A stretch of 64,000 nt of DNA from Olsenella sp. An293 (lineage in GTDB: Bacteria > Actinomycetota > Coriobacteriia > Coriobacteriales > Atopobiaceae): the NCBI RefSeq assembly GCF_002159495.1, contig NZ_NFIT01000004.1:124001-188000 (forward strand). Direction: 5' to 3'. Each line of letters begins with the position of its first letter. Position 1 is the stretch's first letter. Positions 1 through 64,000 of the stretch are shown one piece after another. The notes beneath the pieces were generated by a model. That model was not told the DNA's origin. It searched no databases and worked only from the letters and a program-made list of their open reading frames with translations. Made by a program: the position numbers and the translations under genes.

Positions 1-18
1 CGCGCGTCCCGCCTCAGA

Positions 19-24
19 TGTCAA
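19..24 (-). promoter_or_regulatory. Possible -35 hexamer at the window edge
   Basis: TTGACA reads on the - strand here, downstream of the hairpin that closes the rplX transcript. A -10 box 17 bp further on would fall just outside the window. It could be the promoter for the next ribosomal-protein genes (rplE onward in most bacteria). Inference from one hexamer only. The rest of 1-111 shows no recognisable coding sequence. Confidence 0.25.
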
Positions 25-111
25 CAACGGGCCAACCGCCCACCCGTGTCCCAGCCCCAGCCGCCCAACGATCCGCGCCCCATCGGTCGGAAGCGTGTGC
101 CTACAGAGCAG

Positions 112-173
112 AGCCCCCGGTATTCCGGAGAGAAGTTTCACGTAGCGCACTTCTCGTAGGAATACCGGGGGCT
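112..173 (-). terminator. Long hairpin after rplX
   Basis: A perfect 15-bp inverted repeat (112-126 with 159-173, arm AGCCCCCGGTATTCC) encloses a second 7-bp stem (130-136 GAGAAGT with 149-155 ACTTCTC). It starts 26 bp after the rplX stop. There is no clear U tract on the - strand, so it may be a non-canonical terminator or an RNA-processing hairpin. It ends the S10 operon at L24. Confidence 0.6.
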
Positions 174-198
174 CCCCTACTGCGATGAGGTCAAGCTC

Positions 199-516
199 TT
201 AGAACTTGGCGCCGCACTTCTTGCAGACGCGGACCTTCTTGCCCTCGTCGTTGACGTCGTGGCCAACGCGGGTGGGCTTGCCGCAGGTCGGGCAGACGAC
301 CATCACGTTGGAGGCGTCGATGAAGGCCTCCTGCTCGATGATGCCGCCCTGCTGGTTCTGGGCGTTGGGGCGCACGGCCTTCTTGACCACGGCGACGCCC
401 TCGACGAGAACCTTGCCCTCGGCGGGCTTGGCACGGAGGACGGTGCCCTCCTTGCCCTTGTCCTTACCGGAGAGCACGACGACCTTGTCGCCGCTCTTCA
501 CATGCATCTTAGCCAT
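199..516 (-). CDS. rplX: 50S ribosomal protein L24
   Basis: 105 aa. L24 binds 23S rRNA early in large-subunit assembly. The N-terminus carries a KOW motif ([20 protein letters not shown], residues 7-26). The C-terminus has four cysteines in two CxxC pairs (C75/C78 and C98/C101), the zinc-ribbon form of L24. It is the last gene of the operon in this window, 13 bp after rplN. A hairpin follows, where most bacteria continue directly into rplE. Confidence 0.97.
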
Positions 517-529
517 TCGTCCTCACTCC

Positions 530-898
530 CTAGAGCGTCTCAGGCGCGAGCGAGACGATCTTCATGTACTTGTGGTCGCGCAGCTCGCGGGCGACGGGCC
601 CGAAGATACGGGTGCCCTTGGGCTCGCCCTCCTTGTTGACGAGAACGCAGGCGTTCTGGTCAAAGCGGATGTAGCTGCCGTCCTTGCGACGGGTCTCCTT
701 GACCGTGCGGACGATGACGCAGCGAACGATGTCGCCCTTCTTCACCTGTCCGCCCGGGGTGGCCTCCTGCACGGCGCCGATGATGACGTCGGCCAGGCCG
801 GCGTAGCGACGCTTGGAGCCACCGAGGACCTTGACGCACTTCACGCGTCGGGCGCCGCTGTTGTCAGCGACGTTGAGCATGGTCTCCATCTGAATCAT
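530..898 (-). CDS. rplN: 50S ribosomal protein L14
   Basis: 122 aa, the usual length. The start [21 protein letters not shown] and the ending ([14 protein letters not shown]) are typical of L14, which sits at the subunit interface and contacts 16S rRNA helix 14. It follows rpsQ after an 80-bp gap that holds a hairpin. ATG start at 898 with an upstream GGAGGA on the - strand. Confidence 0.97.
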
Positions 899-919
899 TG
901 GTGTTCCTCCGAACGTGTG

Positions 920-958
920 CCCACCCAGAGGTGCGTCCGCACGTGCGACGCACGTGGG
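920..958 (-). other. Hairpin between rpsQ and rplN
   Basis: GTGCGTC (931-937) pairs with GACGCAC (947-953) and outer CCCAC (920-924) pairs with GTGGG (954-958). It lies inside the operon without a U tract, so it may be an RNA-processing or attenuation structure rather than a terminator. Confidence 0.4.
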
Positions 959-978
959 TTAAGGCTCGTCACTGATAC

Positions 979-1242
979 TTACTTGGCGCGCTCGACGATC
1001 TCCACGAGACGCCAACGCTTGGTCTTGGACAGCGGGCGGGTCTCCATGACGGTGACGGTGTCGCCGAGGCCGCACTCGTTCTTCTCGTCATGGGCGTGGA
1101 GCTTCTTCGAGATGGTCATCATCTTGCCGTACTTGGGGTGACGCTTGCGGTAGTCGATCTTGACCGTGATGGACTTGTCGCCGGAGATGGAGACGACAGT
1201 CCCGGTGACGACCTTACGAGCGTTCCTGGTGGTCTCAGCCAT
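979..1242 (-). CDS. rpsQ: 30S ribosomal protein S17
   Basis: 87 aa from the chosen start. S17 is an OB-fold protein binding 16S rRNA helix 11. The core reads [20 protein letters not shown] then [10 protein letters not shown]. Two ATGs lie close together: the first (1248) is only 1 nt from the AGGAG ribosome-binding site, while the second (1242, giving [10 protein letters not shown]) is 7 nt away and is preferred. It follows rpmC by 17 bp. Confidence 0.96.
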
Positions 1243-1259
1243 AGTCATTCTCCTGCGAT

Positions 1260-1475
1260 CTAGTTCTGCGCAGCGGACTTCTCCGCGGCGATCTGACGGG
1301 CGCGCTGCTCGGTGAGGACGCGCGCGATGTCCTTCTTGACGGTCTTGACGCGAGCCGTGTTGTCGAGCTGGCTCGTGGCCATCTGGAAGCGGAGGTTGAA
1401 GAGCTCAGCGCGGCCCTCCTCCAGCTTCTTGGCGAGCTCGTCGTCGCTCATGGCCTTGATGTCGGTGTACTTCAT
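1260..1475 (-). CDS. rpmC: 50S ribosomal protein L29
   Basis: 71 aa. A small two-helix protein at the peptide-exit tunnel where trigger factor and SRP dock. The start [20 protein letters not shown] and the motif [19 protein letters not shown] are diagnostic. Only 3 bp separate it from the rplP stop, so translation is probably coupled. Confidence 0.96.
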
Positions 1476-1478
1476 TGA

Positions 1479-1903
1479 CTATTCCTCCCCGTCCTGCTCG
1501 GTGCGGGTGACGATCTTGCTCTTGATGGGCAGCTTGTGCTGAGCGAGACGGAGGGCCTCACGGGCGACCTCGTCGGAGACGCCGTCGATCTCGAACATGA
1601 TGCGGCCCGGCTTGACAACGGCCACCCACTCCTCGGGGTTGCCCTTGCCGGAGCCCATGCGGGTCTCGGCCGGCTTCTTGGTGATGGGCTTGTCCGGGAA
1701 GATGGTGATCCAGACCTTGCCGCCACGCTTCATGTAACGGGTCATGGCGACACGGCAGGCCTCGATCTGGCGGTTGGTGATCCAGTGAGCCTCGAGGGCC
1801 TGGATGCCGTAGCTGCCAAAGTGCAGCTCGGTGTTGCCCTTGGCGTGGCCCTTCATGGAGCCACGCTGGACCTTGCGGTGAAGAACGCGCTTAGGTGCGA
1901 GCA

Positions 1904-1904
<1 letters not shown>
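1479..1904 (-). CDS. rplP: 50S ribosomal protein L16
   Basis: 141 aa. L16 helps build the A-site region and binds 5S/23S rRNA. The start [20 protein letters not shown] and the block RKGGKVWIRIFPDKP-like (here [16 protein letters not shown]) are diagnostic. The start codon overlaps the rpsC stop by one base (ATGA-type junction), the usual coupling for this pair. Confidence 0.97.
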
Positions 1905-2614
<710 letters not shown>

Positions 2615-2621
2615 GCTTTCC

Positions 2622-2981
2622 CTACGCCTCCTTTCGAGGAGCGACGACGACGGTGATGTGGCTCATGCGCTTGTTGATGCGAGAAGCGGAGCCCTTGGCG
2701 CGCGGACGGATGCGCTTGAGCGTCGGGCCCTCGTCAACGTAGGCGAGCTTGACGACGAGCGTGTCCTCGCGCAGGCCGTTGTTGTTGACGGCGTTGGCGA
2801 TCGCGGAGCGCAGGACCTTGGCGACATCGACGGAGGCCGCGCGGGTCGAGAACTGCAGGACCTCGAGGGCCTTCTCGACGGGGAGGTTGCGGATCAGCGA
2901 GACGACGGCGCGAGCCTTGCGAGGGGCGACGCGGACATACTTGGCCGTCGCGCGGACCTCGTTGGTGTTGTTCTGAGGCAT
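2622..2981 (-). CDS. rplV: 50S ribosomal protein L22
   Basis: 119 aa. L22 extends a beta-hairpin into the peptide exit tunnel. Recognisable blocks are [40 protein letters not shown] and the tip sequence [13 protein letters not shown]. It sits 14 bp after rpsS in the S10 operon. Confidence 0.97.
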
Positions 2982-2995
2982 GTTAGCTCCCTACC

Positions 2996-3256
2996 CTACT
3001 TTTCCTTGTGACCACGGAAGGTGCGGGTGGGGGCGAACTCGCCCAGCTTGTGCCCGACCATGGACTCGGTGACGTACACGGGCACGTGCTTGCGGCCGTC
3101 GTGGACGGCGATCGTGTGACCGACCATCTCGGGGAAGATGGTCGAGGAGCGCGACCAGGTCTTGATGACCTCCTTGGTGCCGGCCTCGTTCTGAGCGGCG
3201 ACACGCGCGAGGAGGCGAGTCTCCACGAACGGGCCCTTCTTGAGACTTCTGCTCAT
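2996..3256 (-). CDS. rpsS: 30S ribosomal protein S19
   Basis: 86 aa. S19 binds the head of the 30S subunit with S13. It starts [19 protein letters not shown], and the block [20 protein letters not shown] is typical, with the conserved [16 protein letters not shown] ending. It follows rplB by 30 bp. Confidence 0.97.
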
Positions 3257-3286
3257 GCTTTCTATCTCCTACTACTCGTGTTGCGA

Positions 3287-4123
3287 CTACTTGGACTTGC
3301 GGCGACGGATGATCAGGCGGTTGGAGGCCTTCTTCGGGTCGCGCGTCTTGTAACCCTTCGTCGGCTTGCCCCAGGGCGTCACGGACGGACGGCCGGAGGT
3401 GTGGTTCTTGCCCTCGCCGCCGCCGTGCGGGTGATCGACCGGGTTCATGACCGTACCACGAACGGTCGGACGGACGCCCTTCCAGCGGTTGCGGCCGGCC
3501 TTGCCGATCACGATGTTGGAGTGCTCGGCGTTGCCCACCTCGCCGATGGTGGCGCGGCAGGTGAGAAGAACGCGGCGAAGCTCGGAGGAGGGCATGCGCA
3601 GGACGGCGTAGCCGTTGTCCTTGCCCATGAGCTGCACGGAGGTGCCGGCGGCACGAGCCATCGCGGCGCCCTTGCCGGGCTGGAACTCCACGGCGTGAAC
3701 CAGGGTGCCGACGGGGATCTCAGAGAGCGGCATGCAGTTGCCGGGCTTGATGTCGACGTCCTTGGTGCCGGAGTAGACCACGTCACCCACGTGCAGGCCC
3801 TCGGGGCACAGGATGTAGGCCTTGGCGCCGTTGGCGTAGTGGAGCAGCGCGATGCGGGCGGAGCGGTTGGGGTCGTACTCGATCGTGGCGACCTTGGCCG
3901 GCACGTCGTCCATGCGGCGCTTGAAGTCGATCTTGCGGTACTGACGCTTGTTGCCGCCACCCTGGTGACGGGTGGTGATGCGGCCGTTGTTGTTGCGGCC
4001 GGCCTTCTTGGGCAGGGGCTCGAGAAGCGACTTCTCGGGCTTGGTGCAGGTGATCTCGGAGAAGTCCGAGACCGTCTGGAAACGCCTGCCGGCGCTCGTG
4101 GGCTTGAGGTGCTTGACTGCCAT
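3287..4123 (-). CDS. rplB: 50S ribosomal protein L2
   Basis: 278 aa. L2 is needed for subunit joining and peptidyl-transferase activity. It has an OB fold followed by an SH3-like barrel. The conserved C-terminal loop [15 protein letters not shown], near the catalytic centre, is present. The Leu-Leu pairs near 3571 and 4024 are spelled CTT-CTC, as in many genes of this window. A 137-bp gap with a hairpin separates it from rplW upstream. Confidence 0.97.
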
Positions 4124-4224
4124 TGACTCTTTCCCTTCGTTTCCGTTGGCCGTCCCGCTCAGGGAGTGGCGGGCGACACCGGATTACCACGGTACCGCGC
4201 GTATCCATCACACGCGGCATAGAA

Positions 4225-4249
4225 GCCCGGCCCCTTTCGGGGCGCGGGC
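4225..4249 (-). terminator. Terminator-like hairpin inside the S10 operon
   Basis: Between rplW and rplB the - strand transcript can form a GC-rich stem (GCCCGCGCCCC, loop GAAA, GGGGCCGGGC) followed by TTCT. It may cause partial termination or mark a processing site. The same gap (4195-4210) holds TGATGGATACGCGCGG, a weak match to the 15-bp motif seen upstream of three translation promoters. Confidence 0.4.
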
Positions 4250-4260
4250 GGAGTGCCGAG

Positions 4261-4563
4261 CTACTCGGCGGCCTGCTGGCTGCCGAAGATCTCGATCGTC
4301 TCGCCGGCGGCGAGGGTCACCACGGCCTTCTTCCAGGAGCGCGTGGTGCCGGGGTTCTGGTAGCGGACGCGCTTCTTCTTGCCGGAGACGTTCATGGTGT
4401 TGACCTTGACCACGTGCACGTTGAAGAGCTTCTCAACGGCGGCGGCGATCTCCTCCTTGGGGGCGTTCTTGGCCACCTCGAAGGTGTACTTGCCCTGCTC
4501 CATGAGGTCGAAGGAACGCTCGGAGACGATCGGGCGGATGATCACGTTGTAGACGGAGTTCAT
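4261..4563 (-). CDS. rplW: 50S ribosomal protein L23
   Basis: 100 aa. L23 lies at the exit tunnel and is the main docking site for trigger factor. The blocks IIRPIVSERSFDLMEQGKYTFEV and FNVHVVKVNTMNVSGKKKR are diagnostic. Its start overlaps the rplD stop by one base, indicating coupled translation. Confidence 0.97.
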   Translation of the reverse strand: MNSVYNVIIRPIVSERSFDLMEQGKYTFEVAKNAPKEEIAAAVEKLFNVHVVKVNTMNVSGKKKRVRYQNPGTTRSWKKAVVTLAAGETIEIFGSQQAAE

Positions 4564-5189
4564 TATGCGAGCACCTCCCCGAGCTGCTTGGCGATGTCGG
4601 CGGTCATGACGAGCGCGCCGTTGTCGATGAGGTTGCGGGTGTTGGCCTCGGAGACGCCGATAACGTTCACCTTCTGGAGGTTGCGGAAGGAGAGGTAGGC
4701 GTTGACGTCATCGTCGGAGACGACGACGGTCACGCGCTTCTCGGCGATGCCGAGGGCGGCGAGAAGGGCCACGGCCTGCTTGGTCGAGGGCTTCTCGAAG
4801 GAGAGGCTGTCGACGAGGACGAGCTCGCCGTCGGCGACCTTGCCGGAGAGCACGGAGCGCATGGCCAGCTTGACCATCTTGCTGTTGATGCGCTTGGCGT
4901 GGCTGCGCGGGGTGGGCCCGAAGATCACGCCGCCGCCGGTCCACTGACCAGCGCGGATGGAGCCCTGGCGAGCGCGGCCGGTGCCCTTCTGACGATAGGG
5001 CTTGACGCCGCCGCCGGAGACCTCGTGGCGGTTCTTCACGGAGTGGGTGCCCTGACGAGCGCAGCTCTCGATGGCAACCACGGCCTGGTGAATAACGGGG
5101 ATGTTCGGCTCGATGCCGAAGACGCCGTCGGCGAGCTCGGCCTCGGCGACCTGAGCCCCCTCGACGTTCTTGATTGCGTACTTGGACAT
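4563..5189 (-). CDS. rplD: 50S ribosomal protein L4
   Basis: 208 aa. L4 reaches into the exit tunnel and in some bacteria represses its own operon. The long tunnel loop with KPYRQKGTGRARQGSIRAGQ (about residues 60-80) and the block FGPTPRSHAKRINSKM are clear. It follows rplC by 37 bp. Confidence 0.97.
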   Translation of the reverse strand: MSKYAIKNVEGAQVAEAELADGVFGIEPNIPVIHQAVVAIESCARQGTHSVKNRHEVSGGGVKPYRQKGTGRARQGSIRAGQWTGGGVIFGPTPRSHAKRINSKMVKLAMRSVLSGKVADGELVLVDSLSFEKPSTKQAVALLAALGIAEKRVTVVVSDDDVNAYLSFRNLQKVNVIGVSEANTRNLIDNGALVMTADIAKQLGEVLA

Positions 5190-5226
5190 TCTGTCCTCCT
5201 TGTTAGCCTAAGAGTTTTCCTGGCAC

Positions 5227-5847
5227 TTAGGCCATGCGGATCTGGACGAGAGCGTTCTTGCCGCCGGGGACAGCGCCCTTGACGAGCATGAGGTTCTGCT
5301 CGGCGTCGATGCGGACGAGCTTGAGGTTCTTGACCGTCACGCGAGCGTCGCCCATGTGGCCGTACATGTGCAGGCCCTTGCGGACGCGCGCGGGGTAGGC
5401 GCACTGGCCGATGGAACCCGGGCGGCGCTGGTTGCGGGAGCCGTGGGTCATGGGGCCACGGGAGAAGTTCCAGCGCTTGACGGTGCCCTGGAAGCCCTTG
5501 CCCTTGGAGGTGCCGATGACGTCGACGGCCTTGACGTCGGCGAAGTCAGCGACGGTCACGACGTCGCCGGTCTTGTGCTCCTCGCCGTTCTCGACGCGGA
5601 CCTCGCGCAGGTAGCGCATCGGCTCGACGCCGGCGGCCTTGAAGTGGCCGGCCATGGGCTTGTTGACGTGCTTGGCGGAGATGTCTCCGAAGCCGATCTG
5701 GACGGCGTCGTAGCCGTCGGTCGCCTTCGTCTTGACCTGCGAGACAGTGCAGGGGCCAGCCTGGATGACGGTGACGGGCACGACGTTGTCGTTCTCGTCC
5801 CAGATCTGCGTCATCCCAAGCTTGCGGCCAAGGATCATGCTGACCAT
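5227..5847 (-). CDS. rplC: 50S ribosomal protein L3
   Basis: 206 aa. L3 starts large-subunit assembly and contacts the peptidyl-transferase centre. The start MVSMILGRKLGMTQIW and the conserved loop SRGPMTHGSRNQRRPGSIGQ (about residues 128-148) identify it. ATG at 5847 follows AGGAAAG. It is the first gene of this transcript, about 130 nt behind its promoter. rpsJ, which normally precedes it, lies about 3.7 kb away in the str operon. Confidence 0.97.
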   Translation of the reverse strand: MVSMILGRKLGMTQIWDENDNVVPVTVIQAGPCTVSQVKTKATDGYDAVQIGFGDISAKHVNKPMAGHFKAAGVEPMRYLREVRVENGEEHKTGDVVTVADFADVKAVDVIGTSKGKGFQGTVKRWNFSRGPMTHGSRNQRRPGSIGQCAYPARVRKGLHMYGHMGDARVTVKNLKLVRIDAEQNLMLVKGAVPGGKNALVQIRMA

Positions 5848-5882
5848 GCTCTTTCCTAACCCTCAGTGGTCATGGGCTATTT

Positions 5883-5901
5883 CGGACGCCCCTTGCGTCC
5901 G
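5883..5901 (-). promoter_or_regulatory. Leader hairpin upstream of rplC
   Basis: CGGACGC (5883-5889) pairs with GCGTCCG (5895-5901) in the roughly 120-nt untranslated leader of the rplC operon. In E. coli the S10 leader is the target of L4 autoregulation. A similar role here is only inference. Confidence 0.35.
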
Positions 5902-5975
5902 TCCCCAGAGGACCACGTCCTGTATCTGCTGCTCCGTGGGCACGGCATAGCTGTCCCCATTAGCGCAGCCTGTCT

Positions 5976-6004
5976 AGTCTACACGCGCATACGCGAATTC
6001 ACAA
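5976..6004 (-). promoter_or_regulatory. Promoter of the rplC (S10) operon
   Basis: On the - strand a -35-like TTGTGA and a -10 TAGACT are separated by exactly 17 bp. Transcription would begin near 5968, giving a leader of about 120 nt before rplC. The 15-bp GCCGGGCGTATCCAT motif lies 52 bp upstream. Confidence 0.6.
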
Positions 6005-6056
6005 TGTCTACGCAAAAGTTTTGTGGCGTCTGAGCTGGGGCTCGACTTTCCGCGGC

Positions 6057-6071
6057 GCCGGGCGTATCCAT
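6057..6071 (-). promoter_or_regulatory. 15-bp upstream motif, copy 1
   Basis: GCCGGGCGTATCCAT on the + strand (ATGGATACGCCCGGC on -). The same 15 bp recur at 12987 and 38625, each upstream of a promoter serving translation genes in the same orientation. Function unknown; an activator or architectural site is possible. Confidence 0.6.
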
Positions 6072-6118
6072 TCCCGAGGCGAGGCTCTTCTCCTGGGCCG
6101 TCTCGCTTCTCTGTCCCT

Positions 6119-6400
6119 GCATCGAGTGCGGTCCGGGCCGCACTCGTTCGCCGCACTCGATGCCGTCCCGCGAGAGGGTGGGCGCACTTGAGGGGCCGAC
6201 CGCCCAAAAACGGCCGCACTTCTCGACCGCACTCATGAGTGCGGCCGCACTTCTCTGCAACACCCGAGACGCGGCCCGCACTTCTCAGCCCCCGCATCGA
6301 GTGCGGTCCGGGCTGCACTCGTTCGCCGCACTCGATGCCGTCCCGCGAGAGAGTGGGCGCACTTGAGGGGCCGACCGCCCAAAAACGGCCGCACTTCTCG
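6119..6400. repeat. 107-bp direct duplication rich in GCACTTCTCG
   Basis: Positions 6119-6225 and 6294-6400 are 107-bp direct repeats differing at two bases. Each contains GCATCGAGTGCG and CGCACTCGATGC, which can pair, then CGCCCAAAAACGGCCGCACT and TTCTCG. Between the copies lies the palindrome GCACTCATGAGTGC (6229-6242). Related sequence occurs at 32588-32815, 47341-47640 and 49110-49190. No coding sequence was recognised here. Confidence 0.85.
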
Positions 6401-6434
6401 GCGTGACAATTTAACCTGTCCTAATTGTCACGCC
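6400..6434 (-). repeat. 27-nt hairpin element, copy E, at the phosphatase stop
   Basis: Core TGACAATTTAACCTGTCC then TAATTGTCA (6404-6430). Flanking GGCG/CGCC extends the stem to 12 bp. The element supplies the last codons and TAG stop of the phosphatase gene on the - strand. One of six related copies in the window. Confidence 0.8.
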
Positions 6435-7032
6435 GCTGGTTCACGATCTGCTCGCACGCAAATGCGCGCGTCGCGGAGTCGAACTCGTAGACCAGAACGC
6501 AGCAGTTGCCGAGGTGGACGTCCTGCGGGCAGCGCGCGAGCGGCTCCCAGGCGCGCTTGAACTGAAGCGTTGCCGAGCCGTGGCTCACCGCGAGCACCGT
6601 TTGCGCACGCGAGGAGAGCATGAGCCCGGTTATCGCGCCCACGATGCGCTCCCGCAGCGCGGCGCTCCCCTCCCCACCGTACGGCACGAGCGCCTCGCCG
6701 GGATCCCAGAGCTCGGCGGGGACGTCGGCAGCAGGGCCGCTCTCAAAGGGGCCGTAGCTCCGCTCGATCAAGCCGTCGACAGGCTCCACTTCCGGCGCGG
6801 GCAGCCCGGCCGCCGCCAGCTCCTCGCGCACAATCTCCGCTGTGGCGAGCGCACGCCCGAGCGGGGACGAGAAGATCCTCCCAAGGCGCGGCCCCTGCGC
6901 GGCGAGCCACGCCCCCGCAGCGTGGGCCTGGGCGACCCCGAGCTCGGTGAGCGGCGAGTCGCAGTGGCCCTGCACGCGGCGCTGCAGGTTGAACTCGGTC
7001 TGACCGTGCCGCAAGATGTAGAGACGCGGCAT
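6421..7032 (-). CDS. Histidine phosphatase family protein (phosphoglycerate-mutase-like)
   Basis: 203 aa. The N-terminal LYILRHGQTEFN carries the catalytic RHG of the histidine phosphatase superfamily. The conserved second histidine is in VLAVSHGSA (about residue 155), and SSPLGRALATAEIV is the usual phosphate-pocket region. Members dephosphorylate small metabolites or act as cofactor-dependent phosphoglycerate mutases; the substrate cannot be read from sequence. It begins one base after the thrH stop, so the two are probably coupled. The last codons come from a repeated hairpin element. Confidence 0.85.
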   Translation of the reverse strand: MPRLYILRHGQTEFNLQRRVQGHCDSPLTELGVAQAHAAGAWLAAQGPRLGRIFSSPLGRALATAEIVREELAAAGLPAPEVEPVDGLIERSYGPFESGPAADVPAELWDPGEALVPYGGEGSAALRERIVGAITGLMLSSRAQTVLAVSHGSATLQFKRAWEPLARCPQDVHLGNCCVLVYEFDSATRAFACEQIVNQRRDN

Positions 7033-7033
7033 G

Positions 7034-7633
7034 CTAGAGGGCCTCCGTGATGGCGGCGAGCAGCTCGTCGTAGGACTCGAGCGCCGGAAGGTCGGGGTTG
7101 GCCTCCTGGATCGCTACCGTGCTCCTAAAGAGGAAGCCCGCCTTGCTTGCGCGGATCATGGCAAGGTCGTTGAAGGAGTCGCCCGCAGCGATGGTCTCAT
7201 AGCCGCAGGACTGGAGCGCGCGGACGGTCGTGAGCTTGGAGTTCTCGCAGCGCATGACGTGACGGACGATCTCGCCGGACGGCGCCACCTCGAGCGAGTT
7301 GCACATCAGCGTGGGCCAGCCGAGCTTGCCCATGAGGGGGCGCGCAAACTCCTCGAACGTGTCGGAGAGAATGACGACCTGCGTGCGCTCGCGCAGCGCG
7401 TCGAGAAACGCGCGCGCCCCGGGCAGCGGGTCGATGCGGGAGATGACGTCCTGGATCTGGCGCAGGCCAAGGCCGTGCTCGCGCAGGACGCCCAGACGAA
7501 ACGCCATGAGCTTGTCGTAGTCCGGCTCGTCGCGCGTGGTGCAGCGCAGCTCGGGGATGCCCGACTCGTCAGCGAACGCGATCCAGATCTCCGGCACCAG
7601 CACGCCCTCAAGGTCCAGGCACACTATGTTCAT
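7034..7633 (-). CDS. thrH: ThrH-like phosphoserine phosphatase / homoserine phosphotransferase
   Basis: 199 aa, HAD superfamily. MNIVCLDLEGVLVPEIWIAF matches ThrH closely, with the catalytic DxE (D7, E9). Later motifs are VVILSDTFEEFARPLM and AAGDSFNDLAM, the third and fourth HAD signatures. In Pseudomonas ThrH hydrolyses phosphoserine and moves the phosphate to homoserine, linking serine and threonine synthesis. ATG at 7633 behind GGAGGG. It is first in a two-gene transcript with the histidine phosphatase. Confidence 0.88.
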   Translation of the reverse strand: MNIVCLDLEGVLVPEIWIAFADESGIPELRCTTRDEPDYDKLMAFRLGVLREHGLGLRQIQDVISRIDPLPGARAFLDALRERTQVVILSDTFEEFARPLMGKLGWPTLMCNSLEVAPSGEIVRHVMRCENSKLTTVRALQSCGYETIAAGDSFNDLAMIRASKAGFLFRSTVAIQEANPDLPALESYDELLAAITEAL

Positions 7634-7666
7634 AAGACACCCTCCAACGACGCCGTTCTTCTCGCC

Positions 7667-7696
7667 ATACTAGCGTGCGGGAATAGCGCAATGCAA
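7667..7696 (-). promoter_or_regulatory. Promoter of thrH and the phosphatase
   Basis: TTGCAT (7691-7696) and TAGTAT (7667-7672) on the - strand with an 18-bp spacer, about 30 bp upstream of the thrH start. Confidence 0.5.
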
Positions 7697-7779
7697 CGCA
7701 AGCTGTGGCATGGCACCACCCGTGAAACAATCGTCGCGCCCAGACGAAGCACGCCGGTCTCTTTGGAAGACGGGGATCT

Positions 7780-9306
7780 CTAGATCGGATTGAAGGAGCC
7801 GCCATTGGCGCTGGAGTTCATGTCCAGACTTTCCGCATAGGACCGCATCTCGGCGTACTGCTCACGCTGTAGGGAGCTGCCGCTATCGTACTGAAGGTCG
7901 GTCGCCAGGTAGACGACGTACTTCTTGTCCTCGCTCAGGCCCGCGACGAAGGAGGCGGGGATGTCCGCGTAGGCATTGTCCCCCCAGTCGAACGCCTCGA
8001 GCGTGAAGACCCTCCCGCCGTAGCCCGCCTCCAGAGCCTTCGAGTAGCTAAAGACGAGGGTGGTGGAGTCGACGGCCTCGATGTGCCACAGACCATCCTC
8101 GACCTGGCTTCGAGGCATATAGAGGTTAAAGTGGTCAGTGGAGAGAAGCGCGAGGCCGTCTGTGAGGCGAAGCGTAATGTTCGAGGCAATGTCATAACCG
8201 GCGGTCGAACCCGCCCCATCAGAGTCGTCGTGAGATGTGGACGCATCCGAGCCGTAGGAGGAGCCCGACGAGGCTCCCGCGCTCTTCTCAGCGTCGCCAT
8301 CAAGCAGCTCGTCTGCCTCGAAGTCCTCGTACTCAAGGCTCTGAGCGTCGGTCACCCGAATCTCATCCCCGAGAATGGTGTAGTAGTTGAGGCCGTCACG
8401 CACCCTTCCGTAGGGCTTGCCTCGGAACAGGCAGTGGTCCACCTCCTCATCCCCCGCTGCATCGGCGTCAAAAACATGACGATAGGGCTTCTCGTTGGAT
8501 GCCTCGTAGAGCACGCCCCCATCGTAGATGACCACGTCGACCGTGTCCCGTATCTCCCGCTCGAGCCCCACGTCCTCGAGGGCGTCCTCGCCTGCCCGCA
8601 GCACCAGCAGCTTGTCTGAGACCAAATACACGTCATCGCCCTCCGCGAGGAGCAGCGACTCATCGTAGCGATCGCGCGCCTCCTCTACGATGACCGCCTC
8701 GGTACCGTCGAGACCGCACCTCAAGAGGGCACCGTCCTCGCCGAGCACGACAAGCGAGCCATCGGCAACGACGTAGTCCCAGACGCCGCTCATCAGCCCC
8801 TCTTCGTCGCCGCCGTCGACGGGCGCACCGTACAAATCGCCCTCCACGAGATAGATGATCCCCTGGGACGTCACCCAAAAGTCCTCAATGCCGCCCTGCG
8901 CAACAAGAAGCTCCGCATCCTCCGCATCATCCCTGGCGTCCATGCGGTAGATGCCGCCGTCCGTGGAAACGTACAGAACGCCGTCGAGCGCAGCGAGGCG
9001 ACGGACGTCGTCATCAAAGGCGCCGGCGTCCTCAAGCTCCTCGAGCCCGCCGTTACGCGCGATCGAAGCCACCCGGAGCCCCTCGTCCTCTCCCCAGAAA
9101 AGGTAGTCATCGACGAACTCGACATAGGCAGATGCGCGGCCCTCGACCTCGGGGGCCTCATCGGAGACCTCCGCAGCCTCCTTGGACGACGCGTCCGACA
9201 CGGCCTGCCCGCTGCATCCCGCAAGCCCCACAACAAGCCCGGCGCCAAGAAGGGCGCACAGCGCGAGAAGGACAAACGCGGCGTTCGGCCTAGTCGGACG
9301 TCTCAT
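7780..9306 (-). CDS. Secreted lipoprotein with repeated read-out-like strands (unknown function)
   Basis: 508 aa from ATG 9306; an in-frame GTG at 9321 would add five residues. The N-terminus is a lipoprotein signal peptide: basic RRPTRPN, a hydrophobic core, then lipobox GLAGC, so the mature protein should be anchored to the outer membrane leaflet by its cysteine. Residues about 40-330 repeat short strands (GGIYRMDA, GIIYLVEGDLY, DVYLVSDKL) resembling DUF5050-type beta-propellers. An acidic Ser/Gly linker precedes a C-terminal domain of about 150 aa. It stands alone between thrH and rpsJ and shows no catalytic motif. Confidence 0.75.
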   Translation of the reverse strand: MRRPTRPNAAFVLLALCALLGAGLVVGLAGCSGQAVSDASSKEAAEVSDEAPEVEGRASAYVEFVDDYLFWGEDEGLRVASIARNGGLEELEDAGAFDDDVRRLAALDGVLYVSTDGGIYRMDARDDAEDAELLVAQGGIEDFWVTSQGIIYLVEGDLYGAPVDGGDEEGLMSGVWDYVVADGSLVVLGEDGALLRCGLDGTEAVIVEEARDRYDESLLLAEGDDVYLVSDKLLVLRAGEDALEDVGLEREIRDTVDVVIYDGGVLYEASNEKPYRHVFDADAAGDEEVDHCLFRGKPYGRVRDGLNYYTILGDEIRVTDAQSLEYEDFEADELLDGDAEKSAGASSGSSYGSDASTSHDDSDGAGSTAGYDIASNITLRLTDGLALLSTDHFNLYMPRSQVEDGLWHIEAVDSTTLVFSYSKALEAGYGGRVFTLEAFDWGDNAYADIPASFVAGLSEDKKYVVYLATDLQYDSGSSLQREQYAEMRSYAESLDMNSSANGGSFNPI

Positions 9307-9437
9307 GGCTGCCCCATTCACTCAGTTTCCAACGGCAGCCTATCACATGCCTCGTCGTCCTCTTGCTCGCACCCGCACTCATAACGCCAGGCGGCACCAG
9401 ACCTCGTCCTGACGGAACGTCGCGGGGCCAAAGTGGC

Positions 9438-9481
9438 GGCGAGAAAGAAGAACGCCCCGACCTCCTTGGAAGGTCGGGGCG
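9438..9481 (-). terminator. Intrinsic terminator after rpsJ
   Basis: An 11-bp stem, CGCCCCGACCT (9453-9463) with AGGTCGGGGCG (9471-9481), is followed on the - strand by TTCTTCTTTCTCG. It separates rpsJ from the rest of the ribosomal-protein genes. Confidence 0.85.
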
Positions 9482-9501
9482 CCCAAACCGTGCGTTAGAG
9501 A

Positions 9502-9810
9502 CTAGAGCTTGATCTCGATGTCCACGCCGGCCGGGAGGTCAAGACGCATGAGCGAGTCGACCGTGGAGGGCGAGGGGTCGAGGATGTCGATGAGGCGCTT
9601 GTGGGTGCGCATCTCGAACTGCTCGCGGGAGTCCTTGTCCTTGTGCGGCGAGCGGATGACCGTGTAGAGGTTGCGCTCGGTGGGCAGGGGGATGGGGCCG
9701 GACACGCGGGCACCGGTCTTCTGAGCGGTGTCGACGATGAGCTTCGCGGACTGATCAACGACCTCGTGATCGTAGCCCTTGAGGCGAATCCTGATCTTCT
9801 GGCTTGACAC
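9502..9810 (-). CDS. rpsJ: 30S ribosomal protein S10 (transcription factor NusE)
   Basis: 102 aa. S10 acts in the 30S head and, with NusB/NusG, in antitermination and transcription-translation coupling. [20 protein letters not shown] and [21 protein letters not shown] are diagnostic. It starts with GTG (9810) behind GGAGGT. It is the last gene of the str operon and has its own terminator, so it is uncoupled from rplC. Confidence 0.97.
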
Positions 9811-9849
9811 TTTGTACCTCCAAATGAGCTAGGGCTCGTGGTCGTTGAC

Positions 9850-11946
<2,097 letters not shown>

Positions 11947-11970
11947 GTGGCAACTCCTCGATCTCGCGGA

Positions 11971-12444
<474 letters not shown>

Positions 12445-12486
12445 GTTTGTATCTCCTCAGATCTTAAGGTGCGTTTACGTGACGGA

Positions 12487-12858
12487 CTACTTGGGGCGCT
12501 TGGTGCCGTAGCGGGAGCGCGCCTTCTGGCGGTTCTGCACGGCGGCGCAGTCGTAGGCGCCACGGATGATCTTGTAGCGGACACCGGGGAGGTCGCGGAC
12601 GCGGCCGCCGCGGATCAGCACGATGGAGTGCTCCTGGAGGTTGTGGCCCTCGCCGGGGATGTAGGCCGTGACCTCGATGCCGTTGACGAGGCGCACACGG
12701 GCGACCTTACGAAGGGCGGAGTTCGGCTTCTTGGGGGTGGTGGTGAAGACGCGGGTGCACACGCCGCGCTTCTGGGGGTTGTGCTGCAGGGCTGCGTTCT
12801 TGGACTTCGACTTGACGCTCATGCGTCCGTTGCGAACGAGCTGGTTGATAGTAGGCAA
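12487..12858 (-). CDS. rpsL: 30S ribosomal protein S12
   Basis: 123 aa. S12 monitors codon-anticodon pairing in the decoding centre. [20 protein letters not shown] opens the protein. The streptomycin-region blocks [18 protein letters not shown] and [15 protein letters not shown] have lysines at the usual resistance positions (wild-type). The start is TTG, six bases after AAGGAG. First gene of the str operon. Confidence 0.97.
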
Positions 12859-12946
12859 AGTTCTCTCCTTCTATACCTATCGACGTGCCTTTTTGTTGTA
12901 TTCAAGGGCCGAGCAGCACCTCTGCCCCGGATTGACGCGACGTTGA

Positions 12947-12975
12947 ACTCTACGCGCATGGCTCCCTGTTGTCAA
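12947..12975 (-). promoter_or_regulatory. Promoter of the str operon
   Basis: Consensus -35 TTGACA (12970-12975) and -10 TAGAGT (12947-12952) on the - strand with a 17-bp spacer. Transcription would start near 12940, about 80 nt before rpsL. The 15-bp GCCGGGCGTATCCAT motif lies 11 bp upstream of the -35 box. Confidence 0.75.
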
Positions 12976-12986
12976 AACGCCACGGA

Positions 12987-13001
12987 GCCGGGCGTATCCA
13001 T
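12987..13001 (-). promoter_or_regulatory. 15-bp upstream motif, copy 2
   Basis: GCCGGGCGTATCCAT on the + strand, identical to 6057-6071 and 38625-38639. Its placement 11 bp behind a consensus -35 box suits an activator or upstream promoter element for the str operon. Confidence 0.65.
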
Positions 13002-13065
13002 CCTCCACGTAAAGTTCACGCGGGCGAGAAGAACGTGCGGCGACCGGACTGTTCTTCTCGGCAGA

Positions 13066-13205
13066 CCGTCCGGAAGCCGCACGTTCCCGAGGCGCATGCG
13101 GGTTCCGGACGGTCCGGGAGCCCAAAGTGACCGGAAGCCGCACGTCCGAGAAGAGCGTGCGGGTTCCGGACGGTTCCCAAGTCCAAACCGTCCGGAACCC
13201 GCACG
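13066..13205. repeat. Five alternating copies of CCGTCCGGAACCCGCACG
   Basis: Forward copies lie at 13066-13083, 13131-13144 (partial) and 13188-13205; reverse-complement copies at 13095-13112 and 13156-13173. The last two form a perfect 18-bp inverted repeat 22 bp after the degV stop, followed on the - strand by CTCTTCTCGG, so this pair probably terminates the long fab transcript. The other copies can form competing hairpins. No coding sequence was seen in 12859-13227. Confidence 0.8.
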
Positions 13206-13227
13206 AAGGCGGACTGTCGCAGAGACG

Positions 13228-14046
13228 CTATGCCCAGGAGAGGCCCACGGCACCGAGGCCGAGGTGCTCGGCGAGGACCGGGCCGCCGTCCTTCACGCGG
13301 ACGCGCGCCTCCGGGAAGCGGGCGCGCACGGCGAGAAAGACCTCGCGGGCCTCGACGCCACGCGGGCCGAAGTGGGAGATCACGAGGTCGGTGGTGCCGT
13401 CGGGCACCTGCTCGGCCATCACGGCCGCCATGCCGCGGGCGCCGCGGCCGTCATCGAGCTGCTTGATGCCGCCCTCGTGCAGGCACATGACCGGATAGCG
13501 GTTGAGCTTGGTCGCGACGGCGCGGCGGATGGCGCCGAGGCGGCCGCTGCGGGAGAGCGCGTCCATGTTGGGCACGCTGAAGACGATGCGCGTGTCGCGG
13601 CGCAGGGTCGCGAGGTCGGCGAAGACCTCCTCGAGCGTGCAGCCGCCGTCGGCGAGCGAGCGGGCGCGGCGGACGAGAAACTCGAGCGCGCCGGCCGTGA
13701 CCCAGGAGTCCAGGACGGCAAGGTTCTCGCTCGCGAGGTGGGTCGCGGCGTCCTCGGCGCTGCGGAACGCGCCGGACAGGCGCGAGGAGATGGTGACGCA
13801 GAGCACGTCGTTGCCCTCGTCGAGCAGGCGCTTGAAGACCTCCTCGAAGACGGAGGTGCGCACCGCGTGGGTGGCGACGTGATGGCTGCCCGAGAAGAGC
13901 GCGGCGTAGTCGCCGCCCTCGCCGACGAAGCTCTCCTCGTGCCAGGTGGCGTCGACGGTGTAGGTCATGGGGACGACGGTGACGCCCAGCTCGGAGGCCT
14001 CGGCGCGGGTGAGGCCACAGGTGGAGTCGGTGACTATTGCGAGCAT
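13228..14046 (-). CDS. DegV family fatty-acid-binding protein (FakB-like)
   Basis: 272 aa. DegV proteins bind one long-chain fatty acid; the FakB members present it to the fatty-acid kinase FakA. MLAIVTDSTCGLTRAEASEL opens the protein, and TISSRLSGAFRSAEDAA is the conserved ligand-site block. It overlaps the accDA stop by 13 bp and ends the fab operon, which supports a lipid role. Hairpins follow. Confidence 0.85.
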   Translation of the reverse strand: MLAIVTDSTCGLTRAEASELGVTVVPMTYTVDATWHEESFVGEGGDYAALFSGSHHVATHAVRTSVFEEVFKRLLDEGNDVLCVTISSRLSGAFRSAEDAATHLASENLAVLDSWVTAGALEFLVRRARSLADGGCTLEEVFADLATLRRDTRIVFSVPNMDALSRSGRLGAIRRAVATKLNRYPVMCLHEGGIKQLDDGRGARGMAAVMAEQVPDGTTDLVISHFGPRGVEAREVFLAVRARFPEARVRVKDGGPVLAEHLGLGAVGLSWA

Positions 14047-15747
14047 ATGCGGTTTCCTCCCATTGCGCGGAACTTATCGTAACGACGGCTGACCAGCTCC
14101 TCCGCGGAGAGTCCGGAGAGCTCGTCGAGGGCGATCTCGACCTCGCGCATCATATCATGCGCGATCTCTGCGTGGGTGAGGCCGAGGTCCGGCACCATAC
14201 CGTCGACAAGACCGAGCTCGACGAGGTCGCCCGCCGTGATGTGCAGGGCGGCGGCCGCCTCGTCGGCGCGCTTGGTGTCCTTCCAGAGGATCGACGCGCA
14301 GCCCTCGGGGCTCACGACGGAGTAGGCGGCGCTGCCGAGCATGTAGACGCGGTCGGCGAGGGCCAGGGCGAGCGCGCCGCCCGAGCCGCCCTCCCCCACC
14401 ACGACGCTCACGATCGGCGTCTTGAGCCCGCTCATCTCCACGAGGCTCGAGGCGATGGCCTCGCCCTGGCCGCGCTCCTCTGCACCGATGCCGCAGTAGG
14501 CGCCCGACGTGTCCACGAGGCACAACACCGGGCGGTGGAACTTCTCGGCCTGGCGCATGAGGCGCTGGGCCTTGCGGTAGCCCTCGGGGTGGGCCATGCC
14601 AAAGTTGCGGCGCACGCGCTCCTTGGTGGTGTTGCCGCGCTCGATGGCAACGACCGTGAGCACGCGCCCGCCCTTCCAGCCGATGCCGGCGACGACGGCC
14701 GCGTCGTCGGCGAAGAGGCGGTCGCCGTGCAGCTCGACAAAGCCGTCGAGGCCGCGCTGGGCGAGCTCGAGCGCCGTCGCGCGGTCGGTGGAGCGGGTGA
14801 GCTTGACGATGTCATAGGCGCTCTGGGGCTCCGGCGCGCGCCTCGGGCGGGCGCCGCGACGGCCGCGCGGCTCCTCGTGGGCGAGCGCGTGCGGGGCGCC
14901 CGCGGCCGGGACCTCGCCCTTGTGGAGGGCGAGGAGCTCGGCGAGGGTGGCCGCCAGGTCCTTGCGCTCCACGATGAGGTCGCAGAACCCGTGCTCGAGC
15001 AGGAACTCGGAGCGCTGAAAGCCCGCGGGCAGCTTCTTGTGCGTGGTCTGCTCCACCACGCGCGGGCCGGCAAAGCCGACGAGCGCGCCGGGCTCGGCGA
15101 TGATGACGTCGCCCTCCATCGCAAAGCTCGCGGTGACGCCGCCGGTCGTGGGGTCGGTGAGGACGGTCAGGTAGAGCAGGCCGGCCTCGGAGTGGCGCCG
15201 CACGGCCGCGGAGACCTTGGCCATCTGCATGAGCGAGGTCGTGCCCTCCTGCATGCGCGCGCCGCCGGAGACGGTGAACCCCACGACGGGCAGGCCGAGC
15301 TCGCGGGCGCGCTCGAAGGTCCGCGTGATCTTCTCGCCCACGACCGAGCCCATCGAGCCCATCATGAAGTCGGCGTCCATGAAGAACAGGGCGCACGCAT
15401 GCCCGCCGATGGTGCCGCGGCCGCACACGACGGCGTCAGCCTCGTGGCTCTTCTCGCGCGCGGCCTCGAGCTTCTCGGCATAGCCCGGAAACTCGAGGAA
15501 GTCCGTAGCGGCGAGCCCGCGGTCCCACTCCTCGAAGCTCCCCTCGTCGACGGTGATGCGCATGCGCTTGCGCCCGGAGACGCGCAGGTGACGACCGCAG
15601 CGAGGGCAGACCTCGAGGCTCTTCTCGAGCTTGTCCTGGTCGATGACGCGCCGGCACCCGGGGCACTTGACGAGGACGTGGCGCTCGGGGAACTCCGGCG
15701 AGGCCTCGGTCATGGGCCCCTCGAGGGCGTTGACGCTCTTCTCGCGC

Positions 15748-15755
<8 letters not shown>
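14034..15755 (-). CDS. accDA: Fused acetyl-CoA carboxylase carboxyltransferase, beta-alpha (AccD-AccA)
   Basis: 573 aa. It transfers CO2 from carboxybiotin to acetyl-CoA, making malonyl-CoA. Residues about 25-290 are AccD: a CxxC/CxxC zinc ribbon (CPGC, CPRC), then GGARMQEG and TTGGVTASFAM. After an Arg/Pro-rich linker, residues about 310-570 are AccA (FVELHGDRLFADD, VDTSGAYCG, GEGGSGGALAL). In most bacteria these are two proteins. The N-terminal helical region of AccA is shortened. The start overlaps the accC stop by 8 bp. Confidence 0.95.
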
Positions 15756-17085
<1,330 letters not shown>

Positions 17086-17102
17086 CGTCGCCTCCTGGCG
17101 TG

Positions 17103-17133
17103 CCGCGCAAAAGTGACAGTCACTTTTGCGCGG
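17103..17133. repeat. GTGAC-N-GTCAC palindrome, copy 2a
   Basis: A perfect inverted repeat with 15-bp arms (CCGCGCAAAAGTGAC) around one central base, between fabZ and accC. Member of a family sharing a core of AAAAG[T/G]GAC-N-GTC with different outer arms. Confidence 0.8.
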
Positions 17134-17156
17134 TGCTCTCTCTCCAATGCCCGGCG

Positions 17157-17187
17157 CCGTGCAAAAGTGACTGTCCCCTTTGCACGG
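17157..17187. repeat. GTGAC-N-GTCCC palindrome, copy 2b
   Basis: Arms CCGTGCAAAAGTGAC and GTCCCCTTTGCACGG match at 13 of 15 positions. The outer arms differ from copy 2a but still pair with each other, as expected for a structure kept by compensatory change. Confidence 0.75.
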
Positions 17188-17198
17188 GGGAGCCTCCG

Positions 17199-17612
17199 TC
17201 ACATCAGGGCGAAGGACATCTCCGCCTGGCAGCAGAGCTCGCCGTTCACGCGGGCCTCGCCCGTGGCAAAGCGGAAGGGCCCGCGGCTCTTGGTGATGCG
17301 GCAGGTGAGCTCGATGGTCTCGCCGGGGCGCACGGGGCGCTTGAAACGCACCTTGTCGAGGCTCGTGTAGAAGGGCGTGGCACCCTTGGCGGCCAGGTCG
17401 TCGGCGAGAAGGACGCAGCAGTTCTGCGCGAGCATCTCGCACTGGATGACGCCCGGGACGATGGGGTTGCCGGGGAAGTGGCCCTGGACGAAGAACTCGT
17501 CCCCGGTGATGGTGATCTTGCCGTGGGCCTCGCCGTCGACGACCTCCGCCTCGTCGAGCAGGAGCATGGGCTCGCGGTGCGGCAGCAGGCTCTTGAGCTC
17601 TTCCTTGTTCAT
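17199..17612 (-). CDS. fabZ: 3-hydroxyacyl-ACP dehydratase FabZ
   Basis: 137 aa hot-dog-fold enzyme that removes water from 3-hydroxyacyl-ACP in fatty-acid elongation. The catalytic histidine is in HFPGNPIVPGV (about residues 45-55), and the acidic partner lies in the following IQCEMLAQ helix. LLPHREPMLLLDE near the N-terminus is also typical. 15 bp separate it from accB. Confidence 0.95.
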   Translation of the reverse strand: MNKEELKSLLPHREPMLLLDEAEVVDGEAHGKITITGDEFFVQGHFPGNPIVPGVIQCEMLAQNCCVLLADDLAAKGATPFYTSLDKVRFKRPVRPGETIELTCRITKSRGPFRFATGEARVNGELCCQAEMSFALM

Positions 17613-17627
17613 GGCTCTTCTCCGCTC

Positions 17628-18044
17628 CTAGTAGATCTTCATGAGGCAGCAGCCGTACTCGACGAGGTCGCCGTCCTTCACGCAGACGTCGACGACCTCG
17701 CCGTCCTCCTCGGCGGTGACCTCGTTCATGACCTTCATGGCCTCGATGACGCAGAGGGTGTCGCCCTTCTTGACCTTGGAGCCCACGTGAACGAAGGGCT
17801 CGGCACCGGGCGCGGGGGCGGCGTAGAAGACGCCGACCATGGGAGCGCGCACCGCGGTGGTGTGCGCCATGTCGATGGGCTCGTCCTCCGCGGGAGCGGC
17901 GGGCGCCGGGGCGGCGGGCGTCACCGGGGCGACGCACCCGCTCTCGAGCTCCACGGCCGAGCCGTCGGGCTCCTCGACGCGCACGCGGACGAGGCCGTGG
18001 TCGCGCATGATGTCGGCGATCTGGGAGATCTTGGCAGCATCCAT
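17628..18044 (-). CDS. accB: Biotin carboxyl carrier protein of acetyl-CoA carboxylase
   Basis: 138 aa. The C-terminal biotinyl domain has the EAMKVMNE motif, whose lysine is the biotin attachment site modified by BirA. An Ala/Pro-rich hinge (about residues 40-60) joins it to the N-terminal domain MDAAKISQIADIMRDHGL. The ATG at 18044, seven bases after GAGGAG, was chosen although the frame is open far upstream. Two bases separate it from the fabF stop. Confidence 0.95.
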   Translation of the reverse strand: MDAAKISQIADIMRDHGLVRVRVEEPDGSAVELESGCVAPVTPAAPAPAAPAEDEPIDMAHTTAVRAPMVGVFYAAPAPGAEPFVHVGSKVKKGDTLCVIEAMKVMNEVTAEEDGEVVDVCVKDGDLVEYGCCLMKIY

Positions 18045-18046
18045 CG

Positions 18047-19294
18047 CTAGCTCCTCTCGACGGCGCGCAGGGCGAGCGCCGCGTTGTGTCCGCCAAAGCC
18101 GAGGTTGGTCGAGAGCGCCCAGGTGAGCTCGCACTCGACGGCCTCGTTGGGGGTGTAGTCCAGGTCGCACTCCGGGTCGGGAGTGCGGTAGTTGATGGTG
18201 GGGGGCACCACGCCGTTCTCGAGGGCGAGCGCGCAGGCCATGGCCTCGACGGCACCCGTCGCGCCGATCATGTGGCCGGTCATCGACTTGGTCGAGGAGA
18301 CATGCGCGGCGCGGGCGGCGTCCTCGCCGAGGGCCTGCTTGAAGCCGCGGGTCTCGGAGGCGTCGTTGAGCTTGGTCGAGGTGCCGTGGGCGTTGATGTA
18401 GAGGCCCTCCTCCGGCTTGACGCCGCCCTCCTCCACCGCGAGGCGGATGGCGCGCGTGATGCCGTCGGCCTCGGGGTCGGGGCTCGTGATGTGGTAGGCG
18501 TCGTCGGTGTTGCCGTAGCCCACGACCTCGGCGTAGATGTGGGCGCCGCGCTCGACGGCGTGCTGCCACTCCTCGAGGACGAGCACGCAGGCGCCCTCGC
18601 CCATAACAAAGCCGTTGCGCTCCGCGTCGAACGGGCGGCACGCGGTGGCGGGGTCGGGGTTGGTGGTGAGGGCGCGGCAGCTCGTGAAGCCCGCGATGGA
18701 GTCGGGCATGATCGCGGCCTCGGCGCCGCCCGCGAGGATGGCGTCGGCGTAGCCATGCTTGATGGCGCGGAAGGCCTCGCCCACGGCGTGGGCGGAGGTG
18801 GCGCAGGCGGTCACGACGGGCAGGGTGGGGCCGAGCGCCTTGTGGCGGATGGCGATGTTGCCGGAGGCCATGTTGGCGATCATCATCGTGATCATGAAGG
18901 GGGAGGCGCGGCGCGGACCGCGCTCGGAGATGACGTGGACGTTGTCGGCGAAGGCGTTGATGCCGCCCACGCCCGAGCCCACGTAGACGCCGAGGCGCTC
19001 GCGGTCGATGACGCCTTCGGCGTCGAGGCCGGAGTCGGCCATGGCCTCGTCGGAGGCGACGAGCGCGTACTGGGAGAAGAGGTCCAGGTGCGCCGCCTCC
19101 TGCTTGCCGAGAAGGGCCGCGCCGTCGAAGTCCTTGACCTCGGCCGCGACCTTGACCTTGAAGATCTCGGTGTCGAAGTGGGTGATGGGGCCGATGCCGC
19201 AGCGGCCGGCGACCATGCCCTCCCACGTCTCCTTGGCCGTGTTGCCAAGCGGCGTGACGGCACCGATGCCCGTGATTGCTACCCTGTGCTCCAT
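18047..19294 (-). CDS. fabF: 3-oxoacyl-ACP synthase II
   Basis: 415 aa condensing enzyme that elongates acyl-ACP with malonyl-ACP. The catalytic triad is visible: Cys in VVTACATSAHAVGEA, His in NAHGTSTKLND and His in SMTGHMIGATGAVE. MEHRVAITGIGAVTPLGN is the true start (ATG 19294 behind GGAG); the frame upstream only runs through a palindromic spacer. Confidence 0.96.
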   Translation of the reverse strand: MEHRVAITGIGAVTPLGNTAKETWEGMVAGRCGIGPITHFDTEIFKVKVAAEVKDFDGAALLGKQEAAHLDLFSQYALVASDEAMADSGLDAEGVIDRERLGVYVGSGVGGINAFADNVHVISERGPRRASPFMITMMIANMASGNIAIRHKALGPTLPVVTACATSAHAVGEAFRAIKHGYADAILAGGAEAAIMPDSIAGFTSCRALTTNPDPATACRPFDAERNGFVMGEGACVLVLEEWQHAVERGAHIYAEVVGYGNTDDAYHITSPDPEADGITRAIRLAVEEGGVKPEEGLYINAHGTSTKLNDASETRGFKQALGEDAARAAHVSSTKSMTGHMIGATGAVEAMACALALENGVVPPTINYRTPDPECDLDYTPNEAVECELTWALSTNLGFGGHNAALALRAVERS

Positions 19295-19309
19295 CTCATC
19301 TCCCAACGG

Positions 19310-19336
19310 GTCAAAAGGGGACGGTCCCCTCTTGAC
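19310..19336. repeat. GGGGAC-N-GTCCCC palindrome, copy 2c
   Basis: GTCAAAAGGGGAC and GTCCCCTCTTGAC pair around one base, between fabG and fabF. Same family as copies at 17103, 17157, 19348, 34951 and 54511. Confidence 0.75.
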
Positions 19337-19347
19337 GTATGCCAATG

Positions 19348-19376
19348 GGCCGGAAGGGGACGCTCCCCCTTCGGTC
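19348..19376. repeat. Palindrome, copy 2d (divergent)
   Basis: GGCCGGAAGGGGAC and CTCCCCCTTCGGTCC form a hairpin just after the fabG stop. The core GTCC has drifted to CTCC. With copy 2c it fills the fabG-fabF spacer. Confidence 0.6.
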
Positions 19377-19379
19377 CGT

Positions 19380-20150
19380 TTACATCGCCATGCCGCCGTC
19401 GACGCGGATGACCTCACCGGTCACGTAGGACGCGGCGTCGCTCACGAGGAAGCGGGCGACGGCGGCGACCTCGTCGGCGCTCGCAAGCCGGCCGAGGGGG
19501 ATCTGCGCCTCGTAGTTGGCGCGGACCTCGTCGGCGAGCACCGAGGTCATGTCCGTCTCCACGAAGCCCGGCGCGATGGCGTTGACGGTGACGCCGCGCG
19601 GCGCGAGCTCGCGCGCGAGGGACTTGGTGAGGCCCACGAGGCCCGCCTTGGAGGCGGCGTAGTTGGCCTGGCCGGCGTTGCCCATGAGGCCCACGACCGA
19701 CGCCATGTTCACGATGCGGCCGCCGCGCTGGCGCATGAAGGCGCGCGCGAGGGCGCGGGCGGTGTGGAAGGCGCCCTTGAGGTTGACGTCGATCACGCGG
19801 GAGAAGTCCTCGTCGCTCATGCGCACGAGCAGGCCGTCGCGGGTGATGCCCGCGTTGTTGACGAGGGCCCAGACGCTCCCAAAGTCGGCGAGGACCGCGT
19901 CGACCGTGGCCTTGACGGCCTCGGGGTCCGAGACGTCGCAGCGGTAGGCGCGCGCGGTGGCGCCGGCCGCCTCGCAGGCGGCGACGGCCTCGGCGGCCGC
20001 GGCCTCGTTGCCCGCGTAGACGAGGGCGAGGTCAAAGCCGTCCGCCGCCAGCCCCTCGGCGACCGAGCGGCCGATGCCGCGCGAGGCGCCGGTGACGAGG
20101 GCCACGCGGCGGGAGGCGTCGCGCTCGAGGGCGCCGCTCTTCTCGGCCAT
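19380..20150 (-). CDS. fabG: 3-oxoacyl-ACP reductase
   Basis: 256 aa short-chain dehydrogenase that reduces 3-oxoacyl-ACP with NADPH. The Rossmann motif TGASRGIG, the NNAG block and catalytic YAASK (Tyr and Lys), with the preceding Ser in NMASVVG, are all present. The ATG at 20150 lies behind AAGGGGAG inside the end of fabD; the two genes are separated by two bases. Confidence 0.96.
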   Translation of the reverse strand: MAEKSGALERDASRRVALVTGASRGIGRSVAEGLAADGFDLALVYAGNEAAAAEAVAACEAAGATARAYRCDVSDPEAVKATVDAVLADFGSVWALVNNAGITRDGLLVRMSDEDFSRVIDVNLKGAFHTARALARAFMRQRGGRIVNMASVVGLMGNAGQANYAASKAGLVGLTKSLARELAPRGVTVNAIAPGFVETDMTSVLADEVRANYEAQIPLGRLASADEVAAVARFLVSDAASYVTGEVIRVDGGMAM

Positions 20151-20152
20151 GG

Positions 20153-21100
20153 CTACTCCCCTTCCTTTGACAGGGCGGCGAGAACCGCCTCGAGCTGCTC
20201 GGCCGTCTCGCACGGCAGCGCGGTGACGCCCTCGAGCGTGCGGGTCACAAGACCCGTGAGGGTCTTGCCGGGCCCGACCTCGACGAAGATGTCCACGCCG
20301 TCCGCCGCCATGTTCTGGAGGGTGCGGACCCACTGGACGGGGTTTGCCACCTGGCTGGCGAGAAGGGCGACGCGCCCCGCCTCGTCGGCCGGATAGGCCT
20401 CGCCGGTTCGGTTGGCCAGCACAGGCACGGTGGGCTCGGCAGGCGCGTGGCCGTCCTCGAGGTAGGCGGCGAGGCCGCGCTCGGCCTCAGCCATGAACGG
20501 GCTGTGGAAGGCGCCCGAGACGGCGACCTTCATCGCGCGGCCCTTGGCCTCCTTCACCAGCGCGTCGAGGCGCTCGCAAGCCTCGGGCGTGCCGGCGACG
20601 ACGGTCTGCAGCGGGCTGTTGTAGTTCACGGGCCAGCACGCGCCATCCTCGCCCGCGGCCTCGGCCGCGAGGCGCTCGACCGTGGCGGAGTCGAGCTTCA
20701 CGACGGCGCGCATGGCGCCCGGGTTCTTCTCGGCGGCGTCAGCCATGAGCTCGGCGCGGTGGCACACGAGCTCGAAGCCCTGCTCGTCGGTGTAGGCGCC
20801 GGCAAACGTGAGCGCGGCGACCTCGCCGAGCGAGAAGCCCGCGACCACGTCCGGCGTCACGCCGCGCGCGGCCAGCGCGCGGGCGCAGGCGAGGTCGGCG
20901 GCAAAGACGCAGGGCTGCGTGTTGATGGTCTGCGAGAGCTCCTCCTTGGTGCCGGAGAGGCACTGCTCGGTGGTGCCGGGACGCACGGCGTCGGCGGCGT
21001 CGAAGACGGCCTTGGCCGCGGCCTCGGACTCGATGAGGTCCGCACACATGCCGGGGTGCTGGGCGCCCTGGCCGGCAAACAGAAACGCTACCTTACCCAT
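20153..21100 (-). CDS. fabD: Malonyl-CoA:ACP transacylase
   Basis: 315 aa. It loads malonyl groups on ACP. MGKVAFLFAGQGAQHPGM is the conserved N-terminus, the nucleophile Ser is in VAGFSLGEVAAL and the catalytic His in SGAFHSPFM. The start (ATG 21100) overlaps the fabK end by 13 bp. Confidence 0.96.
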   Translation of the reverse strand: MGKVAFLFAGQGAQHPGMCADLIESEAAAKAVFDAADAVRPGTTEQCLSGTKEELSQTINTQPCVFAADLACARALAARGVTPDVVAGFSLGEVAALTFAGAYTDEQGFELVCHRAELMADAAEKNPGAMRAVVKLDSATVERLAAEAAGEDGACWPVNYNSPLQTVVAGTPEACERLDALVKEAKGRAMKVAVSGAFHSPFMAEAERGLAAYLEDGHAPAEPTVPVLANRTGEAYPADEAGRVALLASQVANPVQWVRTLQNMAADGVDIFVEVGPGKTLTGLVTRTLEGVTALPCETAEQLEAVLAALSKEGE

Positions 21101-22032
21101 TGCATCGCTCCTGCCAGGACCTTCTCGGCCCCGTTGACGAGGTCGTCCACGATCTCGAGCGCGCTCTGGCGCTCCTTCACCATGCCGGCGATCTGCCCGC
21201 ACAGGAAGCTGCCGTTCTCGTAGTCGCCCTCCTTGGCGGCCTTGCGCAGGGCGCCGGTGCCGAGGGCGTTGAGCTCCTCCTCGGAGGCGCCGGCGGACTC
21301 CATCTGGGCGTACTTGTTGGAGAACGGGTTCTTGAGGGCGCGGACGGGGTGGCCGGTGGAGCGGCCCGTCGCGCGCGTGGAGATGTCGTTTGCCTTGAGG
21401 ACCAGGTCCTTGTACTGGTCGGACACGGTGCACTCGTTGGCAACGAGGAAGCGCGTCCCCACCTGGACCCCCACGGCACCGAGCATGAAGGCCGCGGCGA
21501 CGCCGCGACCGTCGGCGATGCCGCCGGCGGCGATGACGGGGATCTTCACCGCGTCGACGACCTGGGGGACGAGCGCCATCGTCGTGGTCTCGCCGATGTG
21601 GCCGCCGGACTCGGTGCCCTCGGCGACGACGGCGACGGCGCCGGCGCGCTGGACGAGCTTGGCCATGGCCACGGAGGCCACGACGGGGATGACCTTGATG
21701 CCGGCCGCGTTCCAGGCCTTCATGTACTTGGTCGGGTTCCCTGCGCCCGTGATGACCACGGGCACCCGCTCGTCGATGACGACCTGGGCGACCTCGTCCG
21801 CAAACGGGCTCATGAGCATGACGTTCACGCCAAAGGGCTTGTCGGTCTTCTCGCGAAGCTCGTGGATCTGGTCACGCAGCCAGTCGGCGTTTGCGTTCAT
21901 GGCCGCGATGATGCCCAGGCCGCCGGCCTCGGAGACCGCCGAGGCCAGGGAGGCGTCGGCAATCCAGGCCATCCCGCCCTGGAAGACGGGCTTCTCGATG
22001 CCGAGAAGGTCGCAGATGGGGGTGCGCAGCAT
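21088..22032 (-). CDS. fabK: Enoyl-ACP reductase II (FabK type)
   Basis: 314 aa flavoprotein of the 2-nitropropane-dioxygenase fold that carries out the last reduction of each fatty-acid cycle. Signature blocks are FQGGMAWIADASLASAVSEA, EGTESGGHIGETTTMALVP and VIAAGGIADGRG. FabK replaces triclosan-sensitive FabI; no fabI is seen in this operon. It follows acpP by two bases. Confidence 0.94.
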   Translation of the reverse strand: MLRTPICDLLGIEKPVFQGGMAWIADASLASAVSEAGGLGIIAAMNANADWLRDQIHELREKTDKPFGVNVMLMSPFADEVAQVVIDERVPVVITGAGNPTKYMKAWNAAGIKVIPVVASVAMAKLVQRAGAVAVVAEGTESGGHIGETTTMALVPQVVDAVKIPVIAAGGIADGRGVAAAFMLGAVGVQVGTRFLVANECTVSDQYKDLVLKANDISTRATGRSTGHPVRALKNPFSNKYAQMESAGASEEELNALGTGALRKAAKEGDYENGSFLCGQIAGMVKERQSALEIVDDLVNGAEKVLAGAMQWVR

Positions 22033-22034
22033 GA

Positions 22035-22271
22035 CTAGTTCTCCAGAAGGGAGTCGACCATCTCGACGAACTCGCCGATGGTGGTGGGGTTGGACTCGGC
22101 GTCAATCTCGATGCCAAACTCGTCCTCGCAGGCCATGACGGCCTCAACGGTGGCCAGGCTGTCGAGGCCAACCTCAGCGAGCGTGGTCTCGGCGGTCAGC
22201 TCGACGTCGTCGAGGCCGCCCTGCTCGCGGACGATCGCGCACACGCGCTCAAAGGTGCTCTGGTCTGCCAT
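22035..22271 (-). CDS. acpP: Acyl carrier protein
   Basis: 78 aa, acidic and helical. The phosphopantetheine serine is in GLDSLATVEAVM (about residue 39). ATG at 22271 follows AAGGAG by eight bases; the open frame upstream is not coding. It is the second gene of the fab operon. Confidence 0.93.
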   Translation of the reverse strand: MADQSTFERVCAIVREQGGLDDVELTAETTLAEVGLDSLATVEAVMACEDEFGIEIDAESNPTTIGEFVEMVDSLLEN

Positions 22272-22332
22272 TGTTGGTACTCCTTCTTTTTCCATGCGCC
22301 CGACGGGCGCTCCAATGGACGTGATGCGGCGC

Positions 22333-23292
22333 CTACTCCCAGCGAAGGAGGCAGGCGCCCGTGTCGAGGCCAGCGCCAAAGCCCACGAGGGCAACGAGCT
22401 GGCCGGGAGTGATCTTGCCGGCGCGGGCGAGCCGGTCGAGGGCGAGCGGGACGCACGCGCTCGAGATGTTGCCGGTCTCCGCGAGCGAGCGCGTGACCTT
22501 GGCGTCGTCAAGCCCGAGGCGGGAGACGGCCGAGGAGAGGATGCGCTCGTTGGCCTGGTGGAACACGAAGTGGTCGATGTCCTCGACGGCAATGCCCGCC
22601 TCGCGGGCGAGCTCGGTCACCGAGGTGCAGATGGCGTTCACGCCAAACTTGAAGACGCGACGCCCCTCCATGGAGAGGACGCTCGCCGGGCGCTCCGTCT
22701 CGTCGTACGGGGAGCTGCCGGCAACGCCCGGCACGTGGAGGATCTCGACGGAGGGCTCGGTCGAGAGGCGCATCGCGAGCGGGTTCTGGCCGCCCGCGGC
22801 GAGCACGGCCGCGGCCGCGCCGTCGCCAAAGAGCACGCACGTGGCGCGGTCCTCCCAGTCCACCAGGCGGCTCATCTTCTCCGCCGCGACCACGAGCACG
22901 CGCTCGGCGCGACCGCGCGCGAAGTAGCCGTCCGCAAGGTCGAGCGCGAAGACAAAGCCCGCGCAGGCCGCGGAGACGTCGAAGGCGGGGCACGAGGCGC
23001 CGAGAAGCTCGGCGATGGCGCAGGCCTGGGCCGGGATGAGGTGGTCGCCGCTCGTGGTCGAGCAGATGATGAGGTCAAGCTGGTCGGGCGTGACGCCGGC
23101 GGCCTCGAGGGCGGCGCGGCTGGCCTCGACCGAGAGCTCGTCGAGCGACTCGGCGGTGCAGATGCGACGACTCTTGATGCCGGTGCGAGGGAAGATCCAC
23201 TCGTCGGAGGTGTCAAGGAACTCGGAAAGGTCCTCGTTGGTCACCGAGCGGGCCGGAAGCGCCGACCCCGTTCCCAGAATACGAAAGCCCAC
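22333..23292 (-). CDS. fabH: 3-oxoacyl-ACP synthase III
   Basis: 319 aa. It starts fatty-acid synthesis by condensing acyl-CoA with malonyl-ACP. The triad Cys-His-Asn is in VSAACAGFVFAL, FVFHQANERIL and ETGNISSACVP. The start is GTG (23292) behind GGGAAGG. First gene of the eleven-gene fab/acc/degV operon. Confidence 0.96.
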   Translation of the reverse strand: MGFRILGTGSALPARSVTNEDLSEFLDTSDEWIFPRTGIKSRRICTAESLDELSVEASRAALEAAGVTPDQLDLIICSTTSGDHLIPAQACAIAELLGASCPAFDVSAACAGFVFALDLADGYFARGRAERVLVVAAEKMSRLVDWEDRATCVLFGDGAAAAVLAAGGQNPLAMRLSTEPSVEILHVPGVAGSSPYDETERPASVLSMEGRRVFKFGVNAICTSVTELAREAGIAVEDIDHFVFHQANERILSSAVSRLGLDDAKVTRSLAETGNISSACVPLALDRLARAGKITPGQLVALVGFGAGLDTGACLLRWE

Positions 23293-23305
23293 CTGCCCGC
23301 CTTCC

Positions 23306-23344
23306 CTCGTTGTTAACCCGTCAACATCTGTTACGTAGGCTAGT
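23306..23344 (-). promoter_or_regulatory. Candidate fab operon control region
   Basis: Upstream of fabH the - strand carries TTGACT (23339-23344), TTGACG and an imperfect palindrome GTTGACGGGTTAAC. No well-spaced -10 box was found. The palindrome could be an operator for a fatty-acid regulator, but no regulator gene is present nearby. Low confidence. Confidence 0.25.
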
Positions 23345-23421
23345 CAAAGCCGGGCGCCCGTGTCGCCAGCTTTTCAAGCTTCTCAATATTGCCACGAGTC
23401 CTTCACATGCGCATCTGCGGA

Positions 23422-23427
23422 TACAAT
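23422..23427 (+). promoter_or_regulatory. Candidate -10 box of birA
   Basis: TACAAT lies 29 bp upstream of the birA start. No convincing -35 box sits 16-18 bp before it. Confidence 0.35.
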
Positions 23428-23455
23428 CGTTTCCGCAAGCGTAGGAGGGAGCAGC

Positions 23456-24214
23456 ATGGGCGTCCTGCCCGACATCCTGATCTTCGACGAGGTGGGCTCC
23501 ACCAACGACGTCGCGCACGACCTTGCCGAGAAGAACGCCGCTGCCGGGACGGCCGTCGCCGCGCGCCGGCAGACTGCCGGGCGCGGGAGGCGCGGTCACG
23601 CGTGGGCCTCCCCTCGCGGCAACCTCTATCTCTCCGTGCTGTTGCGGCCCCGCGTGGCGCCCTCGCGGCTGCCGGGGCTCGCGGCAGCGTGCGGACTGGG
23701 CGCCCTCGACGGGCTCGCGGCTCTGGGGATTTCAAACGAGCCGCAGCTCAAATGGCCCAACGACGTGCTCGCGCGCGGACGCAAGCTCGGCGGCATCCTC
23801 GTGGAGGCCAGGCGCGACGGCGCGGGCGAGGCGTTCGCCGTGTGCGGATTGGGCATCAATGTCGAAAGCGCCCCGCGCGGGCTGGGGGCCGTCTGCCTGA
23901 CGGAGCTGGGGGCGGCGCCGTCCTTCTCGACCCTTGCGGAGGCGCTGCGGAGCGACATCGTGGCGCGAGTCGACGGCTGGGCCGCGAGCGGCGGCGTCGA
24001 GCCGCTGGCCGGCATCCGGGACGACTACCTGGCGCGCCTCGCCTGGCTCGGGGAGCCGGTCGTGGCGCTCTCGCCCGAGGGCGAGCCCCTGGCCGCGGGG
24101 CGCCTCGAGACCGTGGACGCGTGGGGCCGCGCCGTGCTGGAGACCGCTGACGGCCCCGCGTTCTTCTCAGCCGAGCAAGCCTCCCTGCGACCCGCCACCC
24201 CGAGCAAACTCTGA
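23456..24214 (+). CDS. birA: Biotin--[acetyl-CoA-carboxylase] ligase (no repressor domain)
   Basis: 252 aa. It activates biotin with ATP and attaches it to AccB, encoded in the adjacent divergent operon. The biotin-binding signature RRQTAGRGRRGHAWASPRGN (about residues 38-57) and KWPNDVL are present. There is no N-terminal HTH domain, so it is a mono-functional ligase. ATG 23456 lies behind GGAGGGA; the frame is open further upstream but has no better start. Confidence 0.93.
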   Translation: MGVLPDILIFDEVGSTNDVAHDLAEKNAAAGTAVAARRQTAGRGRRGHAWASPRGNLYLSVLLRPRVAPSRLPGLAAACGLGALDGLAALGISNEPQLKWPNDVLARGRKLGGILVEARRDGAGEAFAVCGLGINVESAPRGLGAVCLTELGAAPSFSTLAEALRSDIVARVDGWAASGGVEPLAGIRDDYLARLAWLGEPVVALSPEGEPLAAGRLETVDAWGRAVLETADGPAFFSAEQASLRPATPSKL

Positions 24215-24315
24215 CTTTTCTGTACACAAAGTTCGCCGGAGCCGCGACTACCTCGCACCGCAGGCAGCCTCACAACCCAGCCCTTTGGTTGCCCGCGCCC
24301 TTCGATAAGAAGGCC

Positions 24316-24389
24316 GAGCGGCCCCGCCCTTCTCATCCGGCGACTTCTGCGCGAAGCGCAGTGAGCCGGAGAGAAGGGCGGGGCCGCTC
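24316..24389. terminator. Large hairpin between birA and rpoC
   Basis: Perfect 19-bp arms (24316-24334 with 24371-24389, GAGCGGCCCCGCCCTTCTC) enclose a second GC stem. It lies 22 bp after the rpoC stop on - and about 100 bp after birA on +. CCTTCTTATC follows on the - strand. It probably ends both convergent transcripts. The stem contains the word CTTCTC. Confidence 0.75.
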
Positions 24390-24410
24390 TAACGGGTTCG
24401 TAGTCGAGCG

Positions 24411-28835
<4,425 letters not shown>

Positions 28836-28840
28836 AGTCG

Positions 28841-32350
<3,510 letters not shown>

Positions 32351-32403
32351 CAGGCTTTTCCTCCTTCAAAAAGGGTGGAAGGCGGCAATTGTCGCAACGT
32401 AAT

Positions 32404-32432
32404 AAGTTACCGAAACGCCTCTCCCCGGTCAA
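32404..32432 (-). promoter_or_regulatory. Promoter of rpoBC
   Basis: TTGACC (32427-32432) and TAACTT (32404-32409) on the - strand with a 17-bp spacer, about 55 bp before rpoB. The rplL terminator and a repeat array lie further upstream, so rpoBC appears to be transcribed separately from rplJL. Confidence 0.65.
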
Positions 32433-32587
32433 TGAAAAGCCTTGACTTGACCCCCGTTTTCGAGTATGTTCTACCGCTCACCCAATCTACCTGCGAATAT
32501 ATGATGCCGAGAAGAACCTTGTTGTGAAGGTTCGGTGGTGCCCTGTGAAGCCGGCCCTACCGCTCGCCGATAAGGACCTGCTGGCCG

Positions 32588-32815
32588 CCCGCACTTCTCG
32601 GCATCGGCCGGGAGGACGCCCGCACTTCTCGGCATCGGCCGGGAGGACGCCCGCACTTCTCGGCAGCCCTCATCCAGTGCGGGCTCCAGCGCACTCGATG
32701 CGCGCACTCGACGCCATATGCCGAGAAGGACCCCGCACCCGGGGCCCCTCCGCCCAAAATCCGCCCGCACTCCTCGCCCGCACTCGATGCACGCACTCGT
32801 AAGTGCGTGCACGCG
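32588..32815. repeat. GCACTTCTCG-rich array with 31-bp tandem repeats
   Basis: From 32588 a 31-bp unit (CCCGCACTTCTCGGCATCGG followed by CCGGGAGGACG) repeats twice and begins a third time. Then come GCACTCGATGCGCGCACTCG-type inverted words, CGCCCAAAAT (32751-32760) and the palindrome GCACTCGTAAGTGC (32793-32806). The same order of words occurs at 6201 and 47561. The gap between rplL and rpoB holds no gene. Confidence 0.8.
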
Positions 32816-32839
32816 GCGCAGGCTCTGCACGCACACAAT

Positions 32840-32869
32840 AAGGGGCCGGACCCGTGGGCCCGACCCCTT
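32840..32869 (-). terminator. Terminator after rplL
   Basis: AAGGGGCCGGAC and GGCCCGACCCCTT form a stem with one wobble pair that is U-G only on the - strand, followed by ATTGTGTG. It lies 36 bp after the rplL stop. Confidence 0.65.
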
Positions 32870-32905
32870 GAAGGTACGCGATCGCGTGACCCGAAGTAAG
32901 CGAAC

Positions 32906-33289
32906 TTACTTGAGGGTGACGACGGCGCCGGCCTCCTCGAGCTGCTTCTTGGCGGCCTCGGCGTCCTCCTTCTTGGCGCCCTCGAGGACGGCCTTGGGGG
33001 CACCCTCGACGACCTCCTTGGCCTCCTTGAGGCCGAGGCTGGTCAGAGCGCGGACGACCTTGATGACGGCGATCTTGTTGTCGCCGAAGGACTCGAGGAC
33101 GACGTCGAAGTTGGTCTTCTCCTCCTCCTCGGCGGCAGCGCCGGCAGCCGGAGCGGCGGCGACGGCGGCGACGGGGGCGGCGGCGGAGACGCCGAAGGTG
33201 TCCTCGATAGCCTTGACGAGCTCGGAGGCCTCGAGAAGGGTCATCTCCTTGAGGGCGTCAATGATCTCCTCGGTGGTAAGCTTAGCCAT
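32906..33289 (-). CDS. rplL: 50S ribosomal protein L7/L12
   Basis: 127 aa. L7/L12 dimers form the stalk that recruits translation factors. The N-terminal dimerisation region, the Ala/Gly/Glu hinge and the C-terminal factor-binding block [20 protein letters not shown] and [20 protein letters not shown] are clear. Downstream of rplJ by 99 bp. Confidence 0.97.
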
Positions 33290-33388
33290 TTTTGGTTTCC
33301 TTTCGATCCCGCGCGTCGTGCGCGGATGGTCTGTGTGGTTGCGAGGCGCGATGCGCCCCTCGGGGTGCGGACGAGCCGCGTCTGACCG

Positions 33389-33910
33389 CTAGGCGGCCTG
33401 CTTCTGCTCGGAGACAGCGCTGATGGTGCGGGCGAGACCGGACGGGACCTCGTTGACGCACACGGCGATGCCACGGGCGAAGCCGCTGATGAGACCAGCG
33501 ATCTGACCCATGAGCTGCTCGCGGTTGGGCAGGTCGGCGTAGGCCTTGGCCTCATCGGCCGTGAGAGCCTTGCCATCGGCGATAGCACCGACAAACGCCA
33601 TCTTCTTGAGCTTATCGGACTGCTCCTTGATGACCTTGGCGGCATCGACGGGGTCCTTCTCGTAGAAGACGTAGGCGCAGGTGCCGGAGAGCATCTCGTC
33701 GATGTTGGGCATCCCGGCGTTCTCGAGGGCGATCTTGACGATGTTGTTCTTGTAGACCTTCATCTCGGCGCCGGCCGCGCGCAGGGCGCGACGGACCTCC
33801 TGGGTCTCCTTGACGGAGAGGCCACGATAGTCAACAACGAAGACGCCACCGGCGGCCTCCAGGGAGCTGGCGACCTTCTCGAGCATAGCGACATTGGACT
33901 TGGACGGCAT
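33389..33910 (-). CDS. rplJ: 50S ribosomal protein L10
   Basis: 173 aa. L10 anchors the L7/L12 stalk to 23S rRNA. MPSKSNVAMLEKVASSLEAA and FVVDYRGLSVKETQEVRRAL open the protein. ATG 33910 is behind GAGGAGG with a 12-base spacer. The open frame upstream belongs to the leader and is not protein-coding. Translation is expected to be controlled through the leader. Confidence 0.95.
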   Translation of the reverse strand: MPSKSNVAMLEKVASSLEAAGGVFVVDYRGLSVKETQEVRRALRAAGAEMKVYKNNIVKIALENAGMPNIDEMLSGTCAYVFYEKDPVDAAKVIKEQSDKLKKMAFVGAIADGKALTADEAKAYADLPNREQLMGQIAGLISGFARGIAVCVNEVPSGLARTISAVSEQKQAA

Positions 33911-33970
33911 GTGTTCTGTACACCTCCTCATAGAGCTTCGGGCACGAGCCGCCAACAGGCGGGCCCTCCG

Positions 33971-34007
33971 CAAAAGAAGACCCCGCTGGCGCAGCCAAAG
34001 CGGGGTC
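33971..34007 (-). terminator. Attenuator in the rplJ leader
   Basis: GACCCCGCT (33979-33987) and AGCGGGGTC (33999-34007) form a 9-bp stem followed on the - strand by TTCTTTTG. It lies between the L10 leader and the rplJ start, so it can act as a transcription attenuator. Confidence 0.75.
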
Positions 34008-34105
34008 CTCGAGGATGCAATCTCTGAGACCACCTCGGCAGGCGGGATTTCCCATTAAGCCTTGCGGCACCGGCTGTCTTTGGCAGCGGAACGTGCAGAC
34101 GTAAC
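34008..34105 (-). ncRNA. Ribosomal protein L10 leader
   Basis: The - strand RNA contains CCAAAGACAGCCGGTGCC, GGCTTAAT and CCCGCCTGCCGAGGTGGT, the conserved blocks of the L10 leader that binds the L10-(L12)4 complex. An attenuator hairpin follows. This supports feedback control of rplJL as known in Firmicutes and Actinobacteria. Confidence 0.75.
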
Positions 34106-34109
34106 GCAG

Positions 34110-34159
34110 GACGGGCGTCCTGCGCGTGACATTGTGTCACGGCAAAGGACGCCCGTCAA
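34110..34159 (-). promoter_or_regulatory. rplJL promoter embedded in an inverted repeat
   Basis: On the - strand TTGACG (34154-34159) and CACAAT (34131-34136) have a 17-bp spacer. The same DNA is a long inverted repeat: GACGGGCGTCCT (34110-34121) pairs with AGGACGCCCGTC (34146-34157), and CGTGAC (34125-34130) with GTCACG (34136-34141). It may serve both as the 3' hairpin of rplKA and as the promoter of rplJL. Confidence 0.6.
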
Positions 34160-34198
34160 GCAATCAAGAAATCTCCAAGCGAGAAGAACGCGCTCCCG

Positions 34199-34906
34199 CT
34201 ACTCGTCCATGAGGTTGCGGGTCTTGGTGGAGTCGATCTTGATGCCAGGGCCCATCGTGGTGGAGACGACGACGGACTTGACGTACTTGCCCTTGGCGCT
34301 GGACGGCTTCACGCGGAGCAGCTCGTTGATGAGCGCGCCGTAGTTCTCGACGAGCTTCTGGGTGTCGAAGGACACCTTGCCCATCGGGACGTGGCAGATG
34401 CCGTAGCGGTCGGCGCGGTACTCGACGCGGCCGGCCTTGAGCTCGCCGACCATCTTGGCAACGTCCATGGTGACGGTGCCGAGCTTGGGGTTGGGCATGA
34501 GGCCACGGGGGCCGAGGATCTTGCCGAGGCGGCCGACCTTGCCCATCATGTTGGGCGTGGCGATGGCGGCGTCGAAGTTCAGCTCGCCAGCCTGGATCTG
34601 GGCCACGAGGTCATCGGAGCCGATGACGTCGGCGCCGGCGGCCTCAGCCTCGCGGGCCTTCTCGCCCTCGGCGAAGACGGCGACGCGGACGGTCTTGCCG
34701 GTGCCGTGGGGCAGCGCGATGGAGCCGCGGACGTTCTGGTCGGCCTTGCGGGTGTCGACGCCGAGACGGACGGCGACCTCGACGGTCTCGTCGAACTTGG
34801 CGGGGGACAGCTCCTTGGCGAGCTCCATGGCCTCCTTCGGGGTGTAGAGCTTGGTGCTGTCGACCTTGGCGGCGGCGGCCTTGTAGTTCTTTCCGTGCTT
34901 AGGCAT
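34199..34906 (-). CDS. rplA: 50S ribosomal protein L1
   Basis: 235 aa. L1 forms the mobile stalk that moves E-site tRNA and can repress rpl[42 protein letters not shown] and [19 protein letters not shown] are diagnostic. It follows rplK after an 82-bp gap holding a palindromic repeat. Confidence 0.97.
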
Positions 34907-34950
34907 GTTCTTACCTCCTGTGGTCAGCGGGCTTCTCGCCCTCCCACATC

Positions 34951-34980
34951 GATGACGAAAAGGGACGGTCCCTCTTCATC
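34951..34980. repeat. GGGAC-N-GTCCC palindrome, copy 2e
   Basis: GATGACGAAAAGGGAC and GTCCCTCTTCATC pair around one base in the rplK-rplA spacer, with one small bulge. Core shared with the copies in the fab operon and at 54511; outer arms are different. Confidence 0.75.
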
Positions 34981-34988
34981 AGTGCTGG

Positions 34989-35417
34989 CTACTCGGCGAT
35001 GGTGACGCCCATGGAGCGAGCGGTGCCGGCGACGATCTTCTTGGCGGCCTCGATGTCGTTGGCGTTGAGGTCGGGCATCTTGATCTCGGCGATCTTGGTG
35101 AGCTGCTCCTGGGAGAGCTGGCCGACCTTGTCGCGCTGGGGGACGCCGGAGCCACCCTTGAGGCCGAGCTCCTTCTTGATGAGCTCAGCGGCAGGCGGGG
35201 TCTTGCAGACGAAGTCGAAGCTGCGGTCCTCGTAGACCGTGATCTCGACCGGGATGATGTCGCCGGCCTTGTCCTGCGTAGCGGCGTTGAAGGCCTGGCA
35301 GAACTGCATGATGTTGACCTGGGCGGCACCGAGGGCGGGGCCGACGGGAGGCGCGGGGTTGGCGGCGCCGGCGGGAATCTGGAGCTTGATGAAGTTGGTG
35401 ACCTGCTTCTTGGCCAT
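34989..35417 (-). CDS. rplK: 50S ribosomal protein L11
   Basis: 142 aa. L11 binds the GTPase-associated rRNA and is needed for RelA activation. [20 protein letters not shown] and [18 protein letters not shown] identify it. A GC-rich hairpin (around 35459-35499) precedes it and may be the L1 control site, by analogy with E. coli. Confidence 0.97.
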
Positions 35418-35509
35418 GTCTCTCTCCTTGGGGACTCTGTCGTTGCGATCTATGAAGGCGCCCAGCCCGAGAAGCTATCCTCACCGATGCCGGGTGGGCG
35501 GGATGTCTG

Positions 35510-36058
35510 CTATCCGATGACCGAAATCTGGTCGAGGGTGAGCTCGACGGGCGTCTCGCGGCCGAAGATGGTGAGCATGACCTTGACCTTGCCGGACTCG
35601 GGCATGACCTCGGACACGAGACCGTCGAAGTCCGCGAGGGGCCCGGAAAGGACCTTGACGGACTGACCGACCTCGATGTTGGTGGCGGTGCGCTTGGGCG
35701 CCGGGGCAGAGGTGCCGCGGCCGCCGGAGCGACGCATGATCTTGTCGAACTCGTCGCGACGAAGCGGCGTCGGCTTGCCGTCGAGACCGACGAAGCCGGT
35801 CACGCCGGGGGTGTTGCGCACGACGGCCCAGGTGTTGTCGTCGATCTCCATGCGAACGAGGACGTAGCTCGGGAAGACCTTGGACTCCTTGGTCTCGCGC
35901 TTGCCGCCGTCCTTGATCTCGGTGACCTCCTCGGTCGGGATCTGGATGTCCACGACCTTGTCCTCGAGGCCATAGGTCTCGATGCGGTGCTCGAGGTCTG
36001 CCTTGACCTTGTTCTCGTACCCTGAGTAGGTGTGAATCACGTACCAGCGCTTAGCCAT
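35510..36058 (-). CDS. nusG: Transcription termination/antitermination protein NusG
   Basis: 182 aa. NGN domain from MAKRWYVIHTYSGYENKV, with FPSYVLVRMEIDDNTWAVVR and NTPGVTGFVG. A KOW domain follows (VKVLSGPLADFDGLVSEV). It binds the RNA-polymerase clamp and couples it to S10 or Rho. Three bases separate it from secE. Confidence 0.97.
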   Translation of the reverse strand: MAKRWYVIHTYSGYENKVKADLEHRIETYGLEDKVVDIQIPTEEVTEIKDGGKRETKESKVFPSYVLVRMEIDDNTWAVVRNTPGVTGFVGLDGKPTPLRRDEFDKIMRRSGGRGTSAPAPKRTATNIEVGQSVKVLSGPLADFDGLVSEVMPESGKVKVMLTIFGRETPVELTLDQISVIG

Positions 36059-36061
36059 GGT

Positions 36062-36445
36062 CTACCCCCTCAGGCCGGTGTAGCCGACGAGCGCGGCGAC
36101 GATACCGGAGTCGACGAGCCAGATGATGATGCCAAAGACGATGAGCATCGCGATGATGGCCACCGAGTAGCTCTTGAGCTCGCTCTTGGAGGGCCACACA
36201 ACGCGACGCATCTCGGAGCGGACGTCGCCGAGATAGTTGCGCAGACGGCGGATGGGGCCGGGGTGCGCCTTGGCGCGCTCCTCCTTGGCGGCCTTCTTCT
36301 CTGCCTTGGCGGCGGCCTTCTCGCTCTTCTCGACCGCCTTCTTGGCGTCCTCGGGCTCAGAGGCGGCGCGCGCAGCCTCGACGCGAGCGCGCTCCTCGGC
36401 TCGCGCCTTGCGGACGCTCCTCTTGTTACGGTCCTTGTTGGCCAT
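36062..36445 (-). CDS. secE: Protein translocase subunit SecE
   Basis: 127 aa. A charged, Ala/Lys/Glu-rich N-terminal half (about 70 residues) precedes the conserved amphipathic block RNYLGDVRSEMRRVVWPSKS and one membrane helix (VAIIAMLIVFGIIIWLV). SecE clamps SecY in the translocon. The single-helix form is usual in Gram-positive bacteria, but the charged extension is long. Confidence 0.94.
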   Translation of the reverse strand: MANKDRNKRSVRKARAEERARVEAARAASEPEDAKKAVEKSEKAAAKAEKKAAKEERAKAHPGPIRRLRNYLGDVRSEMRRVVWPSKSELKSYSVAIIAMLIVFGIIIWLVDSGIVAALVGYTGLRG

Positions 36446-36481
36446 CCCTCGACTCCTAAGAAAACGGTCCCTTACATGGAA

Positions 36482-36509
36482 ACCGGCTAACCCCGAAGGG
36501 AAAGCCGGT
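36482..36509 (-). other. Hairpin between tRNA-Trp and secE
   Basis: ACCGGCT (36482-36488) pairs with AGCCGGT (36503-36509), with an inner CCC/GGG pair; TTTCC follows on the - strand. It may trim the tRNA 3' end or partially terminate. Confidence 0.4.
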
Positions 36510-36521
36510 GGTGAAATCTGG

Positions 36522-36594
36522 CAGGCCAGGAAGGACTCGAACCCTCAACAAACGGTTTTGGAGACCGCCGCTCTACCATTGGAGCTACTGGCCT
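36522..36594 (-). tRNA. trnW: tRNA-Trp (CCA)
   Basis: 73-nt cloverleaf on the - strand: acceptor AGGCCAG pairs with CTGGCCT, anticodon loop CTCCAAA gives CCA, and the T arm is GGGTTCGAGTCC. CCA end not encoded. Located between rpmG and secE, its common place. Confidence 0.95.
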
Positions 36595-36614
36595 GTGATG
36601 AAAACCCACCTTGG

Positions 36615-36764
36615 TTAGCGGGTCTCCCTGTGAAGCGTGTGCTTACGGCACCACGGGCAGTACTTCTTCAACTCCATGCGATCGGGGTTGTTGGACTTGT
36701 TCTTGTCCGTGGTGTAGTTGCGGCGCTTGCACTCGGTGCACGCGAGGGTAACTAGAGTACGCAT
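36615..36764 (-). CDS. rpmG: 50S ribosomal protein L33
   Basis: 49 aa. [20 protein letters not shown] and [16 protein letters not shown] give the CxxC...CxxC zinc-ribbon form of L33, so this is the zinc-dependent type. ATG 36764 lies four bases after AGGAGG. First gene of the transcript rpmG-tRNA-Trp-secE-nusG. Confidence 0.96.
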
Positions 36765-36824
36765 TGATCCTCCTGAAGAACTTCTCGTTGGAGGGGGTTT
36801 CCCTCGAACGTGACGCGATGGAGA

Positions 36825-36854
36825 ACGATACCATCGGTCTGCCCGAACTGTCAA
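36825..36854 (-). promoter_or_regulatory. Promoter of rpmG-secE-nusG
   Basis: Consensus TTGACA (36849-36854) and TATCGT (36825-36830) on the - strand with an 18-bp spacer, about 60 bp upstream of rpmG and just after the tuf terminator. Confidence 0.7.
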
Positions 36855-36910
36855 CCCCCTGACGACGACACGGCTCGCATCACAAAATCCGCAAATAGCG
36901 AGAAGTACGC

Positions 36911-36947
36911 GCAAAAAAGACCCGGCGTCGCGAGAACGCCGGGTCTT
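36911..36947 (-). terminator. Intrinsic terminator after tuf
   Basis: AAGACCCGGCG (36917-36927) pairs with CGCCGGGTCTT (36937-36947), followed on the - strand by TTTTTTGCG. About 20 bp after the tuf stop. A textbook terminator. Confidence 0.92.
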
Positions 36948-36966
36948 GAACTAGCTTCTGGTGAAG

Positions 36967-38172
36967 TTAGTCGAGAATCGAGGAGACGCGGCCGTCGCCG
37001 ACGGTGTGGCCACCCTCGCGGATAGCGAACTTGAGGCCCTGCTCCATGGCGATCGGGTGGATGAGCTCGCAGGTGACGGTGATGTGGTCGCCAGGCATAG
37101 CCATCTCAACCTTGGTGCCGTTGGTGTCGGTGAGCTCGGAGATGTCACCGGTGACGTCGGTGGTGCGGAAGTAGAACTGCGGACGGTAGCCGGCGAAGAA
37201 CGGGGTGTGACGGCCACCCTCCTCCTTGGTGAGGACGTAGATCTCGCCGGTGAACTTCTGGTGCGGCTGGACGGAGCCGGGCTTGCAGATGACCTGGCCG
37301 CGCTCGATGTCCTCGCGCTTGATGCCGCGCAGGAGGATGCCGACGTTGTCGCCAGCCTCGCAGAAGTCCATGGTCTTGCGGAACATCTCGATGCCGGTGG
37401 CGACGGAGGTCTGCTTCTCGCGGATGCCGACGATCTCGACGGGGTCGTTGAGCTTGAGCTCGCCGCGCTCGACACGGCCGGTGGCGACGGTGCCGCGGCC
37501 GGAGATGGTCATGACGTCCTCGATGGCCATCAGGAACGGCTTGTCGTTGTCACGCGGGGGCGTCGGGATGTAGGAGTCGACGGCGTGCATGAGCTCGACG
37601 ATGGAGTCGACCCACTTCTGCTCGCCGTTGAGGGCGCCGAGAGCGGAGCCGCGGATGATCGGCAGGTCGTCGCCGGGGAAGTCGTACTCGGTGAGGAGGT
37701 CGCGGGTCTCCATCTCAACGAGGTCGATGAGCTCCTCGTCGTCAACCATGTCGCACTTGTTCAGGAAGACGATGATGTAGGGGACGCCGACCTGACGAGC
37801 GAGAAGGATGTGCTCGCGGGTCTGGGCCATGGGGCCGTCGGTGGCGGCGATGACGAGGATGGCGCCGTCCATCTGAGCCGCACCGGAGATCATGTTCTTG
37901 ATGTAGTCAGCGTGGCCCGGGCAGTCGACGTGAGCGTAGTGGCGCTCCCAGGTCTCGTACTCGATGTGGGCAACGTTGATGGTGATGCCGCGCTGACGCT
38001 CCTCGGGAGCCTTGTCGATGTTCTCGAAGGCGGTGTAGTCGGCCTTGCAGCCCTCGGTCTCGGAGAGGACCTTGGTGATGGCCGCGGTCGTGGTGGTCTT
38101 GCCGTGGTCGACGTGACCAATGGTACCGATGTTTACGTGGGGCTTGGAACGATCGAACTTCTCCTTGGCCAT
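36967..38172 (-). CDS. tuf: Translation elongation factor Tu
   Basis: 401 aa GTPase that brings aminoacyl-tRNA to the ribosome. [14 protein letters not shown] (P-loop), [12 protein letters not shown] (G3) and [11 protein letters not shown] (G4) are present. The ATG at 38172 is six bases after AAGGAGG; an ATG two codons upstream touches the Shine-Dalgarno and was not chosen. Cotranscribed behind tRNA-Tyr, tRNA-Thr and tRNA-Met, away from fusA. Confidence 0.98.
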
Positions 38173-38266
38173 TGCCATCCTCCTTCTGGAACCGACCTTC
38201 TGGCCTTCCAATGTACTTGCTTCGTTCTTATGCCAAGCGGCGCCGAAGCGCCGCCAAGAACTCTGG

Positions 38267-38340
38267 TACCGGTGACTGGACTCGAACCAGTGACATCGCG
38301 GGTATGAGCCGCGTGCTCTAACCAACTGAGCTACACCGGC
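38267..38340 (-). tRNA. trnM: tRNA-Met (CAT)
   Basis: 74-nt cloverleaf, acceptor GCCGGTG with CACCGGT, anticodon loop CTCATAC. A paired first acceptor position suggests the elongator rather than initiator tRNA. CCA not encoded. Last tRNA before tuf. Confidence 0.93.
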
Positions 38341-38371
38341 GTGGTGCCTTGCGACTGAATGGCGGAAATGG

Positions 38372-38444
38372 AGCCCGCGACCGGATTTGAACCGGTGACC
38401 TCTTCGTTACCAACGAAGTGCTCTACCGACTGAGCTACACGGGC
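38372..38444 (-). tRNA. trnT: tRNA-Thr (GGT)
   Basis: 73-nt cloverleaf, acceptor GCCCGTG with CGCGGGC, anticodon stem CTTCG/CGAAG and loop TTGGTAA. T arm CCGGTTCAAATCCGG. Between tRNA-Tyr and tRNA-Met. Confidence 0.95.
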
Positions 38445-38447
38445 AGA

Positions 38448-38531
38448 TGGTGGGGATGCTTGGACTCGAACCAAGGAACCCAGAGGGAGCGGATTTACAG
38501 TCCGCCGCAGTTGCCGCTGTGCCACATCCCC
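38448..38531 (-). tRNA. trnY: tRNA-Tyr (GTA)
   Basis: Class II tRNA with a long variable arm; acceptor GGGGATG pairs with CATCCCC, anticodon loop CTGTAAA. The 3' CCA is encoded (38448-38450). First tRNA of the tuf transcript. Confidence 0.94.
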
Positions 38532-38582
38532 ATTCCGTTTTCAGCCACCCGCGAGGCGCGTTCTCCCTCGCAAGCGGATAGT

Positions 38583-38611
38583 AGAATACGGCGTGCGCAA
38601 GAACTTGTCAA
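38583..38611 (-). promoter_or_regulatory. Promoter of tRNA-Tyr/Thr/Met-tuf
   Basis: TTGACA (38606-38611) and TATTCT (38583-38588) on the - strand with a 17-bp spacer; tRNA-Tyr begins about 50 bp downstream. The 15-bp motif GCCGGGCGTATCCAT lies 13 bp upstream of the -35 box. Confidence 0.75.
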
Positions 38612-38624
38612 CGTATACCCCCCA

Positions 38625-38639
38625 GCCGGGCGTATCCAT
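38625..38639 (-). promoter_or_regulatory. 15-bp upstream motif, copy 3
   Basis: GCCGGGCGTATCCAT on the + strand, identical to the motifs at 6057 and 12987 and placed 13 bp upstream of a consensus promoter. Confidence 0.65.
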
Positions 38640-38685
38640 CATCACGAGCAGCACACATCCGCAGGTCAACCACTTTATTTTTACC

Positions 38686-38727
38686 GAGAAGAACGCGAGG
38701 CCGCGACCCTTTTGGGCCACGGCCTCG
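38686..38727 (-). terminator. Terminator after tRNA-Thr (TGT)
   Basis: CGAGGCCG (38696-38703) pairs with CGGCCTCG (38720-38727), with further GC pairs inside. On the - strand the tail is CGTTCTTCTCGG. It separates the upstream tRNA-Thr from the tuf transcript. Confidence 0.75.
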
Positions 38728-38738
38728 AAAAATAATTC

Positions 38739-38813
38739 TGGAGCCGGCAGAGGGAGTCGAACCCCCAACCCACGGTTTACAAAACCGTTGCTCTGCCATT
38801 GAGCCATGCCGGC
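38739..38813 (-). tRNA. trnT: tRNA-Thr (TGT)
   Basis: 75-nt cloverleaf including encoded CCA (38739-38741); acceptor GCCGGCA with TGCCGGC, anticodon loop TTTGTAA. A -10-like TATCAT (38824-38829, - strand) lies about 11 bp upstream. It has its own terminator. Confidence 0.94.
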
Positions 38814-38895
38814 GCGTTCGTCAATGATAGCGGAACGGATGGGACGAGGGGGCGTGAGACGAGGGGACAGGCTCGTTTGTCTCGCGCCCCGACTG

Positions 38896-39435
38896 CTAGC
38901 CGCGCAGCATCCGCCAGAGCTTCTCGCGCGCGGCCGGGTCGATGCGGTCCTCGAGGCGCATGTGCTGGGTCTGCCGCGCATCGTTTTCTCGGCGATACTC
39001 CACCGCGAGGGCGCCCACGTCGGCCACGAGCACGTCGCTCGAAACGCGCGTGACCGGGATGCCGCCCACCGTCGCTCGTATCGTGCGGTCCGATGTCACC
39101 ACCGTCACCGCGTGCGGCGCGAGGCGCGCCTCGGTGACCAGGCGCTCGATGACGGCGTCGGCGGACTCCCCCGCCGCCGAGAAGATCACGCGCACGCCGG
39201 CCCGGGAGAGGTCGGGGCGCTCCGGCGAGACGTTGCCCGCGGCGTCGAAGACGATCACCGGCTCGAAGCGGCCCTTCGCGTAGGCGGCAACGTCGGAGAT
39301 GAGCAGCTCGCGCGCCTGCTCGAAGGGGTCGCCCTCGCTCGTCTCGTCCATGCGGTCGAGGTAGCGGGAGGACTTGTAGATGACGTTGTAGCCGTCCACC
39401 ACGAGCAGTTCGCGCGAGGCGCCGGTCCTAGGCAC
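38896..39435 (-). CDS. yacP: YacP-like NYN-domain ribonuclease
   Basis: 179 aa from a GTG at 39435 that overlaps the rlmB stop by 8 bp. ELLVVDGYNVIYKSSRY carries the first acidic residue of the NYN/PIN-like nuclease site, and VVTSDRTIRATVGG is the later conserved block. In B. subtilis YacP (Rae1) cleaves mRNA on the ribosome. The frame is open 43 residues further upstream, but that stretch lies inside rlmB and looks non-coding. Last gene of the cysS-rlmB-yacP operon. Confidence 0.85.
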   Translation of the reverse strand: MPRTGASRELLVVDGYNVIYKSSRYLDRMDETSEGDPFEQARELLISDVAAYAKGRFEPVIVFDAAGNVSPERPDLSRAGVRVIFSAAGESADAVIERLVTEARLAPHAVTVVTSDRTIRATVGGIPVTRVSSDVLVADVGALAVEYRRENDARQTQHMRLEDRIDPAAREKLWRMLRG

Positions 39436-40354
39436 CCGCCTCGCCGCCCGTCTCCTGCCGGCGCAGCCACTCGTAACAGAGCACCGTCGTGGCCTGCGCG
39501 ACGTTGAGCGACTCCACGCGCCCGCGCTGAGGCAGGCGGCACGAAAAGTCGCACTTCTCGGCAACCAGGCGCGAGATGCCCTCGCCCTCCGAGCCCATCA
39601 CCAGGGCGAGGCGCCCGGCAAACGGCGCGTGCCAGACGTCCTGCTCGGCGTGCTCGGTGGCGGCGCAGGCCCAAAAGCCCGCCGCCTGAAGCTCCTCGAT
39701 CGCGCGCGCGAGGTTGGGCACCTGCGCGATGGGCAGGTGCATGACGGCGCCCGCGGAGGTCTTGTAGGCGCCCACGCCCACCGAGGCGGCGCGCGCCTTG
39801 GCCACCACGACGCCCGCCGCGCCCACGACCTCGGCCGTGCGCACGATGGCGCCGAAGTTTCCCTGGTCGGTCACATGGTCGAGCACCACGACGAGCGCCG
39901 GACCCTCGCCCGCCGCGGCGATGACCTCGGAGAGCGACGCGTACTCGAAGGGGCACGTGCGCACGACGACGCCCTGGTGCGCCCCGTGGCTGGAGAGCGC
40001 GTCGAGCCTGCCGCGCGGCACGCGCTCGACGGGCACGCCCGCCTCGCCCAGGCGCGCGGCGATCTTCTCGAGCGCCTGGTCGCGCTCGCCGGAGCGCTCC
40101 TGCACGAGCGCCGAGCGCAGCGGCATCCCGCAGGCGAGCGCCTCCTCGACGGCGCGGCGTCCCTCGATCAGGTCGCCGCGCTCCTGCGGCCCGCGGCGCG
40201 CGGCCCCCGGCAGCGGACGGGGCACGCGGCCCTTCTCGGCACGCTGGCCCCTGCCCGACCCGGGGCGCCCGGAGCGCCCCGCCTGGGGGCGTCCGCCCTT
40301 GCCCTTGCCGCCGCGCACGTCGCGGCCGGGCGTACGAGACTGATTCTTTGCCAC
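39428..40354 (-). CDS. rlmB: 23S rRNA 2'-O-methyltransferase, TrmH/SpoU family (RlmB-like)
   Basis: 308 aa. A Gly/Arg/Lys-rich N-terminal tail of about 58 residues precedes the substrate-binding domain (LIEGRRAVEEALACG). The SPOUT knot motifs are VLDHVTDQGNFGAIVRTAE, ALVMGSEGEGISRLV and PQRGRVESLNVAQA. It methylates a ribose of 23S rRNA (Gm2251 in E. coli). The basic tail may help RNA binding. Two bases after cysS. Confidence 0.92.
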   Translation of the reverse strand: MAKNQSRTPGRDVRGGKGKGGRPQAGRSGRPGSGRGQRAEKGRVPRPLPGAARRGPQERGDLIEGRRAVEEALACGMPLRSALVQERSGERDQALEKIAARLGEAGVPVERVPRGRLDALSSHGAHQGVVVRTCPFEYASLSEVIAAAGEGPALVVVLDHVTDQGNFGAIVRTAEVVGAAGVVVAKARAASVGVGAYKTSAGAVMHLPIAQVPNLARAIEELQAAGFWACAATEHAEQDVWHAPFAGRLALVMGSEGEGISRLVAEKCDFSCRLPQRGRVESLNVAQATTVLCYEWLRRQETGGEAGA

Positions 40355-40356
40355 GC

Positions 40357-41835
40357 TTACTCCTTGCGGTGCAGGCGCGCGCCCGAGGCGGTGTCCTCCA
40401 CCACGAGGCCGAGCGCGGTGATGCCGTCACGGATGGCGTCAGCGACGCCCCAGTTCTTCTCGGCACGTGCCGCCTGGCGCGCGGCGAGCAGGGCCTCGGC
40501 CGCCTCGGCGGCAGAGGCGCCCTCGTAGCCGGCCTGGTCGCGCGCGAGGTCCACGAGCCCGGCGGGCAGGTCGTCGTCGCCGGCGGAGCGGCCCAGGCCG
40601 ATGCCCATCACGTCGGCGAGCTCGCAGAGCATGTCCGCAGCGCGCAGGCAGACGGCGGTGGAGGTGTCGTCGGCGGCCTCTGCCAGATAGGTGTTTGCGG
40701 CGGTCACCAGCGAGAAGATCGCGGCGAGGCCTCCCGCGGTGTTGAAGTCGTCGTCCATCTGGCGGCAGAACTCCTCGCGCGCCTCGTCGATCTTGCGGCC
40801 GAGGGTGCGGTCGGCGTCGTTGAGCTCGCCGTCCTGCGGGGAGCGCTCGGCGGCCCAGCGGAGGTTCCGCGCGCAGGTCTCGAGGCGCTCGAGCGTGCCG
40901 GCCACGCCCTCGAGGCGCTCGAAGGAGAAGTCGAGCGGCGCGCGGTAGTGGGTCTGCAGCATGAGCAGACGCACGGCGTCGGCCGGGTACTTGTCGAGCA
41001 CCTCCTTGAGCGTGTAGAAGTTGCCGAGGCTCTTGGACATCTTCTCGCCGTTGACGCGCAGCATCCCCGTGTGCATCCAGGTGTTGGCGAGCGCCGTGTC
41101 CCAGGCGCACATGGCCTGGGCGGTCTCGTTCTCGTGGTGCGGGAAGATGAGGTCGGCGCCGCCGCCGTGGATGTCGATGGGGGTGCCCAGGTAGCGGTGG
41201 ATCATCGCGCAGCACTCGGTGTGCCAGCCGGGACGGCCGTCGCCCCAGGGGCTGGGCCAGCTCGGCTCGCCGGGCTTGGCGGCCTTCCAGAGCGCGAAGT
41301 CAAACGGGTCACGCTTCTCGTCGTTGACCTCCACTCGCTCGCCGGCGCGCATCTGGTCGAGGTCGCGGCCGGAGAGAATGCCGTAGCTGTGGTCGGCGCG
41401 CACGGAGAAGTAGACGTCGCCGGAGGGCACCGGGTAGGCCACGCCGCGCTCGATGAGGAGCGTGATCATCTCCTGCATGGCCTCGATCTCGTGCGTGGCG
41501 CGCGGGCGGATGTCCGGGTCGAGCACGCCAAAGCGGTGCATCTGCTCGATGAAGGCGGCCGAGCACTCCTCGGCGACCTCGGCCGCGGTGCGGCCGCACT
41601 CGTTGGCGCGGTTGATGATCTTGTCGTCCACGTCGGTGAGGTTCTGGGCAAAGGTGACCTGATAGCCCTTGTACATGAGGTAGCGACGGATCACGTCAAA
41701 CGCGAGGAAGGTCCGCGCGTTGCCGATGTGGATCTGGTCGTAGACGGTGGGGCCGCAGACGTACATGCGAATCTTGCCGGGCTCGATGGGGACGAGCTCC
41801 TCCTTCTTGTGCGTCTGACTGTTGTAGACGAGCAT
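40357..41835 (-). CDS. cysS: Cysteinyl-tRNA synthetase
   Basis: 492 aa class I synthetase. The zinc/HIGH region reads MYVCGPTVYDQIHIGNAR, with HIGN in place of HIGH as usual for CysRS. WHTECCAM and HHENE give further zinc ligands, and KMSKSLGNF is the second signature. First gene of a three-gene operon with rlmB and yacP. Confidence 0.97.
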   Translation of the reverse strand: MLVYNSQTHKKEELVPIEPGKIRMYVCGPTVYDQIHIGNARTFLAFDVIRRYLMYKGYQVTFAQNLTDVDDKIINRANECGRTAAEVAEECSAAFIEQMHRFGVLDPDIRPRATHEIEAMQEMITLLIERGVAYPVPSGDVYFSVRADHSYGILSGRDLDQMRAGERVEVNDEKRDPFDFALWKAAKPGEPSWPSPWGDGRPGWHTECCAMIHRYLGTPIDIHGGGADLIFPHHENETAQAMCAWDTALANTWMHTGMLRVNGEKMSKSLGNFYTLKEVLDKYPADAVRLLMLQTHYRAPLDFSFERLEGVAGTLERLETCARNLRWAAERSPQDGELNDADRTLGRKIDEAREEFCRQMDDDFNTAGGLAAIFSLVTAANTYLAEAADDTSTAVCLRAADMLCELADVMGIGLGRSAGDDDLPAGLVDLARDQAGYEGASAAEAAEALLAARQAARAEKNWGVADAIRDGITALGLVVEDTASGARLHRKE

Positions 41836-41854
41836 GCGCGCTCCTTGGGTGTCT

Positions 41855-41878
41855 GTCGGAAACGTTCCGACCAGTATA
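41855..41878 (-). promoter_or_regulatory. cysS -10 box and adjoining palindrome
   Basis: TATACT on the - strand (41873-41878) lies 37 bp before cysS. Just downstream, GTCGGAA (41855-41861) and TTCCGAC (41865-41871) form a perfect 7-bp inverted repeat around the expected transcription start, suiting a repressor operator. No good -35 box was found. Confidence 0.4.
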
Positions 41879-41879
41879 G

Positions 41880-42064
41880 CGCGGCGCCCGCGGGGTGAGT
41901 TCTTCTCGCCCGGCGCGGGGGCGGGGCGCGGGCGGGGCGGCTGCGATTCGCGCGGATTTGTAAGCGCAAAACGGACTGTCAGCGCGATGGGCCGGAAAGT
42001 CTAAGCAACGCGGCGCATTACGCGGCGCGGCGCCCGTCGCGCGAGCTCAGCAGGCCGAGAAGGA
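41880..42064. other. Intergenic region between cysS and ispF
   Basis: A very GC-rich stretch with TTCTTCTCG (41900-41908) and short hairpins such as GGCGCCGCG-type words. No gene, tRNA or clear terminator was recognised. Confidence 0.5.
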
Positions 42065-42544
42065 CTACCGGCCGTCGTCGAGAAGGGCCACGGCCCAGGC
42101 GGCGATGCCCTCCTCGCGGCCCACGAACCCGAGCCGCTCGGTGGTCGTGGCCTTCACGCCCACGGCATCCACGGGCACGCCCAGCGCGGCAGCCATGTTG
42201 GCGCGCATCTGATCGCGGTGGGGCGCGAGCTTGGGCGCCTGCGCCGCGACGGTGCAGTCCACGTCGAGGATGCGGTAGCCGCGCTCGCGCGCGAGCTCGG
42301 CCACGCGGCGCATCAGGACGAGCGAGTCCGCGCCCTCGTAGGCGGGGTCGGTGTCCGGAAAGAGACCCCCGATGTCACCCGCGCGCATGGCACCGAGCAC
42401 GGCGTCCATGAGCGCGTGGGCGAGCACGTCGGCGTCGGAGTGGCCGGCGAGCCCCCGCTCGCACGGCACGTCGACGCCTCCGAGCACCAGACGGCGCCCC
42501 TCCGCGAACGCGTGCACGTCAAAGCCGTGTCCGATGCGCAGCAT
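42065..42544 (-). CDS. ispF: 2-C-methyl-D-erythritol 2,4-cyclodiphosphate synthase
   Basis: 159 aa. Fifth step of the MEP isoprenoid pathway. [13 protein letters not shown] has the metal-ligand DVH, and [19 protein letters not shown] carries the other ligand and pocket residues. Downstream of ispD, separated by the 84-bp palindrome. Confidence 0.96.
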
Positions 42545-42557
42545 GACAGTTCCTTTC

Positions 42558-42641
42558 TGGCAGACTTGACAATCTCGTCAGGTTATATTGTCAAGCGCTC
42601 GCGCTTGACAATATAACCTGACGAGATTGTCAAGTCTGCCA
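42558..42641. repeat. Perfect 41-bp inverted repeat made of two 27-nt elements
   Basis: 42558-42598 is the exact reverse complement of 42601-42641, with only TC between. Each arm contains one copy of the element (TGACAATATAACCTGACG then AGATTGTCA) plus shared flanks TGGCAGACT and AGCGC. It lies 17 bp after the ispD stop and 13 bp before ispF. On RNA it would form one long hairpin or two small ones. Confidence 0.92.
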
Positions 42642-42658
42642 AGCCCCTGCCCCCTGGG

Positions 42659-43423
42659 TCACCCAAGCAGTCGCCGCTCGAGAGCGGCCTCGGCAAGGGC
42701 CAGGTCCTCGGGCAGCGTGACCTTGATGTTGTCGCGCGAGGACTCGACCACGCGCACCTTGCCGCCCATGCGCTCCACCAGGGAGGCGTCGTCGGTCCCC
42801 AGGTACTCGTCGCGCGCGGCGGCCTTGTGCGCGGCGAGAAGGACCCGGCGCCGAAAGACCTGCGGGGTCTGGGCGGCCCAATAGAAGCTGCGGTCGGGCG
42901 TCGCCACGATGGTCGTACCCTCGACGAGCTTGAGGGTGTCGACGGAGCGCGTCGCGAGGATGGCGCCGGCAAGCGCCGGATCCTGGCGGACCGCCGCGAT
43001 CGCGGCCTCGATCATCTCGGCCTCCACCAGCGGCCGCGCGGCGTCATGGACGGCGACGAACTCCAGGTCGCGGGGGACCGCCCCCAGCCCGGAGAGCACC
43101 GAATCCTGACGGGTCGCCCCGGACGGGGCGAGCGCCACCGGCTTTTTGAGGGAGAGCCGCGCGAGCACGTCCTTCTCGACCTGCGCCGCCCGGTCCGGGG
43201 CGCAGACCACCACGAGCCGCGCCACCGACGGCGCCTGCTCGAACGCGGCGATCGACCAGCACATGAGGGGCAGGCCGGCGAGCTCGACGAACTGCTTTCC
43301 GCGCGGGTCGCCAAAGCGCTCGCCCGAGCCTCCCGCGACGATGACGGCGCAGGTGTCGGCGGGGGGCTCGGCGGAGCCGACGCGGCAGGCGCACGCCTCG
43401 GGGCAGGGGGCGCCGGCGCCCAT
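42659..43423 (-). CDS. ispD: 2-C-methyl-D-erythritol 4-phosphate cytidylyltransferase
   Basis: 254 aa. Third step of the MEP pathway. The nucleotide loop is AVIVAGGSGERFGDPRGKQF. VHDAARPLV and DTLKLVEG are also typical. The ATG at 43423 overlaps the disA stop as TGATG, with GGAAGG seven bases upstream; an in-frame GTG at 43441 is an alternative. An extra Cys-rich N-terminal stretch of about 25 residues precedes the loop. Confidence 0.94.
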   Translation of the reverse strand: MGAGAPCPEACACRVGSAEPPADTCAVIVAGGSGERFGDPRGKQFVELAGLPLMCWSIAAFEQAPSVARLVVVCAPDRAAQVEKDVLARLSLKKPVALAPSGATRQDSVLSGLGAVPRDLEFVAVHDAARPLVEAEMIEAAIAAVRQDPALAGAILATRSVDTLKLVEGTTIVATPDRSFYWAAQTPQVFRRRVLLAAHKAAARDEYLGTDDASLVERMGGKVRVVESSRDNIKVTLPEDLALAEAALERRLLG

Positions 43424-44502
43424 CACTCGCCCTTCCCCCACATGCGGTGCAGGCTGTTGGCGAGCACGTCGGGATTCTTGACGCCGATCTTGCCGAGGCG
43501 TGAGGGGTCGTCGTCCACGGCCTCGAGGACCTCCTGCAGCGAGCCGTACTCGTCGACGATCTTGTCGGCCATGCCCTCGCGCACGACGGGCACGCGCGAG
43601 AGCGTGCGCAGGCCGAGCGGGGTCATGATGCTGTCCTCGCCGCAGTCGTCGCCAAAGCCGAGGATGCGCGCCACGGTCTTGGCGGAGCGCAGCTGCGTGT
43701 TGACGGTGTCGTGCAGGCGGCGGCGCACGGTGCGCGCGGTCTCCTCGGAGGAGTCCGCGGCGTAGTCGCGAATCATGAGGGTGTAGGCCTCGTCGACGCC
43801 GGCGAGGTACTCGTCGCGCTGCATCTGGGCGATCTTGCCCTCGCGGCCGAGCTGGACGATGCAGTCGTCGAGTTCGCTGCCGGCGGTGAGCAGCGCCTCG
43901 AAGAGGTAGAAGAGGTCGGTGAGGTCCCCGAGCGTGACCATGTTGTCGAGCTCGAGGCTCGTGAGGTGCAGCAGGTTGCGATCGAGCTGGGAGCGGGTGT
44001 TCTGCATGGCGACGGTCAGCTGGTTGACCGTCGTGAGCAAATCGCTCACCGGCTTGATCTGGAAGCCCTTGCCGTCCACGTAGACGTTGATGATCGAGCG
44101 ACGAGAGGAGACCGAGACGACCATCGCCCGGGTGAGCAGGCTCATGCGGGCCGCCGTGCGGTGGCGCGTGCCCGTCTCGGACGTGGGCAACGACGGGTCT
44201 GGGTTGAGGTGGTAGTTGGCGCGCAAGATCTTGGTGAAGTCGCGGTCGATGACCACGGCGCCGTCCATCTTGCAGAGCTCGAAGAGGCGGTTGGCCGTGA
44301 ACGAGACGTCGAGCTTGAAGCCGTCGTCCCCGGCGGCCAGCACGTTCTCCGTGTCGCCGACGCAGATGAGGGCGCCGAGGTGGCCCGCGAGGATCATGTC
44401 GAGCGCCAAGCGCAGCGGGGTCCCGGGCGCGGTGTTCTTGATCGCGTCCTGGAGGCGCTGCTCGCGGTCGGCGGCACCGGTGTCAAGCTGGGTGGCATCC
44501 AT
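43423..44502 (-). CDS. disA: Diadenylate cyclase DisA
   Basis: 359 aa. It makes c-di-AMP from two ATP and scans DNA. The DAC domain holds DGAVVIDRDFTKIL and GTRHRTAARMS (DGA and RHR motifs). A long helical spine and a C-terminal helix-hairpin-helix domain (SRLGKIGVKNPDVL) follow. ATG 44502 behind AAGGG is preferred over GTG 44529. Coupled to ispD by a 1-base overlap. Confidence 0.95.
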   Translation of the reverse strand: MDATQLDTGAADREQRLQDAIKNTAPGTPLRLALDMILAGHLGALICVGDTENVLAAGDDGFKLDVSFTANRLFELCKMDGAVVIDRDFTKILRANYHLNPDPSLPTSETGTRHRTAARMSLLTRAMVVSVSSRRSIINVYVDGKGFQIKPVSDLLTTVNQLTVAMQNTRSQLDRNLLHLTSLELDNMVTLGDLTDLFYLFEALLTAGSELDDCIVQLGREGKIAQMQRDEYLAGVDEAYTLMIRDYAADSSEETARTVRRRLHDTVNTQLRSAKTVARILGFGDDCGEDSIMTPLGLRTLSRVPVVREGMADKIVDEYGSLQEVLEAVDDDPSRLGKIGVKNPDVLANSLHRMWGKGE

Positions 44503-44590
44503 GGGCGGCCCTTCGTGCGCTGCCGGCACGCATGCGGGCCGGCTCCCTTATTGAGTCTGAGTATATCGCGCGGCGCGAAGCGGGGCAGGT

Positions 44591-44631
44591 CGGCATGTAA
44601 CAATTAGGGCAGGTTGAATTGTCACATGCCG
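44591..44631 (-). repeat. 27-nt hairpin element, copy F, after clpC
   Basis: Stem CGGCATGTAACAATT/AATTGTCACATGCCG. The one unmatched position is A-C on the + strand but G-U on the - strand, the strand on which clpC is transcribed. Loop inverted relative to copies C, D and E. Confidence 0.78.
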
Positions 44632-44676
44632 CCCCGCCCCGTTTTGACGGCTAGGTGCTCAGCGCCAGGACGTTGT

Positions 44677-47256
44677 TTACGCCCCGGAAGCGAGCAGCCC
44701 GCCGGCTCCGGGCGCGCCCGAGGAGGGCTCGGGCAGCGGCGCCGGTTCCGGGCCCATGAGGTGCTCGCGGCGGCGCGGCGCGGGGATCTCGCCGACGGCG
44801 TGCTCAAAGACGAGCTGGCCGTCCTTCTCGTCCACGCGAATGATCTCGCCGCGATGCCACAGACCCTGCAGCAGCTCCTCGGAGAGCGGGTCCTCGATGA
44901 GCGTCTGGATGGCGCGGCGCAGCGGGCGTGCGCCGTAGACCGGGTCGGCGCCCTCCTTGGCCACGAGGTCGCGCGCGGCGTCGGTGAGCTCGATGGACAT
45001 GCCCTGCGCGATGAGGCGCTCGCGGAGGTCGGCGACCATGAGCTCGACGATGCCCCGCAGCTGCTCGGGCGTGAGCGACTTGAAGACCACTACCTCGTCC
45101 ACGCGGTTGAGGAACTCCGGGCGGAAGTGCTTCTTGAGCTCGGACATGACGCGGCTCGTGATCTCCTTGTCGGAGAGGCCCGACGCCCCCTGGGCCGAGA
45201 AGCCCATCGTGGTGGTCTGCGCGATGTCGCGCGCGCCGATGTTGGACGTCATGATGATGACGGTGTTGGAGAAGTCCACGTGACGGCCCTGGCCGTCGGT
45301 GAGCCGGCCCTCCTCCAGGATCTGGAGAAGCACGTTGAAGACGTCGGGGTGAGCTTTCTCGACCTCGTCGAAGAGCACGACCGAGTAGGGACGCCGGCGC
45401 ACCGCCTTGGTGAGCTCGCCGCCCTCGTCGTAGCCAACGTAGCCGGGAGGGGCGCCCACGAGCTTGGAGACGGTGTGCTTCTCCATGAACTCGGACATGT
45501 CAAAGCTGATGAGCGCCTCCTCGGAGCCAAAGAGAAACTCCGCGAGCGCCTTGGCGAGCTCGGTCTTGCCCACGCCCGAGGGGCCCAGGAAGATGAACGA
45601 GCCGCCCGGTCGGCGCGGGTCCTTGAGCGGGGAGCGGCTGCGGCGGATGGCCTTGGCGACCTTGGTCACGGCCTCGTCCTGGCCCACGACGCGCTGGTGC
45701 AGCACGTCCTCGCAGCGCAGGAGCTTGGAGGCCTCCGCCTCGGTGAGGCTCGAGACGGGCACGCCGGTCATGGAGGAGACCACGTCGGCGATATCGTCCT
45801 CGTCGACGGTCACCACGTTGGCGGCGAGCCGCTCGCGCCAGGCGGTCTCGAGCTCGTCGCGCTGGGACACGAGGGCCTTCTCCTCGTCGCGCAGGCGCGC
45901 GGCGTCCTCGAACTCCTGGGCCGCCGCGGCGGCGGACTTCTCCTCGCGCACGCGTGCCAGGTCGGCGTCGACCTGGGCGATCTCGGGCGGCAGCGCCATC
46001 TTGTGGACGCGCGTGCGAGCGCCGGCCTCGTCGAGCACGTCGATGGCCTTGTCCGGCAGGAAGCGGTCCTGGACGTAGCGGCTCGAGAGCGTCACCGCGG
46101 CCTGGACGGCGTCGTCGGTGTAGCTCACGTGGTGGTGCTTCTCGTAGCGGTCCTTGAGGCCCTCGATGATCTTGACGGTGTCCTCGGGGCTGGGCTCGCC
46201 GATGCTGACCGGCTGGAAGCGGCGCTCGAACGCCGAGTCCTTCTCGACGTGCTTGCGGAACTCCTCGGCCGTGGTGGCGCCGATGACCTGGATCTCGCCG
46301 CGCGAGAGGGGCGGCTTCAAGATCGATGCGGCATCAATGGAGCCCTCGGCCGAGCCGGCGCCGATGACGGTGTGGATCTCGTCGATGAATAGGATGTCGT
46401 TCTCGGACTCCTCGAGCTCGCGCACGACCTTCTTCATGCGCTCCTCGAACTCGCCGCGATACTTGGAGCCGGCGACGAGACTCGCGAGGTCGAGCGTCCA
46501 GATCTGCTTGCCGCGCAGGATGTCGGGCACGTTGCCCGAGGCGATGAGCTGCGCGAGCCCCTCGACGATCGCGGTCTTGCCCACGCCCGGGTCGCCGAGG
46601 ATGAGCGGGTTGTTCTTCTGGCGGCGCGCGAGGACCTGCATGACGCGCTCGATCTCGCGGTCGCGGCCGATCACCGGGTCGAGCTTGCCGTCCGTGGCCA
46701 GCTTGGTGAGGTTGCGGCCGTACTGCTCGAGCACGGAGCCCTCCTCGCCGGGCTGCTGCGGTCCGCCAAAGCCCGCCATGCGGACGTCGGCGGCCGCCGG
46801 CTGGCGGGGGGCCTCGCTTTGCTTGGAGGAGAGCTCGGCCACGGCGTTGCGGACGGCGTCGCCCGAGACGCCCATCTGGCGCAGGGCGTCCATCGCGCGG
46901 CCGTTGCCCTCGGAGACGATGCCGAGCAGTAGGTGCTCGGTGGCGATGTAGTTCTGGCCGTGCGTCATGGTCTCGCGGTAGGCACCCTCCAGCACGCGCT
47001 TGGCGCGCGGCGTGAAGGGGATGTGGCCGCCGGGGACGGGCTCGTTGTCGCTGGCAGTGAGGCCGCGGACCGTGGCGAGCGTCTCGTCGTAGGTGATGTC
47101 GAGCTTGGCGAGGGCCTGGGCGGCGACGCCCTCGCCCTCCTTGATGAGGGCGAGCAGTAGGTGCTCGGTGCCCACGTACATTTGCCCGAGGCTTCTGGCT
47201 TCGTCCTGCGCGAGGCTCATGACCTTGCGCGCCTTGTCGGTGAACTTCTCAAACAT
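44677..47256 (-). CDS. clpC: ATP-dependent Clp protease ATPase subunit ClpC
   Basis: 859 aa. Two N-terminal Clp repeats, then AAA+ module 1 ([16 protein letters not shown], about residues 222-237), a UvrB/C-type coiled coil ([18 protein letters not shown]) and AAA+ module 2 ([20 protein letters not shown]). It unfolds substrates for ClpP. No ctsR, mcsA or mcsB is next to it, unlike in Bacillus. The Shine-Dalgarno can pair with sequence beside the start codon. Confidence 0.96.
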
Positions 47257-47257
47257 T

Positions 47258-47269
47258 GAGGTTGTCCTC
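47258..47269 (-). promoter_or_regulatory. Small hairpin over the clpC ribosome-binding site
   Basis: On the - strand GAGG ACAA CCTC ends two bases before the clpC ATG and includes the AGAGGA ribosome-binding site. A four-pair stem is weak, but it could tune translation, for instance with temperature. Speculative. Confidence 0.25.
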
Positions 47270-47340
47270 TCGCGATAGTTTCACAGCTATAGTTTGTACC
47301 CACACGCCCGTCCGCGCAAACGGGGCGTCACTTCTCTGTG

Positions 47341-47640
47341 ACGCACGTGACGATGAGCGCACTTCTCGCCGGAGCCCGGGAGCCCGCCCGCACTTCTCGC
47401 CTGAGCCCAGAAGCCCGCCCGAACGCCCGCCCGCACTTCTCGGCATCGGTCGAGAAGAACAACGCACTTGGAGACTTCGCGCATTGAGTGCGGGCTCCAA
47501 CGCACTGGATGCGAACACTCGACGACAAATTCCGAGAAGGACCGCGCACTCGAGGTCGCCCCGCCCAAAAACCGCCCGCACTTCTCGCCCGCACTCATAA
47601 GTGCGCGCATAGAGTGCGGCCCAGCGCGCACTTCTCGCAC
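47341..47640. repeat. GCACTTCTCG-rich array upstream of clpC
   Basis: At least five copies of GCACTTCTCG, inverted words (GCATTGAGTGCGG, GCACTCGAGG), CGCCCAAAAACCGCCCGCAC (from 47562) and the palindrome GCACTCATAAGTGC (47591-47604). The order CGCCCAAAA, GCACTTCTCG, palindrome matches the arrays at 6201 and 32751. No gene seen. Confidence 0.8.
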
Positions 47641-47923
47641 AAGGCCTCCTCCGGGGACGAGCGCCAGCATCTCGCCTAATCCTTCGAACAGGCAAAACAT
47701 CGCGACCCGTGGATTTCCCGTGCAGAGCCGCGCCCATCCCGCGCGAACGGAGCCCTCTTGTTCCGGTGCCGTGTCCTGCGCGGCCCCTCTCACCCGCGGC
47801 CATCCGAAAGCTGCGCGAAAGCTCCCACCAAGCTAAGACGCAGCTCTCCGTACGCTCGCCTTGCTAGGCTTTTCCGCCAAGAAGCCAACCCCCTTAAGGA
47901 GGACCACTCGAAAGGAGGCTCGC
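47641..47923. other. Intergenic region before the nuclease-like gene
   Basis: No coding sequence or tRNA was recognised. Two purine-rich ribosome-binding-like stretches occur at the right end (TTAAGGAGGA near 47895 and AAAGGAGG at 47911). No good promoter was identified. Confidence 0.5.
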
Positions 47924-49030
47924 GTGGACGTCTTTCTCGCCGGAACCGACTCGCTCAAGCTGACGCGCATCGCTCGCAAGGACCCGGACCTCGCCCTCGT
48001 GCCCGCCGGCAACGCCCACCGCCGTTCCCGCCAATCCCCCATTGACATCGCCGCCCTCAGGCTCGCTCTACCGGAGGACCTGTGCTCGTTCTCTCCCGCC
48101 GAGCCTCTCTCGCTCACGTTCTTCTCGCGCGAAAGCCGCTCGTCTGCCGCGTGCCTCTCGTCCCGCGCCCTTCTCACCCGCCTTCCCGAGGACTCGTTTC
48201 TAGAGGTCATTCAGGCCAGCGGGGATCCTTGGCCCTATGCGGGGAGCGGCGAGCTCCACCTGTTCGTCGAGTCCCCCGGACTGAGCCTGGTGCGCATGGA
48301 GCAGCAGGTCCAGAGGCTCGTCAAACGTGACGCCCTCACGCCAAACGCCGCCTTCATCAAGCTGCTCACGTTTCCCATGGAGGCGTGCGGGCTATACGCC
48401 CGCGACCCAAGCGACCCCGCGCACGGTCCCTGCGCCTTCGAGCTCGAGCCGGTTCAATCACCCGAGAAAATCGTCGGGCTTCTGGGCAACCTCGAGGGAA
48501 TCCGGGGGCTGAGACAGGCGCGTCACGCAGCCGCGCTCGTGCAGAGCGGCGCAGGATCGCCAGAGGAGACGCTGCTCTCGCTCGCGTTCAAGCTGCCCGA
48601 GCACCTCGGCGGCATCGAGGCTCCCGCCTTTCTTGAGAACGAGCCCATCGACTGGCCACAGGATGTGCACCATCTCATCGAGCACAAGCAGATGCGGCCG
48701 GACTTTAACTGGCCCGGACACCTGACTGCCGGGGAGTACAACGGCAAGGACCACATAAGCGAGGCGGCCTTCGAGGAGGACCAGCGACGGATTCGAGACT
48801 ATCAAAGGTGCGGCATCTCCGTCTTCCCCGCGAGCTACAAGAACGTGCGCACCGTCCACGCCCTGAGCGGCTACCTCGCGAGCATCGCGCACTCGCTCGC
48901 CAAGACCGAGGGGCCGGAGTTCGAGGCACGGGTTCGACGCACGCTCGAAGACGCAGGGGCGACGCACGCGAGGAAGGTCCTTCTCAGCCAGACGCTTCCC
49001 GCCATACCCAGCGAGAAGCCCAGCTGGTAG
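47924..49030 (+). CDS. Orphan protein with a Vsr/DUF559-like nuclease C-terminus
   Basis: 368 aa from GTG 47924, five bases after AAGGAGG. I do not recognise the N-terminal 200 residues. The C-terminal region has SPEETLLSLAFKLPEHLGG, then MRPDFNWPGHLTAGEYNGKD and EEDQRRIRDYQRCGISVFPA. That spacing of D, ExY, G, D and R resembles PD-(D/E)xK folds of the Vsr/DUF559 group. Whether it cuts DNA is unknown. It is the only + gene in about 27 kb, flanked on both sides by GCACTTCTCG arrays. Base composition is similar to its neighbours. Confidence 0.6.
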   Translation: MDVFLAGTDSLKLTRIARKDPDLALVPAGNAHRRSRQSPIDIAALRLALPEDLCSFSPAEPLSLTFFSRESRSSAACLSSRALLTRLPEDSFLEVIQASGDPWPYAGSGELHLFVESPGLSLVRMEQQVQRLVKRDALTPNAAFIKLLTFPMEACGLYARDPSDPAHGPCAFELEPVQSPEKIVGLLGNLEGIRGLRQARHAAALVQSGAGSPEETLLSLAFKLPEHLGGIEAPAFLENEPIDWPQDVHHLIEHKQMRPDFNWPGHLTAGEYNGKDHISEAAFEEDQRRIRDYQRCGISVFPASYKNVRTVHALSGYLASIAHSLAKTEGPEFEARVRRTLEDAGATHARKVLLSQTLPAIPSEKPSW

Positions 49031-49038
49031 TGAGGGCG

Positions 49039-49190
49039 CCCGGCACCCATTGGCCCGGCGCCCCTTGGCGTGGCGCCCCCCTGGCCCGGCACCCCTTGGC
49101 GTGGCGCCCCCCCATCGAGAAAAGCCCGCACTTCTTGCGCGCACTTACGAGTGCGGGCGAGAAGTGCGGGCGGGCTCGCAGGCGCGGGCG
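49039..49190. repeat. 31-bp tandem repeat plus GCACT...AGTGC palindrome
   Basis: A 31-bp unit beginning TGGCCCGGCRCCCCTTGGCG repeats at 49051 and 49082, preceded by a partial copy. Then CCCGCACTTCTTGCGC, palindrome GCACTTACGAGTGC (49141-49154) and GAGAAGTGCGGG follow. The palindrome lies between convergent genes and may terminate both. Confidence 0.7.
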
Positions 49191-49204
49191 CTGCCGGGGA
49201 GGCG

Positions 49205-51436
49205 CTACTTGCCAAACGTGTCGCGGTCCGGCGCGATGGCCTGCATCGCGGCGATCGTGCGGGCGAAGAGCTCGTCGAGCTCCATGCCGCAGAGCTCGGC
49301 GCCCTGGCGGATGACGTCGCGGTTGCAGCCCGCGGCGAAGCGCTTGTCCTTGAACTTCTTCTTGAGCGACTTCACCTCGAAGTCCATGACGGACTTGCTC
49401 GGGCGCATGATCACCGCCGCGCCGATGAGGCCCGTGAGCTCGTCAACGGCAAACAGGACCTTCTCCATGGGCAGCTCCGGCGCCGGCAGGTCGGGGTTGT
49501 TCATCGAGTTGTGCGACTGGATCGCGCGCACCAGCGCCTCGGAGCCGCCCGCCGCGCGGATCAGCTCGCCGGCGTAGGTGGTGTGGCCCACGGGGTCGTC
49601 CGCGTGCTCCTCCCAGTCGAGGTCGTGCAGGATGCCCACGACCTCCCAGAAGTCGGCGTTGTCGGGGTCCTCCTGGAGCGCAAACTGTCGCATCACGCCG
49701 CCCACGGTCGCACCGTGCTTGAGGTGGAACTCCTCCTTGTTGTGCGCGGCGAGCAGGACGAGCGCCTCGTCGCGGGAGATCCCGGCGACAAGCGCCGCGG
49801 GGCCCTCGACCGCGGCCGCGACCTTCTCGCTGTCGGCGGCGATGGCGTCGACGGAGGCGGCCGTGTTGTCGGTCACGACGCCCGCGACCTGCGCCTCGAT
49901 GTCCGCCTTGGTGATGGTCTCGGGCTTCATGGCCGGGAAGAGCAGCACGTCGCGGATGGCGGGCTGGTCGCAGAAGAGCATGACCATTCGGTCGATGCCG
50001 TAGCCGATGCCACCCGCCGGCGGCATGCCGTACTCGAGCGCGCGCACGTAGTCGTAGTCGTAGCCCATGGCCTCGTCGTCGCCCAGGCCCTTGGCCGCGA
50101 CCTGCTCGGCGAAGCGTCCCGCCTGGTCGACGGGGTCGTTGAGCTCGGAGAAGGCGTTGGCGTACTCGTGGCCGGCGATGACCAGCTCAAAGCGGTCGGT
50201 GAGGCGCGGGTCCTCGGGCTTGCGCTTGGAGAGCGGGGAGACCTCCTCGGGGTAGTCGCAGACGAAGGTGGGGTTGACGATGGTCTTCTCGCCCAGCTCG
50301 TCGTAGAGCTCGAAGAGCAGCTTGCCGGGGCCCCAGCTCGGCTGGACCTCGATGCCGTTCTTCTCGCAGAGCTCGCGCAGGTGCTCAATGGGGGTGTCCA
50401 TCGTAAGCTGCTCGCCCACGCACTCGGAGGCGATCTCGGAGAGCGGGCGGCTCGCCCAGGTGCCGGACATGTCGATCGTCTGACCCTGGTAGGTGATGAC
50501 CTCGTGGCCCTCCTCGCAGCCGCAGACCTCGCGCGCGATCATCTTGAAGAGGCCCTCGGAGAGGCGCTTCATGCCCTCGAGGTCGGCGTAGGCGCAGTAG
50601 GCCTCCATCGAGGTGAACTCGGGGTTGTGCGTGAGGTCCATGCCCTCGTTGCGGAAGTTGCGGCCGATCTCGAAGACGCGCTCGAGGCCGCCCACGATGA
50701 GGCGCTTGAGCGGAAGCTCGGTGGCGATGCGCAGGTAGAAGTCACGGTCGAGCGCGTTGAAGTGCGTGACGAACGGCTTGGCGTTGGCGCCGCCGAGGAT
50801 GGCGTGCATCATCGGCGTCTCGACCTCCATGTAGCCATCGGCCTCCATGAAGCGACGGATGAGGGAGACGATCTGGCTGCGCTTGCGGAAGACGTCGCGG
50901 ACCTCGGGGTTCATGATGAGGTCGACGTAGCGCTGGCGGTAGCGGACCTCGCGGTCGGTGAGGCCGTGGAACTTCTCGGGCAGCGGCCGCAGGGACTTGG
51001 AGAGCATCGTGAGGCGCGCGGGCGAGACGGAGAGCTGGCCGCGGCGGGTGCGCAGGATGGTGCCCGTGGCCCCCAGGATGTCGCCGAGGTCGAGGTTGGA
51101 GAGAAGCGCCCAGCCCTCGTCGCCGAGCACGTCGTGGCGGCAGAAGAGCTGAATGGAGCCGCTCACGTCCTCGAGCACGATGAAGGCGGCCTTGCCCTGC
51201 TTGCGCAGCGCCCTGATGCGGCCGGCGACGCTTGCCACGTCCTCGGTGTCCGCGCCGTCCTCGAGGCCGGCGTACTTCTCCTCAAGCTCGGCGGCGTGGG
51301 CCGTCACCTCGGACGCGATGGGGTACGGGTTCACGCCCGCGTCAATGAGCGCCTGGCGGCGCGCGCGGCGCATCGAGCGCTCGTCAGTGGTTGCTGCGGT
51401 GCCGGCGGGGGCGCCGACGGTGGTCTCCTGGGCCAT
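49205..51436 (-). CDS. lysS: Lysyl-tRNA synthetase fused to an HD domain
   Basis: 743 aa, about 240 longer than usual. Residues 1 to about 510 are class II LysRS: an OB-fold anticodon domain, then NFRNEGMDLTHNPEFTSMEA (motif 2) and GGIGYGIDRMVMLF (motif 3). After a short Ala-rich linker, residues about 555-740 form an HD-type phosphohydrolase-like domain with VVGILHDLDWEEHADDPVGH and AIQSHN. The usual HD metal ligands seem to be present. The substrate is unknown. It precedes greA in no operon: greA reads toward it. Confidence 0.93.
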   Translation of the reverse strand: MAQETTVGAPAGTAATTDERSMRRARRQALIDAGVNPYPIASEVTAHAAELEEKYAGLEDGADTEDVASVAGRIRALRKQGKAAFIVLEDVSGSIQLFCRHDVLGDEGWALLSNLDLGDILGATGTILRTRRGQLSVSPARLTMLSKSLRPLPEKFHGLTDREVRYRQRYVDLIMNPEVRDVFRKRSQIVSLIRRFMEADGYMEVETPMMHAILGGANAKPFVTHFNALDRDFYLRIATELPLKRLIVGGLERVFEIGRNFRNEGMDLTHNPEFTSMEAYCAYADLEGMKRLSEGLFKMIAREVCGCEEGHEVITYQGQTIDMSGTWASRPLSEIASECVGEQLTMDTPIEHLRELCEKNGIEVQPSWGPGKLLFELYDELGEKTIVNPTFVCDYPEEVSPLSKRKPEDPRLTDRFELVIAGHEYANAFSELNDPVDQAGRFAEQVAAKGLGDDEAMGYDYDYVRALEYGMPPAGGIGYGIDRMVMLFCDQPAIRDVLLFPAMKPETITKADIEAQVAGVVTDNTAASVDAIAADSEKVAAAVEGPAALVAGISRDEALVLLAAHNKEEFHLKHGATVGGVMRQFALQEDPDNADFWEVVGILHDLDWEEHADDPVGHTTYAGELIRAAGGSEALVRAIQSHNSMNNPDLPAPELPMEKVLFAVDELTGLIGAAVIMRPSKSVMDFEVKSLKKKFKDKRFAAGCNRDVIRQGAELCGMELDELFARTIAAMQAIAPDRDTFGK

Positions 51437-51527
51437 GGTCTCTCCTCATGTCTCACAGACTGCGCCCCGCACCTGCGATGCCGCAGACACGGGGCGCCAC
51501 GTTTCACTTTTGCGGGGTCAGGGCACG

Positions 51528-52004
51528 CTAGCGGCTGATCGCCGTGATGGTGTAGCTCCTGCTCCTGCCGGACGGCGCCATGACCTCGATCTTGTCGCCC
51601 TCCCTGTGGCCCACGAGGGCGGCGCCCACGGGGGACTCGTTCGAGATCTTGTGCTCGAGCGAGTTGGTCTCGGTGGTGCCGACGATCGTGAAGCTCGTTT
51701 TGGCGCCCTTCTCGTCCTCGAGCTCGACCGTGGTGCCGATGGAGACGGTCAGCTCGCCGCTGCCGGCCTCGACGACCGTGGCGATCGAGAGGATCTGGCG
51801 GATCTCGTTGATGCGGGAGGCGTTGCGGGCCTCCTCCTCCTTGGCGGCGTCGTACTCGGAGTTCTCCGAGAGGTCGCCAAAGCCGCGTGCCTCCTTGATG
51901 CGCTCGACGATCTCGTCGTGCTTCTCGCCCTCGCGATAGGCGAGCTCGTCCACCAGGCGCTGACGGCCCTCGGGGGTGAGCTCGATCTTCTTGGTGTTGT
52001 CCAT
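51528..52004 (-). CDS. greA: Transcription elongation factor GreA
   Basis: 158 aa. It rescues backtracked RNA polymerase. The N-terminal coiled coil (DLSENSEYDAAKEEEA with the acidic tip) and the C-terminal FKBP-like domain (ESPVGAALVGHREGDKIEVM) are typical. ATG 52004 follows AGGGAG. It lies upstream of lysS on the same strand, 91 bp away; the spacer holds CACTTTTGCGG, a possible remnant of the GTGAC palindrome family. Confidence 0.96.
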   Translation of the reverse strand: MDNTKKIELTPEGRQRLVDELAYREGEKHDEIVERIKEARGFGDLSENSEYDAAKEEEARNASRINEIRQILSIATVVEAGSGELTVSIGTTVELEDEKGAKTSFTIVGTTETNSLEHKISNESPVGAALVGHREGDKIEVMAPSGRSRSYTITAISR

Positions 52005-52031
52005 GCTCTGCTCCCTATCTGGCGCGTGAGG

Positions 52032-52340
52032 TTAGTCGAGCTTGGTGCCGCACTTGGAGCAGAAGCCCGCGTCGGCGGAGTTCTTGGTGCCGCACTTGGA
52101 GCAGAACTTGGTCTCGGGGGCGTCGGCGTCATCCTCGTCCTCGATGACCTCGACGGGCTCGTCGTGAGACTCGACGGGGCTCTCGGACTTGTCCTCGGAG
52201 CCCTCCTCCATGCCCTCGCGGACGTTCTTCACGGTCTTGCCGAGGGCGGAGCCGATCTTGGGCAGGTTCTTGGGCCCAAAGATGACGAGGATGACGATGA
52301 GGATGATGAGCAGCTCAGGGATACCCAGGCCAAGAATCAT
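52032..52340 (-). CDS. tatA: TatA-like twin-arginine translocase subunit with a zinc ribbon
   Basis: 102 aa from ATG 52340. The N-terminal membrane helix and hinge (ELLIILIVILVIFGPKNLPK then IGSALGKTVKNV) are TatA/E-like; TatA forms the pore for folded proteins. After an acidic linker the C-terminus is FCSKCGTKNSADAGFCSKCG, a double CxxC zinc ribbon not normal for TatA. No tatB or tatC is nearby. It could be true TatA with an added domain or a TatA-like membrane protein with another role. Confidence 0.75.
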   Translation of the reverse strand: MILGLGIPELLIILIVILVIFGPKNLPKIGSALGKTVKNVREGMEEGSEDKSESPVESHDEPVEVIEDEDDADAPETKFCSKCGTKNSADAGFCSKCGTKLD

Positions 52341-52491
52341 GATGAAGTGTCCTTCCGGTGCGATGTGTCTCGTGGGCGCACAGGCCCAATACAGCATCAG
52401 CTAGTATAGCCGACGTTGCACCCTACTCACAATCTCTAAACGCGAGAATTGCCGCGGCACGCGGGCTCGCGAGAGGCCCCGGGGAGGTCCC

Positions 52492-53316
52492 GTGAAAGAG
52501 TTCTTCATCGGCCTGGCGATCTTGACCGTTGTCTGCACGGCCATCCTGGCCGCGCTGCCATGGCTGCTGCGCCGGCGCGGCGTGGAGATGCGCCGGACCA
52601 AGTTTGGCCTCACGCTGGTCTTTGACTCCGCCGACGCCGACGGCACGCCCGTGCGCCTGCTCAACGTCAACGGAACCTTCCAGTCCGTGAGCTACGTGCC
52701 CGATGGCCTGCGCTTTGAGCTTGCCTGCGTCTACCACCGCGTCATGGCGTCCGTGATCGAGGGGCTGGACCGGCCCGTGCGCGTGATGGTCATGGGCGGG
52801 GGCGGCTACTCGCTGCCCAAGTACCTGGCGGCCTTTGTGCCCGCCGCACGCACCGACGTGGTGGAGGTGGACCCCGCGATCACGCGCCTCGCGCGCGAGC
52901 GCTTCTTCCTCGACGAATGCCTCGAGAAGACGGGGGCCGAGAAGGACGGGCGGCTCCGGCTGGTGACGGGCGATGCCTGGGCGTTTTTGCGCGCGGCGAC
53001 CGAGCCCTACGACGTGATCGTCAACGACGCCTTCTCCGGCAAGCGCCCGCTCGGGCCGCTGGAGACCTCGGAGGGGGCGCGCGTGCTGCGCTCGCGGCTC
53101 GCCGAGGGCGGCGTCTACCTAGCAAACGTGCGCTGTTCCTGCGAGGGACCCGGTGACAGGCCGCTGCGCGAGGTGGAGGACGCCTTCGGGCGCGAGTTCG
53201 CACACGTGGCCGTGGTCCCCGAGTGGGCGGACGAGCCGCGCAAGCCCGGCAACAACGTGGTCGTGGCGACGGACGCGGAGCTGACGCTGCCCGAGGGCGC
53301 CGTCGTCGTGCAGTAG
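52492..53316 (+). CDS. Membrane-anchored spermidine-synthase-like methyltransferase-fold protein
   Basis: 274 aa, GTG start behind GGGGAGG. A membrane helix (residues about 4-26) precedes a Rossmann domain: VRVMVMGGGGYSLPKYL, then VVEVDPAITRLARERFF and the catalytic-loop-like DVIVNDAFSGK. This is the layout of spermidine synthase and its many paralogues. No speD-like partner is nearby, so the amine substrate is uncertain. Confidence 0.75.
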   Translation: MKEFFIGLAILTVVCTAILAALPWLLRRRGVEMRRTKFGLTLVFDSADADGTPVRLLNVNGTFQSVSYVPDGLRFELACVYHRVMASVIEGLDRPVRVMVMGGGGYSLPKYLAAFVPAARTDVVEVDPAITRLARERFFLDECLEKTGAEKDGRLRLVTGDAWAFLRAATEPYDVIVNDAFSGKRPLGPLETSEGARVLRSRLAEGGVYLANVRCSCEGPGDRPLREVEDAFGREFAHVAVVPEWADEPRKPGNNVVVATDAELTLPEGAVVVQ

Positions 53317-53346
53317 GGGCCGGGCCGTCTCGGGGCGGGCCGGCGC

Positions 53347-54492
53347 TCAGCCCAGGCGCGCGCCCAGCGCCAGCAGCGAGAAGAGCCGCTCGGCCGCGAG
53401 GGCGTAGAGCTCCTCCGCGCGGGAGAGCGCCTCCTCGAGCGGCATCGCGTCGATGGCCGTGGGCACCCACGCCGCGACGCCGGGCACCGATGCCGCCGCG
53501 TCCGCGCTCATGCCGCCCACCACCGCCACGCAGGGCACGCCCGCAGCCTCGCAGGCTGCCGCCACGCCAGCCACGACCTTGCCGCGCGCGGTCTGCGCGT
53601 CGGCGTGCCCCTCCCCCGTGACGCAGAGGTCCGCCCCCGCCAGCACCTCCGAGAAGCGCGTGAGCTCGAGGACGCGCGCCATGCCGCTGCCCGCCTGCGC
53701 ACCGAGAAACGCCATCGCGCCCGCACCCAGGCCGCCCGCCGCGCCGGCGCCCGGCACGTCGAAGTCGCGCCCGAAGGTCCGCTCGAGCACGCGGGCGTAG
53801 TTTGCCATGCCGGCGTCGAGCTCGGCGACCATCGCGGGCGTGGCTCCCTTTTGCGGGGCATAGACTGCACTCGCGCCGTCCGGGCCCAGAAGCGGGTTGT
53901 CCACGTCGCACATGAGGTGGAAGCTCGTCCGGGCGACGCGCGGGTCGAGGCCGGAGAGGTCGATCGAAGCGATGCGCGCCAGGTCGGCGCCACAGCCCGC
54001 GAGCTCACGGCCGGAGACGTCCAGGAGGCGCGCGCCGAGAGCTCGCATGCAGCCGGCGCCACCGTCGTTGGTCGCGCTGCCGCCGATGGCGAGCGTCACG
54101 TCGAGCGCGCCGGCGTCGAGCGCGGCGCGGATGAGCTCGCCGGTGCCGTAGGTGCTCGTGAGCAGCGGGTTCTTCTCGCCCGGAGCGAGCAGGGGGAGGC
54201 CCGAGGCGGCTGCCATCTCGATGATGGCGCGTCCGTCGGGCAGCATGCCGTAGGCGGCCTCGACCGGACGGCCCAAGGGATCGGCCACGCAAACGCGCCG
54301 CAGGTCTCCGCCGCAGGCCGCGACGAGCGCCTCGACCGTGCCGTCGCCGCCGTCCGCCATGGGCACCGCCACGCAGGCGCAGCCGGGAACGTGTCGGCGC
54401 GCCGCCGCCTCGAGCAGGCGCGCCGCATCCGCAGAGGTCAGCGTCCCCTTGAACGAGTCGGACGCAAAGACGAACCTGGGCGAACCCGCCAT
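53347..54492 (-). CDS. glxK: Glycerate 2-kinase (GlxK/GarK family)
   Basis: 381 aa. FVFASDSFKGTLTSADAARL opens the protein; PMADGGDGTVEAL, LAIGGSATNDGGAGCMRAL and VTGEGHADAQTARGKV are the conserved blocks. It phosphorylates glycerate, feeding 2-phosphoglycerate to glycolysis. The ATG at 54492, five bases after AGGAGG, was chosen although the frame is open upstream. Divergent from the next gene. Confidence 0.92.
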   Translation of the reverse strand: MAGSPRFVFASDSFKGTLTSADAARLLEAAARRHVPGCACVAVPMADGGDGTVEALVAACGGDLRRVCVADPLGRPVEAAYGMLPDGRAIIEMAAASGLPLLAPGEKNPLLTSTYGTGELIRAALDAGALDVTLAIGGSATNDGGAGCMRALGARLLDVSGRELAGCGADLARIASIDLSGLDPRVARTSFHLMCDVDNPLLGPDGASAVYAPQKGATPAMVAELDAGMANYARVLERTFGRDFDVPGAGAAGGLGAGAMAFLGAQAGSGMARVLELTRFSEVLAGADLCVTGEGHADAQTARGKVVAGVAAACEAAGVPCVAVVGGMSADAAASVPGVAAWVPTAIDAMPLEEALSRAEELYALAAERLFSLLALGARLG

Positions 54493-54510
54493 GGGCCCCT
54501 CCTGATGAAT

Positions 54511-54537
54511 GATGAAAAGTGACAGTCCTTTTTCATC
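54511..54537. repeat. GTGAC-N-GTCCT palindrome, copy 2f
   Basis: GATGAAAAGTGAC and GTCCTTTTTCATC pair around one base in the divergent promoter region between glxK and the HAD gene. Same family as the copies in the fab operon and rplK-rplA spacer. Confidence 0.75.
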
Positions 54538-54548
54538 AAGACTATACT
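54519..54548 (+). promoter_or_regulatory. Promoter of the HAD phosphatase gene
   Basis: GTGACA (54519-54524) and TATACT (54543-54548) with an 18-bp spacer. The -35 hexamer lies inside palindrome 2f. Confidence 0.5.
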
Positions 54549-54576
54549 TCACCGGGAAAACGACGAAGGAGACCTC

Positions 54577-55422
54577 TTGATCAAGCTCTTTGCGAGTGAC
54601 CTCGACGGCACGCTCTTCAACGCCCTGCACCAGACCGACGGCGCCATCCTTCGCCGGCTGCGACGCGTGACCGGCGCCGGACGACACGTGGCCCTGGCAA
54701 CGGGCCGCTGGTCGAGCACGGGCGCCGAGCTGGGCTTTGACGACCTGCCCCTCGAGGTGGTGAGCGGCAACGGCGCCTTTGTCTACGACGCCCGCGGCCA
54801 GCTGCTGCGCAGCGTGGAGATCTCCCCGGCGACACTCGAGGAGCTGCTCGGCGCCTTTCCCACCTGCTGCTTCACCTGCGTGGCGCCGGACGGGACGTTT
54901 GTGCGCGGCTCGCGCGAGAGCCAGCTGGCGGGGTATCTCCCCTCGCCCGGCCTGCTCGGGAGGTTCGTGGCCTGGCGCTTTCGTCGGCGCGGCCCCGCCG
55001 AGGACATGGTCTTCGACCAGACAGACGAGGACGTCCTGTCGCACACGATCTGCAAGGTCAACTGCCGCGTGCTCGACCCCGGGCTCAAGGCGGAGCTCGC
55101 GGCCTTTGTGGCCGAGCACGAGGACACGCTCGTGAACGCCTCGTTTGACGGGGACCTCTTCGAGCTCACGGAGGCGAGCGTCAACAAGGGCGAGGCGGTG
55201 GCCTGGCTGGCCGGGCATCTTGGCATCGCGGAGGACGAGGTCGCGGTCTACGGCGACGGAGGCAACGACATCGCGATGCTCGAGCGCTTCGAGCACGCCT
55301 ATGCCACGCACAACGGCAGCGAGGACGCCAAGCGCGCCGCGGGCCACGTGATCGGCAGCTGCGCGCTGCATGCGGTGCCGCGCCACATGCTGGCGACGAC
55401 GCGCCGGGAGGGGACGCTCTAG
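54577..55422 (+). CDS. Cof-type HAD-family phosphatase
   Basis: 281 aa from a TTG start (54577) behind AAGGAG. LFASDLDGTLFN carries the nucleophile Asp, ALATGRW is motif II, and VAVYGDGGNDIAMLERFEHA is motif IV; the C2B cap lies between. Such enzymes dephosphorylate sugar phosphates, PLP or FMN, and the substrate cannot be predicted here. It stands alone, divergent from glxK. Confidence 0.9.
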   Translation: MIKLFASDLDGTLFNALHQTDGAILRRLRRVTGAGRHVALATGRWSSTGAELGFDDLPLEVVSGNGAFVYDARGQLLRSVEISPATLEELLGAFPTCCFTCVAPDGTFVRGSRESQLAGYLPSPGLLGRFVAWRFRRRGPAEDMVFDQTDEDVLSHTICKVNCRVLDPGLKAELAAFVAEHEDTLVNASFDGDLFELTEASVNKGEAVAWLAGHLGIAEDEVAVYGDGGNDIAMLERFEHAYATHNGSEDAKRAAGHVIGSCALHAVPRHMLATTRREGTL

Positions 55423-55446
55423 GGACGATCCCGCGGGGATGCCGAA

Positions 55447-55662
55447 CTAAAACTCGACGAGGTCGCGCACCCTGACGCCAGGCGCGTCGGCAATGCGGCA
55501 CAGGACGTCGATTCCTATGCTGACCCTGCCCGTCTCCACCTCCCAGAGGTAGGACTGGTTCGTCGACGCCATGAGGGAGAGCTCTCGTTGTGAGAGCCCC
55601 GCCACCTCTCGCGCCTCCCGAATCCGCCGCCCGAGCAAGTCTCTTCGTCCTCTCGTATCCAT
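55447..55662 (-). CDS. Small XRE-family HTH protein
   Basis: 71 aa from ATG 55662 behind GAGGG. The helix-turn-helix is LGRRIREAREVAGLSQRELS with SYLWEVETGRVSIGIDVLCR. It overlaps, in another frame, the tail of a HipA-like kinase fragment on the same strand. This is the arrangement of a HipA/CtkA-like toxin locus with its regulator. With the kinase truncated it may be an orphan regulator. Confidence 0.8.
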   Translation of the reverse strand: MDTRGRRDLLGRRIREAREVAGLSQRELSLMASTNQSYLWEVETGRVSIGIDVLCRIADAPGVRVRDLVEF

Positions 55663-56036
55663 AGGAAGCCCTCGCACGCATCGTCATCCATCGTCGTCTT
55701 GACCTTGCTGAACTCGTAGAGCACCACGCCGGGAGAGGTGAAGTCGCGGCACGCACAGACGATCTTGCCGTCGCGGTACCCCAGGCGGGTCTCGTGCGTC
55801 GGGATGCCGAGAAGCGCGTAGATGTGCGAGCCCAGGTACTCGGAGAGAGGCGATGAGGTATACGAGGGCAGCCCGCGTCCGCGAAGATCGCGCGTCGAGC
55901 GCGGGTACTTGGCGAGCCAGGGCTCCCCATCGATGAGGATGCCCTCCTTGCGTCCGGCACGACCGCCATAGAGGCGCCCAGATGGCGGGCAGTCACGCAG
56001 ATCTGCGATCTCAATCTGGCCCAGCCTCTCCGGAAC
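55515..56036 (-). pseudogene. Truncated HipA/CtkA-like kinase fragment
   Basis: Reading the - strand from 56036 gives VPERLGQIEIADLRDCPPSG, RLYGGRAGRKEGILIDGEPW then LAKYPRSTRDL. It continues with SSPLSEYLGSHIYALLGIPT and DFTSPGVVLYEFSKVKTTMD. These match the N-terminal ATP-binding half of HipA-family Ser/Thr kinases, including the glycine-rich loop and a lysine. After about 130 residues the frame runs into unrelated sequence over the XRE gene and stops at 55515, so the catalytic core is missing. No ATG, GTG or TTG start exists in frame after the upstream stop at 56073. It abuts the tRNA-Pro terminator. Confidence 0.7.
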
Positions 56037-56037
56037 G

Positions 56038-56070
56038 CAAAAGGGGTCGGGGGCTTGCGCCCTCGACCCC
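56038..56070 (-). terminator. Terminator after tRNA-Pro
   Basis: GGGGTCGGGGGC and GCCCTCGACCCC pair around TTGC, followed on the - strand by TTTTGCG. It closes the veg-ispE-tRNA-Pro transcript. Confidence 0.85.
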
Positions 56071-56080
56071 TGTCATTTCG

Positions 56081-56157
<77 letters not shown>

Positions 56158-56172
56158 TAGCGAGGGAGTATT

Positions 56173-57048
56173 CTAGCAGATTCCTCCGGCAAAACCAACA
56201 GTTTTTGTCGACCACGCGCGCCAGCCGTACTCCTCGGCGCGGCGCGCCAGCTCGTCTGCCGTCCCGACGCCGTCGCAGATCGCAAACGAGCACGTCCCCG
56301 ACCCGCTCACCTGAGCGCCGAGCACGCCGGGCTGGGCGCGCAGCCACGACTCGACGACCCCCGCCTCGGGGCAGAGCGCACGGGCGGCCGGTGCGAGGTT
56401 GTTGTGGAGGCGCGCCGCCATGGCCGCGACGCTGCCGGAGGCAAGCGCGGCGCAGAGCGGCTCGGGAGCCACGGGCCTCTCGCCCGAGCGGTCGAACTCG
56501 GCATAGGCCTCGACCGTGGAGCCGCCCTCGGCGCGGGGCATGACCAGCACGAGCGGCATCTCGACGGCGGGAAACGAGCGCGCGCGGACGTCGCCGGCGC
56601 CCGAGAAGAGCGCGGGGCGCGGGTCGAGGAAGAAGGGCACGTCGGCCCCCACGCGGCGCGCCACCGCGATCACGCGCGGGTCGAGCGGGCTTACGCCCCA
56701 GCGCGTCGCCAGCGCGCGCAGCGTCGCGCCGGCGTCCGCCGACGAGCCGCCCAGGCCGGCGCGCTCGGGGATGCGCGCGCAGACGTCTATCCGGACGCGC
56801 GGCTCCACGCCGAGCGCCTCGGCGAGCAGGGCGGCGGCGCGCCACACGCCGGTCTTCTCGGCAGGGATCGAAAGCGGCGGGTCAAAGCTCACGGAGAGCT
56901 CGGGGGCGTCGCTTACGCTCACCGTGTCGCACAGCGCAACGGGCACCATCACGGAGTCGACGCGGTGATAGCCGCGCTCGTCCTTCTCGGCATGCACGCC
57001 GAGGTACAGGTTGACCTTGCAGGGGGTCGTGACGACCGTGGCGCCCAC
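56173..57048 (-). CDS. ispE: 4-diphosphocytidyl-2-C-methyl-D-erythritol kinase
   Basis: 291 aa GHMP kinase, fourth step of the MEP pathway. The ATP loop is PERAGLGGSSADAGATLRAL (about residues 92-111). CKVNLYLGVHAEKDERGYH at the N-terminus and AQVSGSGTCSFA at the C-terminus complete the signature. Six bases after veg; ispD and ispF are elsewhere in the window. Confidence 0.95.
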   Translation of the reverse strand: MGATVVTTPCKVNLYLGVHAEKDERGYHRVDSVMVPVALCDTVSVSDAPELSVSFDPPLSIPAEKTGVWRAAALLAEALGVEPRVRIDVCARIPERAGLGGSSADAGATLRALATRWGVSPLDPRVIAVARRVGADVPFFLDPRPALFSGAGDVRARSFPAVEMPLVLVMPRAEGGSTVEAYAEFDRSGERPVAPEPLCAALASGSVAAMAARLHNNLAPAARALCPEAGVVESWLRAQPGVLGAQVSGSGTCSFAICDGVGTADELARRAEEYGWRAWSTKTVGFAGGIC

Positions 57049-57054
57049 GGCCGG

Positions 57055-57351
57055 CTACTCGGCGACCGACTCGACGAAGTCGAAGAGGCGCTCGCCGGTC
57101 TCGATGTCGAAGAGCTCGACGGTGCCCGTGAGGACGTCGACGTACTGATACGACTGGCGGGCCGTGCGGCCGCGGCGCTCCTCGACCTCGACGATGAACA
57201 GCGACGGGTGCGCGTGGACGAGCGTGCCCGTGCGCTCCACGATGCGAGAGCGACCCATGTTGGCCTTGACCCTGAGACGCTTGCCCTCGAGGCTCTTGAG
57301 CTCATCGCGAATCTCGTCAACCCGATTGACGGGCGGAATCTCGTTCTCCAT
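57055..57351 (-). CDS. veg: Veg family protein
   Basis: 98 aa. The block LKSLEGKRLRVKANMGRSRI then VERTGTLVHAHPSLFIVEVE is the Veg signature (a small SH3-like fold; in B. subtilis linked to biofilm gene expression). ATG 57351 lies four bases after GGAGGT. The veg-ispE neighbourhood is the same as in Bacillus. Confidence 0.9.
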   Translation of the reverse strand: MENEIPPVNRVDEIRDELKSLEGKRLRVKANMGRSRIVERTGTLVHAHPSLFIVEVEERRGRTARQSYQYVDVLTGTVELFDIETGERLFDFVESVAE

Positions 57352-57402
57352 TTGGACCTCCACACGCCCCGTGGGCGGAACCCCCATAATTCCGGAACTT
57401 TT

Positions 57403-57431
57403 ATCATATGGCCCCAGACAACGCCAGGCAA
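57403..57431 (-). promoter_or_regulatory. Promoter of veg-ispE
   Basis: TTGCCT (57426-57431) and TATGAT (57403-57408) on the - strand with a 17-bp spacer, about 52 bp before veg. Confidence 0.6.
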
Positions 57432-57482
57432 CCGCCTCAACCATCTGTCATGAGAAGACCACGCCCATGGCCGGCGCGGCGG

Positions 57483-57491
57483 TGCTACACT
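57483..57491 (+). promoter_or_regulatory. Extended -10 box of the M24 peptidase gene
   Basis: TGCTACACT, an extended -10 (TGN plus TACACT), 55 bp upstream of the start. No clear -35 box, which an extended -10 can tolerate. Confidence 0.4.
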
Positions 57492-57545
57492 GCCCGCAAT
57501 CAGAGGTCCGCGGCGAGGCTGCCGCCGACGGGGGAAGGAGCCCAC

Positions 57546-58619
57546 ATGGACGAGCGCCGCCTTGCGCGCGTGAGAGCAAACCTGGCTGAGAGGGGCCTTG
57601 CGCAGGCTCTCATCGTGGACCCGCTGTCCATCTGGTGGCTCTGCGGGTACTACACCAAGCCCTACGAGCGCTTCCTCGCGCTGCTCGTGCCCGTCGAGGG
57701 CGAGCCGGTGCTCTTTGCCAACCGCCTCTTCCCCGACGCCTCCGGCTGCGGGGCGCGCGTGACGTGCTTCTCGGACACCGACGACCCCGTGGCGCTCGTT
57801 GCCGCCGAGACCGCGCACGACCTGCCGCTCGGCGTCGACAAGGACCTCGCGGCCCGCTGGCTCGTGCCGCTCATGGAGTCGCGCGCCGCGAGCGGTTTTG
57901 TGCTCGCCTCCGACGTGGTCGACGACGCGCGCTCGATCAAGGACGCCCGCGAGCAGGAGCTCATGCGCGCCGCCTCCGCCACCAACGACCGGGCGATGGC
58001 GTGGCTCGTGGAGCAGGTGCGCCCCGGCGCGACGGAGCGTCAGATCGCCGACGGCCTGCTCGCCGAGTACCGCCGCCTGGGCGCCGAGGGCCATTCCTTC
58101 TCGCCCATCGTGAGCTTTGGCGACCACGCGGCCGACCCGCACCACGAGCCGGACGACACTCCGTTTGTACCCGGCGACCTGGTGCTCTTTGACGTGGGCT
58201 GCCGCCGTGACTGGTACTGCTCGGACATGACGCGCACCTTCTTCACGGCCGAGCCCACCGAACACCAGCGCGCGGTCTACGAGGCCGTGCGTCGCGCCAA
58301 CGAGGCGGCCGAGAAGATCGTGCGCCCCGGCGTGACGTTTGCCCAGATCGACCGCGCGGCGCGCCAGGTCATCGAGGACGCCGGCTGGGGACCCGCCTTC
58401 AACCACCGCCTGGGGCACCAGATCGGCCTCGTGGACCACGAGCCGGGCGACGTCTCGGCCGCGCACGACGAGCCGGTCCGCCCGGGGCAGTGCTTCTCCA
58501 TCGAGCCGGGCATCTACCTGTCCGGGGACATGGGCGTGCGCATCGAGGACCTGGTGATCGTGACCGAGGACGGCTGCGAGGTGCTCAACAGCTACCCCAA
58601 GGGCCTCACGGTCCTGTAG
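57546..58619 (+). CDS. M24 family Xaa-Pro aminopeptidase/dipeptidase
   Basis: 357 aa. The N-terminal creatinase-like domain begins MDERRLARVRANLAERGLAQ. The metal site of the pita-bread fold is visible: FDVGCRRDWYCSDMTRTF (two Asp), NHRLGHQIGLVDHEPGD (His), SIEPGIYLSG (Glu) and IEDLVIV (Glu). It releases residues preceding proline or splits Xaa-Pro dipeptides. ATG 57546 is behind GGAAGGAG. Confidence 0.9.
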   Translation: MDERRLARVRANLAERGLAQALIVDPLSIWWLCGYYTKPYERFLALLVPVEGEPVLFANRLFPDASGCGARVTCFSDTDDPVALVAAETAHDLPLGVDKDLAARWLVPLMESRAASGFVLASDVVDDARSIKDAREQELMRAASATNDRAMAWLVEQVRPGATERQIADGLLAEYRRLGAEGHSFSPIVSFGDHAADPHHEPDDTPFVPGDLVLFDVGCRRDWYCSDMTRTFFTAEPTEHQRAVYEAVRRANEAAEKIVRPGVTFAQIDRAARQVIEDAGWGPAFNHRLGHQIGLVDHEPGDVSAAHDEPVRPGQCFSIEPGIYLSGDMGVRIEDLVIVTEDGCEVLNSYPKGLTVL

Positions 58620-58640
58620 GGTCGCCGCACCCAACAAAAT

Positions 58641-58677
58641 GCCCCGGGCGGAGGCGAGAAGAACCTCCGCTCGGGGC
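58641..58677. terminator. Bidirectional terminator, M24 peptidase / nagB
   Basis: GCCCCGGGCGGAGG (58641-58654) pairs with CCTCCGCTCGGGGC (58664-58677); the loop is CGAGAAGAA. TTGCTTCG follows on +, ATTTTGTTGG on -. The two genes converge here. Confidence 0.85.
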
Positions 58678-58699
58678 TTGCTTCGTACTGTGGGCCGTC

Positions 58700-59434
58700 C
58701 TACTCGGCCGGGCAGAGCGAGAGCGCGGCCTCGTCGGCGACGACCACCACGTTGGGGTGCAGCTGCAGGATGGAGGCCTGGCAGGACGGGGTGATCGGGC
58801 CATAGATCATGTCGTGGACGGCCTGGGCCTTGACCTCGCCGTTGGCCATCACGAGGACCGTCTTGGCGGCCATGATGGTGCCGATGCCCATCGTGAAGGC
58901 CTGGCGCGGCACGTCGTCGATGCTGTCGAACAGGCGGCTGTTGGCCTGGATGGTGGACTCGGTCAGGTCGACGCAGTGGGTGCCCTTGACGAAGGCGTCG
59001 CCGGGCTCGTTGAAGCCGATGTGACCGTTGTTGCCGATGCCCAGGAGCTGCAGGTCCTGGCCGCCGGCGGCGGCGACGGCGGCGTCGTACTCGGCGCAGG
59101 CGGCCTCGTAGTCCTCCATGAGGCCGTCGGGCACGTGGGTGTTGGCCTTGTCGATGTTCACGTGATCGAAGAGGTTCACGTTCATGAAGTAGCGGTAGCT
59201 CTGGTCGTGCGTGCCGGGCAGGCCGCGGTACTCGTCGAGGTTGTAGGTCTTGACCTGGGAGAAGTCGAGGTCGCCAGCCTCATAGCCCTCGATGAGGCGC
59301 TTGTAGGCGCCGATGGGCGTGGAGCCGGTGGCAAGGCCGAGAACGCAGTCGGGCTTGGCGACGACCTGGGCGGCAATGATGTTGCCGGCCTTGCGGCTCA
59401 TGTCCTCGTAATCCTTGGCGCGAACGATTCTCAT
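58700..59434 (-). CDS. nagB: Glucosamine-6-phosphate deaminase
   Basis: 244 aa. It converts GlcN6P to fructose-6-phosphate plus ammonia. VLGLATGSTPIGAYKRLIEG, YNLDEYRGLP and LLGIGNNGHIGFNEPG (catalytic Asp/His/Glu region) are diagnostic. ATG 59434 with AAGGA upstream. No nagA nearby. Confidence 0.96.
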   Translation of the reverse strand: MRIVRAKDYEDMSRKAGNIIAAQVVAKPDCVLGLATGSTPIGAYKRLIEGYEAGDLDFSQVKTYNLDEYRGLPGTHDQSYRYFMNVNLFDHVNIDKANTHVPDGLMEDYEAACAEYDAAVAAAGGQDLQLLGIGNNGHIGFNEPGDAFVKGTHCVDLTESTIQANSRLFDSIDDVPRQAFTMGIGTIMAAKTVLVMANGEVKAQAVHDMIYGPITPSCQASILQLHPNVVVVADEAALSLCPAE

Positions 59435-59684
59435 AACGCATCCTTTCCATAGGCGGCGGGCTCCCCACCCGCCGCGCGGCCCCATCGGCCGCGGCCAATG
59501 TGACTGCGACCACCAGGGCGAGGCCGCCAAAAGCTATGAGAAGGACCGCCGAGTCGAGGCCCCTGCCCGTCCACGGCGTCCCGAGGCGCATCGCCCCGGA
59601 CAATTCCTAATCTTGCCGCATTGCGGGAGCGCTTTGCCACCCATTTTGGCGAGCGGTCCAAAAACGTCCGCGGCGGGGGTTGAG
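59435..59684. other. Intergenic region between rdgB and nagB
   Basis: No convincing gene. A short frame from TTG 59603 encodes one hydrophobic stretch but runs through the nagB start, so it was not accepted. No clear promoter box was found; the right end holds repeat copy C. Confidence 0.5.
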
Positions 59685-59717
59685 GGTTGACAATATAACC
59701 TGACGTGATTGTCAACC
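59685..59717 (-). repeat. 27-nt hairpin element, copy C, at the rdgB stop
   Basis: GGTTGACAAT (59685-59694) pairs with ATTGTCAACC (59708-59717); the loop contains AACCTGACG. It touches the rdgB stop codon. No U tract follows. Confidence 0.82.
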
Positions 59718-60340
59718 TACAGCTTGGCGGCGAGGTCCTCGAGGGCGTGGAAGCGGTGCGAGATGAGGTTCTTCTCGTCCAGCGTGAGCTCCGCCATGGT
59801 CTTGCCCGGGGTCTCCTGCGGAAGGAACAGCGGGTCGTAGCCAAAGCCGTGGTCGCCGCGGGGGACGCGGCCCACCATGCCCTCGCAGTCGCCGTCGCCG
59901 CGCAGGACCTCGTCGCCGCGCACCAACACGACGCTCGAGTGGAAGCGCGCCGTGCGATCCTCGTCGGGGACGTCGGCCATCTGCTCCATAAGCTTCACGT
60001 TGTTGGCCTCGTCGTTGCCATGCTCGCCCGCCCAGCGTGCCGAGAAGATCCCCGGCGCGCCGTCGAGGGCGTCCACGCACAGGCCCGAGTCGTCGGCGAC
60101 CGCCATGAGAAGGCCCGTCTCGGCCTGCGCGGCGCGCGCCTTGATGAGGGCGTTGTCGAAGAAGGTCTCCCCATCCTCCACCGGATCAGGGAAGTCCCCC
60201 AGCTCGCCGAGGGCCACAAAGCGCACGCCAGGCATGACCGGCGCGAGGATGGTCTCGATCTCCACGACCTTGTGCGCGTTGCCGGTGGCAACGACGACCG
60301 TGGCGGCGGGGTCGAGCTCGTTGATTGCGACCTGAGACAT
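59717..60340 (-). CDS. rdgB: XTP/dITP diphosphatase (Ham1/RdgB)
   Basis: 207 aa. It removes non-canonical purine triphosphates. VVVATGNAHKVVEIETIL, DSGLCVDALDGAPGIFSARW and GHGFGYDPLF-like (here DHGFGYDPLFLPQ) blocks are the family signature. ATG 60340 is five bases after AGGAG. It lies 53 bp after rph, with hairpin elements after both genes. Confidence 0.95.
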   Translation of the reverse strand: MSQVAINELDPAATVVVATGNAHKVVEIETILAPVMPGVRFVALGELGDFPDPVEDGETFFDNALIKARAAQAETGLLMAVADDSGLCVDALDGAPGIFSARWAGEHGNDEANNVKLMEQMADVPDEDRTARFHSSVVLVRGDEVLRGDGDCEGMVGRVPRGDHGFGYDPLFLPQETPGKTMAELTLDEKNLISHRFHALEDLAAKL

Positions 60341-60363
60341 GTTTTCTCCTTTGATGTGGCGGC

Positions 60364-60392
60364 TTGACAATATAACCTGACGATACTGTCAA
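60364..60392 (-). repeat. 27-nt hairpin element, copy D, after rph
   Basis: TTGACAATAT (60364-60373) pairs with ATACTGTCAA (60383-60392). The odd pair is A-C on + but G-U on -, the coding strand of rph. It starts one base after the rph stop. Confidence 0.8.
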
Positions 60393-60393
60393 A

Positions 60394-61128
60394 CTAGAGG
60401 CGGTAGCCGGTTGCTTGCGACTGGAGCTCCACGAGGCGCGCGACGCCGGCCTGCCCGAGGTCCAGCAGCTCGTCGAGCTGGGCGCGGTCGAGGGTGGCGC
60501 GCTCGCCGGTCCCCTGGACCTCGACGATGCGCCCGTCGCCGGTGCACACGAGGTTGAGGTCGACCTCGGCGTGGCTGTCCTCGGGGTAGTCGAGGTCGAG
60601 AAGGGCGCGCCCGTCGACAAAGCCCGCGGACACGGCGGCGACCTGCCCCGTGAGCGGCAGGCGCGGCAGCTGGCCGGCCTCCACGAGGCCGAGCAGCGCC
60701 TGGTGCAGCGCCACCCACGCGCCGGTGACCGAGGCCGTGCGCGTGCCGCCGTCGGCCTGGATCACGTCGCAGTCCAGCGTGATCGTGATCTCTCCCAGGC
60801 GGTCGAGGCGGCACACGGAGCGCAGGCTGCGCCCGATGAGCCGCTCGATCTCCATGGAGCGGCCCTTGCGGCCGCGGTGCTCGCGCGGGGTGCGGCGGCT
60901 CGTCGAGGCGGGCAGCATCGCGTACTCCGCCGTCACCCAGCCCGCATGGGCCCCCTTGCGCCAGGCGGGGACGCCCTGCTCGACCGTGGCGGAGCAGAGC
61001 ACGCGCGTGTCGCCAAACTCCGCGAGGCACGAGCCGTCGGCGTTTTTCATCACGCCGGGCGTGAGCGTCACGGGGCGCATCTCGCCCGCGCCGCGCCCAA
61101 ACGAGCGCGCGACCTCAATCTCTGCCAT
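60394..61128 (-). CDS. rph: Ribonuclease PH
   Basis: 244 aa phosphorolytic exoribonuclease that trims tRNA 3' ends. GDTRVLCSATVEQGVPAW, RGRKGRSMEIERLIGRSLRS and DCDVIQADGGTRTASVTGAW are the signature blocks. ATG 61128 lies three bases after GGGAGGT; frame open upstream is the tRNA-Val locus. rph-rdgB is a common pair. Confidence 0.96.
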   Translation of the reverse strand: MAEIEVARSFGRGAGEMRPVTLTPGVMKNADGSCLAEFGDTRVLCSATVEQGVPAWRKGAHAGWVTAEYAMLPASTSRRTPREHRGRKGRSMEIERLIGRSLRSVCRLDRLGEITITLDCDVIQADGGTRTASVTGAWVALHQALLGLVEAGQLPRLPLTGQVAAVSAGFVDGRALLDLDYPEDSHAEVDLNLVCTGDGRIVEVQGTGERATLDRAQLDELLDLGQAGVARLVELQSQATGYRL

Positions 61129-61143
61129 GGGACCTCCCTGCAA

Positions 61144-61175
61144 AGAGGCCCCGCCGCAACGCGACGGGGCCGTGA
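61144..61175 (-). terminator. Terminator after tRNA-Val
   Basis: GGCCCCGCCGC and GCGACGGGGCC pair around AAC, followed on the - strand by TCTTTG. It lies seven bases after the tRNA and 16 bp before rph. Confidence 0.75.
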
Positions 61176-61181
61176 CGTTTC

Positions 61182-61257
61182 TGGTGGGCGATGACGGGTT
61201 CGAACCGCCGACCTTGTGCGTGTAAGGCACCTGCGCTAGCCGCTGCGCCAATCGCCC
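61182..61257 (-). tRNA. trnV: tRNA-Val (TAC)
   Basis: 76 nt including encoded CCA (61182-61184). Acceptor GGGCGAT pairs with ATCGCCC, anticodon loop CTTACAC, T arm GGCGGTTCGAACCCGTC. One anticodon-stem pair is mismatched. Upstream TGGTAAACT (61268-61276, - strand) is an extended -10 box. Confidence 0.92.
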
Positions 61258-61267
61258 GTGCGTCTGC

Positions 61268-61276
61268 AGTTTACCA
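61268..61276 (-). promoter_or_regulatory. Extended -10 box of tRNA-Val
   Basis: TGGTAAACT on the - strand, 11 bp before the tRNA 5' end. No clear -35 box. Confidence 0.45.
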
Positions 61277-61310
61277 TGAGCCGCACGGGGCCGACCGCCT
61301 CCGTCTTGCC

Positions 61311-61316
61311 TATACT
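61311..61316 (+). promoter_or_regulatory. murE -10 box close to the start codon
   Basis: TATACT ends only six bases before the murE ATG (61323). If it is the -10 box, transcription begins at or beside the A of ATG and the mRNA is leaderless. No consensus -35 box precedes it. Confidence 0.45.
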
Positions 61317-61322
61317 GGAGGC

Positions 61323-62873
61323 ATGAACACGACTACGCTCACAGAGCTCGCCGGCGACCTTGCCGCCGCGGGCATCCTCTCCTCCCCCGCGCCGCGCGCA
61401 GACGTTGCCGTGACGGGCGCGTCCTGCGACTCCCGCGTCGTCTCCGCAGGGGAGCTCTTCGTCTGCAAGGGAGCCGCCTTCCGCCCCGCGTTTCTCGCGA
61501 GCGCCGTCGAGCGGGGAGCCGTCGCCTACCTCTGCGACGAGGCCCACGCCGCCGAGCTCGCGGACGTGGCTCCCGGCGTGCCCGCGCTCGTCACGTCCGA
61601 CCTGCGCCGCGCCATGGCGCTCTGCTCGGCCCGGGCCTTTGGTCGGCCGGACCGAGACCTCAGGACCGTGGGCATCACGGGCACCAAGGGAAAGACGACC
61701 ACCGCCTACATGCTCCGCTCGATCGTCGACGCCGCGTGCGGCGCGCGGTCGTGCGGGATGATCGGCACCGTCGAGACCTATGACGGCGTGGTCGACGAGC
61801 CGTCGAGAAACACCACGCCCGAGGCACCCGACCTCTGGCGCAACCTCGCCCACGCGCGCGACTCGCGCCTCTCCGCCCTCGTCATGGAGGTCTCGAGCCA
61901 GGCGCTCAAGTACGACCGCACCTTTGGCGTGGGGCTTGACGTCGCCTGCTTCCTCAACATCGGGCTCGACCACATCTCCCCCGTCGAGCACGCGGACTTC
62001 GAGGACTACTTCTCCTCCAAGCTCAAGATCTTCTCGCAGTGCGAGACCGCCGTCGTGAACCTCGACTCCGATCACGCGGACCGCATCCTCAAGGCCGCCT
62101 CCCGCGCGCCGCGGACCCTCACCTTTGGCATCGAGCGCCCCGAGGCGGACGCCTGGGCGGACGAGCTCGTCGCCTCCGAGGAGGGCGTGAGCTTCACCCT
62201 CCACCTGGACGGATGGGAGCGCCGCGTGGAGCTGCCCTTCCCCGGGAGCTTCAGCGCCTCCAACGCGCTGGCCGCCGCGCTCTGCGCGCACCTGCTGGGG
62301 ATTGGCCCCGAAGACATCGTCCGCGGCCTCGCCGCCACGCGCGTACCCGGCCGCATGGAGTTCTACCACTCGCGCGACCGGCAGCTCACCGCGATCGTGG
62401 ACTTCGCGCACAACCGGCTTGCCTTCGAGTCGCTCCTCTCGGCCGTTCGGGCGGCGTTCTCGGGCGCCCGGATCATCGCCGTCTTTGGCGCCGTGGGCGG
62501 CAAGGCGCAGGAGCGCCGCCACGAGCTGCCCAAGGCCGCGGCGCCCTTTGTCGACTACCTCGTCTTCACCACCGACGACCCCTGGACCGAGGACCCGCGC
62601 GACATCTGCCGCGAGATGGAGCGGGCGCTGCCGGACGGCTTCCCGCACGAGGTCATCATCGACCGCGAGGAAGCCGCGGCGCGCGCCTTCGAGCTGGCGG
62701 AGGGACGGCGCAGCGTGGTGCTGCTGCTCGCCAAGGGCCACGAGACGCGCATGCACATGCGCGACGGCTACGTGCCCTGCCTCTCCGACGGCGAGCTCGC
62801 CCGCCGCGGCATCGCCGCGCACGACCGGGCGCATTCCGCAGACGCCGACACCGACGCCCCCAGCGCCCGCTGA
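61323..62873 (+). CDS. murE: UDP-MurNAc-tripeptide synthetase (MurE ligase)
   Basis: 516 aa Mur ligase that adds the third peptide residue to the peptidoglycan precursor. The P-loop is GITGTKGKTTTAYM (about residues 118-131); NTTPEAPDLW, MEVSSQALKYDRT and VDFAHNRLAFESL follow. The specificity loop reads DDPWTEDP instead of the DNPR typical of meso-DAP enzymes, so another diamino acid (Lys or Orn) is likely. GGAGG lies only one base from the ATG. Confidence 0.9.
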   Translation: MNTTTLTELAGDLAAAGILSSPAPRADVAVTGASCDSRVVSAGELFVCKGAAFRPAFLASAVERGAVAYLCDEAHAAELADVAPGVPALVTSDLRRAMALCSARAFGRPDRDLRTVGITGTKGKTTTAYMLRSIVDAACGARSCGMIGTVETYDGVVDEPSRNTTPEAPDLWRNLAHARDSRLSALVMEVSSQALKYDRTFGVGLDVACFLNIGLDHISPVEHADFEDYFSSKLKIFSQCETAVVNLDSDHADRILKAASRAPRTLTFGIERPEADAWADELVASEEGVSFTLHLDGWERRVELPFPGSFSASNALAAALCAHLLGIGPEDIVRGLAATRVPGRMEFYHSRDRQLTAIVDFAHNRLAFESLLSAVRAAFSGARIIAVFGAVGGKAQERRHELPKAAAPFVDYLVFTTDDPWTEDPRDICREMERALPDGFPHEVIIDREEAAARAFELAEGRRSVVLLLAKGHETRMHMRDGYVPCLSDGELARRGIAAHDRAHSADADTDAPSAR

Positions 62874-62874
62874 G

Positions 62875-63744
62875 ATGTCCTCCCCCGCGCTCATCGGCAT
62901 CGTCGCGGGCGAGCACGACCGTGCCGTCGCCTCGACGATGCTGCGCTGCGCGCTCGAGCGCGGGGAGCCCTACGCCCACGTTGGCGTGATCGGCGACCAC
63001 GAGGTCTTTGATGGGGTGGAGTATCGGCGCGGCGCCGATGCCGCCGCTGATCTCGAGCGCATCGACGAGCACCTCGCCAACGCCCGCGCGGCCGGCCTCT
63101 CCCATCTCGTGCTGGGGCTGCCGAGCCGCGTCCCGGGAGGCCCCGACCTCCCCGAGCTCGACATGCTCTGCTCGATTGGGGCCGGCGGTGCCGGGACGGT
63201 GCGGACCGCCGAGCGCGGGCTGAGCTTCTCCTCGCGCGGGCCGCTCGCCGACGTGGGCTCGAGCGAGGAGCGTGCTGGCTATGGCTACGTGCAGTTTGTT
63301 GCTCACACGCCCTCTTGGGAGGGAGGCGTCGCCGTGCCCCTGCCCGGCGTCTTCAACGTGACGCCCGCGCTCGCCGCCATCACGGTCCTCGAGCTTCTGG
63401 GCGTACGCGGCCGCGAGGTCCAGGAGGGCCTCTGCATGGCCGCGACCCAGGGCCACGGGGAGCTGCTCTTCCCTCCCGAGCAGCACGTCTGCGCCGTCGT
63501 CGAGCAGAGCCGCGACCCGCGGGACCGCCGCCAGATCGTCGAGGCCGCCCGTCAGGAGTTCGAGGGCTTCTCCACGGAGGTCGTCACGGAGCTCGCGGGG
63601 ATCGAGCCGGCCGTCGCGCGCGGCCACGCCCGGGCGAGAAGCACGTTGCTGGTTCTTCTCGGCCGGCCCGGCGAGGCCTACGCCGACGCCTTCCAGGCCG
63701 CGGTCCGCCGTCACTTTGCGTGGAGCACGCCACCACGGGGCTGA
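62875..63744 (+). CDS. MurE-like paralogue lacking the ATP-binding P-loop
   Basis: 289 aa, starting one base after murE. LSHLVLGLPSRV, VPLPGVFNVTPALAAITVLE and AATQGHGELLFPPEQHVCAV line up in order with MurE blocks LSALVMEVSSQA, LPFPGSFSASNALAAALCAH and AATRVPGRMEFYHSRDRQLT. The first domain and the GKTTT loop are absent, so it cannot bind ATP in the usual way. It may be a regulatory or structural pseudo-enzyme. The assignment rests on visual alignment. No strong ribosome-binding site: translation probably depends on murE. Confidence 0.65.
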   Translation: MSSPALIGIVAGEHDRAVASTMLRCALERGEPYAHVGVIGDHEVFDGVEYRRGADAAADLERIDEHLANARAAGLSHLVLGLPSRVPGGPDLPELDMLCSIGAGGAGTVRTAERGLSFSSRGPLADVGSSEERAGYGYVQFVAHTPSWEGGVAVPLPGVFNVTPALAAITVLELLGVRGREVQEGLCMAATQGHGELLFPPEQHVCAVVEQSRDPRDRRQIVEAARQEFEGFSTEVVTELAGIEPAVARGHARARSTLLVLLGRPGEAYADAFQAAVRRHFAWSTPPRG

Positions 63745-63825
63745 GACAGCCGTTCGCAAGCTCCCGTTGTTTTGCGGAGAACCTTCTGGCGGCGCGGCGT
63801 CCGCCTGTCCTTTGCGCCGCATGTC

Positions 63826-63842
63826 GGGTATCGTGGATACCC
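63826..63842 (+). promoter_or_regulatory. Palindrome upstream of yhbY
   Basis: GGGTATC GTG GATACCC, a perfect 7-bp inverted repeat 19 bp before the start of the last gene. It could be an operator or RNA hairpin. GGATAC resembles part of the 15-bp translation-promoter motif. Confidence 0.35.
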
Positions 63843-63861
63843 CCGTTTGGAAGGAGAGGAC

Positions 63862-64000
63862 GTGACGCTCAAGGGAAGGCAGGTCAGGCAGCTTCGCAGT
63901 CTGGCCCATCATCTGGAGCCTGTGATCATCGTCGGCAAGGCCGACGTCAACGAAGGGACCGTCGACCAGGCGGACAAGGCGCTCGAGGCGCGCGAGCTCA
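63862..64000 (+). CDS. yhbY: YhbY-like CRM-domain RNA-binding protein (partial)
   Basis: Only the first 46 codons are in the window. GTG 63862 follows AAGGAGAGG. The sequence VTLKGRQVRQLRSLAHHLEP then VIIVGKADVNEGTVDQADKA matches the CRS1/YhbY domain, with the conserved GK in place of the usual GxxG. YhbY binds pre-50S ribosomal particles. Confidence 0.85.
   Translation, partial: MTLKGRQVRQLRSLAHHLEPVIIVGKADVNEGTVDQADKALEAREL

Follow-up and report, generated by a model that had tools for sequence, protein, structure and literature searches.

The closest described relative of the protein reported here, which some gut bacteria encode immediately after murE, is MurE itself (TIGR01085), in the form that we call type B of the Atopobiaceae, which shares its middle and C-terminal fold and is its nearest kin in our tree. 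Unlike MurE, the protein, referred to below as the pseudoenzyme, lacks the N-terminal domain, the P-loop, the carbamylated-lysine segment, the DDP loop and the KGHE motif. MurT, a subunit of isoglutaminyl synthase, also has a Mur_ligase_M fold and is catalytic together with GatD. The profile of the pseudoenzyme orthologues matches MurT 9sq9 weakly in sequence (E 0.038), NCBIfam matches to the 16 orthologues include no MurT family at E values as high as 1, and the genome from which our window derives (the window being the whole stretch of 64,000 nucleotides analysed) has its own MurT besides the pseudoenzyme. In that genome MurT and GatD are apparently fused, in a single 729-aa frame of contig C12 (L005:1-2187, minus strand), the first part of which matches MurT and the second part GatD.

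A MurE fold can also become a subunit of another complex: according to an excerpt of PMC12681378, PAP11 is a MurE fold serving as a peripheral subunit of the plastid RNA polymerase. It aligns to our model of the pseudoenzyme with a Z of 21.9 (VIA-align), and differs from the pseudoenzyme in being a plant protein of 768 to 774 aa that belongs to an RNA polymerase complex. Presumably, PAP11 is also not encoded beside an active murE. Mur enzymes are themselves known to interact, as an excerpt of PMC6420597 describes for the MurE-MurF fusion of Bordetella pertussis and MurG, and the same excerpt treats it as an open question whether Mur ligases act as part of a larger complex (PMC6420597). We found no literature on a MurE-like pseudoenzyme of this kind among open-licence papers, so that its novelty is provisional.

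The locus and its likeness to MurE

The pseudoenzyme gene directly follows murE (Table 1), which is the single place above the MurE cut-off in the window's genome; the five other Mur_ligase_M places of this genome are MurD, MurF, MurC, MurT and FolC. Upstream, and divergent from murE, lie tRNA-Val, an RNase PH gene and a Ham1-family gene. On the 3' side of the orthologues, the next ORF is convergent in 6 of the 8 loci listed, and a same-strand YhbY-domain gene in the remaining two, including the window; genes for an iron alcohol dehydrogenase and a HAD-type hydrolase are found near the pseudoenzyme in the loci checked. The window's MurE also matches phrog_16655, of unknown function (PHROGs, E 8.5e-15), and to judge by this match some phages carry a Mur-ligase-like protein.

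Table 1. Features of the murE-pseudoenzyme locus (positions in the window)
Feature	Coordinates	Strand	Basis
Pseudoenzyme gene derived from murE, encoding just the middle and C-terminal domains of a Mur ligase; 289 codons (289 aa), ATG at 62875, stop ending at 63744	62875..63744	+	ORF, BLASTP, orthologues, selection, model
murE type A, 516 aa, with GTKGKTT, MEVSSQALK, DDPWTEDP and AKGHE	61323..62873	+	motifs, MurE cut-off
TATACT, -10-like box, 6 bases 5' of the murE ATG (probable promoter)	61311..61316	+	promoter role inferred
TGAGATG junction: murE stop (TGA), one base, pseudoenzyme start (ATG)	62871..62877	+	sequence
tRNA-Val(tac), divergently oriented neighbour upstream, bounding the locus on the left	61182..61257	-	sequence

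The motif TATACT-N6-ATG (61311-61325) has a single occurrence in the window (mean in shuffled sequences, 0.03), and the same spacing precedes murE in 27 of the 30 genomes of the genus that were examined (G015, too short, was left out); in the three misses a GTG start had been chosen for murE. A leaderless mRNA carrying both murE and the pseudoenzyme gene, with TATACT as its promoter, is probable. The original prediction held that the gene is coupled in translation to murE; a single base between the murE stop and the ATG is the placement expected in that case, and the pseudoenzyme would then be made from the mRNA of MurE.

Pfam detected no Mur domain in the pseudoenzyme, and its NCBIfam matches were to MurE and MurF only, far under the cut-offs (for TIGR01085, 11.4 bits against a curated cut-off of 257.3). 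BLASTP aligned it to the adjacent MurE with 30% identity over 120 aa (E 3e-9), and the profile of the 16 orthologues, searched against PDB sequences, found MurE 8g6p (E 2.8e-6), followed by MurF chains (E from 4e-5 upward) and by PAP11 (E 0.044). The structure predicted with AlphaFold (14 sequences; mean pLDDT 83.3, pTM 0.79) had MurE as its best Foldseek match (E 1.9e-11), on which it superposed loosely (TM by query 0.62, rmsd 6.1). With VIA-align, 267 of the 289 residues were aligned to M. tuberculosis MurE 2xja_D (Z 23.8, rmsd 2.8), and since the aligned part of that chain is residues 144-532, the N-terminal domain is absent from the pseudoenzyme. As modelled, the protein corresponds to a MurE reduced to its middle and C-terminal domains, the predicted structure matching a Mur ligase over most of its length. 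It had been claimed from the outset that the product keeps MurE blocks in order and has lost the first domain and GKTTT: the BLASTP and profile matches and the nearly full-length fold match bear out the order, profile and fold searches place the protein inside the Mur fold and not outside it, and the two losses are real.

The motif GTKGKTT of MurE reads GEHDRAV in the pseudoenzyme, and none of the 16 orthologues has GK(T/S) at this position, so that the P-loop GxxGK(T/S) is missing. The N-terminal UDP-MurNAc-binding domain is missing as well, the match starting in the middle domain of MurE. Further losses relative to MurE are TTPE, MEVSSQ-LK, about 40 aa around DHIS, GRME (replaced by GH in all 16 orthologues), D-AHN, the GGKA-ERR/DDP loop and KGHE. 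Absence of the carbamylated-lysine segment, D(D/N)P and KGHE was seen in 7 orthologues aligned with MurE, and in the alignment of the 16 orthologues. Set A2 contains P0001 and 13 of the 15 other orthologues, and set A3 contains G135, described below, and 12 of the 16. We take the P-loop, the carbamylated lysine, DDP and KGHE to be the catalytic motifs of MurE, and on these sequences the pseudoenzyme is very probably inactive as a catalyst.

Distribution and selection

Orthologues are present in 16 of the 31 genomes of the genus, the window's genome included, and lacking in the other 15. All 16 lie directly behind murE, starting between 8 bases before and 9 bases after its end; the pair is conserved across these genomes. 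Their frames, of 282 to 315 aa, are open in every case: an apparent internal TAG in G002 and TGA in G007 each turned out to be the gene's own terminal stop. For G012 the sequence reaches no further than 346 bases behind murE. The genus is probably Thermophilibacter, because the coding DNA of 13 of the 16 orthologues is identical to that of named records, which belong to Thermophilibacter mediterraneus, T. gallinarum, strains filed as Olsenella, and Atopobiaceae/Atopobium MAGs. Searches of the family (140 genomes) and of the order (395 genomes) added one further case, G135, which gives 17 of 395; as they considered at most 17 and 6 candidates per genome, respectively, and the order-wide search went to E values up to 1e-30, more distant cases may be missed.

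Is the pseudoenzyme gene maintained? In 15 of the 120 possible pairs, mostly close ones by choice, the NG86 dN/dS was below 1 throughout, at 0.24 to 0.47 in 12 pairs and 0.55 to 0.64 in the 3 most distant; the YN00 estimate was 0.06 to 0.11 in 3 of the 15. Neutral evolution was simulated for 8 pairs, and in each of them none of 1000 simulations kept as many identical residues as observed. Between 33 and 83% of the simulations per pair were free of any stop, so that open frames alone are weak evidence. Over the 16 orthologues, 56 alignment columns are invariant. Constraint on the pseudoenzyme is looser than on MurE: its NG86 ratio exceeds that of MurE in 13 of the 15 pairs, and in the 12 type-A genomes mean identity is 0.54, versus 0.77 for MurE. 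Two segments are conserved at or near the level of MurE, namely the AHTPSW block (0.69 versus 0.67) and the C-terminal helix DAFQAAVR (0.66 versus 0.72).

Neither frame decay in relatives nor a neutral pattern of substitution, the marks of a pseudogene, was seen; the gene encodes an enzyme homologue without catalytic motifs that is under purifying selection, as expected of a pseudoenzyme. That it derives from MurE and is under selection is, in our view, practically certain.

Origin of the reduced gene and a second reduced MurE

In a tree of 40 MurE and the 16 orthologues, the latter form one clade (100/100) inside type-B MurE (98/95), a clade that includes the MurE of three other genera of the family; the exact place of the orthologues among type-B MurE is weakly fixed (96/78). 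The type-A clade (100/100) comprises the window's MurE and 20 others of the genus. The two types differ at about 45% of residues, and orthologues stand behind a type-A murE in 12 genomes and behind a type-B murE in 4. A copy of the neighbouring murE is therefore rejected, since the tree groups the pseudoenzyme with type B whereas its neighbour in the window is of type A, and the 'tandem paralogue' of the original prediction does not survive in that sense. The two types, which alternate within the genus, carry DDPWTEDP (A) and EEDPAHD (B), and their alternation possibly reflects a change of the added diamino acid.

On an rpoB tree of 29 of the 31 genomes (G012, whose best rpoB match looks foreign, and G020, which has no full rpoB, were omitted), the presence of the pseudoenzyme requires 4 changes and the MurE type 6. 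The rpoB of G012 lies on contig C47, beside other rpoB pieces, and has a far higher score and a longer stretch than in congeners; this assembly is probably contaminated. Distances between pseudoenzymes follow those of rpoB with a Spearman coefficient of 0.77 (0 of 2000 permutations as high). For MurE of the same 16 genomes the coefficient is 0.26 (42 of 2000 permutations as high), a low value that is due to exchange of the MurE type: in the 12 type-A genomes only, MurE follows rpoB at 0.84, and the pseudoenzyme at 0.73. As the pseudoenzyme tracks rpoB and MurE does so less, it seems that the reduced gene is the resident and that exchange has affected the murE preceding it. In a likely course of events, a second murE, of type A, would have been acquired beside the ancestral type-B gene, and the type-B copy thus released would have been kept for binding.

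The second case, G135, belongs to another genus (g51) and comes from an assembly that is 68% complete. Its reduced MurE of 329 aa (L125:2719-3705), like the pseudoenzyme, has lost the N-terminal domain, the lysine of the P-loop (which reads GGSGVST), the segments with the lysine and with DHIS, and the greater part of the DDP loop; unlike the pseudoenzyme, it sits in murE's own place and retains GRME and NALAA. Its upstream neighbour is common to all 4 congeners, and the next downstream ORF to 2 of the 4. No murE lies beside it, and none above the MurE cut-off was found in this 68%-complete assembly, the other Mur_ligase_M places being MurF, MurD, MurC and MurT. The same TATACT-N6-ATG precedes the gene, and its product starts with METAPSH, as compared with METTLSH in G131 and G132; this retention of promoter box and first codons points to an origin in place.

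A tree that included G135 (19 of the 40 MurE of the larger tree plus 7 of 8 newly added, G091 missing) joined its protein to the orthologue clade weakly (69/87, with a long-branch warning), and constraining it with the MurE of its own genus was not rejected (p-AU 0.38). Over the 51 columns that separate orthologues from MurE, G135 shares the state of the orthologues in 6 and that of g51 MurE in 23; over the 41 columns by which g51 MurE can be told from the remaining type-B MurE, its residue is that of g51 in 14, that of the others in 12 and neither in 15. Selection on the G135 gene is inseparable from selection on MurE in the comparison made. The G135 gene was probably reduced in place, independently of the orthologues of the genus discussed above.

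Possible functions

With its ATP and UDP-sugar sites gone, the pseudoenzyme can hardly ligate, and the kept fold, with conserved strands and C-terminal helix, suggests a binding role: it would neither bind ATP nor ligate, and act by binding. The presumed co-expression with MurE makes a partner from the Mur pathway the first guess, and the likeliest role would be that of a non-catalytic subunit or scaffold paired with MurE, or else with another cell-wall enzyme of the cytoplasm (MurF, MurG or MraY). From the sequences we would give even odds to a Mur-ligase pseudoenzyme that acts by protein binding in the Mur pathway. The fuller proposal, of a 'Mur pseudoligase', a dead Mur ligase which tunes or scaffolds the cytoplasmic peptidoglycan pathway, comes from a displaced murE and arose at least twice in one family, is put forward tentatively.

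The original prediction saw in the protein a plausible partner or regulator of MurE, which it may be, but several points speak against a partner strictly specific for MurE. The pseudoenzyme is found beside both MurE types, which makes strict pairing with one MurE unlikely, and 15 of the 31 genomes do without it. No convincing change in MurE tracks its presence: the three MurE columns that differ with it all fall within C-terminal stretches that are variable, in species that are not independent of one another.

The protein might instead have acquired a function outside cell-wall synthesis, as a MurE fold recruited into an unrelated complex, for which the murE operon would merely ensure steady expression. 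The fold match to PAP11, the loss of the UDP-MurNAc and ATP motifs, and the persistence of the pseudoenzyme while the MurE type upstream changes would all fit. However, in all 16 genomes the gene still follows murE immediately, although murE has been exchanged, and we regard this scenario as rather unlikely. A functionless, decaying remnant of the displaced ancestral murE would account for the lost ligase motifs, an evolution faster than that of MurE and the absence from 15 genomes, but is very unlikely: decay is rejected on the strength of the 16 open frames, the dN/dS values below 1 and the neutral simulations, and the predicted fold is confident.

Patchy presence, fast evolution and a kept fold are also what one would expect of a protein that serves as a decoy or for immunity, by binding an inhibitor or a foreign factor directed against MurE. 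This is highly improbable, given the 56 invariant columns; moreover, the pseudoenzyme has no match in PADLOC or PHROGs, a scan of viral contigs, which can detect close relatives only, yielded none, and on the same results a mobile or defence origin was rejected. Finally, the protein might be a small enzyme that is active but uses the Mur fold for a different chemistry, to which invariant polar residues (D15, H66, C99, H144, H194, E210 and D271, among others) might be ascribed. This is barely credible, as the P-loop, carbamylated-lysine, DDP and KGHE motifs, with the roles we assume for them, are absent and type-B MurE already has some of these invariants, H144 of AHTP for instance.

If the binding role in the Mur pathway is correct, a dead MurE whose only remaining task is binding would indicate where the binding surface lies, and would make a Mur complex testable. 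Moreover, it would be a clear example of the gene of an essential enzyme living on as a non-catalytic protein, repeated, probably independently, in another genus.
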